DNA from: Oscillospiraceae bacterium
GTDB lineage: Bacteria; Bacillota; Clostridia; Oscillospirales; Acutalibacteraceae
DNA: 61,905 nt
Assembly (NCBI GenBank): GCA_009777055.1
Contig: WRMQ01000002.1
Coordinates: forward strand, 1-61,905
Reading direction: 5' to 3'
Part shown: in pieces, positions 1 to 61,905 of the stretch
Numbering within the stretch: position 1 is the stretch's first letter
How the letters are laid out: the number at the start of each line of letters is the position of its first letter
Translations under genes and position numbers: made by a program
The notes under the pieces: model-generated
The model's input: only the letters and a program-made list of their open reading frames with translations
What the model was told of the DNA's origin: nothing
Database searches by the model: none

Positions 1-61
1 TCCCTGCCTTCTGCTTTTCCCTTGTTTTTGACTCTGCTTTCTCCAATCCCGCAAAAATTTG

Positions 62-96
62 CCCCCTGTCGCGCTTGAGACAGGGGGTTCTTTGAC
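62..96. terminator. Intrinsic terminator-like hairpin (gccccctgtc-gcgcttga-gacagggggttcttt)
   Basis: Perfect inverted repeat followed by a short T-rich run on the + strand. Confidence 0.6.
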
Positions 97-133
97 AGGC
101 TGCGCGGCCCAGCACAAACGCCGGGCCGCTTGC

Positions 134-685
134 TCAATTACTTGACAGCAAATCAAATCGTTTTATTAAACGCATAGGGTAAGTATAAAGTTCCAACGCC
201 GTGATTTCTGCTTCGCGGAATATTTCTGCACAAAAAATCATTTCAAGTGCTTGTTGCATAGTCGCAACATTAAAAGTCCCTATGGTGCTGTGCATAATCG
301 GGTTGCCATTTCGGATGGAGTTATACCAACCAATACCAGTACAAAAATCCTCATATTTTTCGTGAAATCCATAATAGAAGTCTACTAATGTCTTTGAATG
401 CGATGGGTTCAGGCACAGCACAGCCGTATCTGTATAATTGCCGCCGGGAGGTAAGATGCTCAACGCAAGCAAACCTATCTTGAAGCTGCGCTGACGAGCT
501 GCGTATTCCTCTGACCAATGCAACAAAGCTTGTTCATCCGCTCCCTCATAGGCTGCAATGGTGATATGTGGCGGCCACTCAGATACGGCTTTTTGAAAGC
601 CGCTTTCCTTCAATTTTTTTTGAAGGCATGTTATTTTTTGATCGGTTTCCGCGTCAAAGCGAACCATCGCAACATAGTTAGCCAT
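134..685 (-). CDS. 2'-5' RNA ligase-like / 2H phosphoesterase family protein
   Basis: 183 aa ORF with two H-x-[ST] motifs (HITIAAY, HSTIGTF) typical of the 2H phosphoesterase fold. Confidence 0.75.
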   Translation of the reverse strand: MANYVAMVRFDAETDQKITCLQKKLKESGFQKAVSEWPPHITIAAYEGADEQALLHWSEEYAARQRSFKIGLLALSILPPGGNYTDTAVLCLNPSHSKTLVDFYYGFHEKYEDFCTGIGWYNSIRNGNPIMHSTIGTFNVATMQQALEMIFCAEIFREAEITALELYTYPMRLIKRFDLLSSN

Positions 686-900
686 TTCTATTACACTCCG
701 TACATTTATTTGAACGGCTTAATTATAGCATATTTCACAAACAAAATCAATCAAGAATCCCGCTGACGAAGCTGGCGCCCTATGATTGACAGGCTTGCGT
801 GAAAAGCTTTCGCCGTAATCGGAGGCAATTTTTCTTGCAGTAACTGTCGATGTGTGCTATACTTTCTGTTACCACAATATCAACTATGGAGGGATTCACA

Positions 901-1185
901 ATGGAAGAAAACAAGACAGCCGTCACCAGCGATTACGATCAGGAACGCAAGCGGAAAGCGGCTCTAAAAGAAATCCTCGAAAAAAACGTGAAGGATATGA
1001 CCGGCAAAGAGCTTCGCGCGGTCATGACAAGCGCATTGCTGAAGCAGGGCATCGACCAACAACAAAAGCTGCGGCAGACCATAACGGCGGGCGTGTGGCG
1101 CGGTATTCTGATTGCGGGCCTTATTTCTGGCGTGATTGCTTTGATTATCTGGTTCTTTGCGGCCTTGATTGGTGGCGGGCTGTAA
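901..1185 (+). CDS. Small membrane protein, single C-terminal TM segment
   Basis: ATG after GGAGGGATTCACA; TTGCAG-17-TATACT promoter upstream (about 835-863); hydrophobic C-terminus. Confidence 0.6.
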   Translation: MEENKTAVTSDYDQERKRKAALKEILEKNVKDMTGKELRAVMTSALLKQGIDQQQKLRQTITAGVWRGILIAGLISGVIALIIWFFAALIGGGL

Positions 1186-1224
1186 AGCGCACAGCGAAAA
1201 GAGGTGTGCGATTTGTGTTCTTAA

Positions 1225-4215
1225 CTACACGCACAGAAGCGCCGTGGCCAAAGCGATCAGGATGCCCAGGACAGCCACGACAGCGCTCTTTATAATCGCT
1301 CCCAAGAGGCCCAGACCGCCCAGGCCGACCAGCAGCCATGTCCACCAGGGCGGGCAGTCATCCGGTCCGGGCGCCGGGGTGATGTCTTCTGTGTAGACTT
1401 CCAGCGCCGAGGATGGCGTGCCGGCAGTATAATTCGCGTTTGCCGCGGACCGCGCGAAGATATAATACCCGGTATTTTCATTCAAACCGTCAAAGACCAG
1501 TGTTGCCTGCCAGCCGGAAGCCGGAGGGGTGCTGTCCGTGCTGATCGCGTATTCCACCGTCTGACCGTTAGACGGGGCGGTCACGGCGTTGACCGTTAGG
1601 CTGTCGCCTGTTTTGCTTGCCAGCGTGGGGGCCGAAGCTGCCGCTCCCGTTGCCTTGTTTACCGTAAAGCTCAGGTCAAAGCGCACTGTAATGTCATTCT
1701 CACCGCTTACGGTTACAGTGGCGCTGTATGTCCCCGCGCCGAGTCCTGTGTTCGGTGTAACGGTAAAAGTATCCGCGCCGCTGACCGCTATGCTCGAAAC
1801 ACTTGTCTTTGACAGATCGAACGCGCCCGGATTCGCACCGGAAAGCGCGGCTGTCAATGCGCCGGTCGCCTGATTGCCCGTGTTTGTGATGGTGACGGTC
1901 AAGGGCGTTTGCGCCGCGTAGCCGTAAGACGCGGCGGTGAATGTGTGCGTTCCCGATTGATCGAGGGACACGCCGTAGGTATGCGCCGTCCACTTCACCC
2001 TAACACAAGTATCGTTGGTGTTATATACATAATAACCCGCCGATATTACGCCGTCCCCTTCCTCAAAGTATACGTCTTCGTCCTCAACGTCGTCATACAT
2101 ATAGATATAGAACGCGCCGTCGGGATAGACAAATTCGCCGTCAATGGTGATTACGCTCACGCCGTACGCCTCGACGCCATAAGTATCATAGCCGCCCGCG
2201 CTGGCTGCCGCGTTGATGATCAAGCCGCCCACCGTTACGTCCCCGTCATATGCGAAAATGCCCAAAACAAAATCGCCATCGGCGTTGCAGATAACATTAC
2301 CGGCGACCGTGACGCTCGCCTCATCCGCGTCCACCCCGATGTTCCAGCTATAGAGACCGGTAATTTGTAAAAACCCTCCGGTGGTTATCACGTCGCCGCC
2401 AACCGTGACGTCCGCGCCGCTTTCCGCGATGATGCCGCCGGGCGCGCTGCCTGTAACAGTTATATCACCGGCAATGGCAACAACCGCGTCCTCCTGCGCG
2501 CGCATACCCTTGATAAAGTTACCGTAAACGGATACGCTGTCCGCTGTCACCGTCACGTCATCCGCAACTATGCCGTAGGACCAATTTCCCGTGATTTCCA
2601 GATCGCCAATCTCGACGGCCGCGCCGTCCTCCGCAAGAACGCCGACAGCATGGGATGACGGCTCCGCGGTATGTGCCGTCACCGCATCGGTAACGGTTAC
2701 GCTGCCCGCCGTCACCTGCGTACCGGCTCCCGACGCGGCGATTCCCACTGCCGCCTTGCCTGTGACAGTTACATTGCCGTTGATGTTCAGCGTACCGCCG
2801 CCGTTTACCGCAATGCCGCCATTCACACCGGTAAGACTGTCAATTTCAACAGTATATCCGTCCAAATCAATGGTAAGGTACTTGTTGGAAATCGAAATAT
2901 CCTCGTCGTCCGCAATGTCGGTCAAAATTATAATTGTGTCGCCGTCAATGGCGTCATCAATCGCTTCCGTTAGTGTTTCGTAAGAACCGCCGCCGCTGAT
3001 TTCGCAGACATAGTCCCTGGACAGCGGTGTAATTGATGTGCCTGCTTCGGGCGTTACAATGCCGCCGCCCCATCCGATATCCGCGCCGTTTGAGCCGCCG
3101 CCCGTGCTGCCCGTGCCGCCGGCAGCGGTCACGGAAGCGCCGGGCTCAATGATAATTTTCCCCACAGCGCCGGTAGGCGTAGGATCATACATACGTCCCG
3201 CGCCGCCCGAACCGATGCCCGCGCCGCCGGAGCCGTAAGGAGTGCCATTGCCGCCCGTGGCGCTTACTGCCGCATCCGACGTGATTGTTATATCGCCTGA
3301 CGCGCCGGACGCCGCTGTGGTATTGCCGCCGTAGCTTCCTCCGCCGCCGATGCCCGCGCCTCCGCCATAGTATGGGGTGCTGCCACCGTTTCCGCCTCCA
3401 ACGGCGGTAACGGTGCCGCCGCTGATGACAATAACCCCGCCGGCGCCGGAAAATACATCGCCGACTAAGCCTCCGCCAATCCCGGCAGCGCCGTAACCAC
3501 CGTTTGCGTTGACCGTGCCGCCGGAAATCGCAATATTGCCACCGTTTCCACGATTGCCTCCGCCAATCCCGGCGCCAAAGCCGCTTGAACCGCCGCCATA
3601 TGCGTTGACCGTGCCGCCGGTTATCGTGATATTGCCGCCATTTCCTTGAGCTCCGCCGCCAATCCCGGCTGCGTTATCGCCGCCATTTGCGTTGACCGTT
3701 CCTCCGGAAATCGTGATATTGCCAGCTGTTTCTTGATATCGGCCCCCTATGCCGGCTGCCCAGGCACCGCCTGTGGCAGTCAGGCTGCCTGTGCCGCTTA
3801 TTGTGATTGCCGCACCGCCCGGAACACGGATGCCGGCTTCGTACGCTCCGCTTCTTAACGTGTTCGTCCCGGCAAGCGTCAGATTCACAGCCGCCCCTGC
3901 CATATCAAACGCGCAGGCGTTAGACGTTGCGCCCACGTTAATGCTCGCGCCGTCCAGCGTGATATTCACAGCCGCGCCGGACTGCACCACTATTTTGTTT
4001 GCAGTGGTCGAGCCGGTGATCGTCACGTCACCCGTGACAGTGAACACGCCGCCCGCATAGGTCCAGCCGTCGCCGCTCAGGGTCGCGCTGTCACCCACAT
4101 CAATCGTGGAGCCGGAGCTGACCGCATACACCGAAGACCCGCCGAACGAGCTCAGCAGGGTAATCGCCATTGCCAGGGCCAGTAATAAAGATAAGGTTTT
4201 TTTGCCTGTTCTCAT
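1225..4215 (-). CDS. Secreted/cell-surface Gly-rich right-handed beta-helix-type protein with C-terminal TM anchor
   Basis: Signal peptide (MRTGKKTLSLLLALAMAITLLSS), repeated NITISGGTVNANGG / VTVTG.. repeats, Fn3-like segment, C-terminal hydrophobic anchor. Confidence 0.7.
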   Translation of the reverse strand: MRTGKKTLSLLLALAMAITLLSSFGGSSVYAVSSGSTIDVGDSATLSGDGWTYAGGVFTVTGDVTITGSTTANKIVVQSGAAVNITLDGASINVGATSNACAFDMAGAAVNLTLAGTNTLRSGAYEAGIRVPGGAAITISGTGSLTATGGAWAAGIGGRYQETAGNITISGGTVNANGGDNAAGIGGGAQGNGGNITITGGTVNAYGGGSSGFGAGIGGGNRGNGGNIAISGGTVNANGGYGAAGIGGGLVGDVFSGAGGVIVISGGTVTAVGGGNGGSTPYYGGGAGIGGGGSYGGNTTAASGASGDITITSDAAVSATGGNGTPYGSGGAGIGSGGAGRMYDPTPTGAVGKIIIEPGASVTAAGGTGSTGGGSNGADIGWGGGIVTPEAGTSITPLSRDYVCEISGGGSYETLTEAIDDAIDGDTIIILTDIADDEDISISNKYLTIDLDGYTVEIDSLTGVNGGIAVNGGGTLNINGNVTVTGKAAVGIAASGAGTQVTAGSVTVTDAVTAHTAEPSSHAVGVLAEDGAAVEIGDLEITGNWSYGIVADDVTVTADSVSVYGNFIKGMRAQEDAVVAIAGDITVTGSAPGGIIAESGADVTVGGDVITTGGFLQITGLYSWNIGVDADEASVTVAGNVICNADGDFVLGIFAYDGDVTVGGLIINAAASAGGYDTYGVEAYGVSVITIDGEFVYPDGAFYIYMYDDVEDEDVYFEEGDGVISAGYYVYNTNDTCVRVKWTAHTYGVSLDQSGTHTFTAASYGYAAQTPLTVTITNTGNQATGALTAALSGANPGAFDLSKTSVSSIAVSGADTFTVTPNTGLGAGTYSATVTVSGENDITVRFDLSFTVNKATGAAASAPTLASKTGDSLTVNAVTAPSNGQTVEYAISTDSTPPASGWQATLVFDGLNENTGYYIFARSAANANYTAGTPSSALEVYTEDITPAPGPDDCPPWWTWLLVGLGGLGLLGAIIKSAVVAVLGILIALATALLCV

Positions 4216-4248
4216 GCTGTGTTTCTCCTTTCAATTTCGCCCGCGCTG

Positions 4249-5514
4249 TCAACCCGGCACGTCGGCAATCTTCGTAGCGGTAAAATATCCGCTGCCAATT
4301 TTGCAATAAGCGTAGCTCACGGGATCATTGCTCCAGTCCCTGTACAGATAGAGGATATCCCCAGCGTTCAATTGCACAAGCAAGGTAAAGGACGCCGTGC
4401 GCCATTCGCGTTTATTCTCTACGCAGAAATCGAGATGCCCGATAAAATCGTCTGTGCCGCTGTCGGCATTCCGGCGGACCAGGCGAATGGTTCCCATGTT
4501 CGGATAAATAAGAGTCGGCAAATCCAGTTCAGTTACATTGATCGTCAACGATACGAGAAATATGCCGGAGGCTTCGGTTTTTACACCGTAACCGTGACCA
4601 TATGGCGCGAGGAAGTCATTATATGTCGCCATATTGTAACTCAGGTTTTGGGGAAGCACCTGCGTGCTTCTTACAAGCGTTTGCTCCGGCAAAATGGTTT
4701 GCTGCTCAATCAGCGAGGTATAGTAAGCCGGAATCATTGCCGCACCCGCCGGACCGGCGGGGCCTTGCTCTCCTTGCGGGCCCTGCGGGCCAATGGAGCC
4801 GGCTGCGCCCGCTTCGCCCTGCAGTCCCTGTAATCCCTGCGGACCCTGCGGGCCAATGAGGCCGGCTAAACCCGTTTCACCATGCAGTCCCTGGAGGCCC
4901 TGCGGGCCGGCAGGGCCGGCCGCCCCTGTGGGGCCGACAGGACCAATGGGGCCTTGTATCCCTTGAAGGCCAGTATCGCCGGTATCGCCGGTATCGCCTT
5001 TCGGCCCCTGCGTGCCCTCGCTGCCTTTTTCGCCCTGCGGCCCGGCGGGACCAACGAGGCCGATTTTACCTTGAAGCCCTTGCGGGCCGGCAGGACCGAT
5101 GATTCCTCTTAGGCCTATAGGGCCAACAGGGCCTTGTATGCCTTGTATCCCCTGAGGACCCCGCGGGCCAACGGAGCCGTCTGAACCCGTTTCGCCTTGC
5201 GCTCCTGTTTCGCCTTGCGCTCCCGTTTTACCTTGCGGCCCCTGCGGACCTTGCGGACCGGCAGAGCCCGCTTCGCCCGCGTTGCCTTCAGGCCCCTGCG
5301 TTCCCGTATCGCCTTTTTCGCCCTGCGGGCCGGCGGGGCCAGCTTCTCCGATCATTCCCTGGGCTCCGGCAGATACAGCCGGCGCGGCCGTGCTGCGCGG
5401 CAGGAATAGTGCGGCCACCGCGATCACAAGCGCGATTGCCGCAAGGGATGCGATCAGAGCGGCAATTTTTTTGTTCTTACGACTCTCTCCATTATTTTGG
5501 CCTTGACTTTTCAT
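4249..5514 (-). CDS. Membrane-anchored collagen-like (G-X-Y) repeat protein with C-terminal globular domain
   Basis: Long uninterrupted GXY repeat ([13 protein letters not shown]...), N-terminal TM ([22 protein letters not shown]), C-terminal jelly-roll-like domain; ATG at 5514 preceded by AGGAGA. Confidence 0.8.
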
Positions 5515-5695
5515 TGTTGGTCTCCTGTTCTTTTCTTTCATTTTCGTTTCCGCAGTCCGTTGCCTGTTTCGCTCAAAACTTCAACTCAATAAAGCCTTTC
5601 ACTATATAAGACAACAAAAAACAACAAACTCCTTGATTTTTTCGCATAAAAAAACCGGGGCGGCTGATCCGCTCCGGCTTTGATTTCAGTATTTT

Positions 5696-6334
5696 TTACG
5701 CTCGTTTCAGGTCGGTTCGTTTGCGCCACAGCAAAACCGCGAGAGTCATCAGCAGCGGCAGGGCGTAGCCCACACCCTGCCAGCCCCTCCCGGCGGTGAC
5801 AAGCAAATTGTAAATTGCGTGAAACACGGCGCAGGCGCATAAAAGCCCCAACGTGCCGGGAAACAGCAAATGCCGGTACTTTTTTTCTGATATAAACGCC
5901 AGGCCATAGCCGAGCAGAGCGGCGCAGGCGGCGTGGGTAACGCCCGCAACAAGGCCCCGGATCAGCGCGAACAGAAAATCTTCCGCGCCGGCCTGTGTCA
6001 GCAGACAGGCGTTTTCGAAGGTGGCAAAGCCCAGGCCCGCGGCGAGCGCGGCGGGTATCAGGCTGTCACGCCCTGGCTTCGCCGCCGCCATGTAAAACAA
6101 GACCGGCGCGGCCTTTAACAGCTCCTCGCTGATCGGGGTCAGCTTGACGGCGGCTTCTGTTGCGGTCATGCCCGAAGCGGCGGCAAGAAAGCCGTTGATA
6201 TACGCGCCGAGCAGACAGGCCAGCAGGCCGTAAATAAAGAACCCGATAAACCGCCGCGTTTCCCCTCTGATGAGGAACAGCGCGATAAACAGCGGAGCGG
6301 CAATGGCGACAAAGATATTTTCGGAATAAATCAT
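5696..6334 (-). CDS. PrsW-family intramembrane metalloprotease
   Basis: Polytopic protein with the EELLK (EExxK) motif and downstream conserved His motifs (GVTHAA, FHAIYN). Confidence 0.75.
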   Translation of the reverse strand: MIYSENIFVAIAAPLFIALFLIRGETRRFIGFFIYGLLACLLGAYINGFLAAASGMTATEAAVKLTPISEELLKAAPVLFYMAAAKPGRDSLIPAALAAGLGFATFENACLLTQAGAEDFLFALIRGLVAGVTHAACAALLGYGLAFISEKKYRHLLFPGTLGLLCACAVFHAIYNLLVTAGRGWQGVGYALPLLMTLAVLLWRKRTDLKRA

Positions 6335-6972
6335 ACCGCCGCCTCCTTTACGGAAAGCTGAGCGCCCTTTTTCGCGGCGGGGATGATCAGGAACCACGCC
6401 GCCATTTGCATATAGGTGAACACATAATAAAGCGCGTCAAAGCCAAAGGACGACACAAAGAAAATAATCAGCTCCAACGCAAACACAGCCAGAACTGTTA
6501 TGTGATAACGGCAATAAACGCCTCCCGCAATGACACCAATCAGCGTACAGTAAAACAAAAAACACAGCGCTATACAGTAAAGCGCGTTATTGACAAGCCC
6601 GCCCGCCAGCAAGACATAAGCGGCGTGAAACGCGATAACAACAACAGGCGCGGCAAGAGCGGCAAAGCGCCACCTCCCGGCGCGGACGCGTTCAGCCTGT
6701 GTCCACCCGGCTTTCAGCCTGATGGACGCCGTCATAAAAAAGCAGTAAAAACCGATATCGGAAAGGTCTGCGGCGGAAAATCCGCGGGGCCAGTCGTTCG
6801 CGATAAAATAATGCAGCGTCCAAAATAATGTGCCGAGAAAATAACACCCAAACGCGCCCGCGATAAATTGAAACAGCCACAGCTCTCTTTTTTGCCGCAT
6901 TGCCCACCCTACAAGAACAGCCAAAGCCACAAGCTGCACGGCGCAGCTGATGATGTCAAAAAGCGATTCCAT
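6331..6972 (-). CDS. Polytopic membrane protein of unknown function
   Basis: 213 aa with multiple TM segments; overlaps PrsW start by 4 nt (coupled). Confidence 0.6.
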   Translation of the reverse strand: MESLFDIISCAVQLVALAVLVGWAMRQKRELWLFQFIAGAFGCYFLGTLFWTLHYFIANDWPRGFSAADLSDIGFYCFFMTASIRLKAGWTQAERVRAGRWRFAALAAPVVVIAFHAAYVLLAGGLVNNALYCIALCFLFYCTLIGVIAGGVYCRYHITVLAVFALELIIFFVSSFGFDALYYVFTYMQMAAWFLIIPAAKKGAQLSVKEAAV

Positions 6973-6981
6973 GGGCTGGCC

Positions 6982-7302
6982 TCATTTCTTCCCAAGCTTC
7001 TTTACGCAAAAAAGCGTAATCGCCGCGCCGGCCGCGAAAGCGGTCACAGCTACTAAAATATATCCGCCGATCTCACCGCTGGCGAACATGGTCGCGGTCT
7101 GATTTTCCGCCGTTTCCCGCCATAATCCGTCGGGAATCAAGAGCGGAACGGCCGCGGCAAAGCCGATGACCAATACCAATGCTGCGGCTGCGGACAGCGT
7201 GGCGTAAACGCGGCGTTTCCGCTGCGCGTCCCGCACATCCAATTGCCCGGTACGGCGCAGAATTTCCCGCGTGATTTCCTCATTGCTCCGTTTCATAGAC
7301 AA
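6982..7302 (-). CDS. Small two-TM membrane protein, candidate anti-sigma factor
   Basis: Overlaps the 3' end of the ECF sigma gene; short charged cytoplasmic N-terminus then two TM helices. Confidence 0.5.
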   Translation of the reverse strand: MSMKRSNEEITREILRRTGQLDVRDAQRKRRVYATLSAAAALVLVIGFAAAVPLLIPDGLWRETAENQTATMFASGEIGGYILVAVTAFAAGAAITLFCVKKLGKK

Positions 7303-7870
7303 AGCTCTCTCTTTCCAGTGCTTTTTTCAGCGCGGCCTTTGCGCCGCATAAAAGATTGTCGATTTGCTTCACCGTCTTGCCCATTGCTCCGCCCGCCTGA
7401 ACATAGCTTTTGTTTTCAAAATAAATGAGCTGCAGGACGTCTCTGTGCTGCTTTTTCAGCCGTTGCATCGCCTCGTCCAATTGGCGTTTTTGTTCTTTTC
7501 GGGATAATTCGGTATCAGGCGCGTGATCCGTGTCCGCGCTTTCCAAAAGAATATCAAGATTTTCAAATATAACGGGACTGCGCTTATTCTTTTTCAAGAA
7601 ATTCAGCGCGAGGTTTTTCCCCGTGGTAAACAGATACGACTTCAGCGCTTCGGGATTTTTGATTTTACTCTTATTCCGCACAAGCTGAACGTAAGCGTCA
7701 ATCATCAGCTCCTCCGCGTCATGGCTGTTGCCGGTGATACGGGAAATAAAGCGTGTTAATTCTTCGCCGTAAAGGTTGACCAAGGCGGTCAATGCCTCTT
7801 TGTCATCGCCGTCCAAAAACCGGCGGAACAGAACGTTATCGTTCCCGCTCGATTTTTCATTCTTTGACAT
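7280..7870 (-). CDS. ECF-type RNA polymerase sigma-70 factor
   Basis: Sigma region 2 and region 4-like sequences (ALTALVNLYGEELTRFISRITGNSHDAEELMIDAYVQLV; LKKQHRDVLQLIYFENKSYVQAGGAMGKTVKQIDNLLCGAKAALKKAL). Confidence 0.8.
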   Translation of the reverse strand: MSKNEKSSGNDNVLFRRFLDGDDKEALTALVNLYGEELTRFISRITGNSHDAEELMIDAYVQLVRNKSKIKNPEALKSYLFTTGKNLALNFLKKNKRSPVIFENLDILLESADTDHAPDTELSRKEQKRQLDEAMQRLKKQHRDVLQLIYFENKSYVQAGGAMGKTVKQIDNLLCGAKAALKKALERESFVYETEQ

Positions 7871-7930
7871 CAGTACCGCCTTTCCCTTTTGTGGCATTCG
7901 GATACGAGGCGCATATCGGCAGCGTGAAGA

Positions 7931-9271
7931 TCACAGCCTGACCCACAAAGCAGGGCGCACACCGCCATCATCATTACCGACCCAGGCACCAGCGAGGTTA
8001 ATACTGCCGTCATCGAAGACATTTGCGGCCTTATCCTGAATGTTGCCGGACGACCGCAGCCACCACCAAGCCGGTTTTTTACCATATTTTGCTATCAGCT
8101 CGTCGCTTTGTGGGTATGTCTTTGGCATAGTCCACAAAATTACTATTTCTCTCTCTGTCGTGTGAAAGTGCTGTTTCGCTTCCTCTATGCTTAAGAGGAA
8201 AATGCTGTCCGGTGTCGGGTTTCCGCCTCTGGTGTATATCGTGAAACCTTCCGCCGTATCAATCCTCGTATGGGGATTCTGGTTTTGGGTTGGTTTGATT
8301 CGCTTGCGGTCATCCTCGCTGAATTCCTCGTAAAATTCGCCGTTCAAATACTTACGCAAGCTGCAATGCTCCCATGTGATATCCCCGCCGGACGCATGGT
8401 ATGGCATCTCTTTGACGATGTCCTTTGTGATCAGCAGCGCCTTGTTTTCCTTCTCGTCTACGTCGAGCACAAGCCATTCCAATGCATCGGGGCCAATGTG
8501 GTGGGGGTTGCCTTTCTTGAGGATATCGCTCCTCTTGGGCGGAGGCTTTTTCGTATGGGGCGAAGGCTCCATTTGAAGCCGCGAGGCTGCCAGTTTTTTC
8601 TCTAGTCCGGCAATTTGAGCGGACAGCCCTGCTATTTGCTCTAAATGCCCGTCGTTCTCTTTGATAAGGGCGTCTTTTTCGTTTTGCAGCGCATCCTGCT
8701 TTTGCAAGGCAAGCCGCAGCTTTTCCGCAGCTGCTGTGTCGGTAGCTTCCACGTATTTTTGTGGGTATTGCTCTTGATGCTCCAGTTCCTTCATGTACCC
8801 AATAATTTCGATTTCCAAATCGCTGTCCAGCTTGGCATAGCCTTCATGTGTAGTAGTATAGGGGATGTGACGCAAATGCTGGTAGTCAAAAGGGATTTTT
8901 TCTCCCTGCTGCACAATCCCGATCAGGGGTTTGCCAATGGAATGAGCAAGCCCCGCCTCATAAGTCACATTTGGGTTGGCAGTGGTGAAATCCCCGATGA
9001 TGATGTCAGCGGTACAAATCGCCTGCCAGATTTGTTCTATAATAGGTCTGCCGCTGCGGAAATACCGCTTGTTATCCGCGCGGATGCATTCCAAGCCGCA
9101 CTGCTCCGCAATCTTCACTATGTGATGATTGTACACGTCTTGTATGCGTCTGTTCTCATCTCCTTCGCTGCTGAAAGGCATAATCACAAAGCAAACCCGT
9201 TTTGCCTTGTTTTTGGCTGGGTATGCCCTGGACGAAAACACTTCCGGGTTGCATATGATCTTCTCCGCCAT
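7931..9271 (-). CDS. TIR/nucleoside-deoxyribosyltransferase-like domain + coiled coil + DUF6273-like C-terminal domain
   Basis: N-terminus VCFVIMPF...IWQAICTADIIIGDFTTANPNVTYEAGLAHSIGKPLIGIVQQ; coiled coil; C-terminus WWWLRSSGNIQDKAANVFDDGSI...GGVRPALWVRL; SD GGAGGAGAG before ATG 9271. Confidence 0.7.
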   Translation of the reverse strand: MAEKIICNPEVFSSRAYPAKNKAKRVCFVIMPFSSEGDENRRIQDVYNHHIVKIAEQCGLECIRADNKRYFRSGRPIIEQIWQAICTADIIIGDFTTANPNVTYEAGLAHSIGKPLIGIVQQGEKIPFDYQHLRHIPYTTTHEGYAKLDSDLEIEIIGYMKELEHQEQYPQKYVEATDTAAAEKLRLALQKQDALQNEKDALIKENDGHLEQIAGLSAQIAGLEKKLAASRLQMEPSPHTKKPPPKRSDILKKGNPHHIGPDALEWLVLDVDEKENKALLITKDIVKEMPYHASGGDITWEHCSLRKYLNGEFYEEFSEDDRKRIKPTQNQNPHTRIDTAEGFTIYTRGGNPTPDSIFLLSIEEAKQHFHTTEREIVILWTMPKTYPQSDELIAKYGKKPAWWWLRSSGNIQDKAANVFDDGSINLAGAWVGNDDGGVRPALWVRL

Positions 9272-9414
9272 GCCATCTCTCCTCCCCACGGAATATCTGC
9301 ATTTTATCACATTGCCCGGCAAAAAGCAAGAAGTTTGCTGAAAAAAGCGCGCCCATTGCCCAAGAGTCAAAGTTCTTGCAATTATGAGGAGGATGTGCTA
9401 TACTTCTATCACCT

Positions 9415-9496
9415 GCGGACGTGGTGGAATGGCAGACACGCTGGTCTTAGGAGCCAGTGGGCAACCGTGCGGGTTCAAGTCCCGCCGTCCGCACCA
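9415..9496 (+). tRNA. tRNA-Leu (anticodon TAG)
   Basis: Class II cloverleaf, acceptor GCGGACG/CGTCCGC, anticodon loop CTTAGGA, encoded CCA; promoter TTGCAA-17-TATACT upstream. Confidence 0.93.
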
Positions 9497-9614
9497 CCTG
9501 CGGTGGGGCTCCCTCGCGGACCTCACCGCAGATTATCTCAGCAAGCGGCTCGCGTCACGCGTGCATCTTTTTTACAGTACAATTACATGAAATCAAACAG
9601 AAAACAACAACACA

Positions 9615-9671
9615 AAAACAACAAAACAACATCGATCCAATCAGGTCGGAGCGATGTTGTTTTGTTGTTTA
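9615..9671. terminator. Long inverted repeat, likely bidirectional terminator
   Basis: aacaacaaaacaacatcg ... cgatgttgttttgttgttt. Confidence 0.7.
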
Positions 9672-9696
9672 AATTCGAAAAATCAGCAGAATGCTC

Positions 9697-10689
9697 TTAT
9701 AACGCGCTAAGCTGTTGTTTCACGGTAAAGCAGAGCCAGCCGCCTTCCTCGCGGTGTTCGGCAACTACCCAGCCGGCGGATTCGAAGCCCGCCAAAATAT
9801 CCGGCTCCCGCGTATCGATGATGCCGGAGCTGATCCACAGGCCGCCGGGCTCCAGGAGCTCCCTCACAAGGGGGCATAGCCGCAAAATCGCGTCGGCCAC
9901 GATGTTGGACACCACGATATCGAAGCGGCCCGTTACCTGATCGGCCAGATTGCCCTCCAGGATGCTGAGGGCAGGGGCCGTGAAGCCGTTGCGCAGACCG
10001 TTTTCCCGGGCGTTCGCCACGGCGAGGGGGTCGATGTCCACGCCGGTGGCCTGCTCCGCGCCCAGGAGCAGCGCCGTGACGGAAAGAATCCCCGAGCCGC
10101 AGCCGATATCCAGCACCCGCGGCGCGGCGAAGCGCTTCGCGCGTTGATCAATGCTCTGCTCCAGGGCACACATGCACAGCCGCGTGGTGGCGTGGCTCCC
10201 CGAGCCGAAGGCCAGGCCGGGCTCCAGCCAGAGCACCGCGCGGCCATCGGGATCCCCCAGGGGCTCCCAGCTGGGCTGGATCAGCAGGCGCTCTCCCACC
10301 GGCAGCGGATGAAAATAGGCCTTCCAGCTGTTCTCCCAGTCCTCGCTGCGGCAGGCCCTGGTTTCGATTTTACAGAGGATTCCGGCGGATTGATAGCGTT
10401 CCTCCAGATAGGCCAGAGCCTCGCCGGGATGCTCCTGCGGGGCGAGATAGACATGCACCAGGCCAAGTCCGCGGTCTTTTGCCAAAAGCGCCTCGTCAAT
10501 GAGATCGATGCGGGCGATTTCCAGAGCCTCGCGCTCCAAATCGCGGTAATCCTCAATGTAAATGCCATAGGGCACGACCATATGGGCGATTTCGCCGGCC
10601 CGGTCAAGCTCGCCGGCGTTTACTTGAATGATGATTTCTGTCCACGCCTGCGGCGGGCAGCCGCTTCGCGCGTTTGCCGCGGCCTCCAC
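9697..10689 (-). CDS. prmA: Ribosomal protein L11 methyltransferase
   Basis: FGSGSHATTRLC, VLDIGCGSGILSVTALLLGA, VVSNIVAD motifs. Confidence 0.9.
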   Translation of the reverse strand: MEAAANARSGCPPQAWTEIIIQVNAGELDRAGEIAHMVVPYGIYIEDYRDLEREALEIARIDLIDEALLAKDRGLGLVHVYLAPQEHPGEALAYLEERYQSAGILCKIETRACRSEDWENSWKAYFHPLPVGERLLIQPSWEPLGDPDGRAVLWLEPGLAFGSGSHATTRLCMCALEQSIDQRAKRFAAPRVLDIGCGSGILSVTALLLGAEQATGVDIDPLAVANARENGLRNGFTAPALSILEGNLADQVTGRFDIVVSNIVADAILRLCPLVRELLEPGGLWISSGIIDTREPDILAGFESAGWVVAEHREEGGWLCFTVKQQLSAL

Positions 10690-10690
10690 T

Positions 10691-11890
<1,200 letters not shown>

Positions 11891-11930
11891 ATCTATCTTC
11901 CTTTCCCAATTTTTTTATAAAATAAAAGCA

Positions 11931-12063
11931 CCGCTTCCGGCGCGCGGAAGCGGCGAATTATTTCCTTATCTTCCGGCAAAACCGCAGGATGAAGCACCTT
12001 GCATATCGCATGCAGGTTGCCGGGCATCACAGAGCCTGATCTCTCCGCCACTCTTAATAAGGG
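11931..12063 (-). ncRNA. SAM-I (S-box) riboswitch with downstream terminator (hairpin 11931-11953) preceding metK
   Basis: Minus-strand CTTATTAAGAGTGGCGGAGAGATCAGGCTCTGTGATGCCCGGCAACCTGC...AAGGTGCTTCATCCTGC...AAGATAAGG; then CCGCTTCCG...CGGAAGCGG plus T-rich run. Confidence 0.92.
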
Positions 12064-12215
12064 AGTATTCAGTTGTGGGAACGGGTCTATTATAGCAGTT
12101 TTTTTTTCATTTGTCAAGAACTGAGAAATTTATTCTCACGCGCGGGCAAATCACCTATTGACAAGCGCGCGGGAGTATGCTACAATACTTCTCGCCGGAT
12201 GTCGGCATTCCGTAT

Positions 12216-12302
12216 GCGCCTATGGCGGAATTGGCAGACGCGCTAGATTCAGGTTCTAGTCGGGGTTCCCCGGTGGAGGTTCAAGTCCTCTTGGGCGCAC
12301 CA
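12216..12302 (+). tRNA. tRNA-Leu (anticodon CAG)
   Basis: Class II cloverleaf GCGCCTA/TGGGCGC acceptor, loop TTCAGGT, encoded CCA; promoter TTGACA-17-TACAAT upstream. Confidence 0.93.
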
Positions 12303-12354
12303 AACGCAAAGCGGCAAGTCCTTCATTCCAAGGGCTTGCCGCTTTGCGTTTGGG
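12303..12354 (+). terminator. Terminator after tRNA-Leu
   Basis: aaacgcaaagcggcaag...cttgccgctttgcgttt inverted repeat. Confidence 0.75.
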
Positions 12355-12475
12355 CCTTGTATTTATCGTTTTCTCTTAGTTATAGAAAAAAGCCCGCTTT
12401 GCATCTTGCCATTTTTCTCCCGCTGTGCTATACTGCATACAGCAAAACAGAAAACGAAAACAGGGGGAAACAGGT

Positions 12476-13963
12476 ATGCCAATAAAGCAATTCGAACCGA
12501 CCTTTGACTCGCTGGGCGCGTATGAGTGCCCGGACTGGTTCCGGGACGCGAAATTCGGCATCTGGAGCCATTGGGGGCCGCAGAGCGTGCCCATGTTCGG
12601 CGACTGGTACGCGCGGCATATGTATATGGAGGGCTCGCCGCAGTATCTTTACCATCTGCGCCACTACGGCCACCCGTCAAGGTTTGGCTACAAGGATCTG
12701 GTAAAGCTCTGGAAGGCGGAGCGCTTTGACCCCGGCGCCCTGATGGAGCTCTACTATAAAGCCGGCGCGCGCTATTTCGTGGCCCAGGCCATGCACCATG
12801 ACCATTTTTTCAACTATCCCTCCAGGCTCAACCGCTTCAACGCGGCCCAGGTTGGCCCCATGAAGGATATCTGCGGGCTGTGGCAGGCGGCGGCGGCGAA
12901 ATACAATCTGCCCTTTGGCCTCACGGAGCACCTGGGGGCCTCGTTCTCCTGGTGGGCCGTCAACAAGGGTTGTGATAAAGAAGGTCCCTATGCCGGCGTC
13001 CCCTACGACGGCGCCGACCCGGAATACCGGGACTTCTATTTTGATAATAGCGAGCACATCACGCCAAAAGGAAACATCCATCTTTGGTATACGCTGAACA
13101 AAAGCCATCACGATTACTGGCTGGCGGTGATGAAGGAGCTCATCGACCGCTTTCAGCCGGATCTGCTCTACACCGACGGCGTGCTGCCCTTCGGCTCCCA
13201 CTGGTGCGCCGACGAGGACTCCACCCTCACCCGGGGCGGCGACCCGCTGTATGGCGCGGGCCTGGAGGCCGTGGCGCATCTTTATAACACCTCTATCGAA
13301 AAGCACGGCAGGAACAACGCCGTGTATCTGCAAAAGGACCGTAGGCCGGAGATTTACCGCGTGGGCCTGCTGGACATGGAAAAAACCCAGCTGGACGCCA
13401 TTTCGGAGCGCCCCTGGCATACGGATACCTGTATCGGCGGATGGTTCTACGACGCGAAGCAGCCCTTCAAGAGGCCGGGCCACATCATTGAGATGCTGGT
13501 GGACATCATCGCCAAGAACGGCACGATGCTGCTGAATATCCTGCAGCGGCCCGACGGGAGCATCGACGACGAGGTCCGCTGGATTCTGGATGAGCTGGCG
13601 GGGTGGTTCGCGGTGTGCGGCGAGGGTGTATACGCTACGCGGCCCTGGCGGATCAACGCCGAGGGCGGCACCAGCGTGGTGATCCGCGATTTCACGGAGG
13701 AGGCCGCCGCCTGGCAGCCCACGGATCTCCGCTTTGTCCGCAAGGGCAATGCGCTGTTCGCTTTTATGATGCGCGCGCCGGAGAACCGCGTGGCCGTCAT
13801 CCGCAGCCTCAGGCCGGAGGAAAAGGTGGAATCGGTCAGGCTGCTGGGCGCGGGGGAGCTTCCCTTCGCGCAGAGCTTCGGCGTGCTGACAGCAGAGCTG
13901 CCGGAGGAGCTGCCCACGAAATACACAAACTGCCTGAAGATTGAACTGGCCGGCGAATTTTAA
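12476..13963 (+). CDS. Alpha-L-fucosidase-like glycoside hydrolase (GH29)
   Basis: WFRDAKFGIWSHWGPQSVP, AGARYFVAQAMHHDHF, DLLYTDGVLP motifs; promoter TTGCCA-17-TATACT. Confidence 0.88.
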   Translation: MPIKQFEPTFDSLGAYECPDWFRDAKFGIWSHWGPQSVPMFGDWYARHMYMEGSPQYLYHLRHYGHPSRFGYKDLVKLWKAERFDPGALMELYYKAGARYFVAQAMHHDHFFNYPSRLNRFNAAQVGPMKDICGLWQAAAAKYNLPFGLTEHLGASFSWWAVNKGCDKEGPYAGVPYDGADPEYRDFYFDNSEHITPKGNIHLWYTLNKSHHDYWLAVMKELIDRFQPDLLYTDGVLPFGSHWCADEDSTLTRGGDPLYGAGLEAVAHLYNTSIEKHGRNNAVYLQKDRRPEIYRVGLLDMEKTQLDAISERPWHTDTCIGGWFYDAKQPFKRPGHIIEMLVDIIAKNGTMLLNILQRPDGSIDDEVRWILDELAGWFAVCGEGVYATRPWRINAEGGTSVVIRDFTEEAAAWQPTDLRFVRKGNALFAFMMRAPENRVAVIRSLRPEEKVESVRLLGAGELPFAQSFGVLTAELPEELPTKYTNCLKIELAGEF

Positions 13964-14021
13964 TTTTTCAGAAAATTAAAATATTTTTAAATATTTATTT
14001 TAAATATTTGAGGAGGATTCT

Positions 14022-14918
14022 ATGGCGTTTCAGAACAAAAAAATAAAGCTTGGTATCGCGCCCATCGGCTGGACCAATGACGACATGCCCGATCTGGGGG
14101 GCGAAAACACCTTTGAGCAGTGCGTGAGCGAAATGGCCCTGGCGGGCTTTGCCGGCTGCGAGGTGGGCAATAAGTATCCCAGTGACCGCGCCGCGCTCAA
14201 GAAGGCCCTGGACCTGCGGGGGCTCACCATTTGCAACCGCTGGTTTTCCAGCTTTTTGCTCACGAAGCCCTTCGGGGAGGTCGCCGCCGAATTTGAGGCT
14301 CAGCTGGATTTTCTCTCCTATCTGGGAGCGGGGGTGATCGGCGCCTCGGAGCAGAGCGGGAGCGTGCAGGGCCAGCCCCTGCCGGTCTTCGACCGTAAGC
14401 CCATAATGGAGGAAGCGCAGTGGGCCCGGCTCTGCGACGGCCTGAACAGGCTCGGCGAAATTGCCGTGAAGAAGGGCATGAAGCTGAGCTTCCACCACCA
14501 CATGGGCACCGTGGTGCAGACCGGGGAGGAGATCGACCGCCTGATGGCGGGCACCGACCCCGCGCTGGTGCATCTGCTGTTTGACAGCGGGCATCTCAGC
14601 TTCGCGGGCATTGACCCGGTGAAGGTGCTCAAAAAACACGCCGGCCGCGTGGCCCACGTGCATCTGAAGGATATGCGCCCGGAGATCGTCGCCCGGGTGA
14701 AGCGCGAGGGCCTGAGCTTTTTAGAGGGCGTGCGCCTGGGGGCCTTCACCGTGCCCGGCGACGGCTGCGTGGATTTCGCCCCGCTGTTCCAAATCCTCGA
14801 TGAGGCCGGTTACGAGGGCTGGCTCGTGGTGGAGGCCGAGCAGGACCCCGCCAGGGCGAACCCCTTCGAATACGCGCTCAAGGCCAGAACATATATCCGG
14901 GAAACGGCAAATATATAA
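14022..14918 (+). CDS. iolE: Myo-inosose-2 dehydratase-like TIM barrel protein
   Basis: LGIAPIGWTNDDMPDLGGENTFEQCVSEMALAGFAGCEVGNKYP; HHHMGTVVQT; LLFDSGHLSFAG. Confidence 0.87.
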   Translation: MAFQNKKIKLGIAPIGWTNDDMPDLGGENTFEQCVSEMALAGFAGCEVGNKYPSDRAALKKALDLRGLTICNRWFSSFLLTKPFGEVAAEFEAQLDFLSYLGAGVIGASEQSGSVQGQPLPVFDRKPIMEEAQWARLCDGLNRLGEIAVKKGMKLSFHHHMGTVVQTGEEIDRLMAGTDPALVHLLFDSGHLSFAGIDPVKVLKKHAGRVAHVHLKDMRPEIVARVKREGLSFLEGVRLGAFTVPGDGCVDFAPLFQILDEAGYEGWLVVEAEQDPARANPFEYALKARTYIRETANI

Positions 14919-14959
14919 TATAATCAAAAATAATAAAGTAGCAATGAAGGAGAGTATTC

Positions 14960-15988
14960 ATGCTGAATATTGGAATCATCGGCGCGGGGCGCATCGGGAA
15001 GGTGCATACCCAGAGCATTGTCAATTTTGTCCGTCAGGCGAAGGTCAAAGCCATCGCGGACCCCATGCTCAATGACGCCACTGTCGAATGGGCAAAGAGC
15101 TGCGGCATTTCACAGGCCACAAAGAACTACAGGGACATCATCAATGACCCCGAAATCGACGCCGTGCTGATCTGCTCCTCCACCGACACCCATTCCGCCA
15201 TCTCCCTGGAGGCCATTGCCGCCGGAAAGCACGTGTTCTGCGAAAAGCCCATTGACCACGACATCGGCAGAATCAAGGAGGTTTTAGCGGCGCTTGAGAC
15301 AGAAAGCGCGAAGGGCCTGAAATACATGGTCGGCTTCAACAGGCGCTTCGATCACAATTTCAGGGCGCTTCGCGCCGCCGTGACAAGCGGGCAGGTGGGC
15401 AAGGTGGAGCTGGTAAAAATCACCTCCCGGGATCCGGAGCCCCCCAGCGCGGAATACGCGGCGGTGTCCGGCGGGATTTTTCTGGACATGACGATTCATG
15501 ATTTTGACATGGCGCGCTATCTTTCCGGCGACGAGGTGGAGGAGGTTTTTGTGCAGCCCGCCGTGTTGGTGGATCCCGCCATCGGCGAGGCCGGGGACTT
15601 CGACAGCGCCGTGATCACCCTCAGGCTCAGGAGCGGCGCGCTGGCCGTGATCGACAACTGCCGCCGCTGCGCCTATGGCTACGACCAGCGCGCGGAGGTT
15701 TTCGGCTCTGAGGGCGCGGCGCTTTGCGGCAACGACAGCGCTTCAAACGCCCAGGTCTGGAACAGCGCGGGCGAAGCCAAAGAAAAACCGCTGTTTTTCT
15801 TCCTGGAGCGCTATATGCAGGCCTATGCCACTGAGGTGACGGAGTTCATTGAGGCGGTGATGAACGACACGGAGGTTCCCGTGGACGCCTACGCGGGCCT
15901 GGCGGCGGTTTTGATCGGCATCGCGGCGACGAAGTCCGCGAAGACGGGGTTGCCGGTGAAAATTTCCGAAATCGAGGCCAATATATAA
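14960..15988 (+). CDS. iolG: Inositol 2-dehydrogenase (Gfo/Idh/MocA)
   Basis: IGIIGAGRIGKVHTQSI, KHVFCEKPIDHD, MVGFNRRFD, GGIFLDMTIHDFDMARYL. Confidence 0.88.
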   Translation: MLNIGIIGAGRIGKVHTQSIVNFVRQAKVKAIADPMLNDATVEWAKSCGISQATKNYRDIINDPEIDAVLICSSTDTHSAISLEAIAAGKHVFCEKPIDHDIGRIKEVLAALETESAKGLKYMVGFNRRFDHNFRALRAAVTSGQVGKVELVKITSRDPEPPSAEYAAVSGGIFLDMTIHDFDMARYLSGDEVEEVFVQPAVLVDPAIGEAGDFDSAVITLRLRSGALAVIDNCRRCAYGYDQRAEVFGSEGAALCGNDSASNAQVWNSAGEAKEKPLFFFLERYMQAYATEVTEFIEAVMNDTEVPVDAYAGLAAVLIGIAATKSAKTGLPVKISEIEANI

Positions 15989-16060
15989 GAGGCCAATAGA
16001 TAAGAAGCAGTATGATGAAGAGATAGTATTATAAGTTATGATTAAGAGGTAGTATTATAA

Positions 16061-16834
16061 ATGTATAAGAGCAATGAAGAATTTGGCTATCCGGAATTCA
16101 ATGCGAACGGCGGGATGCCGCTGACAAACACCACAGGCTTGTATCCGAACATGCTGATGAATATCACGGTACATCAAATTGAGGCGGGAAAATCCATGCG
16201 CCTGGGCTTTGCCGATGAGGAAATGGCCGTCCTGCTCATAGAGGGCGAGGTTGTTTTTGAAGACTTTGGCACGGCCGCGCGCGCTTCCTGCATCAATGAC
16301 CCGGCCTATTGCCTGCATGTGAGCAAGGGCGTTACGGTCAATGTACGGGCAGACAAAGCAAGCGAAATCCTGGTGCAATCCACAAAAAACGACCGGGAAT
16401 TCCCGGCTGTCTTCTATACCCCCGAAAACACCCGCCGCGACACCTTCGGCCAGGGGCAGTTCGGGGGAAAAGCCCAGCGCACCGTGAGCACCTTCTTCGA
16501 TATTGCGAACGCGCCTTATTCCAACATGGTCTGCGGCGAGATTTTAGTTCCCCAGGGCGGCTGGAGCAGCTACCCGCCCCACGAGCACCCGCATCCCGAG
16601 GTCTATTACTACCGCTTCGGGCATCCCTGCGGCTTCGGCGCCTGCTTTCTGGACGACGCCGCCTACAAAATCCGCGACCGCTCCTTCGCGGCGGTTCCGG
16701 GGGGGAAGTACCATCCCCAGGTGAACGCCCCCGGCTACGCCATGATGTATGTATGGATGATCCGCCACTTCGACGGCTACCCATGGAACGAGCGGAACTT
16801 CCAGCCCGAGCACCAGTGGCTGCTGGAGGGGTAA
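16061..16834 (+). CDS. iolB: 5-deoxy-glucuronate isomerase
   Basis: GGWSSYPPHEHPHPEVYYYRF, DDAAYKIRDRSF, YPWNERNF. Confidence 0.85.
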   Translation: MYKSNEEFGYPEFNANGGMPLTNTTGLYPNMLMNITVHQIEAGKSMRLGFADEEMAVLLIEGEVVFEDFGTAARASCINDPAYCLHVSKGVTVNVRADKASEILVQSTKNDREFPAVFYTPENTRRDTFGQGQFGGKAQRTVSTFFDIANAPYSNMVCGEILVPQGGWSSYPPHEHPHPEVYYYRFGHPCGFGACFLDDAAYKIRDRSFAAVPGGKYHPQVNAPGYAMMYVWMIRHFDGYPWNERNFQPEHQWLLEG

Positions 16835-16898
16835 TACTATAGGTAAGCCGCCGCAAGCTTATAGCATGCCAACAAATTTTCGAAAGGAAACGAAAACC

Positions 16899-18401
16899 AT
16901 GCAAATTTTAAAGCCCTTTATCAATGGGCAGTTTGTCGAATCCGTGACCGAAACCTATACAGACGCCTATAATCCCAGCACCGGTGAAATCGCCGCGCGG
17001 GTGCCCTGCTGCACCAGCGGTGAGGTCGAGGCGGCCATCCAGGCGGCGAAGGCGGCGTATCCCAGGTGGTCGGCGACGCCGGTCTTCAAGCGCACGCAGG
17101 TGCTCTACCGCCTGCGGGAGCTGCTCGATAAGCACATGGATGAATTGACGCACTTAGTCGCGGAGGAGAACGGAAAGGTCTGGGACGAGGCGCAGGGCGA
17201 CGTGCTCAAAGCCAGGGAGGGGACGGAGCTCGCCATCCACGCGCCGTCGCTCATGATGGGCGAAAGCCTTATGGACGCCTCCACGGGCTATGACAGCGTG
17301 CTCTACCGCGAGCCCGTCGGCGTTTTCGCGGGGATCGCGCCCTTCAATTTCCCTGCTATGATCCCCATGGGCTGGATGGCGCCGGTCTGCATCGCCACGG
17401 GCAACACCATGGTGCTCAAGGCCGCGTCCCCCACGCCACGCGCCGCGCTGCGCATCGCGGCGCTCTACCGGGAGGCCGGCCTGCCCGACGGCGTGCTGAA
17501 CGTCGTCACCTGCAGCCGCGTGGAGGCCGAGAAGCTGCTCAGCCATCCGGACATCAAGGGCGTGAGCTTTGTGGGCACGACAAAGGTCGGTTTGCGGATC
17601 TATTCCACCGCCGCCGCCGCCGGAAAGCGCGTGCAGGCCCTGTGCGAGGCGAAAAACCACGCGCTGGTGCTCCGCGACGCGCCTATCGCGCGCACGGCCG
17701 CGGGCATTGTCAACGCGGCCTTCGGCTGCGCGGGGGAGCGCTGCATGGCTCTGCCCGTGGTTGCGGTTCAGGAGGATATCGCCGACGAGCTCGTCGCCGC
17801 CATCGTGGAACAGGCGAAGAACCGCCGCGTAGGCCCGGCTTACGAAAAAACCAGCGAGCTGGGGCCCGTGGTGAACGCCGCCCACAAGAACAGCATCCTC
17901 CGCCGCATTGAGGAGGGCATTTCCGAAGGCGCGCGCTTGGTTTTGGACGGGCGCGATTGCGTGGTGCCCGGCTATGAGAACGGTTTTTATATCGGCCCGA
18001 CAATTTTTGACCACGTGAAGCCCGGCATGGCCATCGGCGAAAGCGAGATCTTTGGCCCGGTGCTGTGCGTCAAGCGCGTGAAGAGCTTCGAGGAGGGTCT
18101 GGCGCTCATGAACGAAAACCCCTTCGCCAACGGCTCGGTGATCTTCACCCAAAGCGGCTATTACGCCCGCCAGTTCGCCCGCCATACCCACGGCGGCATG
18201 GTCGGCGTGAACGTGGGCATCCCGGTTCCGGTGGGCGTGTTCCCGTTCTCCGGGCACAAGAGCTCCTTCTTCGGCGACGCCCACTGCCTGGGCAAGGACG
18301 CCTACCGCTTCTATACCGAAAGCAAGGTGGTTACCACGACCTGGTTCAGCGAGGAGGAGAAGAAGAAGAGCAGGACCACGACCTGGGACGGCGTGATTTA
18401 G
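16899..18401 (+). CDS. iolA: CoA-acylating methylmalonate-semialdehyde dehydrogenase
   Basis: GIAPFNFPAMIPMGW, GVSFVGTTKVG, FGCAGERCMALPV, NPFANGSVIFTQSG. Confidence 0.92.
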   Translation: MQILKPFINGQFVESVTETYTDAYNPSTGEIAARVPCCTSGEVEAAIQAAKAAYPRWSATPVFKRTQVLYRLRELLDKHMDELTHLVAEENGKVWDEAQGDVLKAREGTELAIHAPSLMMGESLMDASTGYDSVLYREPVGVFAGIAPFNFPAMIPMGWMAPVCIATGNTMVLKAASPTPRAALRIAALYREAGLPDGVLNVVTCSRVEAEKLLSHPDIKGVSFVGTTKVGLRIYSTAAAAGKRVQALCEAKNHALVLRDAPIARTAAGIVNAAFGCAGERCMALPVVAVQEDIADELVAAIVEQAKNRRVGPAYEKTSELGPVVNAAHKNSILRRIEEGISEGARLVLDGRDCVVPGYENGFYIGPTIFDHVKPGMAIGESEIFGPVLCVKRVKSFEEGLALMNENPFANGSVIFTQSGYYARQFARHTHGGMVGVNVGIPVPVGVFPFSGHKSSFFGDAHCLGKDAYRFYTESKVVTTTWFSEEEKKKSRTTTWDGVI

Positions 18402-18498
18402 CGAAATATTTCCAGAAATGAACATTTATCTTGACAAACTTCGGGAATAATAGTAAAATAATATCAGAATTATTGTCAGGAAAGGAATGATCTAAGCT

Positions 18499-19320
18499 AT
18501 GGCGAAAAAGTTCAATCAGCCTGATTTGCAGCAGCAGCAGCGGCTGGAACAGGAAGCCCAGCAAAAGAAGGCCATGGAGCAGGAGGCCGAACGTATCCGC
18601 GCCCTGGCGGAGCAGCGCGGGCAGAACGAGCGCAGCGTTATGGACGGCCTGGTGGAGGGCGATACCGCGCCCCGCGCCCTGGAGGCTCTGGCGAAGAACA
18701 GCCTGGAGGTCCATGAATGGTATCTGCGCTTCATGGTGGTGGAAAAGCTGGGGCGGCAGATTCTGCTGGATGAGGGCTATACCCAGGAAGAGCTGCAGGC
18801 CTGGCTGGTTCCCTACGCGCTGCGGGACGCGAACTCCTATGTGCGCCGCGCGGCCATCAAGCACCTGACCGATTTGGCGGCGCTGGGCAAGGCATCCTCC
18901 GGCGACGCGGAGCCCGTGGTGCGTCAAAAGGCTGTGGAGCGCCTGTTCTTCTTCGAGACGGACCCCAAAGCGCTGGAGGCCCTGGGCGTCGTGGCGCTGC
19001 GCGATCCCCTGGCCGAGATACGCCACACGGCGGTGAAGCGCATTGTGGACCAGGCGACCATCGCGACGGTGGCCAAGGAGGACGCGGAGCCCGAGATCCG
19101 CGAATCCGCCACGCAGAAGCTCACCGGCCAGGAGGACCTCGCCTGGGTGCTGCTCAACGATCCCACGGTGCAGGTACGTTCCGCCGCCGCGGAGCGCATG
19201 ACTGACGTGAGTGCCCTGGTGCAAACGGCCACGAAGGCGAAGAAGGGCAGAACCGCCTCCGCGGCCGCCCCGAAGGTCGACGCGGACCTCGACGCCCTGG
19301 CGGCGGACCTGGAAGGCTAA
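18499..19320 (+). CDS. HEAT/armadillo-like repeat protein
   Basis: Repeats such as RDANSYVRRAAIKHLTDLA, DPLAEIRHTAVKRIVD, DPTVQVRSAAAERMTD; promoter TTGACA-17-TAAAAT. Confidence 0.6.
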   Translation: MAKKFNQPDLQQQQRLEQEAQQKKAMEQEAERIRALAEQRGQNERSVMDGLVEGDTAPRALEALAKNSLEVHEWYLRFMVVEKLGRQILLDEGYTQEELQAWLVPYALRDANSYVRRAAIKHLTDLAALGKASSGDAEPVVRQKAVERLFFFETDPKALEALGVVALRDPLAEIRHTAVKRIVDQATIATVAKEDAEPEIRESATQKLTGQEDLAWVLLNDPTVQVRSAAAERMTDVSALVQTATKAKKGRTASAAAPKVDADLDALAADLEG

Positions 19321-19377
19321 GCGTGAATTTGCGAAACCGGTCTTGACAAACGGCGGAACGAGTGCTATAATATGAAC

Positions 19378-19487
19378 TAAGGAAAGCGGCGCTGCCGAGC
19401 TTCGGTTGCTGTCTCTATTCCTCAATTGAGTAAAAGAGGTAACCGCCCGTGTTTGTTAGGCACGAGGGCGGTTACTTCTTTATTTGG
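19378..19487 (+). ncRNA. Candidate antisense RNA of a type I toxin-antitoxin-like locus (locus 1)
   Basis: TTGACA (19343-19348) -17- TATAAT (19366-19371); terminates at hairpin 19439-19475 (gtaaccgccc...gggcggttac) followed by ttcttta; convergent to 19480-19596. Confidence 0.5.
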
Positions 19488-19596
19488 AACGCCATATGCT
19501 TTTTATCCAGTGCAGGGCAGCCGAAGCAATTGTGACGGCCCACGTGGGATCTATCATCACAGCCTGCAGAATATCCGCAATGTATGTTACCATCAT
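19480..19596 (-). CDS. Candidate small hydrophobic peptide (MMVTYIADILQAVMIDPTWAVTIASAALHWIKSIWRSK)
   Basis: 38 codons, upstream GGAAAGGAG, minus-strand promoter TTGACT-17-TAAAAT near 19690-19720, ends just before the shared bidirectional hairpin. Confidence 0.45.
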   Translation of the reverse strand: MMVTYIADILQAVMIDPTWAVTIASAALHWIKSIWRSK

Positions 19597-19757
19597 AAAG
19601 GCACCATCTCCTTTCCCCCGGAATGCGCCAAGGCATTTGCCGTGAGGAATAGAGATATGCGCAACCGCCGCCCAGCAGCGCCATGCTTATTTTATACCAT
19701 TATTCGTCAAAAGTCAACTGGTTTCGAAAATATGTTCGCTCACGAAAGCGTTTTTTC

Positions 19758-21218
19758 TTACAGCTTCACCACAACCTTGTGCTCTCCGGCCTCAAAGTAA
19801 AGCTTCAAAATTCTTCCATCCCCATGGGGGATACTCTCCTCCTCCACCCGCGCGCTGCCCGCCTCAATGGACTGATAGGCCGAGGGCAGGTAAAGCTCCG
19901 TGGGAAGCGCGGGATCCGCGCCGGCGGGCTGCGTGAATTCCAGCGTGAAGACATTCGATTCCCAGTCCTGGCTGTGGCTTTTGATTACGCCGTTGACCGC
20001 AACGGGCGTCGGGCGCGACAGCAGGCGCATAATCGGCTGGTCATACAGGCCCTCCGTATAGGCGAAATAGGTGTCGCTCCAGTGGAAGGAATCGAAGAGC
20101 TCCAGGAGATATTGAATGTGCGGGAAGAAGCTCTCGCCCTCACCGCCGCCGCCCCATTCGCCCACGATAACGGGCACATTCATGCGCTGCTGGGCCTCGC
20201 GGGCGCGCTCAAAAAAGAAGCCGGCCCGCGCGTTATTGGCATAGGCGTAGGCGGGGGTATCCACCGTGAAGTCGTAGGCATGGGGGCTGTAGCAGGCGTT
20301 GGCCTCCCCCTCCGGCGGCATAACGCCGTGCCGCACGCCGATGTTGGAGTAATAATTTTGCTCCACGAAGACAATGCCATTGGAGGTGACCTCGCGTACA
20401 GCCTTTGTCATGCGCGCGGTGAAGGGGTTATACTTTTCCGCGTCAAATTGCTTGATGAGCTTTTCCCCCGCCTGGACGACCTTTGCCATTACCGCGGGCG
20501 TGAGCACATCCAGGGCATAGTTCCGGGTCTTTTTATTCAAATAGGTTTTGAGGAACCTTGCGCGCTTGACGGTGGGGCTGATCAGAATGACCCGCGCCGC
20601 CTTCGCCACCAGCTTGCGGAAGACCCTGCCGCCGGGGGTGCCGGGGAAGGGCTCATTCATAAAGTCGAAGCCGAAGAAGGCCGGATGATCGCCGTAACGC
20701 CGCGCGAGCAGCTGCCACAGCGCCTCATAATGATCTTGAATGCCCCTGCCGTGCACGGGGCTGTTTTCCCAGAAATGATCGAAGCCGCGCTGCACGGCCT
20801 TGCCCCAGAAATAGCCCTCGGCCCAGACGAATTTCGAGTGCTTCGCCTTGTAGCCGTCGGTGAGGCAGGCCCATACCGGCGCGCCGTCGCCAGCGTTTAT
20901 GCCGAAGGAGGAATACAGGTCCTGATGCATGTCGAGGAAGACATACACGCCGTATTGCGCGGCGAGGCCGAAGATCCGGTCCAGCTTTCGCAGAACCTCC
21001 TCGTCATATTCCCCCGGCGCGGGCTCAAAGGTCTCCCAGCAAACGCCCAGGCGCAGCAGCTGCAGCCCCAGGGCCGCGCTGCGCTGGAAGAAGGCCTCAT
21101 CCAGCCAGGAGAGATATTTTTCCGGTTCGTTGCCGCATTTGACGTTCACGCCCCGAAAAATCCGTTCGCGCCCCTGTTCGTCGATGAGCCGCTGCCCCTG
21201 CACTTGAATGCGCTGCAT
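19758..21218 (-). CDS. Glycoside hydrolase family 5, endoglycoceramidase/cellulase-like
   Basis: IFRGVNVKCGNEPEKYLSW, FDFMNEPFPG, VIVGEWGGGGEG, FLDMHQDLYSS. Confidence 0.82.
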   Translation of the reverse strand: MQRIQVQGQRLIDEQGRERIFRGVNVKCGNEPEKYLSWLDEAFFQRSAALGLQLLRLGVCWETFEPAPGEYDEEVLRKLDRIFGLAAQYGVYVFLDMHQDLYSSFGINAGDGAPVWACLTDGYKAKHSKFVWAEGYFWGKAVQRGFDHFWENSPVHGRGIQDHYEALWQLLARRYGDHPAFFGFDFMNEPFPGTPGGRVFRKLVAKAARVILISPTVKRARFLKTYLNKKTRNYALDVLTPAVMAKVVQAGEKLIKQFDAEKYNPFTARMTKAVREVTSNGIVFVEQNYYSNIGVRHGVMPPEGEANACYSPHAYDFTVDTPAYAYANNARAGFFFERAREAQQRMNVPVIVGEWGGGGEGESFFPHIQYLLELFDSFHWSDTYFAYTEGLYDQPIMRLLSRPTPVAVNGVIKSHSQDWESNVFTLEFTQPAGADPALPTELYLPSAYQSIEAGSARVEEESIPHGDGRILKLYFEAGEHKVVVKL

Positions 21219-21289
21219 GTGAATACCCTCCTTTTCTTATTTCAAAAGCCCCCCCTTGACATTCCACTTCCCTTGCGGTATAATGGAGG

Positions 21290-21400
21290 CGGTCAAGGGG
21301 GCGAAGCGCTGCCGAAAACGGCTAGCCTCCTATGATGAAATTTGCCAGGCTACTAGCCGCCCACAGCTTGCAGGTGATGGGGCGGCTAGTCCTTTTTATT
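21290..21400 (+). ncRNA. Candidate antisense RNA of a type I toxin-antitoxin-like locus (locus 2)
   Basis: TTGACA (21256-21261) -17- TATAAT (21279-21284); terminator hairpin 21352-21390 followed by cctttttatt. Confidence 0.55.
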
Positions 21401-21466
21401 GAGTTCACGTACGTAGAGCATCATCGCCAGATAGCAAAAGGCCATCGCCATGAGAATTTCTACCAT
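21386..21466 (-). CDS. Candidate small hydrophobic type I toxin-like peptide (MVEILMAMAFCYLAMMLYVRELNKKD)
   Basis: 26 codons, SD GGGGTGAGAG, promoter TTGCAT-17-TATAAT on minus strand (21542-21570), stop inside shared terminator stem. Confidence 0.55.
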   Translation of the reverse strand: MVEILMAMAFCYLAMMLYVRELNKKD

Positions 21467-21578
21467 GTACTCTCACCCCTTTCGGGGAGACGTCACCGCT
21501 TCCGTGCAAGCGCAGCGCCGCGGCCCTCGCGGGCCAAAATTATTATAGCAGACGCGATAACAAAATGCAACACGTTTT

Positions 21579-22958
21579 TTAATTCCGAAAGCTGTGAATC
21601 GGCGGCGGGATCCTTCCGCCTCTTTTGATGAACGCCTCGCAGGAATACCCGTTTACCGGCATCACCGGGGCCGTGCCCAGCAGGCCGCCAAGCTCCACCA
21701 GCTCGCCTACCCGCTTTCCGGCGGCTGGAATGATCCGCACGGCGGTGGTCTTGCCGTTGATCATGCCGATGGCCATCTCGTCCGCGATAATGCCCGCGAT
21801 GGTCTCGGCGGAGGTGTCGCCCGGCACGGCGATCATATCCAGGCCCACGGAGCAAACGCAGGTCATGGCCTCCAGCTTTTCCAGGGTCAGGGCGCCAAGC
21901 CGCGCGGCCTCGACCATACCGTGATCCTCGCTCACGGGGATGAACGCGCCGCTGAGCCCTCCCACATAGCTGGAGGCCATCACGCCGCCCTTCTTCACGT
22001 TGTCGTTGAGCATGGCCAGCGCCGCCGTGGTGCCCGGCGCGCCCGGCTGCGCGAGCCCCATTTCCTGCAGGATTTCGGCGATGCTGTCGCCCACGGCAGG
22101 GGTCGGGGCCAGGGAAAGGTCGATGATACCGAAGGGCACGCCCAGGCGCTTCGAGGCCTCCAGGGCCACCAGCTGGCCCACCCGGGTGATCTTAAACGCC
22201 GTGCGCTTCACGGTTTCGCAGACGGTTTCGAAGTCCGCGCCCCGCACCTCCTCCAAGGCGCGCTTGACCACGCCCGGGCCGCTCACGCCCACGTTGATCA
22301 CGAGATCCCGTTCTCCGGCCCCATGGAACGCGCCCGCCATAAAGGGGTTGTCCTCCACCGCGTTGCAAAAGACCACCAGCTTGGCGCAGCCCATGGAGCC
22401 ATTTTCGGCCGTGCGGGCCGCTGTCTCTTTGATCACCCGGCCCATGCGCGCCACGGCGTTCATGTTGATCCCCGCCCGGGTGGAGCCCAGGTTTACGCTG
22501 GAGCACACCCGCTCCGTTTCGGCCAGAGCCCGGGGAATCGCGTGGGTGAGGGCAAGATCGCTGGCGGTGCTGCCCTTTTGCACCAGCGCGCTGAACCCGC
22601 CGATGAAGTTCACGCCCACCTCCCGCGCGGCCCGGTCCAGAGTCTTGGCGATTTCGACGAAATCTTCCTCCCGCGCGCCGCCCTCCCGGCGCCTCAGCCC
22701 CGCCGCGGCCTGGGCGACCGGCGTCACGGAGATGCGCTTATTCACCACCGGAATCCCGAATTGCAGGGCGATATCGTCCCCCGCGCGCACGAGACGCTCC
22801 GCCGCGCGGGTGATCTTGTCATAGATCTCGCCGCAAAAGCGCTCCAGGCCTCCGGCGGCGCAGTCCAGCAGGCTGATGCCCATGGTGATGGTGCGCACGT
22901 CCAGGTTGGCCTCGGAGATCATGCGGTTGGTCTCCTGAATTTCCATGCGGGTGATCAT
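21579..22958 (-). CDS. PFL family protein (UPF0210/DUF711)
   Basis: [34 protein letters not shown]...[17 protein letters not shown]...[20 protein letters not shown]. Confidence 0.88.
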
Positions 22959-23097
22959 AATAAGAAAGGCTCCCTTCAAATTTTGGGCTTTTGACGCTTC
23001 GCGCGTTTTTTCAGGCGCAGAAAAAAGGCGCAGAAAAAAATGGGATTGATTTATGCTTGCTTATCGTGTATAATAAGAAATGAAAGGGGGTCGTCGC

Positions 23098-23301
23098 ATG
23101 GAAAAGGCTTCGATCACAGAATTATTCCCAGGCGCTTCCGATCATGCCTTGGAAGAAAAACGTATTTTGAGAGCGTTTGAAGAATCCGATAAAGAAGCCG
23201 CTGCAGGAAAGTTTATGGACGCTGATGAAGTTTTCGCCAGGATATTCGAAAGAATAGACCGGTTTGAGGCAGAATTGGAAAGGCGAGAAAATGCAGTATA
23301 A
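23098..23301 (+). CDS. Antitoxin-like small protein (module 1)
   Basis: Small acidic ORF overlapping the downstream ParE/RelE-like toxin; promoter TTGATT-17-TATAAT in a duplicated 46-bp block. Confidence 0.65.
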   Translation: MEKASITELFPGASDHALEEKRILRAFEESDKEAAAGKFMDADEVFARIFERIDRFEAELERRENAV

Positions 23302-23605
23302 GCTCAAGATTCTGCCTTCTTTTGAACGGGAATTGGTTGAAATAACATCCTACATCAGCGAAACTTTATATGCGCCGAAAGCTTCCCGAAAAACAGCCGA
23401 ATCTATTCTCAAAAAAATCAACCGCATAAAGTCTTCACCAACTCTGGGGAAAAAATATATTAGCCTGGAGGGCGAAGATAAAGGATTCCGTTATTGTACT
23501 ATAAAGAATTACGCGATTTTTTACATAGTAAACGAAAGCAACCACACAATTGAAATTCGCCACGTGTTTTACGCCCGCCGTGATTTCAATTCGCTCATCC
23601 AATAG
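23291..23605 (+). CDS. RelE/ParE family toxin (module 1)
   Basis: YKLKILPSFERELVEITSYISETLYAP...RYCTIKNYAIFYIVNE...IEIRHVFYARRDFNSLIQ. Confidence 0.82.
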   Translation: MQYKLKILPSFERELVEITSYISETLYAPKASRKTAESILKKINRIKSSPTLGKKYISLEGEDKGFRYCTIKNYAIFYIVNESNHTIEIRHVFYARRDFNSLIQ

Positions 23606-23676
23606 CTCCAATCTCAAAAAGATTGATTTATGCTTGCTTATCGTGTATAATAAGAAATGAAAGGGGATGTTCTTGA

Positions 23677-23892
23677 ATGGAAAAAACTTATTCAGCAGCA
23701 GAATTAATACCCGACGCTTATGACCGGGTCTTCGAAGCTGTGGCGGAACTGCGGCTTCTGCGCTTGTTGGAAGAATCTGACAAAGAAATAGAGGCGGGCG
23801 TTTTTTATACACAGGAGGAAATCTTTGAGGAGATGGAAAAAATGATAGACGGATTTGAATTGGAGATGGGGCTGTTAAAGGATGCGGTATGA
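23677..23892 (+). CDS. Antitoxin-like small protein (module 2)
   Basis: Paralogue of 23098-23301 (EESDKE...); overlaps toxin 2. Confidence 0.65.
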   Translation: MEKTYSAAELIPDAYDRVFEAVAELRLLRLLEESDKEIEAGVFYTQEEIFEEMEKMIDGFELEMGLLKDAV

Positions 23893-24193
23893 GCTTCATT
23901 TTATGCCCGCTTATAAGCAAGAACTCACAGAAATCCTCAGATATATAGCCTATGAGCTGTATGCCCCTGAAGCGGCCAGGAGACTAAACAGACAAATTGA
24001 TCAGAAGCTTAACCAACTGCAACGATCACCTGCACTCGGCAAAATACATATTTCTGCTTCAGGACAGACGGATTACCGCCGTCTTCTTGTGAAAAATTAC
24101 ACTATATTTTATAAGGTTGATGAAGACGCGCACACGATAAATCTTTGCCGCGTACTCTACGCCCGCCGTGATTTCAATTCGCTCATCCAATAG
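23882..24193 (+). CDS. RelE/ParE family toxin (module 2)
   Basis: YELHFMPAYKQELTEILRYIAYELYAPEAARRL...RLLVKNYTIFYKVDE...RVLYARRDFNSLIQ. Confidence 0.82.
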   Translation: MRYELHFMPAYKQELTEILRYIAYELYAPEAARRLNRQIDQKLNQLQRSPALGKIHISASGQTDYRRLLVKNYTIFYKVDEDAHTINLCRVLYARRDFNSLIQ

Positions 24194-24223
24194 GCCGCTC
24201 CAATCGTGGGCGGTTTTTTTATG

Positions 24224-24493
24224 TCATATCCTGTGCATCGTCTGGAATATTTCCTCGTGCTGCAGCTTGATCTCCAGCCCTGTTTCGCGGCCAAGGGCGT
24301 TTAGCTCCGCCGCGGTTTCCTCGAAGGGCGCCGCGCAGGACCCCATGTCTACGATCATCAGCATATTGAAATAGCCCTGTACGATCGTCTGCGAAATATC
24401 CAGGATGTTGATCCGCCGCCGGGAGAGATAGACGCAGACCTCCGCGATGATGCCCACGCGGTCGCGCCCGAGCACGGTGATGATGCCTTTCAT
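24224..24493 (-). CDS. ACT domain-containing protein (UPF0237)
   Basis: MKGIITVLGRDRVGIIAEVCVYLSRRRINILDISQTIVQGYFNMLMIVD. Confidence 0.87.
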   Translation of the reverse strand: MKGIITVLGRDRVGIIAEVCVYLSRRRINILDISQTIVQGYFNMLMIVDMGSCAAPFEETAAELNALGRETGLEIKLQHEEIFQTMHRI

Positions 24494-24714
24494 GCCAGCC
24501 TCAGCTCCTCTTTTTACAGTTTCTTAACACAATAAACATATTATAGCATATTTCCGGGCAAAAGACAAGCTTGCAAAAGAGGGGAACTTATGATAGAATA
24601 GACATAGATTATTGTTTTTGGTTTTTGCCTTGCATTGTTTTGAAATTGGTTTAAAATTATTTTGAATCTTGTTTTGGATTTGTTTGGCATTTTTAAAATT
24701 TGGAGGATAGATCC

Positions 24715-25953
24715 ATGAACCGCAAAATATCATTCGGCGCGGCGCTGGCGCTGGCATTGGTGCTGGTCTCGGTATCGATTCCGCTGACGATGCTTTACGC
24801 CCGCCAGGAACATAACCGCATTATCACCGACCTGCCCCGGCGGGCGGAGCAGTTCGCCGCCATGGAGGAGATCCGCGACACGGTGCAGCGCAACTACTCC
24901 GGCAGGGTGAACAACGACGTGGTCAACGCCGAGGTTGTGCGCGGCTATATCGCCGGTCTGGGCGACCCCAAGAGCCGCTACCTGGATGCCGCGGAGTACA
25001 ACAGCTATGACCAGCGGCTGCGGGGAGAAAGCGCCGACCTGGGGCTGGCGGCCTCCTACGACCCGATGCTGGGCATTGTGGTGGACCGTGTGCAATCCGG
25101 CTCCCCCGCGGCCAACAGCGGCCTGCAGAAGGGCGACCAGATCATCAGCGTCAAGGCCGACAACCAGAGCGTCGTCAACGCCGCCGACGTGGACCGCGAC
25201 AGCGCGCCCCAAATGCTCGCGGAGCTCAACAAGCTGCGCAGCATCGCCTCAGACGTGGCTGTGACGCATATCACGCTGACCTATCTGCGCGACGACGCGG
25301 AAAACACGGTCAATATTATGGTAGGCCACAACGTGCCCACGGTGTTTGGCGAAATCATGCAGGACGACGTGGGCTATCTGCGTATCTCGGCCTTCTACAA
25401 GAGCACCAAGGATCAGCTGAAAAGCCAGATGGGCGAGCTGCTCAGCCAGGGGGCCTCGACATTTATATTCGATTTGCGGGGCTGCTGGGACGGCACCTGG
25501 GAATACGCCTGCGGCGCTCTTGATCTGCTGGTGATCGCCGGCGCGGGCAATGACGTGATGGCCACGGTGAACTATCAGGGCAGGGCTCCCGTGCTCTACG
25601 CGCCCAGCTCAAAGCGCGACGCCAACTTAAAGACAGCCGTGCTCACCAACGCCGCCACCGACGGCCCGGCGGAGCTCTTCGCCTATAACCTGCGCAGCTA
25701 CAACAGCGGCAAGGTGTTCCTGTTTGGTCTGCCCACCGCCGGCAACAACACCCTGCAGGAGGCCTTTCGGCTGGAACGCGTAGGCGGGGCGGTTCTGCTG
25801 ACGGTGGCCACGGTCACGCCCTACGGCAACGACCCCGACTGGTGCAAGGGCGGCGTAGAGCCCGATTTCCGCTATGGCAACCCCGACCAGCAGCTCAGCG
25901 CCGCGCTGGATTTTCTGAAGGGGAACAACGAAGAGGCGATTGTGGAGAGCTGA
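24715..25953 (+). CDS. S41 (C-terminal processing peptidase)-family protein with PDZ-like region; catalytic residues apparently lost
   Basis: PDZ-like LGIVVDRVQSGSPAANSGLQKGDQIISV; S41 core VGYLRISAFY..., FIFDLRG; NAATDGPAE in place of NxGSASASE. Confidence 0.75.
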   Translation: MNRKISFGAALALALVLVSVSIPLTMLYARQEHNRIITDLPRRAEQFAAMEEIRDTVQRNYSGRVNNDVVNAEVVRGYIAGLGDPKSRYLDAAEYNSYDQRLRGESADLGLAASYDPMLGIVVDRVQSGSPAANSGLQKGDQIISVKADNQSVVNAADVDRDSAPQMLAELNKLRSIASDVAVTHITLTYLRDDAENTVNIMVGHNVPTVFGEIMQDDVGYLRISAFYKSTKDQLKSQMGELLSQGASTFIFDLRGCWDGTWEYACGALDLLVIAGAGNDVMATVNYQGRAPVLYAPSSKRDANLKTAVLTNAATDGPAELFAYNLRSYNSGKVFLFGLPTAGNNTLQEAFRLERVGGAVLLTVATVTPYGNDPDWCKGGVEPDFRYGNPDQQLSAALDFLKGNNEEAIVES

Positions 25954-25978
25954 TAAAAGGCATAATTCAAATAAAAGC

Positions 25979-26025
25979 AACAGCGGGGCAGCCAGATTGG
26001 CTGACCCGCTGTTGTTTGTTGTTTT
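25979..26025. terminator. Bidirectional terminator
   Basis: caacagcggggcagccagattggctgacccgctgttg followed by tttgttgttttttt. Confidence 0.8.
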
Positions 26026-26026
26026 T

Positions 26027-26776
26027 TTATGATATATCCGCGTGCAGCGCGTAAATCACTTCAAGCATTTCCGCCGCTCTGACATCCCCGGGGTCCAGTT
26101 CAAGAGCACGGTCCAGGTCCAGTATAGCCTGTCCATACGCCTCCAGGTAATACCAGATAAGGCCACGATAATAGCGGCATTGCTGTCTGTCAGGCTCTAT
26201 CTCAAGCGCGTAGTTAAAAAAATCCAGTGTCCGCTGCAAATATCGGTAGTATAGTTCCGGAGCCTCCTTCTGAAGCTGTACCGTAAATTCACAGCATACG
26301 ATCCCGGCCTCCTCATACTCCTCGGCGGTTTGGAGATAAACGCCTCCAAAGCTGTTCAGCGCCGCTTCATAATCACCCAGATAGAAATAGCACATCGCCT
26401 TTTTGCAATCGCTGAGCTTGTATCGATTTATTTTGCGAAACCCCACCAAAGCGTACTCGTAATCGCCGGCCTCCAGAAGGGCCTGTGCATGAACATAAAT
26501 CTTCTCCTGCTGCTCCGGTGTCATCTCAGCGCTTGCATACCCTTCAAATTCCGCCATAGCAAGGTTGATCGCCGCCTGCCGGCGGTAAGCGCCATAGGTC
26601 TTATAACCCGCCACACCCGCCGGAAGCAGGAAAGCACCAAGCAGCATCAACAGAGCAACCGCTGCTTTGCCCTTGCTATTTTTACTGAAGGCCGCCCACA
26701 GCCCAAGGCCCAACAGCGGAATAACCAACACCGCCAGCGGCGTTTTAAACACGTTCCAAAATTCCTGCCAAAACAT
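26027..26776 (-). CDS. TPR repeat membrane protein
   Basis: Two N-terminal TMs; TPR-like repeats (YFYLGDYEAALNSFGGVY; YRGLIWYYLEAYGQAILDLDRALELDPGD). Confidence 0.7.
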   Translation of the reverse strand: MFWQEFWNVFKTPLAVLVIPLLGLGLWAAFSKNSKGKAAVALLMLLGAFLLPAGVAGYKTYGAYRRQAAINLAMAEFEGYASAEMTPEQQEKIYVHAQALLEAGDYEYALVGFRKINRYKLSDCKKAMCYFYLGDYEAALNSFGGVYLQTAEEYEEAGIVCCEFTVQLQKEAPELYYRYLQRTLDFFNYALEIEPDRQQCRYYRGLIWYYLEAYGQAILDLDRALELDPGDVRAAEMLEVIYALHADIS

Positions 26777-26801
26777 ATGTTATGATCCTCCAGCGTTCCA
26801 T

Positions 26802-26940
26802 GTAGGGGCTCAAAATGTAGGGGCTCAAAAATTTGAGCCCAGGCCACGTTATCATGGGCTCAAAATTTTGAACTCCGCAGCCCTGTTGTTGATTGGTTTC
26901 AATTAATGCGTGACCAGGGCTCAAAATTTTGAGCCCCTAC
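26802..26940. mobile_element. MITE-like short element with 14-bp perfect terminal inverted repeats
   Basis: gtaggggctcaaaa (26802-26815, repeated 26817-26830) ... ttttgagcccctac (26927-26940), with internal gggctcaaaattttga palindromic segment. Confidence 0.6.
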
Positions 26941-27890
26941 GAAAGTCTCGTCTCTGTCATCTCGTGAAACAGCTTCACCCGCCGCTGGAGCCGCTCGTGC
27001 TCCTTCTCGGTGATGGAAAATTTATGAGAGGCAAAATTCTTTCGCAGCATCTGCCAGGTGATCAGATCCTGTGCCTCCATGGCGGCTTCGGCCCCTAGCA
27101 CCTCAGCCACCAGACGCTCCGCCGCGTTCCACATGCTCACTAAAAAGGGCAGGTCCAGCCGGCGCAGGAGGCTGCGCGCGGTGCGCTGGGCAAAATTCAG
27201 GCAGGGGAAATAAAGCTGCATCCGCGGCGGCTCGGCCTTGAAATCCACCAGCGCGCCGGTAAAGCTTTCGCTTTCCTCCGGCAGGGGCAGCGTGCCCCCG
27301 GCGGAGATCACGATGCCGTAATCCTCCATGGGCAGGCAGCCCGAGCCGGCCACGGCGGAGATGAAGCGCCGGTGCTGGGGCGGCAGGGCGTGGCAGTAAA
27401 GATCGGCCAGGGCCGCTTCCGCCAGAGGGCGATGGGCCTCGCTGGTGCGGCAGATCAGCTTGCTTTGGGAGGAAAGACACACCAGAAACGCCGCGCTGCG
27501 AAAGGTCTTTAAAAAGAGCTCGTCCACACAGGCCCATTTGGCGAAGAGATTGTGGTGGTGCAGCGCCGCCTCAAAGCCCAGCTCCAGGCCGCGCTGCCGG
27601 TAGGGGGAAATATCCGCCGCGCGCAGGGCGTTTTCCCAGAACCCCGCGGGCTGATAACTGGTTTGCAGCAGCACGCTGAAGCGGTCCGCCAGCGTAAAAA
27701 TCGCCATTGCCCAGGGAGGCTGCGCCTGATCCCGGGCTCCCTGCGAACAGGCCTCCTGCAGGGAGGCCAGGCGCTCCAGCAGCAGCGAACAGGCCTCGCT
27801 GTCCTCCCGCAGCAGCGCGCGCAGGCGCTCCGTATCGCCGGGACGGCTTGGGTTTTGGAACCATAGCGGCTCCGAATAGAGAAGGGCCAT
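26937..27890 (-). CDS. Hypothetical protein
   Basis: 317 aa ORF; codon-consistent; stop codon lies in the MITE-like terminal repeat. Confidence 0.5.
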   Translation of the reverse strand: MALLYSEPLWFQNPSRPGDTERLRALLREDSEACSLLLERLASLQEACSQGARDQAQPPWAMAIFTLADRFSVLLQTSYQPAGFWENALRAADISPYRQRGLELGFEAALHHHNLFAKWACVDELFLKTFRSAAFLVCLSSQSKLICRTSEAHRPLAEAALADLYCHALPPQHRRFISAVAGSGCLPMEDYGIVISAGGTLPLPEESESFTGALVDFKAEPPRMQLYFPCLNFAQRTARSLLRRLDLPFLVSMWNAAERLVAEVLGAEAAMEAQDLITWQMLRKNFASHKFSITEKEHERLQRRVKLFHEMTETRLS

Positions 27891-27919
27891 GGAGAAACCT
27901 CTTTCATCGCGTTAAGCGT

Positions 27920-27974
27920 AATTCATATTAAGCAATTCATATTAAGTAATTTATATTAAGTAATTCATATCAAA
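27920..27974. repeat. 14-bp AT-rich tandem repeat (aattcatattaagt)
   Basis: Four degenerate copies in the intergenic region. Confidence 0.8.
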
Positions 27975-29463
27975 TAGAGCCGATGATCAGCGTTCCTTTT
28001 TTTGTGACGGCGAAGCCCATGCCTGTTTGCTCCGTGCGCGCGGGCTGGATACCGATGATCTTGCGGTTGCGCACATCCTCCAGCCGCAGCGGGTTGCCCT
28101 GGACATCCTCCAGCGCAAAGATATGCTCCAGGCATTCGCTGCCCAGCACGGACTGCACCACAAAGCTGGGCGGCGCGAAATACTCTATGTGCAGATAGAG
28201 GTTGCCGCTGCCCTCCGCCAGGGAGAAGACCTGACCCCGGTCGTTGGCCGCGAAGCATGGCCGCGGGGAGCTGCTTTCCGGCGCGGCGCCCCGCAGGATA
28301 TCGCGGTTGCGCAGGCCCACGGTAGCAAAGCTGAATTCCAGGGGCGCGGAGGAGCGCTTGCCCAGAAAATACGCGTTCATGACAGCCTCCTCGGGCTCCG
28401 CGCTTTCCTCGGCGCTCCCCCCGATGGGCAGCAGGCCATCCATAGACACCTGGTCCAGCAGCGCGCCGCATTCCTCCGGGGGGATCAGCTCCACCCCGGC
28501 GAGGGTGGAAACCATGGCGGGCGTCCCGGTGGGAGGCGCGGCTTCCCGGGGCGCGGGCGCCGCCTTGGGCAGCTGCCTGGTCACCTGCCGCGGGGCGCTT
28601 TCCGCCAAAGGCGCTTCGGCGATTGCCCTCGCGCTCTCGGGCTCCGGCTTCCTTTCCGGCTCAGGTACGGTTTTTTGGGGGCTGCGCGCGCGGCCGGGCC
28701 AAAGCCTTTCCCGGGCCTGCCGGCCTTTTTCCAGCAATGGACCGGCCTGCAGCGCCACGGGCGCCAGGGTCATCCGGATTTTATCCCGGAAGAGATGCCA
28801 CAGCAAAAGTCCCGCAAGGATAAACAGGATCAGCAGGATCACGATCACGTATATCCCGGCGCGGGAGGGCTTGCCGTCTTCGGCGGATTGGCTGGGGCCC
28901 CCGGGTCCGGCCGGCGTGGCCGGCGTGCCGCCAACGGCCCGCACCTGCTGGAGCTTCGCGCCGCTGTCCTGCGAAAAACCGGTGAGCGCGGTCTCCCCCG
29001 CCATCTGCAGCCGGGCGCTCACGGCGGCCCGCTGGATATCGTCGGGCTTGGTGGTCAGGGCAAAGGTGGTGCTGTTCCCCTGCTGGGAGCGCACCACGTC
29101 GAGCTGCAGCGTATCCTGCTGCCGCAGCGCCCCGGTGGTGTCGACCACAACCGCGGCATAAAAATAGTCGTTGTCATCGTTGCTGGCCACCACAAAGCGG
29201 ATCAGCGTCTCGGCGCCGTCGGACACCTTGTTGAGCGCGAGCATATAACGCTTGTCCGCCGCGACGACCAGATCCACCCTCCTCCGGTCCGCCAGAGCGT
29301 CCAGGCAGGCCTCCAGCGGCACCGTCAGCTGAAAGCTCCCCCCGCTGAGAGAATCCTCCTCCGGCCTGGTTTCGGCTGCCGTTGTGGTCTCCGCGAATGC
29401 CGCTATGGAAAAAAGGAACAGGACCATAAGAAACGCCGCAAGAACCCGGCTGAGCTTGCGCAT
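27970..29463 (-). CDS. Secreted/membrane protein with central TM and Pro-rich cytoplasmic linker
   Basis: Signal peptide, central TM (IYVIVILLILFILAGLLLWHLF), C-terminal globular region. Confidence 0.6.
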   Translation of the reverse strand: MRKLSRVLAAFLMVLFLFSIAAFAETTTAAETRPEEDSLSGGSFQLTVPLEACLDALADRRRVDLVVAADKRYMLALNKVSDGAETLIRFVVASNDDNDYFYAAVVVDTTGALRQQDTLQLDVVRSQQGNSTTFALTTKPDDIQRAAVSARLQMAGETALTGFSQDSGAKLQQVRAVGGTPATPAGPGGPSQSAEDGKPSRAGIYVIVILLILFILAGLLLWHLFRDKIRMTLAPVALQAGPLLEKGRQARERLWPGRARSPQKTVPEPERKPEPESARAIAEAPLAESAPRQVTRQLPKAAPAPREAAPPTGTPAMVSTLAGVELIPPEECGALLDQVSMDGLLPIGGSAEESAEPEEAVMNAYFLGKRSSAPLEFSFATVGLRNRDILRGAAPESSSPRPCFAANDRGQVFSLAEGSGNLYLHIEYFAPPSFVVQSVLGSECLEHIFALEDVQGNPLRLEDVRNRKIIGIQPARTEQTGMGFAVTKKGTLIIGSI

Positions 29464-29635
29464 CAGGCATCATACCTTCCTTCATTCTTTATGTATGCGT
29501 TCACACACGCACACATTTATACAAATATATTCTACCATAAACTGGCGATTTGTCAACCTCGGATTTGCCGTGCAGCTCAAAAAAATTTGCCTTGACAATT
29601 CGGCAAAGACATGCTATACTATCATACAATGGCAG

Positions 29636-29711
<76 letters not shown>

Positions 29712-29713
29712 GG

Positions 29714-29755
29714 ATGGAACCCGCAATCCACAAGGGATTGCGGGTTCCATTATCT
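29714..29755 (+). terminator. Terminator after tRNA-Ala
   Basis: ggaacccgcaatcc-acaa-gggattgcgggttcc. Confidence 0.7.
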
Positions 29756-29764
29756 TTGAAAAGC

Positions 29765-31876
29765 CTACTTCATCCAGATCCAGCCGAAGAAAACGATATA
29801 CTTGATCCAGTACCAGAGCTTCTGCCAAAAGGTTTGAGGCTGGGGGGGCGTATTGTTTTCGCCCAACTCCACAAACCCAAACAGACTGAAGTGATCCGTC
29901 TCCACCACGGCGTAATTGTCCTCGATGGTGTATTGCAGCGGCACAAAGGGATTCATCGGATCATCGGGATTGACGTAGCAGACCTGGAAGCGGGCGGGAT
30001 CGAAGTTCGCGGGCAGAGGCAGGTAGAGCTTCACCGGCGCGCTGGGCTGGATCGTGCTGCCCTCATGCCAGAGCTTGATATCATACAGCGTGAAGCCGAC
30101 AATGGGTTTGGTGAAGTAATTGGCGTACTGATAAAGCTCGACGAGCAGGCCTTCGCTGACAGTGTTGACGGTCATGGTGGTGCCGGCGGGCAGAACACCG
30201 CCTGGGTATTCCAGCTTGACATTGCTGCCGCCGGAAGTGAGCCAAGAATTTTGAACCCGGATATAGACACAACTGGGCGTGTTATCAAAATACATCCACG
30301 GCGCTTCATTGGTGTACTTATAATAATCAATGCCGCTGATTGTGATTGCGGAGGGGTACGGCGTTTTTTCTTCGGGAATGAGAATATAAGATCTTCCCGA
30401 ATCGTCTTGATAATCGTCTTGATACCAGTACCAGATATAATTGTCATCGTCCACGGTGAGCGTTCCGTTGATAATGATTGTACCGCCGTCAAAACAGAAT
30501 ACGCCGCAATGGTTCGAAGTTGCACCCACATAATTGACAGCGCCGCTGCCGTCATCATGGACGACGACGTTTCCATTCACGGTGACTTTTGCGCCGGTTT
30601 GCGCGCCTATACCGCAGTAGTCAGCGGGAATAGCCATGCTATTCGTCATGAAACCGTTTGCAGTCACATTTCCATTGATTATGATCTCAGTGCCCTCATC
30701 CATGGCATAAGCGCCAAGGCCGGCGATTACGTTGCCGTTGACTGTGATCTTTGCATGCCATGCATATAAGCCATTATTTTCACTCATGACGTCGCCGTTG
30801 ACGATCACTTCCGCACCGCTGCCTCTCGCCTCCACGCCGTAGTGTGTGTTGTCAATCACGTTGCCGTGGATCGTGACTTTTCCGCCGAAAGCGGCCATGG
30901 CACCCCATGCGCCGCCCGTCACATCACCGTTGACGGCAATCACTGTGCCGGTACCCTCGGCGTAAACGCCGGTGCTGGTGATCTTATCGTTATTGGGAGA
31001 TGCGATGACGCTGCCGGTGCTTGTGATCTGTGCGCCGCCGATTGCAAAGATGCCGTTATAGCCGGCAGTGATATTGCCAATAACCTTGATTCCTGTGCCA
31101 GCGTCCCGGGCCGAAACGCCCGTACCAAGGTTGCTGGTAATATCGCCTTCGATAGTGACCTTCCCGCCGCTATCGGCAAACGCGCCGCCATAAAGGGTTT
31201 CAATGTTGCCGCTGACCGTGATTTCGCTGCCTGCGCCGCTCGCTCTTGCGCCGCTACCACCGGTAATCTCGCCTATTACGGTTGCCTTGCCACCGTAATG
31301 CGCATCAACGCCAATCCCATGGGTGGCCGTGATGTTGCCGGTCACTGTAATCTTGCTGTCGTACATGGGAACGATCCCTTCGCCTTCGCTTGCGATATCT
31401 CCGTTGATCGTAATTTCTGAGCCGTATTCCGCGTAAACGCCCATGCTCCAGGCAAGGGTGGTCGTAATATCTCCATTGAGTACGACCTTCGCGCCATTTG
31501 TTGCCTTCACGCCGGTCTCCGCGTCCAGCAGGATGTTGAGCTTCCCGGCACTGCTTGCTTGCAGCAATGCGCCTCCATTGCTGACCTCCAGCGCGGCAAG
31601 CTCGACTGCATCGCCAGCGGTAACATCAATGGTAAGATCATAGTTGCCCAAGTCAAGATAGACCGTTTTACCGTTCACCACGACAGGCTGCGTTTCAGTA
31701 TAATTGCTGAGCATGCGGATGGTTTGGCCATCCGCCGCGGCGTCTATCGCATCCTTGAACGTGGCATACGGTGCCCCGTCCACGATTTCGCAGACTGCGC
31801 CCTCCGCATGGGTTATGAATGTGCCAATCGTAATTATCATAAGAAACGCAAAGAGAATAACGCATAGCTTTTTCAT
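29765..31876 (-). CDS. Secreted right-handed beta-helix repeat protein
   Basis: Signal peptide MKKLCVILFAFLMIITIGTFITHAEG; about 20 G.ITVNGNV/ITSxG repeats; C-terminal hydrophobic tail. Confidence 0.72.
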   Translation of the reverse strand: MKKLCVILFAFLMIITIGTFITHAEGAVCEIVDGAPYATFKDAIDAAADGQTIRMLSNYTETQPVVVNGKTVYLDLGNYDLTIDVTAGDAVELAALEVSNGGALLQASSAGKLNILLDAETGVKATNGAKVVLNGDITTTLAWSMGVYAEYGSEITINGDIASEGEGIVPMYDSKITVTGNITATHGIGVDAHYGGKATVIGEITGGSGARASGAGSEITVSGNIETLYGGAFADSGGKVTIEGDITSNLGTGVSARDAGTGIKVIGNITAGYNGIFAIGGAQITSTGSVIASPNNDKITSTGVYAEGTGTVIAVNGDVTGGAWGAMAAFGGKVTIHGNVIDNTHYGVEARGSGAEVIVNGDVMSENNGLYAWHAKITVNGNVIAGLGAYAMDEGTEIIINGNVTANGFMTNSMAIPADYCGIGAQTGAKVTVNGNVVVHDDGSGAVNYVGATSNHCGVFCFDGGTIIINGTLTVDDDNYIWYWYQDDYQDDSGRSYILIPEEKTPYPSAITISGIDYYKYTNEAPWMYFDNTPSCVYIRVQNSWLTSGGSNVKLEYPGGVLPAGTTMTVNTVSEGLLVELYQYANYFTKPIVGFTLYDIKLWHEGSTIQPSAPVKLYLPLPANFDPARFQVCYVNPDDPMNPFVPLQYTIEDNYAVVETDHFSLFGFVELGENNTPPQPQTFWQKLWYWIKYIVFFGWIWMK

Positions 31877-31899
31877 GAAGATAACCTCCCAAAAATATT

Positions 31900-33525
31900 T
31901 CAAATCAAAACATAGTCAATCCAATTGCTGATCGCGTAGCTCTCAGCAACAGAACCAGCTGCACAGCGGATCGTGACATGATCGCAGCCATCGAAGGCCC
32001 ACATGCCAATGCTGCTCACGCTGGCGGGGATGGTGATCGTGCCGAGCTGCGGATTATCCGCAAAGGCGAACTGCCCGATGGCGGTCACGCTGCTTGGCAC
32101 AGTCACGGATGTGAGGGATTTGCTTTGGAACGCGCCCATGCCTATTTCGAGGACAGCCTTGCCGTCAATGCTCGCGGGAATGCTCACTACTCCGCCGGAG
32201 CCGGTGTAGCCGGTAATGCGCAGGCCCGTGCCGGATGTCGCTGTTTGATAATATACGCCGGGGCTTGTCGTCGTGGCAGTTGTAGTGCTTGTAGTTGCGG
32301 TCGTCGTAGTGGGCTGTATCGTGGTGCTCGCCGCGCTGGATGCGGTCGAAGCGGTTATGCGCGGCGCTGATGTGGTATAGGAATATTTCGTGGCGCTTGT
32401 GGTTTCGGTTGATGCGGATGACTTTGAAGTATTCGACGCGGCGGCTGAAGTTGGAGCGGAGGAAGCATTTGCCGCGATAATGTTTTGGGTCGCGTTGCCG
32501 GTTGCTCGCGTCGCCGTGGGCAAATCATAAGCGAAGCGTGTTGGCGTTTGCGAAGTCTCCAGTGTGATTGTTTCCTGAAACGACGTTTCATCTTCCGTTG
32601 GAAGAAAGACGACCGGCAGTATGCTTTGATTCGCATAAGTCACTACGCTTGAGGTGGTGCTGATGCTTGGCTGCTCAGCTGCTTTTTTATTGTACTGATG
32701 CACCGCAATTCCTGTTGGCACAGAAACCGCAACAACCGCTGCCGCCGCAATCGCTACGATCTTCGGCACCGCAATCGCGCCGAGCTTTGCGGTCAATGTC
32801 CCGGCGGAGGCTACAACACTTCCCGCAGCAGCGGCAGTGGCGGACGCACCCACAACCGCGCCGGGCAGTATCGCCGAAAAATCCGGCAGCGGCAGCTTCC
32901 GCAGGCAGAAGATCAGCAGCGGGATCGGCGCGGCGCCGTAGAGCTTCACGCCCTTCTTTTGCAGCCGTTCCATTGCGGCGCTGATTTTGTTTCGCGCGTA
33001 ATACAGCCGGCTTTTCACGGTGCCCAGCGGCAGCTCGAGGGCCTCGGCCATTTCGCTGAGCTCCATGCCGCTGTAATAGTGCAGCAGCACGCACAGGCGC
33101 TGGTCTTCCGGCAGGCCGTCGATAATCTCCATGATTATACGGCGGGTTTCGCTCATGTCCATCGCGTCTTCGGGCAAGAATTCCGCGTCCGTTTCCGGCT
33201 GCCAGTGCAGGGGGCTATCCGCCAGATCGTCGCAGAAGAGCTCCCGCTTGCGGCTCAGAAAACGCTTGGCTGTATTGGCCACAATCTGATGCAGCCAGCG
33301 AACGAAGCATTCCGGATTTTCCAGCCTGCCCAGCTGCTCGTAGGCCTTCAGATAGCTCTCCTGGAGGATATCCAGGGCGTCTTCCTCTTTTCGGGTGAGC
33401 GACAGCGCGATGAAGAAGCAGGCATCCCGCGTGAGCAGATAAAGCTCGTTGAATGCGGCTTCGTCGCCCTGCGCGGCGGCGGGCACCAGCCGGGCGGTCT
33501 GTTCAAACAGGCGCTCATCATTCAT
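31900..33525 (-). CDS. ECF sigma factor fused to TM segment, Ser/Thr-rich linker and C-terminal BspA-like LRR (LRR_5)
   Basis: Sigma2/sigma4 (EDALDILQESYLKAYEQLGRLENPECFVRWLHQIVANTAKRF; LPEDQRLCVLLHYYSGMELSEMAEALELPLGTVKSRLYYARNKI), TM (IVAIAAAAVVAVSVPTGIAV), LRR (AVLEIGMGAFQSKSLTSVTVPSSVTAIGQFAFADNPQLGTITIPASV). Confidence 0.8.
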   Translation of the reverse strand: MNDERLFEQTARLVPAAAQGDEAAFNELYLLTRDACFFIALSLTRKEEDALDILQESYLKAYEQLGRLENPECFVRWLHQIVANTAKRFLSRKRELFCDDLADSPLHWQPETDAEFLPEDAMDMSETRRIIMEIIDGLPEDQRLCVLLHYYSGMELSEMAEALELPLGTVKSRLYYARNKISAAMERLQKKGVKLYGAAPIPLLIFCLRKLPLPDFSAILPGAVVGASATAAAAGSVVASAGTLTAKLGAIAVPKIVAIAAAAVVAVSVPTGIAVHQYNKKAAEQPSISTTSSVVTYANQSILPVVFLPTEDETSFQETITLETSQTPTRFAYDLPTATRATGNATQNIIAANASSAPTSAAASNTSKSSASTETTSATKYSYTTSAPRITASTASSAASTTIQPTTTTATTSTTTATTTSPGVYYQTATSGTGLRITGYTGSGGVVSIPASIDGKAVLEIGMGAFQSKSLTSVTVPSSVTAIGQFAFADNPQLGTITIPASVSSIGMWAFDGCDHVTIRCAAGSVAESYAISNWIDYVLI

Positions 33526-33667
33526 CTTGCTCACTCCTTTGCGCTAAAATCGCCAACGGCTCTCCTTCTGCTTGCCAACCCTTAGGCAGCAGGAGGCATA
33601 GCTCCAGCGTCAGCCGGCAGCGGCGGGCGGCTTCCTGCAGCGCGCCGCGAATCCATTGATCAAGCAT
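33518..33667 (-). CDS. Small ORF (49 aa) overlapping and upstream of the sigma-LRR gene
   Basis: ATG preceded by GGAGGTGGTTCG; stop overlaps sigma start region, suggesting translational coupling. Confidence 0.5.
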   Translation of the reverse strand: MLDQWIRGALQEAARRCRLTLELCLLLPKGWQAEGEPLAILAQRSEQDE

Positions 33668-33813
33668 CGAACCACCTCCTCAGCATAAAGACTCACGAAG
33701 ACACAAGGAGGTTTTATCTTTTTTCAATTTTTATTATAGCATGGATTTCGTATAAAGTACAGAGCGACTTGGAGTTAAGATTTTCCTGATTTTTGTTGCT
33801 ACATGCGCAAGCA

Positions 33814-33837
33814 TCGATCCCGCTATTCTCCGCCAGG
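33814..33837 (+). repeat. Copy of the tRNA-Ala 3' end (att-like direct repeat)
   Basis: tcgatcccgctattctccgccagg vs tcgatcccgctattctccaccagg at 29690-29713, 23/24 identical, direct orientation. Confidence 0.85.
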
Positions 33838-33841
33838 CAAG

Positions 33842-33880
33842 AATCCCGAAATTCCTTGATGTGAAAGGAATTTCGGGATT
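33842..33880 (+). terminator. Hairpin following the tRNA-Ala 3' copy
   Basis: aatcccgaaattcctt-gatgtga-aaggaatttcgggatt. Confidence 0.65.
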
Positions 33881-33915
33881 TAGCTTTAAGGGGAATTTTG
33901 CTTTCGTTTGCGGCT
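33867..33915 (+). repeat. Direct repeat flanking the AlbA_2 gene, copy 1
   Basis: ggaatttcgggatttagctttaaggggaattttgctttcgtttgcggct; copy 2 at 35377-35419. Confidence 0.75.
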
Positions 33916-33940
33916 GGCTGTAACGATTGCAGTGGCGCGA

Positions 33941-35245
33941 TCACCCCAACTCATACCTCACCCGTTTCCCATCTCCCACCTTCGTAATTGCCCCCTTCTC
34001 CACCAATTGCCTCAAGAGCTTCACCGCCATAGGCTGTGAAACCCCAAGCCCATCCTCCACATCCCTGCGGACAATAGATTCTTTATCGGCAAACAGGTCC
34101 ATGACATCCTGTTCCCTGCCAGTCAGCCTAGGAGGCTCGGGAGCAACCGCAGACTGTGCTTCCAAAAGGGTGTTGGGTAAGGTTATTTTAAAGGCATTGT
34201 CCGACACCTCTACCTTGGGCTGCATCGTATACCCGGCGTAATTCTTCATGATTTTCGGCATCCCAGTGCCATACGCCTCAATCAAATGCAGGCGGTAAAA
34301 CACGTTTGCCAGATTCTTGTTGCGCAGCACGGACACGCCCAGCAGCATATCTTTAATCGAAATGTTTTTCGCCAGGCCACCGAGGGATACGAACTCCACG
34401 CGGTCGTCAAAAACACTAACGAGCGCACTGCCGCCGAAGGAATAATCGCGATGTACAATCAGGTTGAGCAGGGCTTCGCGCACGGCTTCGATGGGATACT
34501 CCCGCGTGTCGATGCGCTTCAATCCGTCAAATTCGGCACGGGTACGGTTGTAGCGGTCAACGATACGGTAACAATCGCTTAATTGCGCCAGCGCGGAACC
34601 CTCAAACTCATAGCGGTCACGGAACACGGCCTTGCTGTCGCCTTCAAACACGGCTAGTTTGATGGAATAGGGGCACTGCTCCGATAGCAGCAACGCCAGG
34701 TTGCTGTATGTGCCATCCATATCGACCAAACCCAGCGTCTTATATTGCGCCTCGCCCAGTGGAATTTCAGCTTCCCGGAACTCCCTTTCCAGCGTAGTGA
34801 ATGTGAGCGCCTGGTTGAGCGAACGCAGCTCCTCATAGCTTTCGCCGTTGGTATCCTTGATCATGCGTACAATCGCGCTGTCCGTTGCCGGGACGCTAGA
34901 CGCGCCCTGCCGTACGTAAACGCCCTCGGGCCGGATACCCTTCCCGGCCAGGTAGTATGGCCGCGCGGTGCCCTGCTGCACCGTGACGAGTATAACCGCC
35001 TTGCCTTCCATGGCGATTCGCTCGCAGGTCGTGAACATCGTCACATCCGGGCGGATAGAATCGCGGATGGTGTTCGTGATTTGTAGCATCGTGCCGTCAG
35101 CGTCGGCCAAGCCAACAGGCGCACCATCATTGCTAACGCCGACATACAATTGCCCGCCGTTACTGTTGGCAAACGCCACGACGGACTTCTTGATGTCGTC
35201 TGTGTATTCCTTCTTCAGTTCGACCGTGTTTCCTTCTGTAAACAT
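33941..35245 (-). CDS. AlbA_2/Schlafen-like putative DNA-binding domain protein (RecG-like regulator family) with C-terminal HTH
   Basis: EGNTVELKKEYTDDIKKSVVAFANSNGGQLYVGVSNDGAPVGL; EYPIEAVREALLNLIVHRDYSFGGSALVSVFDDRVEFVSLGGL; C-terminal winged helix. Confidence 0.82.
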   Translation of the reverse strand: MFTEGNTVELKKEYTDDIKKSVVAFANSNGGQLYVGVSNDGAPVGLADADGTMLQITNTIRDSIRPDVTMFTTCERIAMEGKAVILVTVQQGTARPYYLAGKGIRPEGVYVRQGASSVPATDSAIVRMIKDTNGESYEELRSLNQALTFTTLEREFREAEIPLGEAQYKTLGLVDMDGTYSNLALLLSEQCPYSIKLAVFEGDSKAVFRDRYEFEGSALAQLSDCYRIVDRYNRTRAEFDGLKRIDTREYPIEAVREALLNLIVHRDYSFGGSALVSVFDDRVEFVSLGGLAKNISIKDMLLGVSVLRNKNLANVFYRLHLIEAYGTGMPKIMKNYAGYTMQPKVEVSDNAFKITLPNTLLEAQSAVAPEPPRLTGREQDVMDLFADKESIVRRDVEDGLGVSQPMAVKLLRQLVEKGAITKVGDGKRVRYELG

Positions 35246-35376
35246 GTTCTAATACCTTCTGATAGTATTCTAATACCCCGTGAAACTTGCTGATAGTATT
35301 ATAACCATTTGGGGCAAAAAAGTCAAGAAAATCTTTGCTTTATTCGGGCTTTTTTGACTGTAATTTTGACTACAAG

Positions 35377-35419
35377 GGATTTCGGGATTCAGCTTTAAGG
35401 GAAGTTTTGCTTTGCGGCT
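35377..35419 (+). repeat. Direct repeat flanking the AlbA_2 gene, copy 2
   Basis: ggatttcgggattcagctttaagggaagttttgctttgcggct. Confidence 0.75.
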
Positions 35420-35517
35420 AATTTGCATGTTGATAGATGCTAAAGCCTGAAACCTCTTTCGCGTCAAGGGGTTTCAGGCTTAAAAACACAAAAATTATGA
35501 TTGCTTTTTGCTCGTTA

Positions 35518-35591
35518 TGGAGCGGGCGATGGGAATCGAACCCACAACCTCAGCTTGGGAAGCTGATGTTTTGCCACTAAACTACGCCCGC
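35518..35591 (-). tRNA. tRNA-Gly (anticodon CCC)
   Basis: GCGGGCGTAGTTTAGTGGCAAAACATCAGCTTCCCAAGCTGAGGTTGTGGGTTCGATTCCCATCGCCCGCTCCA. Confidence 0.94.
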
Positions 35592-35673
35592 GCTTTATGT
35601 TTTTGATTATACCATAGCACGAGCAAAAACGCAAGCACTTTTTTGCGCAAATCCGAGCCGCAAATCCGAGGTA

Positions 35674-36240
35674 TCAGGGCAGCCTTAAATGCACGCATGG
35701 CCCGCACAGCTTCGGCTGCGGGCGCCCGTTCCGCAGCAGGGAGCAGGATTCGCCCCGCTGCAGGCATATGGGGGTCTCCAGCAGGCTGTGCTGCGCCGGC
35801 TCGGATTTGTTGAGCATGCTGCGCTCCAGAGCCCGCAGCCGGGCCTGCCAGCGCGCGCGGTTCCAGATTTCCAGGTGATCGCCCACGCCCATGACGGTGA
35901 GCAGGTCGCCCTGGCGGTATTCCAGCAGCTCCAGCATGGCCCGCGAAAGCTTGATCCGTCCGCTGTCGCTGGGAAAGAGCTTCGTAACGGAGGGGCCCAT
36001 CTGTTTGAAATAGGCCGTAGCCTGCCGCTTGTCGCCGGAAAAAGCGGCGCACAGCTGGGCGTTCAGCTGCACCAGCAGCTCCTCGGCGCCGTCCTCACCG
36101 CATATGTAAAGAAACTGCACGCCGAAGCCCATGAGCGCCGGCGACGGGCCCATGCGCAGATGCATCTCCTTGCGCAAAGCGGGCGGAAGCACGATTTCGC
36201 CCTCGGGGTTAACCGCGATGGAGTATCTTCCCTCAAACAT
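35674..36240 (-). CDS. MraZ-like protein (two SpoVT/AbrB-type domains) with Cys-containing C-terminal extension
   Basis: MFEGRYSIAVNPEGEIVLPPALRKEM; LFPSDSGRIKLSRAMLELLEYRQGDLLTVMGVGDHLEIWNRARW; tail C-x7-C...C-x2-C. Confidence 0.7.
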   Translation of the reverse strand: MFEGRYSIAVNPEGEIVLPPALRKEMHLRMGPSPALMGFGVQFLYICGEDGAEELLVQLNAQLCAAFSGDKRQATAYFKQMGPSVTKLFPSDSGRIKLSRAMLELLEYRQGDLLTVMGVGDHLEIWNRARWQARLRALERSMLNKSEPAQHSLLETPICLQRGESCSLLRNGRPQPKLCGPCVHLRLP

Positions 36241-36260
36241 CCTGCTCTCTCCTTCACGCT

Positions 36261-36306
36261 CAAAAGTCTAAAGTCTAAAGTCTAAAATCTAAAGTCTAAA
36301 ATCTAG
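36261..36306. repeat. 7-bp tandem repeat (aaagtct / aaaatct)
   Basis: aaaagtctaaagtctaaagtctaaaatctaaagtctaaaatcta. Confidence 0.85.
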
Positions 36307-36980
36307 AACGCGTATAGCCCGGAGGCGATCCAGGCGAAGCGCCTGCCGAACAGGCAAATGAATTTTTCCGCCGGCCGGGGGAGCGCCACGCTGCCTGTCA
36401 CCTCAAAATCCGCGAGGCTGAATTCCTTTACGCAGGCCTCGTTCGCGGCGCCGGAGCAGCACACCTGCAAAGAGCCCGGCTGGCGGCAAAGGCCCATGGG
36501 CTTCGGAAACACCCCCGGCCCGCCCGCCCGCAGGAGCGTTTCCCGCCCGCTGAGGGAAAACTGTACCAGCGCGTTGCTCTGGGGCGCGGAAAACCACAGC
36601 GCGCCGCCGTCGCTGTCGTAGGCGATGTCGAAGGCGGGCTGCTCGCGGTAAAACAGGGGAAAGGCCGCCCCGTGCTGGCCGTCCGGGCGGAACAGGTGCA
36701 GCGTGCCGTCGGCGCAGAGTATGGCGCAGCCGCCGTCGGGCAGGCGCGCCGCGCGGATGGAAAAAATCTCGCCGAAATAGTCGGCGATTCTGGAGCCCGC
36801 GCCGCCGAACTTCAGCTGCAGGTAAGCCGTTTCGGGGATGGGGCGGCTTTGCAGGGTCTCCCAGTCACATAAAAAGAAGGACGCGAAAGCGGTGCCGTCC
36901 GCCCTCGTATCCCGTTTCGCGTAGGCCAATGTCTGATCGCTCGCCGCAATATCGCGAACGCCGTCCGCCAACAGCTGCAT
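36303..36980 (-). CDS. Hypothetical protein, possible beta-propeller
   Basis: 225 aa with repeated short beta-strand-like segments. Confidence 0.45.
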   Translation of the reverse strand: MQLLADGVRDIAASDQTLAYAKRDTRADGTAFASFFLCDWETLQSRPIPETAYLQLKFGGAGSRIADYFGEIFSIRAARLPDGGCAILCADGTLHLFRPDGQHGAAFPLFYREQPAFDIAYDSDGGALWFSAPQSNALVQFSLSGRETLLRAGGPGVFPKPMGLCRQPGSLQVCCSGAANEACVKEFSLADFEVTGSVALPRPAEKFICLFGRRFAWIASGLYAF

Positions 36981-37029
36981 CTTTATCTCCGGACTATGAT
37001 GAATTGATGAATATTTATTGTGTGTTTGC

Positions 37030-37285
37030 CAGTGGCGCGAAGCGACTGCTCACCGCGGGTGCCGCCCTGCCGGGAACGGCGATGAATGACCTGCCTGTGG
37101 CAGGTGGGTGGCCTCCCGCCGGTTTCACGCTCCCTTCGTCCAACAAGAAAACAGGTCTTGCCGGGAGGTCTGCAATCCGCCGCCGGAGATCGGCCCCCTA
37201 ATGATCGGTCGTTGGGCCATCAAAGCCGTAGGTGTCGCGCAGGGCAGCCACCTGCAGTGAGCAATCGCTTCGCGCGCTTTGGCAT
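37030..37285 (-). ncRNA. ssrS: Probable 6S RNA
   Basis: About 40-bp imperfect closing stem between the two ends (GCGCGAAGCGATTGCTCAC / GTGAGCAGTCGCTTCGCGC and GCCCTGC/GCAGGGC) with internal ACCTACGGC, ACCTCCCG...TTGTTGGAC...GCGTGAAACCGG..GGGAGGCCACCCACCT, which I recognise as 6S-like; not verified by covariance search. Confidence 0.6.
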
Positions 37286-37307
37286 ACAGTGAAATGAAAT
37301 TGCGTTT

Positions 37308-37655
37308 TTACAGGTCGAGGGGGATTCCCAGCCGCTCCGAAAACACCCTGGCGACCTTGTCGAATTCGGCCTCGTCCTCAAGAATAGAAAGGCAGATCTC
37401 GCCCTCTTCCTCCTCTACCCGGAGGATGATCACCTCATCGTCGCCATCCTCGTCCTCCTCGCCCACCAGGGGGGCCAGGGCTACGAAGGAGCCGAAATCC
37501 AAGTCGACCCTGTCGAGCTCCTCGAAAACATGTTCCTTGCCGTCCTCGTCCACCACGCTGATGATGTCGTCGCCGAAATCCTCCAGAACCTCCTCGCCCA
37601 GCTCATCCGCGGTGTCGCCCGGGCGGAAGATATCGTCCTTACCATTCATAGGCAA
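37308..37655 (-). CDS. DUF1292 family protein (acidic)
   Basis: DIISVVDEDGKEHVFEELDRVDLDFGSFVALAPLVGEEDEDGDDEVIILRVEEEEGE. Confidence 0.8.
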   Translation of the reverse strand: MPMNGKDDIFRPGDTADELGEEVLEDFGDDIISVVDEDGKEHVFEELDRVDLDFGSFVALAPLVGEEDEDGDDEVIILRVEEEEGEICLSILEDEAEFDKVARVFSERLGIPLDL

Positions 37656-37827
37656 GCGTGCCTCCGTTTCTTTGTCTTGTTTTCACATCTTGTTCATATC
37701 CTGACCCTATTTTACCCTAACGCGGCGAATTAGTCAAGACATTTTGCCGGAATTTGCTTTTTTCTTCTTGCTTTTTTGAACAAAGAAACATATAATGGTA
37801 GTTAATGAAACGAAAGGACGGCAAACA

Positions 37828-38865
37828 ATGAGAAAGAGGCCGCTTTTTTTTGCGGGAATTGCCCTTGCGGTGATTGTTGTTTTGATCGCGGCGCTGTTGC
37901 TTTGGCCGCGGAAATCCATGCCTGGCAAGCTTGCTGTCGTCTCCTCCCCGGAGGCCGAGCTCGTGGCGGGCGTGGACCAGAAGGACAATAAAATTGTTGT
38001 CTACCGCATGGAGGACCCCGATTGGAACGACGCCGGCTCCGTTGTCTGGCAATGCAGGCCAAGCCTGCGCTCCGGCTTTTCCAGGGCATGGAAATACAAA
38101 ATGGCCAGCGACGCGAAGCTGCGCTACAGCGAGCATTACGGCGGCCTTGTGGTGATCACCTGTGCCTCCGGCGGCATGGTCTATGTCATTGATTACGCGG
38201 GCGGGGAATGCCTTTTCGCGGCGGATATGGGAAAGGGGAGCAACCCGCATTCCGTGGAGCTTCTGCCCTCAGGCAATCTTGTCGTGGCCTCCAGCGAGGA
38301 CAATACGCTGACCATTTTTCCGGCTCTGAAGGCGGACGAAAAAAGCGATTATCGCTTCACGCAGCCCCTGGAGGGCGCCCACGGGCTGAGCTGGGATCCC
38401 CGCAGCAAGCTGCTTTGGGCTCTGGGTGGTGAGCGGCTGAGCGCCTATGAGCCCGGCGGCACGGCGGAGGAGCCGGAGCTTATCCCCCGCGTTGGCCTTA
38501 TCTTCGATCTGCCCGCGCCGGAGGGGGAATACGCCGGCGGGCATGACCTCTTTCCCGTCTACGGTACCGAGCAGTTCTATTGGGTCACGACGAACCGGGA
38601 TATCTTTCAGTTCAACGTCGAAACAGGGCAGTTCAGCACGGATTATCCCGGCCACGATTTAATCGGCGGGCCGGGCGCCAAGGCCATTGGAAACCAGCCC
38701 TATTCCGGCGCGGTTGTCCGCGCGGTGCCCAACGGAACCCACGAACTCTGGGATACGGACACGGCGGATATTTTTACATTCGACAACGGATTCGCAAAGC
38801 ATGAAAGCCGTACGCATAAGCGCGAGGCCTATTACAAGCTGCGGGTCTGGCACCCGGACTATTAA
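37828..38865 (+). CDS. Membrane-anchored beta-propeller protein (DUF6528-like)
   Basis: N-terminal TM; DQKDNKIVVYRMEDPDWND..VVW, GGNPHSVELLPSGNLVVASS-like segments. Confidence 0.6.
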   Translation: MRKRPLFFAGIALAVIVVLIAALLLWPRKSMPGKLAVVSSPEAELVAGVDQKDNKIVVYRMEDPDWNDAGSVVWQCRPSLRSGFSRAWKYKMASDAKLRYSEHYGGLVVITCASGGMVYVIDYAGGECLFAADMGKGSNPHSVELLPSGNLVVASSEDNTLTIFPALKADEKSDYRFTQPLEGAHGLSWDPRSKLLWALGGERLSAYEPGGTAEEPELIPRVGLIFDLPAPEGEYAGGHDLFPVYGTEQFYWVTTNRDIFQFNVETGQFSTDYPGHDLIGGPGAKAIGNQPYSGAVVRAVPNGTHELWDTDTADIFTFDNGFAKHESRTHKREAYYKLRVWHPDY

Positions 38866-38889
38866 AAAATAGAAATTGGAGCGCGTTAC

Positions 38890-39858
38890 ATGAGATTTAC
38901 CTGCGTGAACAATGCCACCGGCGCCATGGAAGGCTTTTGCATGATTAAAACCGTGGAGCAAAAGAGCACCGCGAAGGGCCTGCCCTTTCTCGACATGATC
39001 ATCACCGACGCGGAGGGGGAGATCGTCGCGAAATTCTGGGATTTCAGGCCGGAGATCCACGGCAGCTTTTCGCCCCACGATATTGTCAAGGTGCGGGGCG
39101 CCATCAACGTATATAACGGCGCGGACCAGTTCCGGGTGGAGCGTCTTCGCCTGGCCAACGAAAAAGACAATGTGCGCATGGAGGACCTCGTCCCCTGCGC
39201 GCCGATACCCGGGCCGGAGATGCTCGCCGGGATCCGTCAATGCGCGGAGGGCTTCCGGGACGAGGGCCTTCGCCGCCTGACCCTCGCGCTGCTGGAGGAA
39301 AACGAGACGAAGCTGCTCTACTGGCCCGCGGCCTTCCGGCTGCACCACGCGGTGCGCGGCGGGCTGCTCTATCACACGCTTTCGGTGCTGAAGCTGGCCC
39401 AGACCGTGGCCGCGCAATACGAGCAGGTGGACGCTGACCTGCTCTTTGCCGGGGTAATCCTGCACGACATCGAAAAGCTCAGCGAGTTCGAGGTTCCTGC
39501 CAGCGGTCTGGCCTCGGGCTATACCCCTGCGGGAAATCTGGTGGGGCATCTCGTCAGCGGCGCGATTGCCGTCGACCGCAAGGGCCGGGAGCTGGGCGTC
39601 GCCGACAGCACCCTCATGCTTCTGGAGCACATGCTCATCTCCCACCACGGCGAGCCGGAGTTCGGCGCGGCGGTGCGTCCCATGTTTCTGGAGGCCGAAA
39701 TCCTTGCCCAGCTTGACCTGCTCGACGCGCGGATCTACGCGATCAGCCAGGCCCTCGCCCCCGTGAAGGAAAACGAATTCAGCAACCGCGTCTGGTCGCT
39801 GGATAACCGCAAGCTGTTCCAGCATGGCCGGGCGGTGGAGAGAGAGACGCAAGCTTAG
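38890..39858 (+). CDS. yhaM: 3'-5' exoribonuclease YhaM family (OB-fold + HD)
   Basis: GLPFLDMIITDAEGEIVAKFWD; AFRLHHAVRGGLLYHTLSVLKLA; GVILHDIEKLSEF; ISHHGEPEFGAAV. Confidence 0.88.
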   Translation: MRFTCVNNATGAMEGFCMIKTVEQKSTAKGLPFLDMIITDAEGEIVAKFWDFRPEIHGSFSPHDIVKVRGAINVYNGADQFRVERLRLANEKDNVRMEDLVPCAPIPGPEMLAGIRQCAEGFRDEGLRRLTLALLEENETKLLYWPAAFRLHHAVRGGLLYHTLSVLKLAQTVAAQYEQVDADLLFAGVILHDIEKLSEFEVPASGLASGYTPAGNLVGHLVSGAIAVDRKGRELGVADSTLMLLEHMLISHHGEPEFGAAVRPMFLEAEILAQLDLLDARIYAISQALAPVKENEFSNRVWSLDNRKLFQHGRAVERETQA

Positions 39859-39908
39859 GCGCGGCCGGCCGGCGGAAATAATAGCGGCATGAAGATATTC
39901 TTCATGCT

Positions 39909-40196
39909 CTATTTTTTTACATAGCGCTGCTGACGCGCGGTTCTGTCCAGAACGCCAATGAGCTTTTGACCCGCTTCCCCATGCGCGAAGTCCATGAAAT
40001 AACGGCCCAGCAGCAGACGGCTTTGCATAGGAATACGTTTCCATTCATAGCCGCGGTACAAATCGGGGAAAAAGAAAACCTCGCCGGCATGCAGATGGGA
40101 CAGCTCGTCGATCGCCGCTTCCAGCAGAATGGTCATAGACTCACGGGTTTCGGTGTTCATGTTTTCCGTAATGCGGGTGGCACGTTCGGCTGACAT
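39909..40196 (-). CDS. DUF1413-like small protein
   Basis: GEVFFFPDLYRGYEWKRIPMQSRLLLGRYF; SD GGAGG before ATG 40196. Confidence 0.6.
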   Translation of the reverse strand: MSAERATRITENMNTETRESMTILLEAAIDELSHLHAGEVFFFPDLYRGYEWKRIPMQSRLLLGRYFMDFAHGEAGQKLIGVLDRTARQQRYVKK

Positions 40197-40274
40197 AGGG
40201 GAGGCCTCCTTGCGGTGATTTTTTTGGGTTGGGGAGTGGGATTGGGGAGTGGGATGAGGGGCGCTGGATACTGC

Positions 40275-40344
40275 CGCGCGAGTACATGCGCGCATGTACT
40301 CGCGCGCGCACAAATACTATAACATATAAGATGAAAATTGTCAA
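40275..40344 (-). promoter_or_regulatory. Promoter (TTGACA-17-TATAGT) followed by a 32-bp perfect palindrome
   Basis: -35 at 40339-40344, -10 at 40316-40321, CGCGCGAGTACATGCGCGCATGTACTCGCGCG at 40275-40306. Confidence 0.75.
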
Positions 40345-40494
40345 TATATTGTATTTTTTGTCTATGAAAATTTTAATTGCCGATAAGGCTGCCAAAACAG
40401 GCGGCCTGCAGATTTTGTGCGCGGGTGGCTTACCAGCACTCTACAAGCGGCGGCGTGCTATGTTTTTTTGAGAAGGGGCCCGGAGATACTGCCG

Positions 40495-40562
40495 CGCGAG
40501 TACATGCGCGCATGTACTCGCGTGCGCACAAATACTATAACACATAAGATAAAAAACGTCAA
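40495..40562 (-). promoter_or_regulatory. Second copy: promoter (TTGACG-17-TATAGT) followed by 28-bp perfect palindrome
   Basis: -35 at 40557-40562, -10 at 40534-40539, CGCGAGTACATGCGCGCATGTACTCGCG at 40495-40522. Confidence 0.75.
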
Positions 40563-40584
40563 TAAATTATGCTATTCGCTGAAA

Positions 40585-41094
40585 TCAAGGAGTATTCTCT
40601 TCTATAAATTGTTTTAATTCCTTGCGTTTCCTGAAGTGAAACACACGCTTTTCATTTGTATTTATCCAATTAAGAAAACGCTTGCGATATTTTCTTGGAA
40701 AAGTCCAAATAACCCAATACAAATACAAAGGAGGGAAGCCGTCTTTACATCCATCGCCGACATCGGACCGGCATTTGCCGTGATGCTTAATGCTGCGTTT
40801 CGTTACCCGCCACATACACAAAAACTGATTGAAATCAATGAAAATGAGGGTGTCGGCACGCTCAATACAAGCAGGCATCATTTCTGTCGTGGGGTAACCA
40901 TCCAAAATCCACTTTTCTTTGTGGATCACTCCATTTATATGAGCGTGAATTTCGTTTATGGGTTTCCAATTAAAATTCTCAACTTGCTTTATGCGGTCAC
41001 AATGATAAACGGGAATGTCAAGCATTTCACCCATTTGCAGGGCGAGGGTAGTCTTGCCGCCACCGGGAAAACCGAATATCATTATTCGTTGCAT
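40585..41094 (-). CDS. P-loop NTPase / DNA topology modulation protein (FlaR-like) kinase-like
   Basis: MQRIMIFGFPGGGKTTLALQMGEMLDIPVYHCDRI Walker A; WILDGYPTT; DTLIFIDF. Confidence 0.72.
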   Translation of the reverse strand: MQRIMIFGFPGGGKTTLALQMGEMLDIPVYHCDRIKQVENFNWKPINEIHAHINGVIHKEKWILDGYPTTEMMPACIERADTLIFIDFNQFLCMWRVTKRSIKHHGKCRSDVGDGCKDGFPPLYLYWVIWTFPRKYRKRFLNWINTNEKRVFHFRKRKELKQFIEENTP

Positions 41095-41114
41095 ATTTCT
41101 CCCCATAATATGAA

Positions 41115-43634
41115 TTATAGTACATCGTCAAACAATTCTACCTGAAATAGTTTCGCGTCCGCCTTTTCCAGCGAAACGACAGCCTTCGTGCCCGGGGAGG
41201 TGAGGGTCTCGCCGCTCCAAAGCTCCTTCATCACGTAGGACTTCGCGGTTTTCCCCGTCAGGGCCTCCAGATCAAGGGTAACTTTTTTGGGCAGCCAGCT
41301 TTCAAGGTTGAACACCGCGATATATACCCTGCCGCCGTCCTCCATCACGTACACATTGTCCGCGCCCTGGCGATAGGGGGTTGTGAACGATGCCGGGCGG
41401 AAGATCTTTCCCACGCGCGCGACGGCGAGGATATCTGGATTGCACAGAAGCTTTTCAAAGCGGTCCCGGGCCTGCGCGGCGCTGCCGGCCGGATCCGGGA
41501 AATTGTCCCCCATCAGGAGAGTTGTGCCGGAGATCACGCTGCTGGTAACCCGGCTGCGGGCCTCGTTTTCGCCCGCCTTGCCCTCCCTGCCCCAGACCAG
41601 GGTGTGATCCGGATCGGGGTAGGCGAAGAGCTTTTGCTGCCAGAAGCAGAAGCTCAGGGAGTTGAGCATGTATTTCGTGTCCTTGAGGCTGTAAAAGGTG
41701 TCGCAGGCGATGCGGCGGCTGTGGACATACTGGTGCGGGAAGATGGGGGACATGGCCATGTTGATGAACATCCGGTCGCCGATCTGCGCCGCGATGGCGC
41801 CCATGGCCTCGTTATAGGCCTGTATGCCGGTTTGCACACCGCTGTCGTGGTGCGCTCCCTCCATGGCTCCGTGGCCGGTGAAGTCAAATTTGATGTATTC
41901 GAAGCCGCAGTCCAAAAAGTATTTGATGTCCCAGTAGATGCGCCATTTCACGGCGGGATGCGTCACGTCATAGGCCAGCGCGCCGTCCCACAGGGGAAGC
42001 AGGCTGCCCTGCGCGTCATGCAGAAGGCATTCCTCCAGAGGATAAATATTGCCGTGCTCGTCGTTGAGCGTCCGGCCCTCCAGCTGGTGGGGCTGCAGCC
42101 AGATGGCGAAGGGGGTGTAATAGATGCCCGCCTTCTGCCCGTTGGCCTTGACATAATCCACGTAGGCGACGGCTTTTTCGGCGCTGTTAATGGAGTCGCG
42201 GTTGTTCCAAAAAGAATCCCAGTTAATATAGACCTCTGTATCCGGGGTTTTCCAGCTGTCATGAAAGTTCTCTTTCACATAGTCGGATATCGCGTACATG
42301 GCGGCCGTGCTCACATCCGCCTGCAGCGTGCCCCAGCTGTTGTAGCCTATGGGCATGGGCTTGTTCCAGGGCAGGGGCGGCGCGATGACGGCGTTGGCTT
42401 CGCCATAGGCATCCAGGCCGCCGCGCCAGTCGCCGGCCACGCCGATGTAGATTGTCGAAGAGCGCAGGGCTTCCCCGCGCAGGGTGCCATGGGGCTGGGT
42501 ATCCCGCGTCTTGAAGCTCACGAAGCCGCTGACGACGTCAAAGCGCCGCACGCTTCCGCCGTAGCCCTGCCAGTGGATGCCGGTCTTCCAGCTGTCGTGG
42601 GTTACGCTCCCCACCACCACGGCGGAGCCGGTTTTGGAATTCACCAGGGCTGTCATCTCATAGCTTTCCCCCACGGAGTTGACGCTCACCGGGTCAAAGG
42701 TGGCGTAGTCGTCGTTGTCAAAGGGTACGCGGATGAAGCTGTCCCCGCCCCGCAGGCAGCCATCGCCCGCCGCGATGAGGGGTGCGATCCAGTTGGTGGC
42801 GATTTCTCCGCCCGCCTCCTCGTCAAAGAGCTCGACGCTGCTGAGCGCGCAGGGCTTGCCCTCGTATATTTTAAATGACTGCCGCATCGTCCACAGGCCG
42901 TCGCCGCGGTGGGTGAAGAGGATCTCAAGGCCTGTGCCAAAGCCGTCGCTGAGCTCGGCCGCGGCGACCGTATGCGTGCTGTAATCCTGGGCGTATACGC
43001 GGTGGCCGTCGATCAGCGCGGCGGCGCAGGCGGCGCTGACAATCTCATTCGCTCCATCGTGGATGCTGTAAACGCCATTGGCCTTGTCCAGCGTCAGCGT
43101 AAGCCCGCCCTGATCAAAGACCTCGTTATCCGGCGGAAGCGCGGACGCGGGCGGGGCCTCATCCATGCCGCCCCGCGTGACCGTGATCTTGTCCAGATCC
43201 GGCGCGGCGCCCCGGAAGCAGGAAAATTTCAGGGAGTTCCAGCCGCCGCGCAGAGAAACGCTCACGCTTTTCACCATGCGTTTTTGCGTGTCACCCGCGC
43301 CCTTGCAGGGTACCTGCTGCGCCGTGTTTTCGTTGACGCTGAGCATAAAGGAGCGGTCCTCGGCGGTGAAATAGTAGATATTCAGGGTGTAGACCCCGTT
43401 GCGCGGCGCGTAGACATGGGGAAAGGTAACAGTGGAATCCCCGAAGAAGCTTCCGACGGATATAAACATAGAGGCCTCCTTTTTAATATAAAGCTTTGTA
43501 TCCCCCCTGCGCCTGGCGAACACGGCGGCGTGGGAGCTCAGCAGAGGAATACGCATGGGGATATCCGTAAAAAAACCTCCGATGGCCATGAACAGGGCCA
43601 GAATCGCCGACAGCAGCCGTTGTATCAATTCCAT
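41115..43634 (-). CDS. Glycoside hydrolase (alpha-galactosidase/GH36-like) with N-terminal carbohydrate-binding-like domain
   Basis: GYNSWGTL, YINWDSFWNN, FEYIKFDFTGHGAMEG, TSSVISGTTLLMGDN; CBM35-like N-terminus. Confidence 0.72.
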   Translation of the reverse strand: MELIQRLLSAILALFMAIGGFFTDIPMRIPLLSSHAAVFARRRGDTKLYIKKEASMFISVGSFFGDSTVTFPHVYAPRNGVYTLNIYYFTAEDRSFMLSVNENTAQQVPCKGAGDTQKRMVKSVSVSLRGGWNSLKFSCFRGAAPDLDKITVTRGGMDEAPPASALPPDNEVFDQGGLTLTLDKANGVYSIHDGANEIVSAACAAALIDGHRVYAQDYSTHTVAAAELSDGFGTGLEILFTHRGDGLWTMRQSFKIYEGKPCALSSVELFDEEAGGEIATNWIAPLIAAGDGCLRGGDSFIRVPFDNDDYATFDPVSVNSVGESYEMTALVNSKTGSAVVVGSVTHDSWKTGIHWQGYGGSVRRFDVVSGFVSFKTRDTQPHGTLRGEALRSSTIYIGVAGDWRGGLDAYGEANAVIAPPLPWNKPMPIGYNSWGTLQADVSTAAMYAISDYVKENFHDSWKTPDTEVYINWDSFWNNRDSINSAEKAVAYVDYVKANGQKAGIYYTPFAIWLQPHQLEGRTLNDEHGNIYPLEECLLHDAQGSLLPLWDGALAYDVTHPAVKWRIYWDIKYFLDCGFEYIKFDFTGHGAMEGAHHDSGVQTGIQAYNEAMGAIAAQIGDRMFINMAMSPIFPHQYVHSRRIACDTFYSLKDTKYMLNSLSFCFWQQKLFAYPDPDHTLVWGREGKAGENEARSRVTSSVISGTTLLMGDNFPDPAGSAAQARDRFEKLLCNPDILAVARVGKIFRPASFTTPYRQGADNVYVMEDGGRVYIAVFNLESWLPKKVTLDLEALTGKTAKSYVMKELWSGETLTSPGTKAVVSLEKADAKLFQVELFDDVL

Positions 43635-43832
43635 AGTGTGTTCCTTCCATAATTCTTGCGTTTTTGTAATATCTGTGCTATACTGGAACAATACAAGCAG
43701 TCTACCACAATCGGACCATAAAAGCAAGCGTTTGGCATTTTATATTTTTTTGAATATTTTTTGAATATTTTTTATTTGGCAAAGTATTTTTTATTTATTT
43801 TTATAATTTATTTTACAGAAGGAAATAACCGT

Positions 43833-45677
43833 ATGTCTTTCAAAGCCATTGAGCCCCTGCTGCGGCAGGTGCAAAAGCCCGGGCGCTACACCGGCGGCGA
43901 GCCGGGCAGCATCGACAAAAGCGCGGCCCAAAACGCCGGGGAGCTCCCGCTGCGCTATGCCCTGTGCTTCCCGGATACCTACGAAATCGGTATGTCCCAT
44001 TTGGGAATGAAGATCCTCTATGGCCTGGCCAACAGCCGGGAGGACTGCTGGTGCGAGCGGGTCTTTGCCCCCTGGACGGACATGGAGAAGCTCATGCGCG
44101 CGGGGGGCACAGCCCTTTGGGGCCTCGAAAGCGGCGAGCCCATCGCGGGCTTCGATCTCGTCGGCTTCACCCTGCAATACGAGATGAGCTATTCCAATAT
44201 ATTAAACATGCTGGATCTGGCGGGGATTCCCCTGCGGGCGGCGGCGCGGGGCGGCGCGCTGGCGCCGCTGGTCATCGGCGGCGGACCCTGCGCCTGCAAT
44301 CCCGAGCCCCTGGCGCCCTTCTTCGACCTCTTCGTGCTGGGGGACGGGGAGCAGGCCCAGCGGGAGCTGCTGGATTTGCTCGCGGCGCACAAAAAAAGAC
44401 AAAGCTCCAAAGCGGAGTTCTTGCGCGCGGCGGCGAAGCTGGAGGGGGTCTATGTCCCCTCGCTCTATACGGTTACATACAATAGGAACGGTCTGATTGA
44501 GGCTGTCGAGCCCGCTCCGGGGGCGCCGGCCCGGGTGAAAAAAAGGGTGGTCCGCGATCTGGACAGCTGCTATTTTCCCGAGCGCTTCGTCGTGCCGCTG
44601 CTGGAGGTGGTGCATGACCGCACGGTAACGGAGCTCTTCCGGGGCTGTATCCGGGGCTGCCGTTTTTGCCAGGCTGGGTATCTCGGTCGTCCGGTGCGGG
44701 AAAAATCCCCCGCCGTCGTGGACGCCCAGTGCCGCGCGCTGTGCGAAAACACGGGCTACGAGGAGGTATCGCTCTGCTCCCTGAGCACCAGCGACTACAG
44801 CGCCCTGCCCGAGCTCCTGGACGGCATGCTGGATTGGACGCTCCCGCGAAAAATCAACGTTTCCGTGCCCAGCCTGCGGATCGACCGCTTTCCGCGTGAG
44901 ATGATGGAGCGTTTGGCCCTGCTGCGGCGCGGCGGGCTTACCTTTGCCCCGGAGGCCGGCAGCCAGCGCCTGCGGGATGTGATCAATAAGAATATCACGC
45001 AGGAGCAGGTGCTTTCCACCGCCAGGCAGGCCTTCTCCGGCGGATGGACGAGCGTAAAGCTCTACTTTATGATCGGCCTGCCCACCGAAACGCGGGAGGA
45101 TATTGCCGGCATCGCCCAGCTGGCCCAGGCGGTGACGGATGAATTCTACCGCAATCCGGACAAGCCAAAGGGTAAGGGCGTCACGGTTTCGCTGAGCGCG
45201 GCCTCCTTTGTGCCCAAGCCCTTCACGCCCTTCCAGTGGGAGGCCATGGACACCAAAGAACAGCTTGATGAAAAGCAGGTCCTCCTGCGTTCGCATATCC
45301 GCAGCAAAAAGATCAGCCTGAGCTGCCACCACGCGGACATCAGCCTGCTGGAGGGCGTTTTCGCCCGGGGAGACCGCCGCCTGGCCGACGTGCTGGAGGC
45401 CGCCTGGCGCGCGGGCGCCCGCTTCGACGGCTGGGACGATCAATTCAAGCCGGAGCTATGGCGGGCAGCGTTTGAGAGCCGCGCGCTTGACCCGCGGGAC
45501 TACACGAGAGAACGCGAAGAAAGTGAGATTTTGCCCTGGGACCATCTGAACTACGGCGTGACGAAGGCCTTTCTCCTGCGGGAGCGGGCGCGGGCGTACC
45601 GGGGCGAGACCACGCCAAACTGCCGGGAGGCCTGCGCGGGCTGCGGGGCTGACGAATGCCGGATACAGGGAGGATAA
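43833..45677 (+). CDS. B12-binding-domain radical SAM protein (TIGR03960 family)
   Basis: RYALCFPDTYEIGMSHLGMKILY; RGCIRGCRFCQAGYLGRPVREKS; promoter TTGCGT-17-TATACT. Confidence 0.9.
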   Translation: MSFKAIEPLLRQVQKPGRYTGGEPGSIDKSAAQNAGELPLRYALCFPDTYEIGMSHLGMKILYGLANSREDCWCERVFAPWTDMEKLMRAGGTALWGLESGEPIAGFDLVGFTLQYEMSYSNILNMLDLAGIPLRAAARGGALAPLVIGGGPCACNPEPLAPFFDLFVLGDGEQAQRELLDLLAAHKKRQSSKAEFLRAAAKLEGVYVPSLYTVTYNRNGLIEAVEPAPGAPARVKKRVVRDLDSCYFPERFVVPLLEVVHDRTVTELFRGCIRGCRFCQAGYLGRPVREKSPAVVDAQCRALCENTGYEEVSLCSLSTSDYSALPELLDGMLDWTLPRKINVSVPSLRIDRFPREMMERLALLRRGGLTFAPEAGSQRLRDVINKNITQEQVLSTARQAFSGGWTSVKLYFMIGLPTETREDIAGIAQLAQAVTDEFYRNPDKPKGKGVTVSLSAASFVPKPFTPFQWEAMDTKEQLDEKQVLLRSHIRSKKISLSCHHADISLLEGVFARGDRRLADVLEAAWRAGARFDGWDDQFKPELWRAAFESRALDPRDYTREREESEILPWDHLNYGVTKAFLLRERARAYRGETTPNCREACAGCGADECRIQGG

Positions 45678-45680
45678 CAT

Positions 45681-46403
45681 ATGCCGGAACCATTTGATCA
45701 AATGCTGCCGGGCGCGCGAAGCTGCGGGGGGCACCGCGGGTGCCGGATCCGTTTTGAAAAGCGCGGGCGCGCCAAATACATTTCGCATCTGGACCTGATG
45801 CGGGCCATGAGCCGTGCCGTGCGGCAGGCGGGGATTCCGCTGTGGTACACGGAGGGCTTTCATCCGCACCCCTACCTGTCCTTTCCCCTGCCGCTGCCCC
45901 TGGGGCAGGAAAGCCTCTGCGAGGCCATGGACCTGCGCCTGGAACAAAATATGCCCCTCACGGAAATCCGTGAAGGGCTCAATGCCATATTGCCGGAAGG
46001 CCTGCGCGTGCTGTCCGTGGCGGAGCCATGGAACGAAAGCGGGGAAATTCACGCGGCGGATTACGTCGTCGGCTGCGATTTCATCTCAGAGGCGCGGGCC
46101 TCGGACTGGAAATCCCGCGCGGGCGAGCTGCTCGGGGCAGGGGAGCTCCGCGCGGCAAAGCGCGGCAAGCAGGGGCGCCGCAAAATAGAAAAGGAGATCC
46201 GGCTGGCGGAATACATCCACCGCTGGTCGTTGGAGCAAAACGGCGCGGGGGTCACGCTGCGTCTTCGCCTGGCGGCGGGGAGCGCGGCGAACCTGAATCC
46301 CGCCCTGCTCTGCGGCGCGCTGTTTGCCGGGGCGGGCGAGCCGGCGGACTGGAGCGTCACGCGCACCGCGCTGCTGCGGGAAGACGGGGCGGATTGGGAG
46401 TAA
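45681..46403 (+). CDS. Radical SAM-associated protein (TIGR03936/DUF2344)
   Basis: RIRFEKRGRAKYISHLDLMRAMSRAVRQAGIPLWYTEGFHPHPYLSFPLPLPLGQES. Confidence 0.9.
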   Translation: MPEPFDQMLPGARSCGGHRGCRIRFEKRGRAKYISHLDLMRAMSRAVRQAGIPLWYTEGFHPHPYLSFPLPLPLGQESLCEAMDLRLEQNMPLTEIREGLNAILPEGLRVLSVAEPWNESGEIHAADYVVGCDFISEARASDWKSRAGELLGAGELRAAKRGKQGRRKIEKEIRLAEYIHRWSLEQNGAGVTLRLRLAAGSAANLNPALLCGALFAGAGEPADWSVTRTALLREDGADWE

Positions 46404-46408
46404 GCTTT

Positions 46409-46912
46409 TCAGTTATCCAGCGTATAATTGTGCCCCCTGGGCAGCCCAAGCTGCACCAGAACGCTTTCTTCCTTTTCGCGCATGCGCACGCTGTCCAGCC
46501 CGCCGCCTTCATGGTCATGGCCCAGCAGGTGCAGCATGGAATGTACCGTGAGAAACGCCAGCTCCCGCTGCAGGGTGTGGGCGTAAAGCTCCGCCTGCTC
46601 CAGAGCCCGGGGCAGGCAGATGACGACGTCCCCCAGCAGCTTCGCCCCCGTGTTCAAATTGGTATCATAGACCCCGTCCTGCCCCAGGGGAAAGCTGAGT
46701 ACGTCCGTAATGTCGTCGATGCCCCGGTGCTCCCGATTGAGCCGCTGGATCTCCTCGTTATCCACAAAGCGGACGCTCACCTCCGCCGGAAAGCCAAAGC
46801 CCTCCTGCATCAGCACCGCGGTACACGCGCGGCGGATCAGCAGACGGATTCCGGTGGGGATTTTTACCTGCTGCTGGTCATCCGTGATGATGACCTTGAT
46901 TTTGTTTGCCAT
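46409..46912 (-). CDS. ybeY: Endoribonuclease YbeY
   Basis: LNREHRGIDDITDVLSFP; LTVHSMLHLLGHDHE. Confidence 0.92.
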   Translation of the reverse strand: MANKIKVIITDDQQQVKIPTGIRLLIRRACTAVLMQEGFGFPAEVSVRFVDNEEIQRLNREHRGIDDITDVLSFPLGQDGVYDTNLNTGAKLLGDVVICLPRALEQAELYAHTLQRELAFLTVHSMLHLLGHDHEGGGLDSVRMREKEESVLVQLGLPRGHNYTLDN

Positions 46913-47891
46913 GGCTCTTGCGAACCTCCTCTTTTTCATGTGCTTTTTCATATGCTTTGATAATCGCCTGCACCAGCCGGTGGCGCACCACGTCTTTTCC
47001 CGAAAACCTGACGATGGCGATGTCCTCAATATTCTTGAGCACCTTCACCGCGTTGACAAGCCCCGAGGGCTTGCCGTCGGGAAGGTCGATCTGCGTTATG
47101 TCGCCGGTCACCACCATCCTGGAGTTCGCGCCCAGGCGGGTGAGGAACATCTTCATCTGCTCTATACTCGTGTTCTGCGCCTCGTCCAGGATGATGAAGC
47201 TGTCGTCCAGGGTGCGCCCGCGCATGTAGGCCAGAGGCGCCACCTCAATGGCGCCGCGCTCCTGCTGCTTCTGAAAATTCTCCGAGCCCAGCATCTCGAA
47301 CAACGCGTCGTAGAGCGGGCGCAGGTAGGGGTCCACCTTTTGCTGCAGGTCGCCCGGGAGAAAGCCCAGCTTTTCGCCGGCCTCCACCGCGGGGCGGGTG
47401 AGAATGATGCGGTTGACCTCCTTCGCGCGAAAAGCCGTGACTGCCATGGCTACCGCCAGATAGGTTTTTCCGGTGCCGGCGGGACCCACGCCCAGGGTGA
47501 CCGTGCTTTTGCGGATGGCCTCAATGTATTTTTTCTGCCCCAGGGTCTTTGGCTTCACCGGCTTGCTCCGCGACGTAAGACATACGCAGTCGGCGGTCAT
47601 GGCGGCCAGCTTTTCCTCCGCGCCGTCCCCCTCGTTCACCATGGAGATCACATAGCGCACGCTTTGGTCGGTGAGCTCCTCGCCCTTGTTGATCAGGGTC
47701 AGCAGCCCGTTGATTGCCCGCAGCGCCAGAGATACCTGCTCCGGGTCGCCGGCGACCTTGAGCTCCGCGCCCCGGCAGATCACCTTCACCTGGTATTCCG
47801 CCTCGATGACGCGGATATTCTCGTCGAAATTGCCAAACAATCGTACCGCCTGTTCCATGCGGTCAATATGGATGACCTGTTCTGTTGTCAT
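46878..47891 (-). CDS. phoH: PhoH family ATPase
   Basis: [60 protein letters not shown]. Confidence 0.94.
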
Positions 47892-48234
47892 GAAACTCTC
47901 CAAAACTTATGAATATTTAACAGATCAAAAGCGAACTTTTGTTGGATTATAACATAATTTTGGGATTATGTCAAGCCATAAATAAAATTATTCCCAGCAA
48001 TCACCAAAAAATGCGCATCAAAGCAGGGAATTTTCTCCAATAACTGGCATTCTTTTACGCTTATTCGCTTTAACACTGTACTACATTGTTAATTTTAGAC
48101 AAAAAAAGCCTGAGAAAATTGTCAAAATTTGCGGCAGGAAACTCTTTCTTTTTGTCGCAGAATATGGTATACTGTCAACAAGCAGCCGGTTAGCGCGCGA
48201 AATTCCCGAAAACAGGAAGAAAAGAGGCACGGGT

Positions 48235-48504
48235 ATGAAAACAACAGGAATCGTCCGCGGAATTGATGAGGTCGGAAGAATTGTTATTCCGAAAGAGTAT
48301 CGTCGTATGCTGAAAGTCAACGACAAAGAAGATTCTCTTGAAATATCTATGGAGGGTGACCGTATTGTGCTGCGTAAGCACATGCCAGCATGTACATTTT
48401 GTGGCAACTCGGATGGCATGATCGAATACGCTGGATACAAAATTTGCCGTCACTGCGTCGATAACTTGGATCAGATTGTCGGTCAACAGGTGGAAGGGGA
48501 ATAA
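48235..48504 (+). CDS. AbrB/SpoVT-type transition-state regulator
   Basis: MKTTGIVRGIDEVGRIVIPKEYRRMLKVNDKEDSLEISMEGDRIVLRKH; C-terminal CxxC...CxxC. Confidence 0.88.
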   Translation: MKTTGIVRGIDEVGRIVIPKEYRRMLKVNDKEDSLEISMEGDRIVLRKHMPACTFCGNSDGMIEYAGYKICRHCVDNLDQIVGQQVEGE

Positions 48505-48587
48505 CCGCCGAGGACTAAGGGGCTGCTGAACGTTTGCTGGTTTGTACGGGAAGAAGAAAGGTGCAGCTAAGCGAAGAAAAAAATAAA

Positions 48588-48628
48588 ACCTGGCCGGGGA
48601 AAAGGCCGGGTTTTATTTTATGCCGCCG
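48588..48628 (+). terminator. Intrinsic terminator
   Basis: aacctggccggggaaaaggccgggttttatttta. Confidence 0.8.
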
Positions 48629-48641
48629 GGGATTTGCCGCG

Positions 48642-49007
48642 TTACCCGATCTCTTTTTCCAGCAGGCCCAGCGGGAAGGGCGGCATGGCCAGGGGCTTGA
48701 CCGCGATGGACATGAGCAGTGTGGGGTTGTCGTCGGCCGCGATGCGGTTTGAGCTCAGCGCGCCGCAGAACCGGCAGCGGTGGATGATGGCCCATTCGCC
48801 GTTTTTGCGCACCCATACGCCGATGGCGTCCATGGTTCCGCCGCAGTCAGACGCGCGGTCGCCCGGCTCCTCATCCAAATGAACGCTGGAAAGGCAGCGG
48901 GGGCAGTGATTGCGGTGCCGCGTGCCCGCGCCCTCAGGAGTGACCGGGCTTCCGCAGGAGCTGCAGGTAAAGCTGTCTTCGCGGTGGCCGTGTTTATATT
49001 CTCTCAA
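48642..49007 (-). CDS. RNHCP domain protein
   Basis: FTCSSCGSPVTPEGAGTRHRNHCPRCLSSVHLDEEPGDRASDCGG; HRCRFCGALSSNRIAADDNP. Confidence 0.87.
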   Translation of the reverse strand: MREYKHGHREDSFTCSSCGSPVTPEGAGTRHRNHCPRCLSSVHLDEEPGDRASDCGGTMDAIGVWVRKNGEWAIIHRCRFCGALSSNRIAADDNPTLLMSIAVKPLAMPPFPLGLLEKEIG

Positions 49008-49039
49008 ACAGTTTCCTCCATCAGTTCAAAATACCTGTA

Positions 49040-49225
49040 TCAAAAACACATAAAATCCCGCGGATCAGCAGCCTTCGTCCGGCTGCGTATCCGCGGGAAG
49101 GTTACTTTCACGGCAAAGCCAGGGCGCTGAAAAGGCGCCCGCCGCTTTGCCTCTATTCTATTTTAGGCGCTGGCCGCCTCAAACAATACCGACATCACTT
49201 TATCTCCCTTCGGCTTGATGAAATT
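49040..49225 (-). ncRNA. Candidate structured leader/attenuator RNA upstream of the RNHCP gene, containing a 10-codon ORF (MSVLFEAASA, 49163-49195)
   Basis: Promoter TTGCCA-17-TATAAT (49226-49254), extended hairpin 49112-49151, strong terminator hairpin 49057-49097 followed by ATTTTATGTGTTTTT. Confidence 0.55.
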
Positions 49226-49385
49226 ATTATAACACAACCGGCGGGCCTTGGCAAGCTTTTTTCAGGCAGTTGACATCCATGCAATAATATGCTATACTCC
49301 TCTTGTACGTTGGATGATTCCGGCGTATTGAGGCATCTGTCAGATTACTGTTGCATACGCTTCGCCGGAGGTGTGGTTGATTTCC

Positions 49386-51125
49386 ATGAACGCGAACGAT
49401 ATTGTGGGCCGTTGTCCCAGCTGCATGCGCTTCCTGGAGGACGCGCTGCTCTCGCCTGAGGGCGAGCCGCTGTGCCCGGGCTGCGAAAACCCGCTGCATA
49501 TCCAACAGCCCGCGCCCTATCTGCCCCTGAACAGCCTGATCGGCCAGGGCCGCTACGGCATTGGCCGCGTGGTCTCCCACAACGGCGACGGCGCGACCTA
49601 CCTGGGCTTTGACGCCAGAACGCAGAAGCCCGTGTTCCTGCGTGAGTTTCTACCGGACGCCATCGCTCTGCGGCAGGAGGGCCAGCCTGAGCTCTTCATC
49701 ATGCAGGGCTGCGAGACGGTGTGGCGCGACTGCGCGCAGAACTTTCTGGAGCTCTGGCGCAAGCTGCAACGCCTGCGGGGCCTTTCCGCCCTCATTGCCG
49801 TCACGGACGTCTTTGAGGACTGCAACACCATCTACGCTGTATATGAGCACATGGAGTGGATGACCCTGCGGGAGTTTCTGCTGCGGGGCAAGACCGGCGC
49901 GATTTCCTGGGAGCGGGCCCGCACCCTGCTCATGCCGGTGCTGTCAACCCTGGGCAATCTGCACAGCCAGGGCATATTGCATCGGGGGATTTCCCCCAAC
50001 ACGCTGATGTTCGGCGCGGACGGCAAGGTTCGCATCGGCGGCTTCAGCATCTGGCAGGCCCGCACGGCCCACGGCGATCTCACGGCGGAGCTCCTGGATG
50101 GCTATGCCGCCCTGGAGCAATATGGCCTGGAGGGCAAGCAGGGCGCCTGGACAGACATCTACGCCTTCGCGGCGGTGCTGTACCGCGCGCTCATCGGCTC
50201 CGACCCGGACGACGCCGTCACCCGCCGCCACAACGACCGCGTGATGGTACCCGCCCAGGTAGCCGAGCGTATTCCCGCCTATGTAATCAACGCGCTGATC
50301 AACGCCATGCAAATCTTCCCCGAGGACCGCACCCGCACGGTGGAGCAGCTTCGCGCGGAGCTTTCGGCCTCCCCGGTGGCCGCCGCGCAGTCGCGCCCCC
50401 TTGGCGCGGCCCCCGCCCCGGAGCCCCGCCGCGTGGTCACGGAGCCCTTTCAAAAGATGGAGCAGGCCCCGGCCTCCCCCAAAAAGAAGAAGAAAAAAGA
50501 ATCAAGCGTCGGTGTGGCCATGAAGACCACGGGGATTATTCTGGGCGTTGGACTGCTGATTCTGTCCGTGGTGATCGGGGTCTTTTTTCGCGAGAAATTC
50601 ATTGACGTTGTGCGCGGCTTCCAGAAAGAAAGCGTGACCGCCGCGACCAGCTTTGCCGAGCGGAGCAATCTCAGCATTGAGGTGCCCGAATTCGTTGGCC
50701 AGACCTATGACGACGCGCTGCGGGAGCAATACCGCAGCTTTGACCTGGCTGTGGAATACCGCAGCGATGAAACGATCGCGGAGGGGGAGATCATCTCCCA
50801 GAGCGTGGAAAAGGGCGAGCAGCTGCCCGCGGGTTCCACCATTACGCTTGTGGTAAGCAAGGGCCTGCCGCCGGTGGAGCTGCCCAAAATAGAGGGCAAG
50901 AACATCAAGGAGGTGCGCAAAACCCTGGAAGGCCTGGGCTTTGTGGTGAAGACCAACGAGATGGCCAACAGCGGCGGCGAAGCTCCGGGCGAGGTGATTT
51001 CCTCCGTGCCGCCCGGCGAAACGGAGCAGCCCAAGGGCAGAGAGATCTATATCACCTTCTGGGGCAATCCCGACGGCTCGCCGGTGGAGGCCGCGGCGGA
51101 GGAAACAACGGCCGCGGCGGAGTAG
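49386..51125 (+). CDS. Ser/Thr protein kinase-like protein with N-terminal zinc ribbon, TM and two PASTA domains; likely pseudokinase
   Basis: CPSC...CPGC; kinase fold with HRGISPNTL and GGFSIW; TM; PASTA VPEFVGQTYDDALRE and LPKIEGKNIKEVRKTLE. Confidence 0.82.
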   Translation: MNANDIVGRCPSCMRFLEDALLSPEGEPLCPGCENPLHIQQPAPYLPLNSLIGQGRYGIGRVVSHNGDGATYLGFDARTQKPVFLREFLPDAIALRQEGQPELFIMQGCETVWRDCAQNFLELWRKLQRLRGLSALIAVTDVFEDCNTIYAVYEHMEWMTLREFLLRGKTGAISWERARTLLMPVLSTLGNLHSQGILHRGISPNTLMFGADGKVRIGGFSIWQARTAHGDLTAELLDGYAALEQYGLEGKQGAWTDIYAFAAVLYRALIGSDPDDAVTRRHNDRVMVPAQVAERIPAYVINALINAMQIFPEDRTRTVEQLRAELSASPVAAAQSRPLGAAPAPEPRRVVTEPFQKMEQAPASPKKKKKKESSVGVAMKTTGIILGVGLLILSVVIGVFFREKFIDVVRGFQKESVTAATSFAERSNLSIEVPEFVGQTYDDALREQYRSFDLAVEYRSDETIAEGEIISQSVEKGEQLPAGSTITLVVSKGLPPVELPKIEGKNIKEVRKTLEGLGFVVKTNEMANSGGEAPGEVISSVPPGETEQPKGREIYITFWGNPDGSPVEAAAEETTAAAE

Positions 51126-51234
51126 AAGGCGAACTTGTTAGCCGCTTGACTAGAGCAACCACAGCTTGTAGGGGTGGCTAGCAAGCCACCCGCGCGCAAA
51201 GCCATGAATATGTTCTTTACCTCGGGCGGCTGCG

Positions 51235-52458
51235 TTACCCCTCAACCATCTTCCGTAGCAGCTCCGGCCCGTTTTCTATAAAAATGCCCGTTCCGGCGGC
51301 GCTTTCCTCTGTTACGCTGGCGACGCCGCGCCCGCTGCCCGCCCAGCGCTTGCGGTAGAGCATATAGGGCACCGGGTCGGCGGAATGCGTCATCGTAACC
51401 AGGGGCGTGGGGTGGTCCGGCAGGATCAACAAAGCGAAGTCCTTCAGGCTGTTCAGGTAATCCAGTAATATTGGCAGTACGCGCTCGTCGATCAGCTCGA
51501 TGGCGCGGATTTTGTTTTGGGGCTCCCCCCGGTGCCCGCACTCGTCGGGGGCCTCAATATGAATGTAGGCGAAATCCTGCCCGCCTTGCAGCTCCTCCAC
51601 GGCGCGGTGGGCCTTGCCCTCGAAATTGGTGTCGATGTACCCCGTGGCCCCGGACACCTCCGGCGCGCGCAGCCCCGCCAGCCTGGCGATGCCCTTGAGC
51701 AGATCCACCGCCGAGATGACGCTCCCCTTCAGGCCGAAGCGCTCCTCGAAAGCGGGCAGCGCGGGCCGCGTTCCCTCACCCCACAGCCAGATGGCGTTTG
51801 CCGGCGGCTTTTGCGCGCCGCGCCGTTTGGCGTTTACGGGGTGGTTTTCCAGAATCCCGATGCTTTCGCGCATCATCTCCAGCAGAGGCCGTGCCGCTTC
51901 CCCCTTGGGCAGATGCGCCGCCACAGGCTGCCCCGCGATGTCGTGGGGCGGCGTGAGCTTTCCCAGCGCGGGCTGCCGCTCCCTTCCGCCGCGCCAGAGC
52001 AGGCAGTGCCGGTAGGCCTTGCCGGGGTAAAAAGAGAATTCCGTTGTGCCGAGCTGTTTTTCCACCGCGGCGATGAGCTCCGCCGCCTCGTCGCTATGGA
52101 TATCGCCGGCGGAATAATTCCGCATGCTTCTGTGTTCCAGCTCCGGCCCGCCCGCCAGGGTGACCAGGTTGCAGCGCAGGCTGAGGTCGTCCGCCCCCAG
52201 GGGCACGCCCATATTCACCGCCTCCAGGGGTGAGCGGCCGGTGTAGAAGCGCCGCGGCTCATAACCCAGCACGCTGAGATTGGCCACGTCGCTGCCGGGG
52301 GGCATGCCTTCGGGCACGGTGCGCACGAGGCCCACCTCGGCGTCGCGGCCCATGGCGTCGAAGAGGGGCTTGCGGGCGAGCTGCATGGGTGTTTTGCCGC
52401 CCAGCGCGCCGCAGGGCAGATCGGCCATACCGTCGTAAAGAACGATGACGTATTTCAT
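51235..52458 (-). CDS. apgM: Cofactor-independent phosphoglycerate mutase (archaeal ApgM type)
   Basis: MKYVIVLYDGMADLPCGALGGKTPMQLA; PEGMPPGSDVANLSVLGYEP; FAYIHIEAPDECGHRG; LPDHPTPL. Confidence 0.87.
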   Translation of the reverse strand: MKYVIVLYDGMADLPCGALGGKTPMQLARKPLFDAMGRDAEVGLVRTVPEGMPPGSDVANLSVLGYEPRRFYTGRSPLEAVNMGVPLGADDLSLRCNLVTLAGGPELEHRSMRNYSAGDIHSDEAAELIAAVEKQLGTTEFSFYPGKAYRHCLLWRGGRERQPALGKLTPPHDIAGQPVAAHLPKGEAARPLLEMMRESIGILENHPVNAKRRGAQKPPANAIWLWGEGTRPALPAFEERFGLKGSVISAVDLLKGIARLAGLRAPEVSGATGYIDTNFEGKAHRAVEELQGGQDFAYIHIEAPDECGHRGEPQNKIRAIELIDERVLPILLDYLNSLKDFALLILPDHPTPLVTMTHSADPVPYMLYRKRWAGSGRGVASVTEESAAGTGIFIENGPELLRKMVEG

Positions 52459-52681
52459 ATCAGGACCTCTTTCTTTCGTTTGCTCCGGACCTTTGAAAAG
52501 CAAGAAAATTATATCACGCGGCGATATCGTTTACAAGCCTCTTTGTCATTTAAAATAATTTTCTTCATTAAAAACAGTTTTCTTATCAGCATATCATTTG
52601 ATACGGCCGCGGTTTGGGCTTGCTTTTTTGCGGGGCCTGGTGTATACTAGTAGATAGAGCAATAAGATTGGAGATGATGAT

Positions 52682-52957
52682 ATGCGCGTATCTTTTGATG
52701 TGCCGGAGCCCATGGCGCGCTATGTCGATTTGAGTGACCGCTCATACCTGCTGCGGGTACAGGAGCTGATGATGTTCGAACTGGTGCGCCGGGGCAAGCT
52801 TTCTTTCGGAAAAGCCGCCGAAATCCTGGGTATCGGGAAAATCCAGTTTATCACTGACCTGGGGCAGCTTGGTCTGCCGTACTTCGACCAGAGCGCGCAG
52901 GAGGTCTGGGAGGATGCCGCAACCGCTGAGTTCCCACCGCGTTCGTCAACCGCCTAA
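52682..52957 (+). CDS. UPF0175 family protein (putative antitoxin/regulator)
   Basis: QELMMFELVRRGKLSFGKAAEILGIGKIQFITDLGQLGLPYFD; promoter TTGCTT-17-TATACT. Confidence 0.75.
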   Translation: MRVSFDVPEPMARYVDLSDRSYLLRVQELMMFELVRRGKLSFGKAAEILGIGKIQFITDLGQLGLPYFDQSAQEVWEDAATAEFPPRSSTA

Positions 52958-52975
52958 CCCCAAAACCACCAAACC

Positions 52976-53003
52976 CCGCAGGCTTGCTGCCTGCGGGGCT
53001 TGT
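52976..53003. terminator. Bidirectional hairpin terminator
   Basis: ccccgcagg-cttgctg-cctgcgggg. Confidence 0.75.
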
Positions 53004-53033
53004 CTTTGCCGGGGTTGGGGGGCTTGCCGGGTG

Positions 53034-56000
53034 CTAGTCCACAAAGCGCACGTACATCGCCGGGCGCAGGCCGTGGTTAAGAGTCTGTGTAACGTTCGAA
53101 TCGCTTCCACTTGGAGTAATGCAATATGCTGTATTAGAATAAATGCTACGCAACCACCATGTCTTCGCTACAGAAGGATTTTCAAGGCTGTAACCGATTC
53201 GATCGGCAGCGTTCAGGAAATTGGTGGCGCTTTTCGCATCCGACCAGCTGAGCAGGAACAGGATGTCATCGTTGGAACTCGCCCTTGTGCCTTTGCTGTT
53301 GGTTATGTTATCCGCGTTAATATTGCCGCCAAAGTCTGGATTGATGGCGTATTCCTGAAGCGTGTTCAGTCCGGCGTACATGGCATTCACTTTGGGTCTG
53401 GCATTTGAACCGGTATACTCTGAGTGCCAGGTAAGGTCGAACGCCACCGAGTCTGACAGCAGCACATACTTGCTCAGGATGAGCAAGTCGTTGTTGCCGG
53501 GGCCGCGGTTTTTGGCCAGGATGATCCACTCGATGTTGTCCATGGTGAAGCTTTCGCCCACAGCCTTGTTTTGAATCAGCGAGGGGTTGGTCACCTCAAC
53601 GGTCTTGGAGATGGACACGCTTGAGTCGCCCACGGCTGTCGCGGTGATGGTGACGGAGCCCTCGGCCCCGGCGGGCAGGCGCAGATAGGCGGTCTTGCCC
53701 GGGGTGGCCAGCATGACCGCGCCGGGGATGCCGGTGACCGTCCAGTCCGCGCTGTCGGTGAAGGGCGCCAGGCCATCAACCGTGGCGGTGTAGGGGTGGT
53801 TTGTGAAGCCGAGATTGGCCTCCACGGAGGCGTCGCCGGAGATCGTAATGCCGAAGATGATCTCGTTGAGCGGCGGGGAGGGCGGCTGGATGTCAAAGAT
53901 GTCGCTTTCGACCCACAATGCGGGACGTATGCCGCGCGTGTACATGGGGCCGGTTGCATAGGTTGCGATGCCCGCATCGGTAACCCACGCAATATTGCCG
54001 GCAAGGGGGCCGGGGGAGCGGAGCCACCAGTCCAGGTTTTTGTGCGTGTCAAGATCGTTCCAGTTGTTCTTTGCGGACGGTGAGCTGTCGGTAGTTTCGT
54101 TTCCACCCTTCATTTGCCAGGTGTCGGAGATGTACAGCGCGGCCTCCTGGAAACTGAGCAGGAACGCGGTATCTTTGCGGCCAGGCAACGTCTGCGTTGG
54201 CTTTCCCTGCGGTGTGCTGAGCCCTGCCGCGTTGTTGTGTTCGCCGTAGGTGCTCGAGGTGCCGCACTTGAGCAGCGCGTCGTTCTTCATTGCTTTGGTT
54301 CTCAGCGTTCCCGGTCCCAGGGTATCCTCGAACCAATCGTTGAGGAACTCCCGCGCATAACTGTCAGCGTAGGATTCGATACCGATACCGCCGAATTCGA
54401 CGTTGCCGGCGACGACCTTTTGTCGCACAATCAAGCTGTAGTCGCCTTCGGTGGCGATTTCGATCCAGTCGCTGCTGTCGCCGGCCTTGGCTGCGGTGAG
54501 CACACGGCTGGACTCGGAGGACCCTTCCACCTCAATCCACATGGCGGGGCGCACACCGCAGACAGTTGTGCGTGCGACGTGGCTGAGCTCGCCGTTCGCG
54601 GCGACTCTCCACGCGTTGCCTCCGACGGAAGAGTGGGAGGAGCGCGTCCACCAAATGTAGTCGGAAACGGCGGATATGCTGTTCGCGGCGCCGGTGTTGG
54701 AATAATTGCCCCACATGGCCAGCTCCTTGGCCGACAAAGCGAAGGCCGCGTTGTTGGCGTCTGCCTTGGCCGTCGTGGGCCTGGAGTAATCAGATGATGC
54801 GTTGATTTCCGCCCAGTCGTTCAGATAATTGTGATGATTGCTGCCGTTATCCGGAATGCTGGCCGGCACAGCGGCCGCGTTGCGCACCGCCAGGGGAACG
54901 GAGTCCCACCAGGTGCTGTAAGCGGACGAGGAGGTGTTGAACGCGCTGCGGTTGTTGATTCCCGCCCACTGCGACACACCCGCCGCCGTGCCCTCCGTGG
55001 CGACGATCAGGGCGTATTTGGTTCCCGTCGGCGCGGAAAGCGGTGTGGTGCTGGTGTTCCATGTGGTGATATCGCCGCTCGCGCCGGCATAGGCCACTAC
55101 CTTGAAGCCGGAGGTGACAGCGGGATCAGTGACATCAATCGGGGTGGGCTGCACGCTGTTCTCCTCGGCAATTTTGACCCAGAGCGCGGGGCGCACGCCG
55201 CGCTCGCCGGATTTGGGATAGGAACCGGTGAGAAGACCGGATGTGTTGATGGCCCAGCCAAGCGAAGAGTTGTTGGAGGAGCGCAGCCAATGGATCGCAT
55301 TTGACGCCGTTACGTCGGTGGTACCGATCAGGCCGGTATACATCCCCCACATATAGGCCTCCTTCACCGAAAGCGCGAAGGCCGCGGTGTTGGCGGTGGC
55401 CGGGGCAGCCGTGGGCCTGGAGATATCCGTGGAGGCCTTGATAGCCGCCAAATCATCCACATTCGTGCCGCTGTTATCGGTATTGGCGGGCACCACAGCC
55501 GCGTCCTTCACGGCCTGTGGAACGGAGCTCCACCACGTGCTATAGTCGGGCATAAAGCTGAGGAACGCGCTGTGGTCATTGATAGCCGCCCACAAGGCCG
55601 TTCCCGCGGCGTTGCCGTCCACGGCGGTGATCAGGGCATATATGGTGCCGGGCGGCGCGGAAAGCGGTGTGGTGCTGTTGTTCCACATGGAGATGGTTCC
55701 GTTGGTGTCGGCATAGGCCACTACCTTAAAAGCGGAGGTGATGGCCGGGTCGTCGAAAAAGCCGGGCGGCGTCTGATCAAAAATGCTGCTGTCGACCCAC
55801 AAAGCCGGGCGCAGGGCGGCGGCTTGCCACGAATCGGTTTCGCTGCTGCCGCCATCGGGAGCGAGGATGACCGACACCTTCGCGGAGGTTGTGGTGTAGC
55901 CGGGCGACCGGAGCCACCAACCCCCGTTAGAAACCCTGTCGTCCAGGGAATGCAAGTTCGTGAGGGCAATGCCCTGCCAGGTTTCTTCACCGAAGGTGCT

Positions 56001-58745
56001 GTAGAAAGAGTTGCTGCCCGGGGCGGTGTACCAGGAGCTGGCGCAATACTTGCCGGCCTCCTGGGCGCTGAGTAGGAAGGCGATATCGGCTGTGTTGCCG
56101 CCGCCCGCCAGAGCGATGGGGGAGCTGTAGCCGCTGGCAAGGTCAACGTTAAAACCAACATAGCTGCCCTTTTTGGTCAGCGCGTTGTTGGTCATGGCAT
56201 AGATGCGCAGGCCCTCGGTGGGAGACAGCGCGGAGGCATACCACTGGTTGATTTTGACGCGCGTGTTGTTAAAGTTCGGGTTTGCCCAGTCGTCGCATTT
56301 GTCTTCTAAGCAGCCCTGGCCGGGGCCCGTATGCATGCAGAAGTTCTGCCTGCCGAAGGGGTTGCTGCCGCCGACCGGCGCGGCGCTCAGCACGTTGGCG
56401 CGCAGGATGAGGCTGCTTCCGCCGCTCTGGGCGATTTCGATCCAGTCGCTGTCGTCGCCGCCGGTCAGGCTGGCGGGCAGTCTGCGCCCGGTGACGGAGC
56501 TGGGCTGGGGTGTCTGGTCAAAAATGCTGCTTTGAACCCACAAAGCGGGGCGCAGGGCGCGGTTAGAATTGTTGAAAGCGGCGGAAAGATTGATGGAACC
56601 ATTGTCCTCGACGAGGCAAACACTACCACCACTATAAGTGCTCTTTGTCCGGAGCCACCACCGAACCGAGGTTCCCTCCAGCTGATTAAAGTTTTCCACA
56701 CCATTATATTGGGAGCAATACGAATGCGCTTCAGCGTGGCTGAGCAGGAACGCGGTGTCCTGCGCGCCCTCGGCGAGAATGCCGGAGGGTACGCTCATGC
56801 CGGAGACGGGGGATTGGGAGGGTGGGACAACGTCGATTTCCTGCATCACATTGCTGGTTACGGCATAGGTCCAAATGGGGGCTTCCTCGTCTACGGTGTC
56901 ATACCAATTGTTGAGGTTTGTGCGCGCCGTGCTGGTGCTGTAGTTATTGTCGCTGCCGAACGCGGTTGGGCTGTAGGGGGCTGGCAGGGCATTGATGCGC
57001 AGGATGAGGCTGTAGCCGCCATGGGTGGCAATTTCCAGCCAATCACTGCCGTCTCCGCCATCCACTGTTCTGAGGTCGGTGGCAATTTGAGCGTCCGGAT
57101 TCGGTTTCACCGGGCTCAGGCCATAGCCCACGTCATACAACTTCAAATCCTCAGGATGAGCGTTATGGCCGACGGGCGTGCCGGTGCCGTCGCCGGAGGT
57201 ATCGAAGCGGGCGTCGCCGGTGCCGATGAAGTATTCCTGGCCGTTGTCGTTGGTGTCAGAGAAGGGGCCGGCGACGAGCTCGCCGTACTTTTCGACGAAG
57301 CCGTAGAGGTCGTTGTTGCCGCCGGGCTTGCCGTCGCTGCCGCCGCCGCGCCAGTTGTTTTTGTTCTCGTCCAGGTCGCCCTGGTCAGGGCCGGGGGCGG
57401 TGAAGACGGGCTTCCACAGGTTGCTGTTGGCGGGGTCCTCGGCGTACCAGATGCCGGTGCCGGCGTCCTTGGCGGCCGGGCGGTCGTCGACGCTGCCGAA
57501 GGGGCCGGGCCTGCGGTCGCCGCCGCCCCAGATGGCGCCGTCGTAGTCCTTCAGGCCGGTTTCCTGGTCGATAAGCACGAAGATGTTGCTGCCCTCGGGA
57601 TCCTCCTCCACGTAGTAGAGGTAGCCGTTCTTGTAGGCGGGCTCTTCGTCGCCGTCGAGCGCGGGGGGCTCGCCCTCAAGGGAGCCGTTTTCGTCATAGA
57701 TGTACTTTTCTTCCGGCTCAAAGGAGTCGCCGTTGCTGTCGACCTCTTCATAGACGTTCTTGGTGCCGGTCTTTTTGAAATACCGGAAGCCGTCGGGGTT
57801 ATCCGGGTCGGGCACCTTGATGATGCCGCTGTCGATGACCTCGATCAGCTCCAGGGCCGCGATGGCGTCCTCAATGGCGTCGATGGCGTTCTGGATGTCC
57901 TCATCCTGCGGGTCGTAGGAAAACAGGAGCGTCTTGCCGTCGTCCACGGCGATCTGCAGATCGCCCAGACCGGTCTCCTGGTAGGGGTTCGGGTCGAGGT
58001 TCAGAATGGTCTCGCCCTTCTTGATGGCGTCGAGCAGGTCGGAAAGCATGGACTTGCCGACGATGGTGTCCACGCCCAGCACGAAGGTCATCACGCGGGG
58101 CACGCCCCAGCGGTCAGTGAATTCGCCCTGCAGCACGGTGGTGCCCTTGGACTCGATGGTGACCGAGCCGTCGGGAGCGCAGGCGGCGACCTCCGGGTTG
58201 CGGGAGGACCACTTGATGTCGGCCTTGGCCGCGTTGCCCGCTTCGGTGTTGGGCTGGTAATTGGGATTGGTGACCTCGCCGTCCACCACGACGTTCCAGG
58301 GGGTGGTGTACGGGGTTACGCTGTCGTTGATGTTAAAGGGCTGATCGCCGGTTTTTCTGTTGAGCTCGCCGTTGGTGGCCAGGTCGTAGCCGGTGAGCAG
58401 AGTGGAATCGGTGACCTGCCAGGCGAGGTTGGCCGCGATTGATTTCGTCGATACGGCGACGGCGACGGTGCCCGCTTTTTTGCCGGTAATGGAATACGAC
58501 ACATTGCTGATATAGGTGGCCTCCGCAAGCGCGGTATCGCTGATGCGCGCCACATTCAGGCCGCCGGCGTTTCTTATCTCGGTGCGGTCCTTTTCCACCA
58601 CGTTCACATAGCTGTTCGGCTGCGTTAAGCGCACCCGCAGCGGGTCCGGCGCCGCGTAGGTCAGGCCCAGGCCAACCGCTACGGAGCTCAGCAGAAGAGA
58701 CGAGGCTATGATAAGAGCCAGCCAGCGTTTGTTGATTTTTTTCAT
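53034..58745 (-). CDS. Giant secreted protein with about six DUF6273-like domains and Ig-like segments
   Basis: Signal peptide (MKKINKRWLALIIASSLLLSSVAVGLGLTYA); repeated DW[IL]EIA..G.[YS]SLI.R ... WWLRS ... [AGL][LVI]RPA[LM][WY]V units. Confidence 0.85.
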   Translation of the reverse strand: MKKINKRWLALIIASSLLLSSVAVGLGLTYAAPDPLRVRLTQPNSYVNVVEKDRTEIRNAGGLNVARISDTALAEATYISNVSYSITGKKAGTVAVAVSTKSIAANLAWQVTDSTLLTGYDLATNGELNRKTGDQPFNINDSVTPYTTPWNVVVDGEVTNPNYQPNTEAGNAAKADIKWSSRNPEVAACAPDGSVTIESKGTTVLQGEFTDRWGVPRVMTFVLGVDTIVGKSMLSDLLDAIKKGETILNLDPNPYQETGLGDLQIAVDDGKTLLFSYDPQDEDIQNAIDAIEDAIAALELIEVIDSGIIKVPDPDNPDGFRYFKKTGTKNVYEEVDSNGDSFEPEEKYIYDENGSLEGEPPALDGDEEPAYKNGYLYYVEEDPEGSNIFVLIDQETGLKDYDGAIWGGGDRRPGPFGSVDDRPAAKDAGTGIWYAEDPANSNLWKPVFTAPGPDQGDLDENKNNWRGGGSDGKPGGNNDLYGFVEKYGELVAGPFSDTNDNGQEYFIGTGDARFDTSGDGTGTPVGHNAHPEDLKLYDVGYGLSPVKPNPDAQIATDLRTVDGGDGSDWLEIATHGGYSLILRINALPAPYSPTAFGSDNNYSTSTARTNLNNWYDTVDEEAPIWTYAVTSNVMQEIDVVPPSQSPVSGMSVPSGILAEGAQDTAFLLSHAEAHSYCSQYNGVENFNQLEGTSVRWWLRTKSTYSGGSVCLVEDNGSINLSAAFNNSNRALRPALWVQSSIFDQTPQPSSVTGRRLPASLTGGDDSDWIEIAQSGGSSLILRANVLSAAPVGGSNPFGRQNFCMHTGPGQGCLEDKCDDWANPNFNNTRVKINQWYASALSPTEGLRIYAMTNNALTKKGSYVGFNVDLASGYSSPIALAGGGNTADIAFLLSAQEAGKYCASSWYTAPGSNSFYSTFGEETWQGIALTNLHSLDDRVSNGGWWLRSPGYTTTSAKVSVILAPDGGSSETDSWQAAALRPALWVDSSIFDQTPPGFFDDPAITSAFKVVAYADTNGTISMWNNSTTPLSAPPGTIYALITAVDGNAAGTALWAAINDHSAFLSFMPDYSTWWSSVPQAVKDAAVVPANTDNSGTNVDDLAAIKASTDISRPTAAPATANTAAFALSVKEAYMWGMYTGLIGTTDVTASNAIHWLRSSNNSSLGWAINTSGLLTGSYPKSGERGVRPALWVKIAEENSVQPTPIDVTDPAVTSGFKVVAYAGASGDITTWNTSTTPLSAPTGTKYALIVATEGTAAGVSQWAGINNRSAFNTSSSAYSTWWDSVPLAVRNAAAVPASIPDNGSNHHNYLNDWAEINASSDYSRPTTAKADANNAAFALSAKELAMWGNYSNTGAANSISAVSDYIWWTRSSHSSVGGNAWRVAANGELSHVARTTVCGVRPAMWIEVEGSSESSRVLTAAKAGDSSDWIEIATEGDYSLIVRQKVVAGNVEFGGIGIESYADSYAREFLNDWFEDTLGPGTLRTKAMKNDALLKCGTSSTYGEHNNAAGLSTPQGKPTQTLPGRKDTAFLLSFQEAALYISDTWQMKGGNETTDSSPSAKNNWNDLDTHKNLDWWLRSPGPLAGNIAWVTDAGIATYATGPMYTRGIRPALWVESDIFDIQPPSPPLNEIIFGITISGDASVEANLGFTNHPYTATVDGLAPFTDSADWTVTGIPGAVMLATPGKTAYLRLPAGAEGSVTITATAVGDSSVSISKTVEVTNPSLIQNKAVGESFTMDNIEWIILAKNRGPGNNDLLILSKYVLLSDSVAFDLTWHSEYTGSNARPKVNAMYAGLNTLQEYAINPDFGGNINADNITNSKGTRASSNDDILFLLSWSDAKSATNFLNAADRIGYSLENPSVAKTWWLRSIYSNTAYCITPSGSDSNVTQTLNHGLRPAMYVRFVD

Positions 58746-58858
58746 AGGTTACCTCCTGTGTTATTCATGTGTTGATCGCCTTTGGCGAACACATTGTCTT
58801 GACAAACCGCATACTATGTGTTAAAATGGGTATCATAAAGAACAAAGAGGTGAGAATT

Positions 58859-59140
58859 ATGGCCCAAACCACATTTAGTATCCGTATGGATGAAAACCTG
58901 AAGCGGCAGTTCGACGCATTGTGCGTGGACTTTGGCATGAACGTAACCACCGCGTTTACCATCTTTGCCAAGACTGTTGTGCGCGAGCGGGAAATCCCGT
59001 TTAAGATCGCTGCGCCCGACCCGTTCTACAGCGGGGCGAATTGGCGGCATATCACAGCGGCGATTGAGGAATTCTACGATCCATCCAAGCCAAAAATCGT
59101 GAAAACGATGGAGGAGTTGGAGGCCATGGCCAATGAATAA
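58859..59140 (+). CDS. RelB/DinJ family antitoxin
   Basis: MAQTTFSIRMDENLKRQFDALCVDFGMNVTTAFTIFAKTVVREREIPF; promoter TTGACA-17-TAAAAT. Confidence 0.88.
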   Translation: MAQTTFSIRMDENLKRQFDALCVDFGMNVTTAFTIFAKTVVREREIPFKIAAPDPFYSGANWRHITAAIEEFYDPSKPKIVKTMEELEAMANE

Positions 59141-59399
59141 AACGCTTTCATTCAGAGACAAGGGCTTCGAAGATTACCTCTATTGGCAAATGCATGATCG
59201 CAAGATGCTCAAACGCATCAATCTGCTCATCCAGGACATTGACCGCAACGGGCATGAGGGAATCGGCAAACCTGAAGCGCTGAAATATGAGCGCCAGGGT
59301 TGGTGGAGCCGCCGTATCGACAACGAACATCGCTTGATTTACCGCATCGAAGGCGACGAAATCCTCATTGCGTCCTGCCGCTTCCACTACGGCGAATAG
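59133..59399 (+). CDS. yoeB: Txe/YoeB family toxin
   Basis: FRDKGFEDYLYWQMHDRKMLKRINLLIQDIDRNGHEGIGKPEALKYERQGWWSRRIDNEHRLIYRI. Confidence 0.92.
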   Translation: MNKTLSFRDKGFEDYLYWQMHDRKMLKRINLLIQDIDRNGHEGIGKPEALKYERQGWWSRRIDNEHRLIYRIEGDEILIASCRFHYGE

Positions 59400-59524
59400 C
59401 CCACCCCCCGCCCCCCGCCCTTTTCCCGGGTCGGGGGCTTTTGCTGCGGATTGTCTGAACAATTGCTTGACAGTCTGCGTAAAATGTGTTACAATGTTTA
59501 TACTAACACAAAGGAGGTGCTTGC

Positions 59525-59788
59525 ATGGCACAGACTACTTTGACCATCCGCATTGACGAGGGGGTGAAGAAAAAATTCGAATGGCTCTGCAATGAGCTCG
59601 GCCTGAACCTTTCCGTCGCGATTACGGCCTTCGCCAAGGAATCCGTTCGTGAAAACCGCCTGCCGCTTTCTCTGAGCGCTGACCCGTTTTACAGCAAATC
59701 CAACATGGATTTCCTGCGCAGGGCCGCCGCCGACATGGACGCCGGGCGCAATGTCTCGGAGCACGAGCTGATTGAGGTGGATGGATGA
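59525..59788 (+). CDS. RelB/DinJ family antitoxin, without adjacent toxin
   Basis: MAQTTLTIRIDEGVKKKFEWLCNELGLNLSVAITAFAKESVRENRLPLSL; promoter TTGACA-17-TACAAT. Confidence 0.87.
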   Translation: MAQTTLTIRIDEGVKKKFEWLCNELGLNLSVAITAFAKESVRENRLPLSLSADPFYSKSNMDFLRRAAADMDAGRNVSEHELIEVDG

Positions 59789-59863
59789 ACCCCCCGCCCC
59801 CAGCCCTTTTCCGGGCCGGGGGCTTTGCCATTGTGCGGGGGCCGCTGGCGTCAATCAAAAATG

Positions 59864-61905
59864 CTAGACTTTCACCCAAATGGCGGGGCGCAGGTGCCCG
59901 CCAAGCTGGACATATTGGTGGCTCAGTCCGCCATTCTGAAGGACGTTTAAAACGAGCGTACCCGGGGGCTCATAGTACTCAAAGAAAGGCGACCGGGTAA
60001 ACCAGCTGGCTTCATAAGCTCTGATTGGGTCAGCGCCTCCTGTGCCTGAAATTTCAAAGGCCTCCTGATAGCTCAGCGCGAAGCAGACATCTTTTATTAT
60101 ATCGGGCTCGTTTATGGCCATGGTGGCCGTGGGAGTTGATATCGCACTAACGCCGGAGCCGTTGAGGTTCGGTATGACCGCGGCGTTATGCAGCGTCGGA
60201 CTGAGGGCCCTGACTTGCACCTGGTAGTAAAAGGTCATTTGCGCTTGCAGGTTGGAGCCTTCATACGCGTCGCCTGCGGTGGGATTGTTTTGGAAAGTTA
60301 CTGTAGTGTTGGGGGAGTTTTTCAGCAGCAGCAGCGCGTAATCCTGCCCACTGATGTTCTGGCCCTTGATCTTGATCCACTCGCGGCCATCAATTGTGAC
60401 CGTAGTGTTGTCCGGGGTGTTGGGGTCAAGCTCGACCGCACCAAAAATGGCGCTGTCAACCCACAGGGCCGGGCGCAGGCCGCGCGAATACCAGGGATTT
60501 AGGCCGCCGTCGTGGACGTGGCCACCTGAACCGACGCGACAGACGTTGCCATCAAGATTGGGTGACCGGAGCCACCAGCCATAATCGTCGTTCTTGCCTG
60601 ACAGGCTGTCCCAGGTTTGGTAGACCTGGTCGTTCGCTACCTGGCGGTCGGACCAGGTGTTGCCGTCGTAGAAGCCCCTGCAGCAGAACTTGGAGGCCTC
60701 CTCCAGGCTGAGCAGGAAGGCGGTGGCCGGGTTGCCAGTCACGGGCCTGCTGATGCCGCTGCCGCTGTCGTCGGTGTTCATGTTGACGCCGGTTCTAAAG
60801 CTGCCGAGGTTTTCCGTGGCGTCGTTGCCCACAGCGTGCACTACGATCGGCAGTGACGTTGTGGTTTTCACGTCGGCGTACCAGCCGTCGATCTCGGTTT
60901 TTGCCACGCTGTTCAGGTAGTCCGTGCAGCCGGTGCCGCAGCCTTGGCCGTAGGCCGTGTGGATGCAGAAGTTTTTGGCCTTGATGTTATCGTCGCGCAC
61001 GATGAGGCTGTAGCCGCCGCTGACGGCGATTTCCGTCCACATGCTGCCGTCGCCGCCATCCACCTTGCGGCCTGAGCCGACGGTGGGCTGGGCTGGCTCA
61101 GCGAAAATGCTGCTGTCAACCCACAGTGCGGGGCGCAGGGCGCAAACTTGCGCAGTGCTCGCGTAACTATGTGCGCCCGCGTTGTTGCTGCCCGACACGG
61201 ACGGATAGATGACGAAATCGGTTGCTGTTGACCGTAACCATGTGTTACAACCAGTAGCGTCACCCAAGGCAAGCCAGTTCGCGTAGGCTAGGGCCTGCCA
61301 GCTGCCCGTGGGTGCGTTGAAATAATCAATGCCCATGTTATCGTTGCCGTCGTGCCAATAGCGGGCGCAATACTTGCCGGCCTCCTGGGCGCTGAGCAGG
61401 AAGGCGATATTGTCTGTGTTGCTGCCGCCCGCCAGAGCGATGGGGGAGCTGTAGCCGCTGGCAAGGTCAACGTCGAAACCATCATAGCTGCCCTTTTGGG
61501 TCAGCGCGTTGTTGGTCATGGCATAGATGCGCAGGCCCTCGGTGGGGGACAACTCGTTGCCGTACCACTGGTTGATTTTGGCGCGCGCGTTGTTGTTCAT
61601 ATGTGCCCAGTCGTCGCAGGTGCCGCTTGTGCAGCTGAGGTAGGACGAATGCTGGCAGAAGGTCTGGCTGCCGTAGGGGTTGCTGCCGCTGGCCGGCCAG
61701 ATGCTCAGCACGTTGGCGCGCAAAATGAGGCTGTAGCCGCCGCTCTGGGCGATTTCGATCCAGTCGCTGGTGTCGCCGGCCTTGGCGGCTGGCAGCACAC
61801 GGACGGTGTACTCGCCACTCTCCGGCTTATCCACACTCAACCCGCTGCCCGTATCATACAACTTCAAATCCTCAGGATGAGCGTTATGGCCGACGGGCGT
61901 GCCGG
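59864..61905 (-). CDS. DUF6273-repeat secreted protein, paralogue of 53034-58745, 5' end beyond the window
   Basis: Open frame continues to the window edge (GTPVGHNAHPEDLKLYD identical to the 1903-aa protein); at least three DUF6273-like units. Confidence 0.85.
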   Translation of the reverse strand, partial: GTPVGHNAHPEDLKLYDTGSGLSVDKPESGEYTVRVLPAAKAGDTSDWIEIAQSGGYSLILRANVLSIWPASGSNPYGSQTFCQHSSYLSCTSGTCDDWAHMNNNARAKINQWYGNELSPTEGLRIYAMTNNALTQKGSYDGFDVDLASGYSSPIALAGGSNTDNIAFLLSAQEAGKYCARYWHDGNDNMGIDYFNAPTGSWQALAYANWLALGDATGCNTWLRSTATDFVIYPSVSGSNNAGAHSYASTAQVCALRPALWVDSSIFAEPAQPTVGSGRKVDGGDGSMWTEIAVSGGYSLIVRDDNIKAKNFCIHTAYGQGCGTGCTDYLNSVAKTEIDGWYADVKTTTSLPIVVHAVGNDATENLGSFRTGVNMNTDDSGSGISRPVTGNPATAFLLSLEEASKFCCRGFYDGNTWSDRQVANDQVYQTWDSLSGKNDDYGWWLRSPNLDGNVCRVGSGGHVHDGGLNPWYSRGLRPALWVDSAIFGAVELDPNTPDNTTVTIDGREWIKIKGQNISGQDYALLLLKNSPNTTVTFQNNPTAGDAYEGSNLQAQMTFYYQVQVRALSPTLHNAAVIPNLNGSGVSAISTPTATMAINEPDIIKDVCFALSYQEAFEISGTGGADPIRAYEASWFTRSPFFEYYEPPGTLVLNVLQNGGLSHQYVQLGGHLRPAIWVKV

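Follow-up and report, generated by a model that had tools for sequence, protein, structure and literature searches.

The stretch between 21256 and 21570 raises the question of whether two facing promoters, a short hydrophobic reading frame and a stem common to both strands constitute a type I toxin-antitoxin (TA) module and, if so, to which family such a module belongs. The window, by which we mean the whole 61,905-nt stretch of DNA that was analysed, holds this region, here called locus 2, and a second region of similar layout, locus 1, with a genuine GH5 gene between the two. A preliminary description read locus 2 as a convergent type I TA-like module that encodes a one-helix peptide with a lysine tail, and in this respect it was right: the module is real and is conserved in copies in the same genome. 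The two promoters (the one on the minus strand being read from 21570 to 21542) and the 26-codon reading frame (21466-21386) named in that description are all present, and the stop codon lies within the stem as stated. We consider locus 2 to be quite probably a type I TA-like module of a new family, acting by the mechanism proposed below. Its features are as follows.

21256-21284, plus strand: promoter of RNA II (the antitoxin RNA), TTGACA-17-TATAAT, a 12/12 match to the consensus
21291-21396, plus strand: predicted RNA II, about 106 nt and without a conserved ORF, placed from the promoter and terminator positions, its start inferred
21296-21330, plus strand: 5′ region of RNA II, a same-sense homologue of the toxin mRNA leader, with a C-rich CCTCC motif at its end
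21352-21390, both strands: shared terminator stem T1, CTAGCCGCCC...GGGCGGCTAG (arms at 21353-21389), which holds the toxin stop codon TAG
21386-21466, minus strand: ORF of the toxin-like peptide MVEILMAMAFCYLAMMLYVRELNKKD, 26 codons
21472-21489, minus strand: hairpin CUCCCC-GAAA-GGGGUGAG with the Shine-Dalgarno (SD) sequence of the toxin mRNA, taken from folds
21486-21527, minus strand: toxin mRNA leader segment, a same-sense homologue of RNA II
21542-21570, minus strand: promoter of RNA I (the toxin mRNA), TTGCAT-17-TATAAT, a 9/12 match and weaker than the antitoxin promoter
21251-21301, both strands: 10-bp inverted repeat CCCCCTTGAC...GTCAAGGGGG (T2), which flanks the antitoxin promoter and is followed by a T-rich tail

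Taken alone, the layout is weak evidence. Four sites in the window match TTGACA-17-TATAAT at 12/12 positions, and 13 sites have at most one mismatch, against 0.06 expected from shuffles; good promoter matches are therefore common here, and a single one is unremarkable. It is the recurrence of the layout in copies that makes locus 2 more than a chance arrangement. In the analysed genome, we read by eye six full modules of its family, family A (on contigs C2, which carries locus 2, C18, C77, C73, C26 and C49), a full module being one with a toxin promoter, a leader, an SD, an ORF, a stem and an opposing antitoxin promoter. The module on C18 shares 77% DNA identity with locus 2 over 315 bp (E=6e-59) and encodes an identical peptide, and a profile search retrieved related peptides on C77, C73, C26, C49, C23 and C98, the last of these in a copy that runs off the contig edge. 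The antitoxin promoter has a 10-12/12 match and a 17-nt spacer in each full copy examined, and the toxin promoter has a 9-11/12 match in the copies with a complete scanned stretch. As read from the DNA, all full copies contain a predicted overlapping antisense RNA gene with its own promoter and terminator, which is one of the traits by which type I TA loci are recognized.

According to the preliminary description, locus 2 has the same design as locus 1, and the position of the two loci on either side of the GH5 gene suggested an addiction-linked or duplicated cassette. The layout is indeed the same, but the peptides are unrelated. The module at locus 1 (19343-19717) is composed as follows.

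19343-19371, plus strand: RNA II promoter
19440-19474: stem
19596-19480, minus strand: peptide MMVTYIADILQAVMIDPTWAVTIASAALHWIKSIWRSK
19717-19689, minus strand: toxin promoter

Contig C18, and not locus 1, holds the nearest copy of locus 2, which argues against a duplication around the GH5 gene. An addiction linked to GH5 is not borne out either, because loci 1 and 2 differ in peptide family and because the other copies adjoin unrelated genes (by eye, MocA-like/glycosyltransferase, GtrA/deacetylase, galE/phosphatase-like and ABC/SDR-like); the link to GH5 therefore appears to be incidental. Two tandem genes for ParE-family type II TA toxins (PF05016) lie approximately 2 kb from locus 2 on the plus strand (23264-23605 and 23882-24193; E=5.5e-11 and 2e-14), and elsewhere the window contains a SAM riboswitch upstream of a metK-like gene (11963-12063) and a 6S RNA (37055-37253).

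The locus 1 peptide, which no family model matched, has a Pro in the helix and Trp residues before a basic tail, loosely like Fst/Ldr, without the Gly of PXXXG. Relatives occur on C6 and C17 and in genome G150; loci of this kind, locus 1 included, are here called family B. For some pairs, the RNA II of family A and that of family B are related (C77 versus C17, p<0.002); the two peptide families thus appear to share one RNA chassis. On C17 (26400-27420, L094), genes that by eye are argD-like and argB-like enclose a family B module together with a toxin-less copy.

The reading frame of family A is maintained as a coding sequence. The ORFs of C2 and C18 have six coding differences, of which six are synonymous and 0 nonsynonymous (p=4e-5), and those of C77 and C73 have 14 differences, 11 of them synonymous (p=4e-6). 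Both comparisons point to purifying selection on the peptide; a selected gene for a small hydrophobic peptide is a further trait of type I TA loci. These results bear on whether the module is simply a dispersed non-coding repeat with promoter-like ends and an incidental ORF, as the many copies, the truncated copies and the intergenic sites might suggest. Such a repeat is scarcely credible, because it is contradicted by the coding selection in both pairs and by a strong SD, which is present at a fixed spacing in all copies.

The peptides of the analysed genome and of G150 are 25-26 residues long, each with a single hydrophobic stretch (mean hydropathy over 17 residues, 2.1 to 2.7), and their ends are mostly Lys-rich. 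The P/D/S/TXXXG motif and the Trp before the charged tail are absent from the family A peptides of both genomes. No informative match to Pfam, NCBIfam or PHROG was found for the family A peptides scanned, although such models easily miss short peptides. The membership in holin-like or TxpA-type toxins that had been suggested for locus 2 accordingly reduces to a resemblance of kind, and the peptide family is apparently new.

The peptide is a putative toxin. Regulators are common among small membrane peptides, and purifying selection would fit a toxin or a regulator equally. That the peptide is a non-toxic small membrane regulator under the control of an antisense RNA is nevertheless unlikely, because approximately ten copies are dispersed beside unrelated genes and many are degraded, mostly toxin-less with intact antitoxin promoters, a pattern that a TA system explains better. 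In families A and B together, six degraded copies lack the toxin (C18:781-986, C77:2807-3000, C24:3943, C87:1345, C16:17977 and C17:26440), and all six keep the stem and a 12/12 antitoxin promoter; the copies on C18 and C77 stand in tandem behind a full copy, and those on C24, C87, C16 and C17 belong to family B. One degraded copy, C23:22666-22743 (L028, L036), has lost its antitoxin half, but its toxin ORF, SD and promoter are intact; C23 and C26 have the same leader, so that protection of C23 in trans is conceivable. The 6:1 excess of toxin-less remnants (binomial p=0.06) is in the direction expected of a TA system and is suggestive only, being limited by small numbers and by the fragmentation of the assembly into 151 contigs. 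For orz of E. coli, a type I system, antitoxin-only copies have been described (PMC11264685). Taken as a whole, the module is likely to work as a TA system.

Searches for the module beyond locus 2 found it again in the same genome and in congeners. Five of the 14 same-genus genomes carry it, namely the analysed genome, G1128, G1131 (four), G1132 and G1134. G1134 matches G150 in contigs and positions and is evidently the same MAG. The congeners contribute nine more full or edge copies, with the same layout wherever it was read, and all 6/6 congener loci read are full modules with a 12/12 antitoxin promoter. Genome sets at the level of the family (150), the order (396) and the class (392), which overlap in part, gave no convincing relative outside the analysed genome, and the one genome of the GTDB set with the module is an Oscillospiraceae MAG (Po218_bin118). 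Therefore, the family looks genus-restricted within this sampling. Weak peptide matches in other genera (L009, L016, L017, L049 and L050) showed no module on reading. Phages, plasmids and viral contigs were searched without a match, and an origin from a phage or plasmid was rejected.

The toxin mRNA has a conserved 5′ structure. A C-rich segment of the leader pairs with the SD in the folds of all leaders, and the SD is paired throughout the family. Between the C-rich segment and the SD, directly before the latter, a small hairpin occurs in nine family A leaders. Its arms are paired at 47/47 positions, with five pair types at one position and compensatory changes between loci, and when arms were swapped between loci the paired fraction was 66%. 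Because the arms were chosen from folds, the value of 47/47 is partly expected, and the compensatory changes between loci carry the weight. The pairs were counted on hand-defined arms, because MAFFT puts the short helix in the wrong place when it aligns the leader hairpins.

A closed SD recalls par_pAD1 and the chromosomal par loci (Fst/Ldr), and these systems share much else with locus 2. The convergent promoters, the small antitoxin RNA, the shared stem in the 3′ overlap, the SD closed by a 5′ stem-loop and the one-helix peptide with a charged tail are common to both, as is the general layout (PMC7472228). If locus 2 were a true par/Fst member, its RNA II would pair with the toxin start region through DRa/DRb, because the par signature includes these direct repeats as well as the P/D/S/TXXXG motif (PMC7472228). 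As controls, three real par/Fst loci from enterococcal plasmids were put through the same test as family A. Each par locus gave 5′-5′ complementarity scores of 44-51 (p<0.0005 each) and no same-sense homology, whereas the antisense scores of family A were at chance in 8/8 loci (p 0.15-1.0). The method therefore detects par repeats, and the locus 2 family is without them. Candidate par-like DRa/DRb complementarity was also rejected by duplex energy, longest contiguous pairing and local alignment, in none of which the family exceeded shuffles. Moreover, unlike Fst/Ldr, the locus 2 peptide lacks the P/D/S/TXXXG-type motif and the Trp and was matched by no family model, and a search of Rfam yielded no match to par-type or other families beyond weak chance matches. 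Membership in par/Fst is thus very unlikely; the module works somewhat like par yet is no member of it.

Instead of par-like repeats, RNA II carries a same-sense copy of the leader. Its 5′ part resembles the toxin leader in the same sense, with the C-rich anti-SD included. Summed same-sense scores were far above chance (z=15.6 in family B and z=6.4 in family A of the analysed genome), whereas summed complementarity in the same two families was not (z=-1.2 and -0.2). Because the same-sense idea arose from the first loci, it was retested on six congener loci found later, which gave z=6.5 for same-sense similarity and z=-1.6 for complementarity; these loci are homologues, so that the value of 6.5 is replication short of full independence. 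A plain same-sense match in family B is that of ACGCTGCCGGAGCGGCGGTTGTACCAGTCCCTGAATCCTC with ACGCTGCCGGAACACGGCTGCCGTCTCTAATCCTC on C17. Locus 2, taken on its own, shows a weak match (p=0.07).

With the C-rich anti-SD in its copied part, RNA II could do in trans what the leader does in cis, namely close the toxin SD. Pairing between the ribosome-binding site (RBS) and RNA II, summed for 12 loci, reached -207 kcal/mol, versus -174 kcal/mol with shuffled RNA II (sd 10), an excess mostly due to family B and C26; at C2, that is, locus 2, the pairing showed no excess over chance (p=0.96). At locus 2, it is the 3′ overlap that provides firm complementarity. The idea that each RNA II is specific for its own RBS was rejected, as pairing energies show no cognate preference. 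For S. aureus, a report describes binding of the toxin RBS in trans by the non-overlapping 5′ part of SprA2AS (PMC6393315). The present module resembles SprA2/SprA2AS in having related copies within one genome, but here RBS pairing is a prediction at the level of the family only.

The 3′ ends of the two RNAs bear on a different mode of silencing. The preliminary description called T1 a bidirectional terminator. The stem is common to both genes, as in par-type convergent terminators, but a strong U-tract follows it on the plus strand only: at locus 2, 8/12 positions are T on the plus (antitoxin) strand and 2/12 on the toxin strand, and most copies have a weak tract on the toxin strand (2-7 T of 12). 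The plus-strand tract is the complement of the Lys-Lys-Asp codons, and the codons of the peptide tail thus double as the antitoxin terminator. Given its poor U-tract, RNA I may read through T1 and continue to the second inverted repeat, T2. The 3′ overlap of RNA I and RNA II would be approximately 47 nt if RNA I ends at T1 and approximately 106 nt if it reads through. The CCCCCTTGAC...GTCAAGGGGG repeat recurs in other family A copies, in some of which the second arm is less exact, and the sequence behind it is rich in T (5-10 of 16 positions). The repeat may act as a second terminator of the toxin strand or, otherwise, as an operator.

The toxins of TxpA/RatA, BsrG/SR4 and yonT/SR6 are small hydrophobic peptides with a Lys-rich end, as in the present module. 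If locus 2 were of the TxpA/RatA or BsrG type, RNA I would run through T1 to T2, RNA II would be wholly antisense to its 3′ end, silencing would proceed through cleavage of the duplex by RNase III, and the leader homology would be a relic of the origin of the locus. The weak toxin-strand U-tract after T1 in most copies, the T-rich sequence after T2, and the short hydrophobic stretch and Lys-rich end of the peptide are consistent with such a system. However, diverged loci have kept the same-sense similarity, and conservation extends to the 5′ structures; a relic would need neither. We therefore regard this reading as possible but rather doubtful. The module is like TxpA/RatA, BsrG/SR4 and yonT/SR6 of B. 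subtilis (yonT/SR6: PMC5848175) in its convergent, 3′-overlapping antisense RNA; unlike them, it has a short overlap unless RNA I reads through, dispersed chromosomal copies and same-sense leader homology, and the family models do not match it. The C. difficile pairs CD2517.1-RCd8, CD2907.1-RCd9 and CD0956.2-RCd10 have toxins of 50-53 aa and are associated with CRISPR arrays or prophages (PMC6563280), in contrast to peptides of 25-26 aa and no CRISPR or prophage association beside the copies read here.

The mechanism that we propose for locus 2 combines these elements. RNA I, from the minus-strand gene, would encode a membrane peptide of 26 residues with a single helix, probably toxic on overproduction, and the C-rich anti-SD of its own leader would keep the toxin SD closed. 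RNA II (~106 nt) would be made from the plus-strand gene by the stronger promoter. Its complementarity to the 3′ end of RNA I would be perfect, over ~47 nt at the stem or over the whole of RNA II in the case of read-through, and pairing with that end would silence the toxin mRNA. In addition, the 5′ part of RNA II, as a same-sense leader with an anti-SD, may cover the toxin SD in trans. We suggest, tentatively, that RNA II is a free-standing, ORF-less copy of the inhibitory leader (5′ hairpin, anti-SD and terminator) which arose by inverted duplication, closes the SD in trans and serves as the chassis of at least two unrelated peptides. That this mimicry of the leader would be the main mechanism is a possibility to which we give limited credence; if the reading is true, RNA II without its 3′ overlap should still repress.

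If the peptide is toxic, the module represents a family of type I TA systems whose toxins are very short. The family occupies approximately ten loci or more in a single gut-clostridial genome and is confined, within the sampling, to one genus. The same-sense relation between the antitoxin RNA and the toxin leader is the opposite of the par design, and it suggests that a type I antitoxin may be born by inverted duplication of the toxin promoter and leader.
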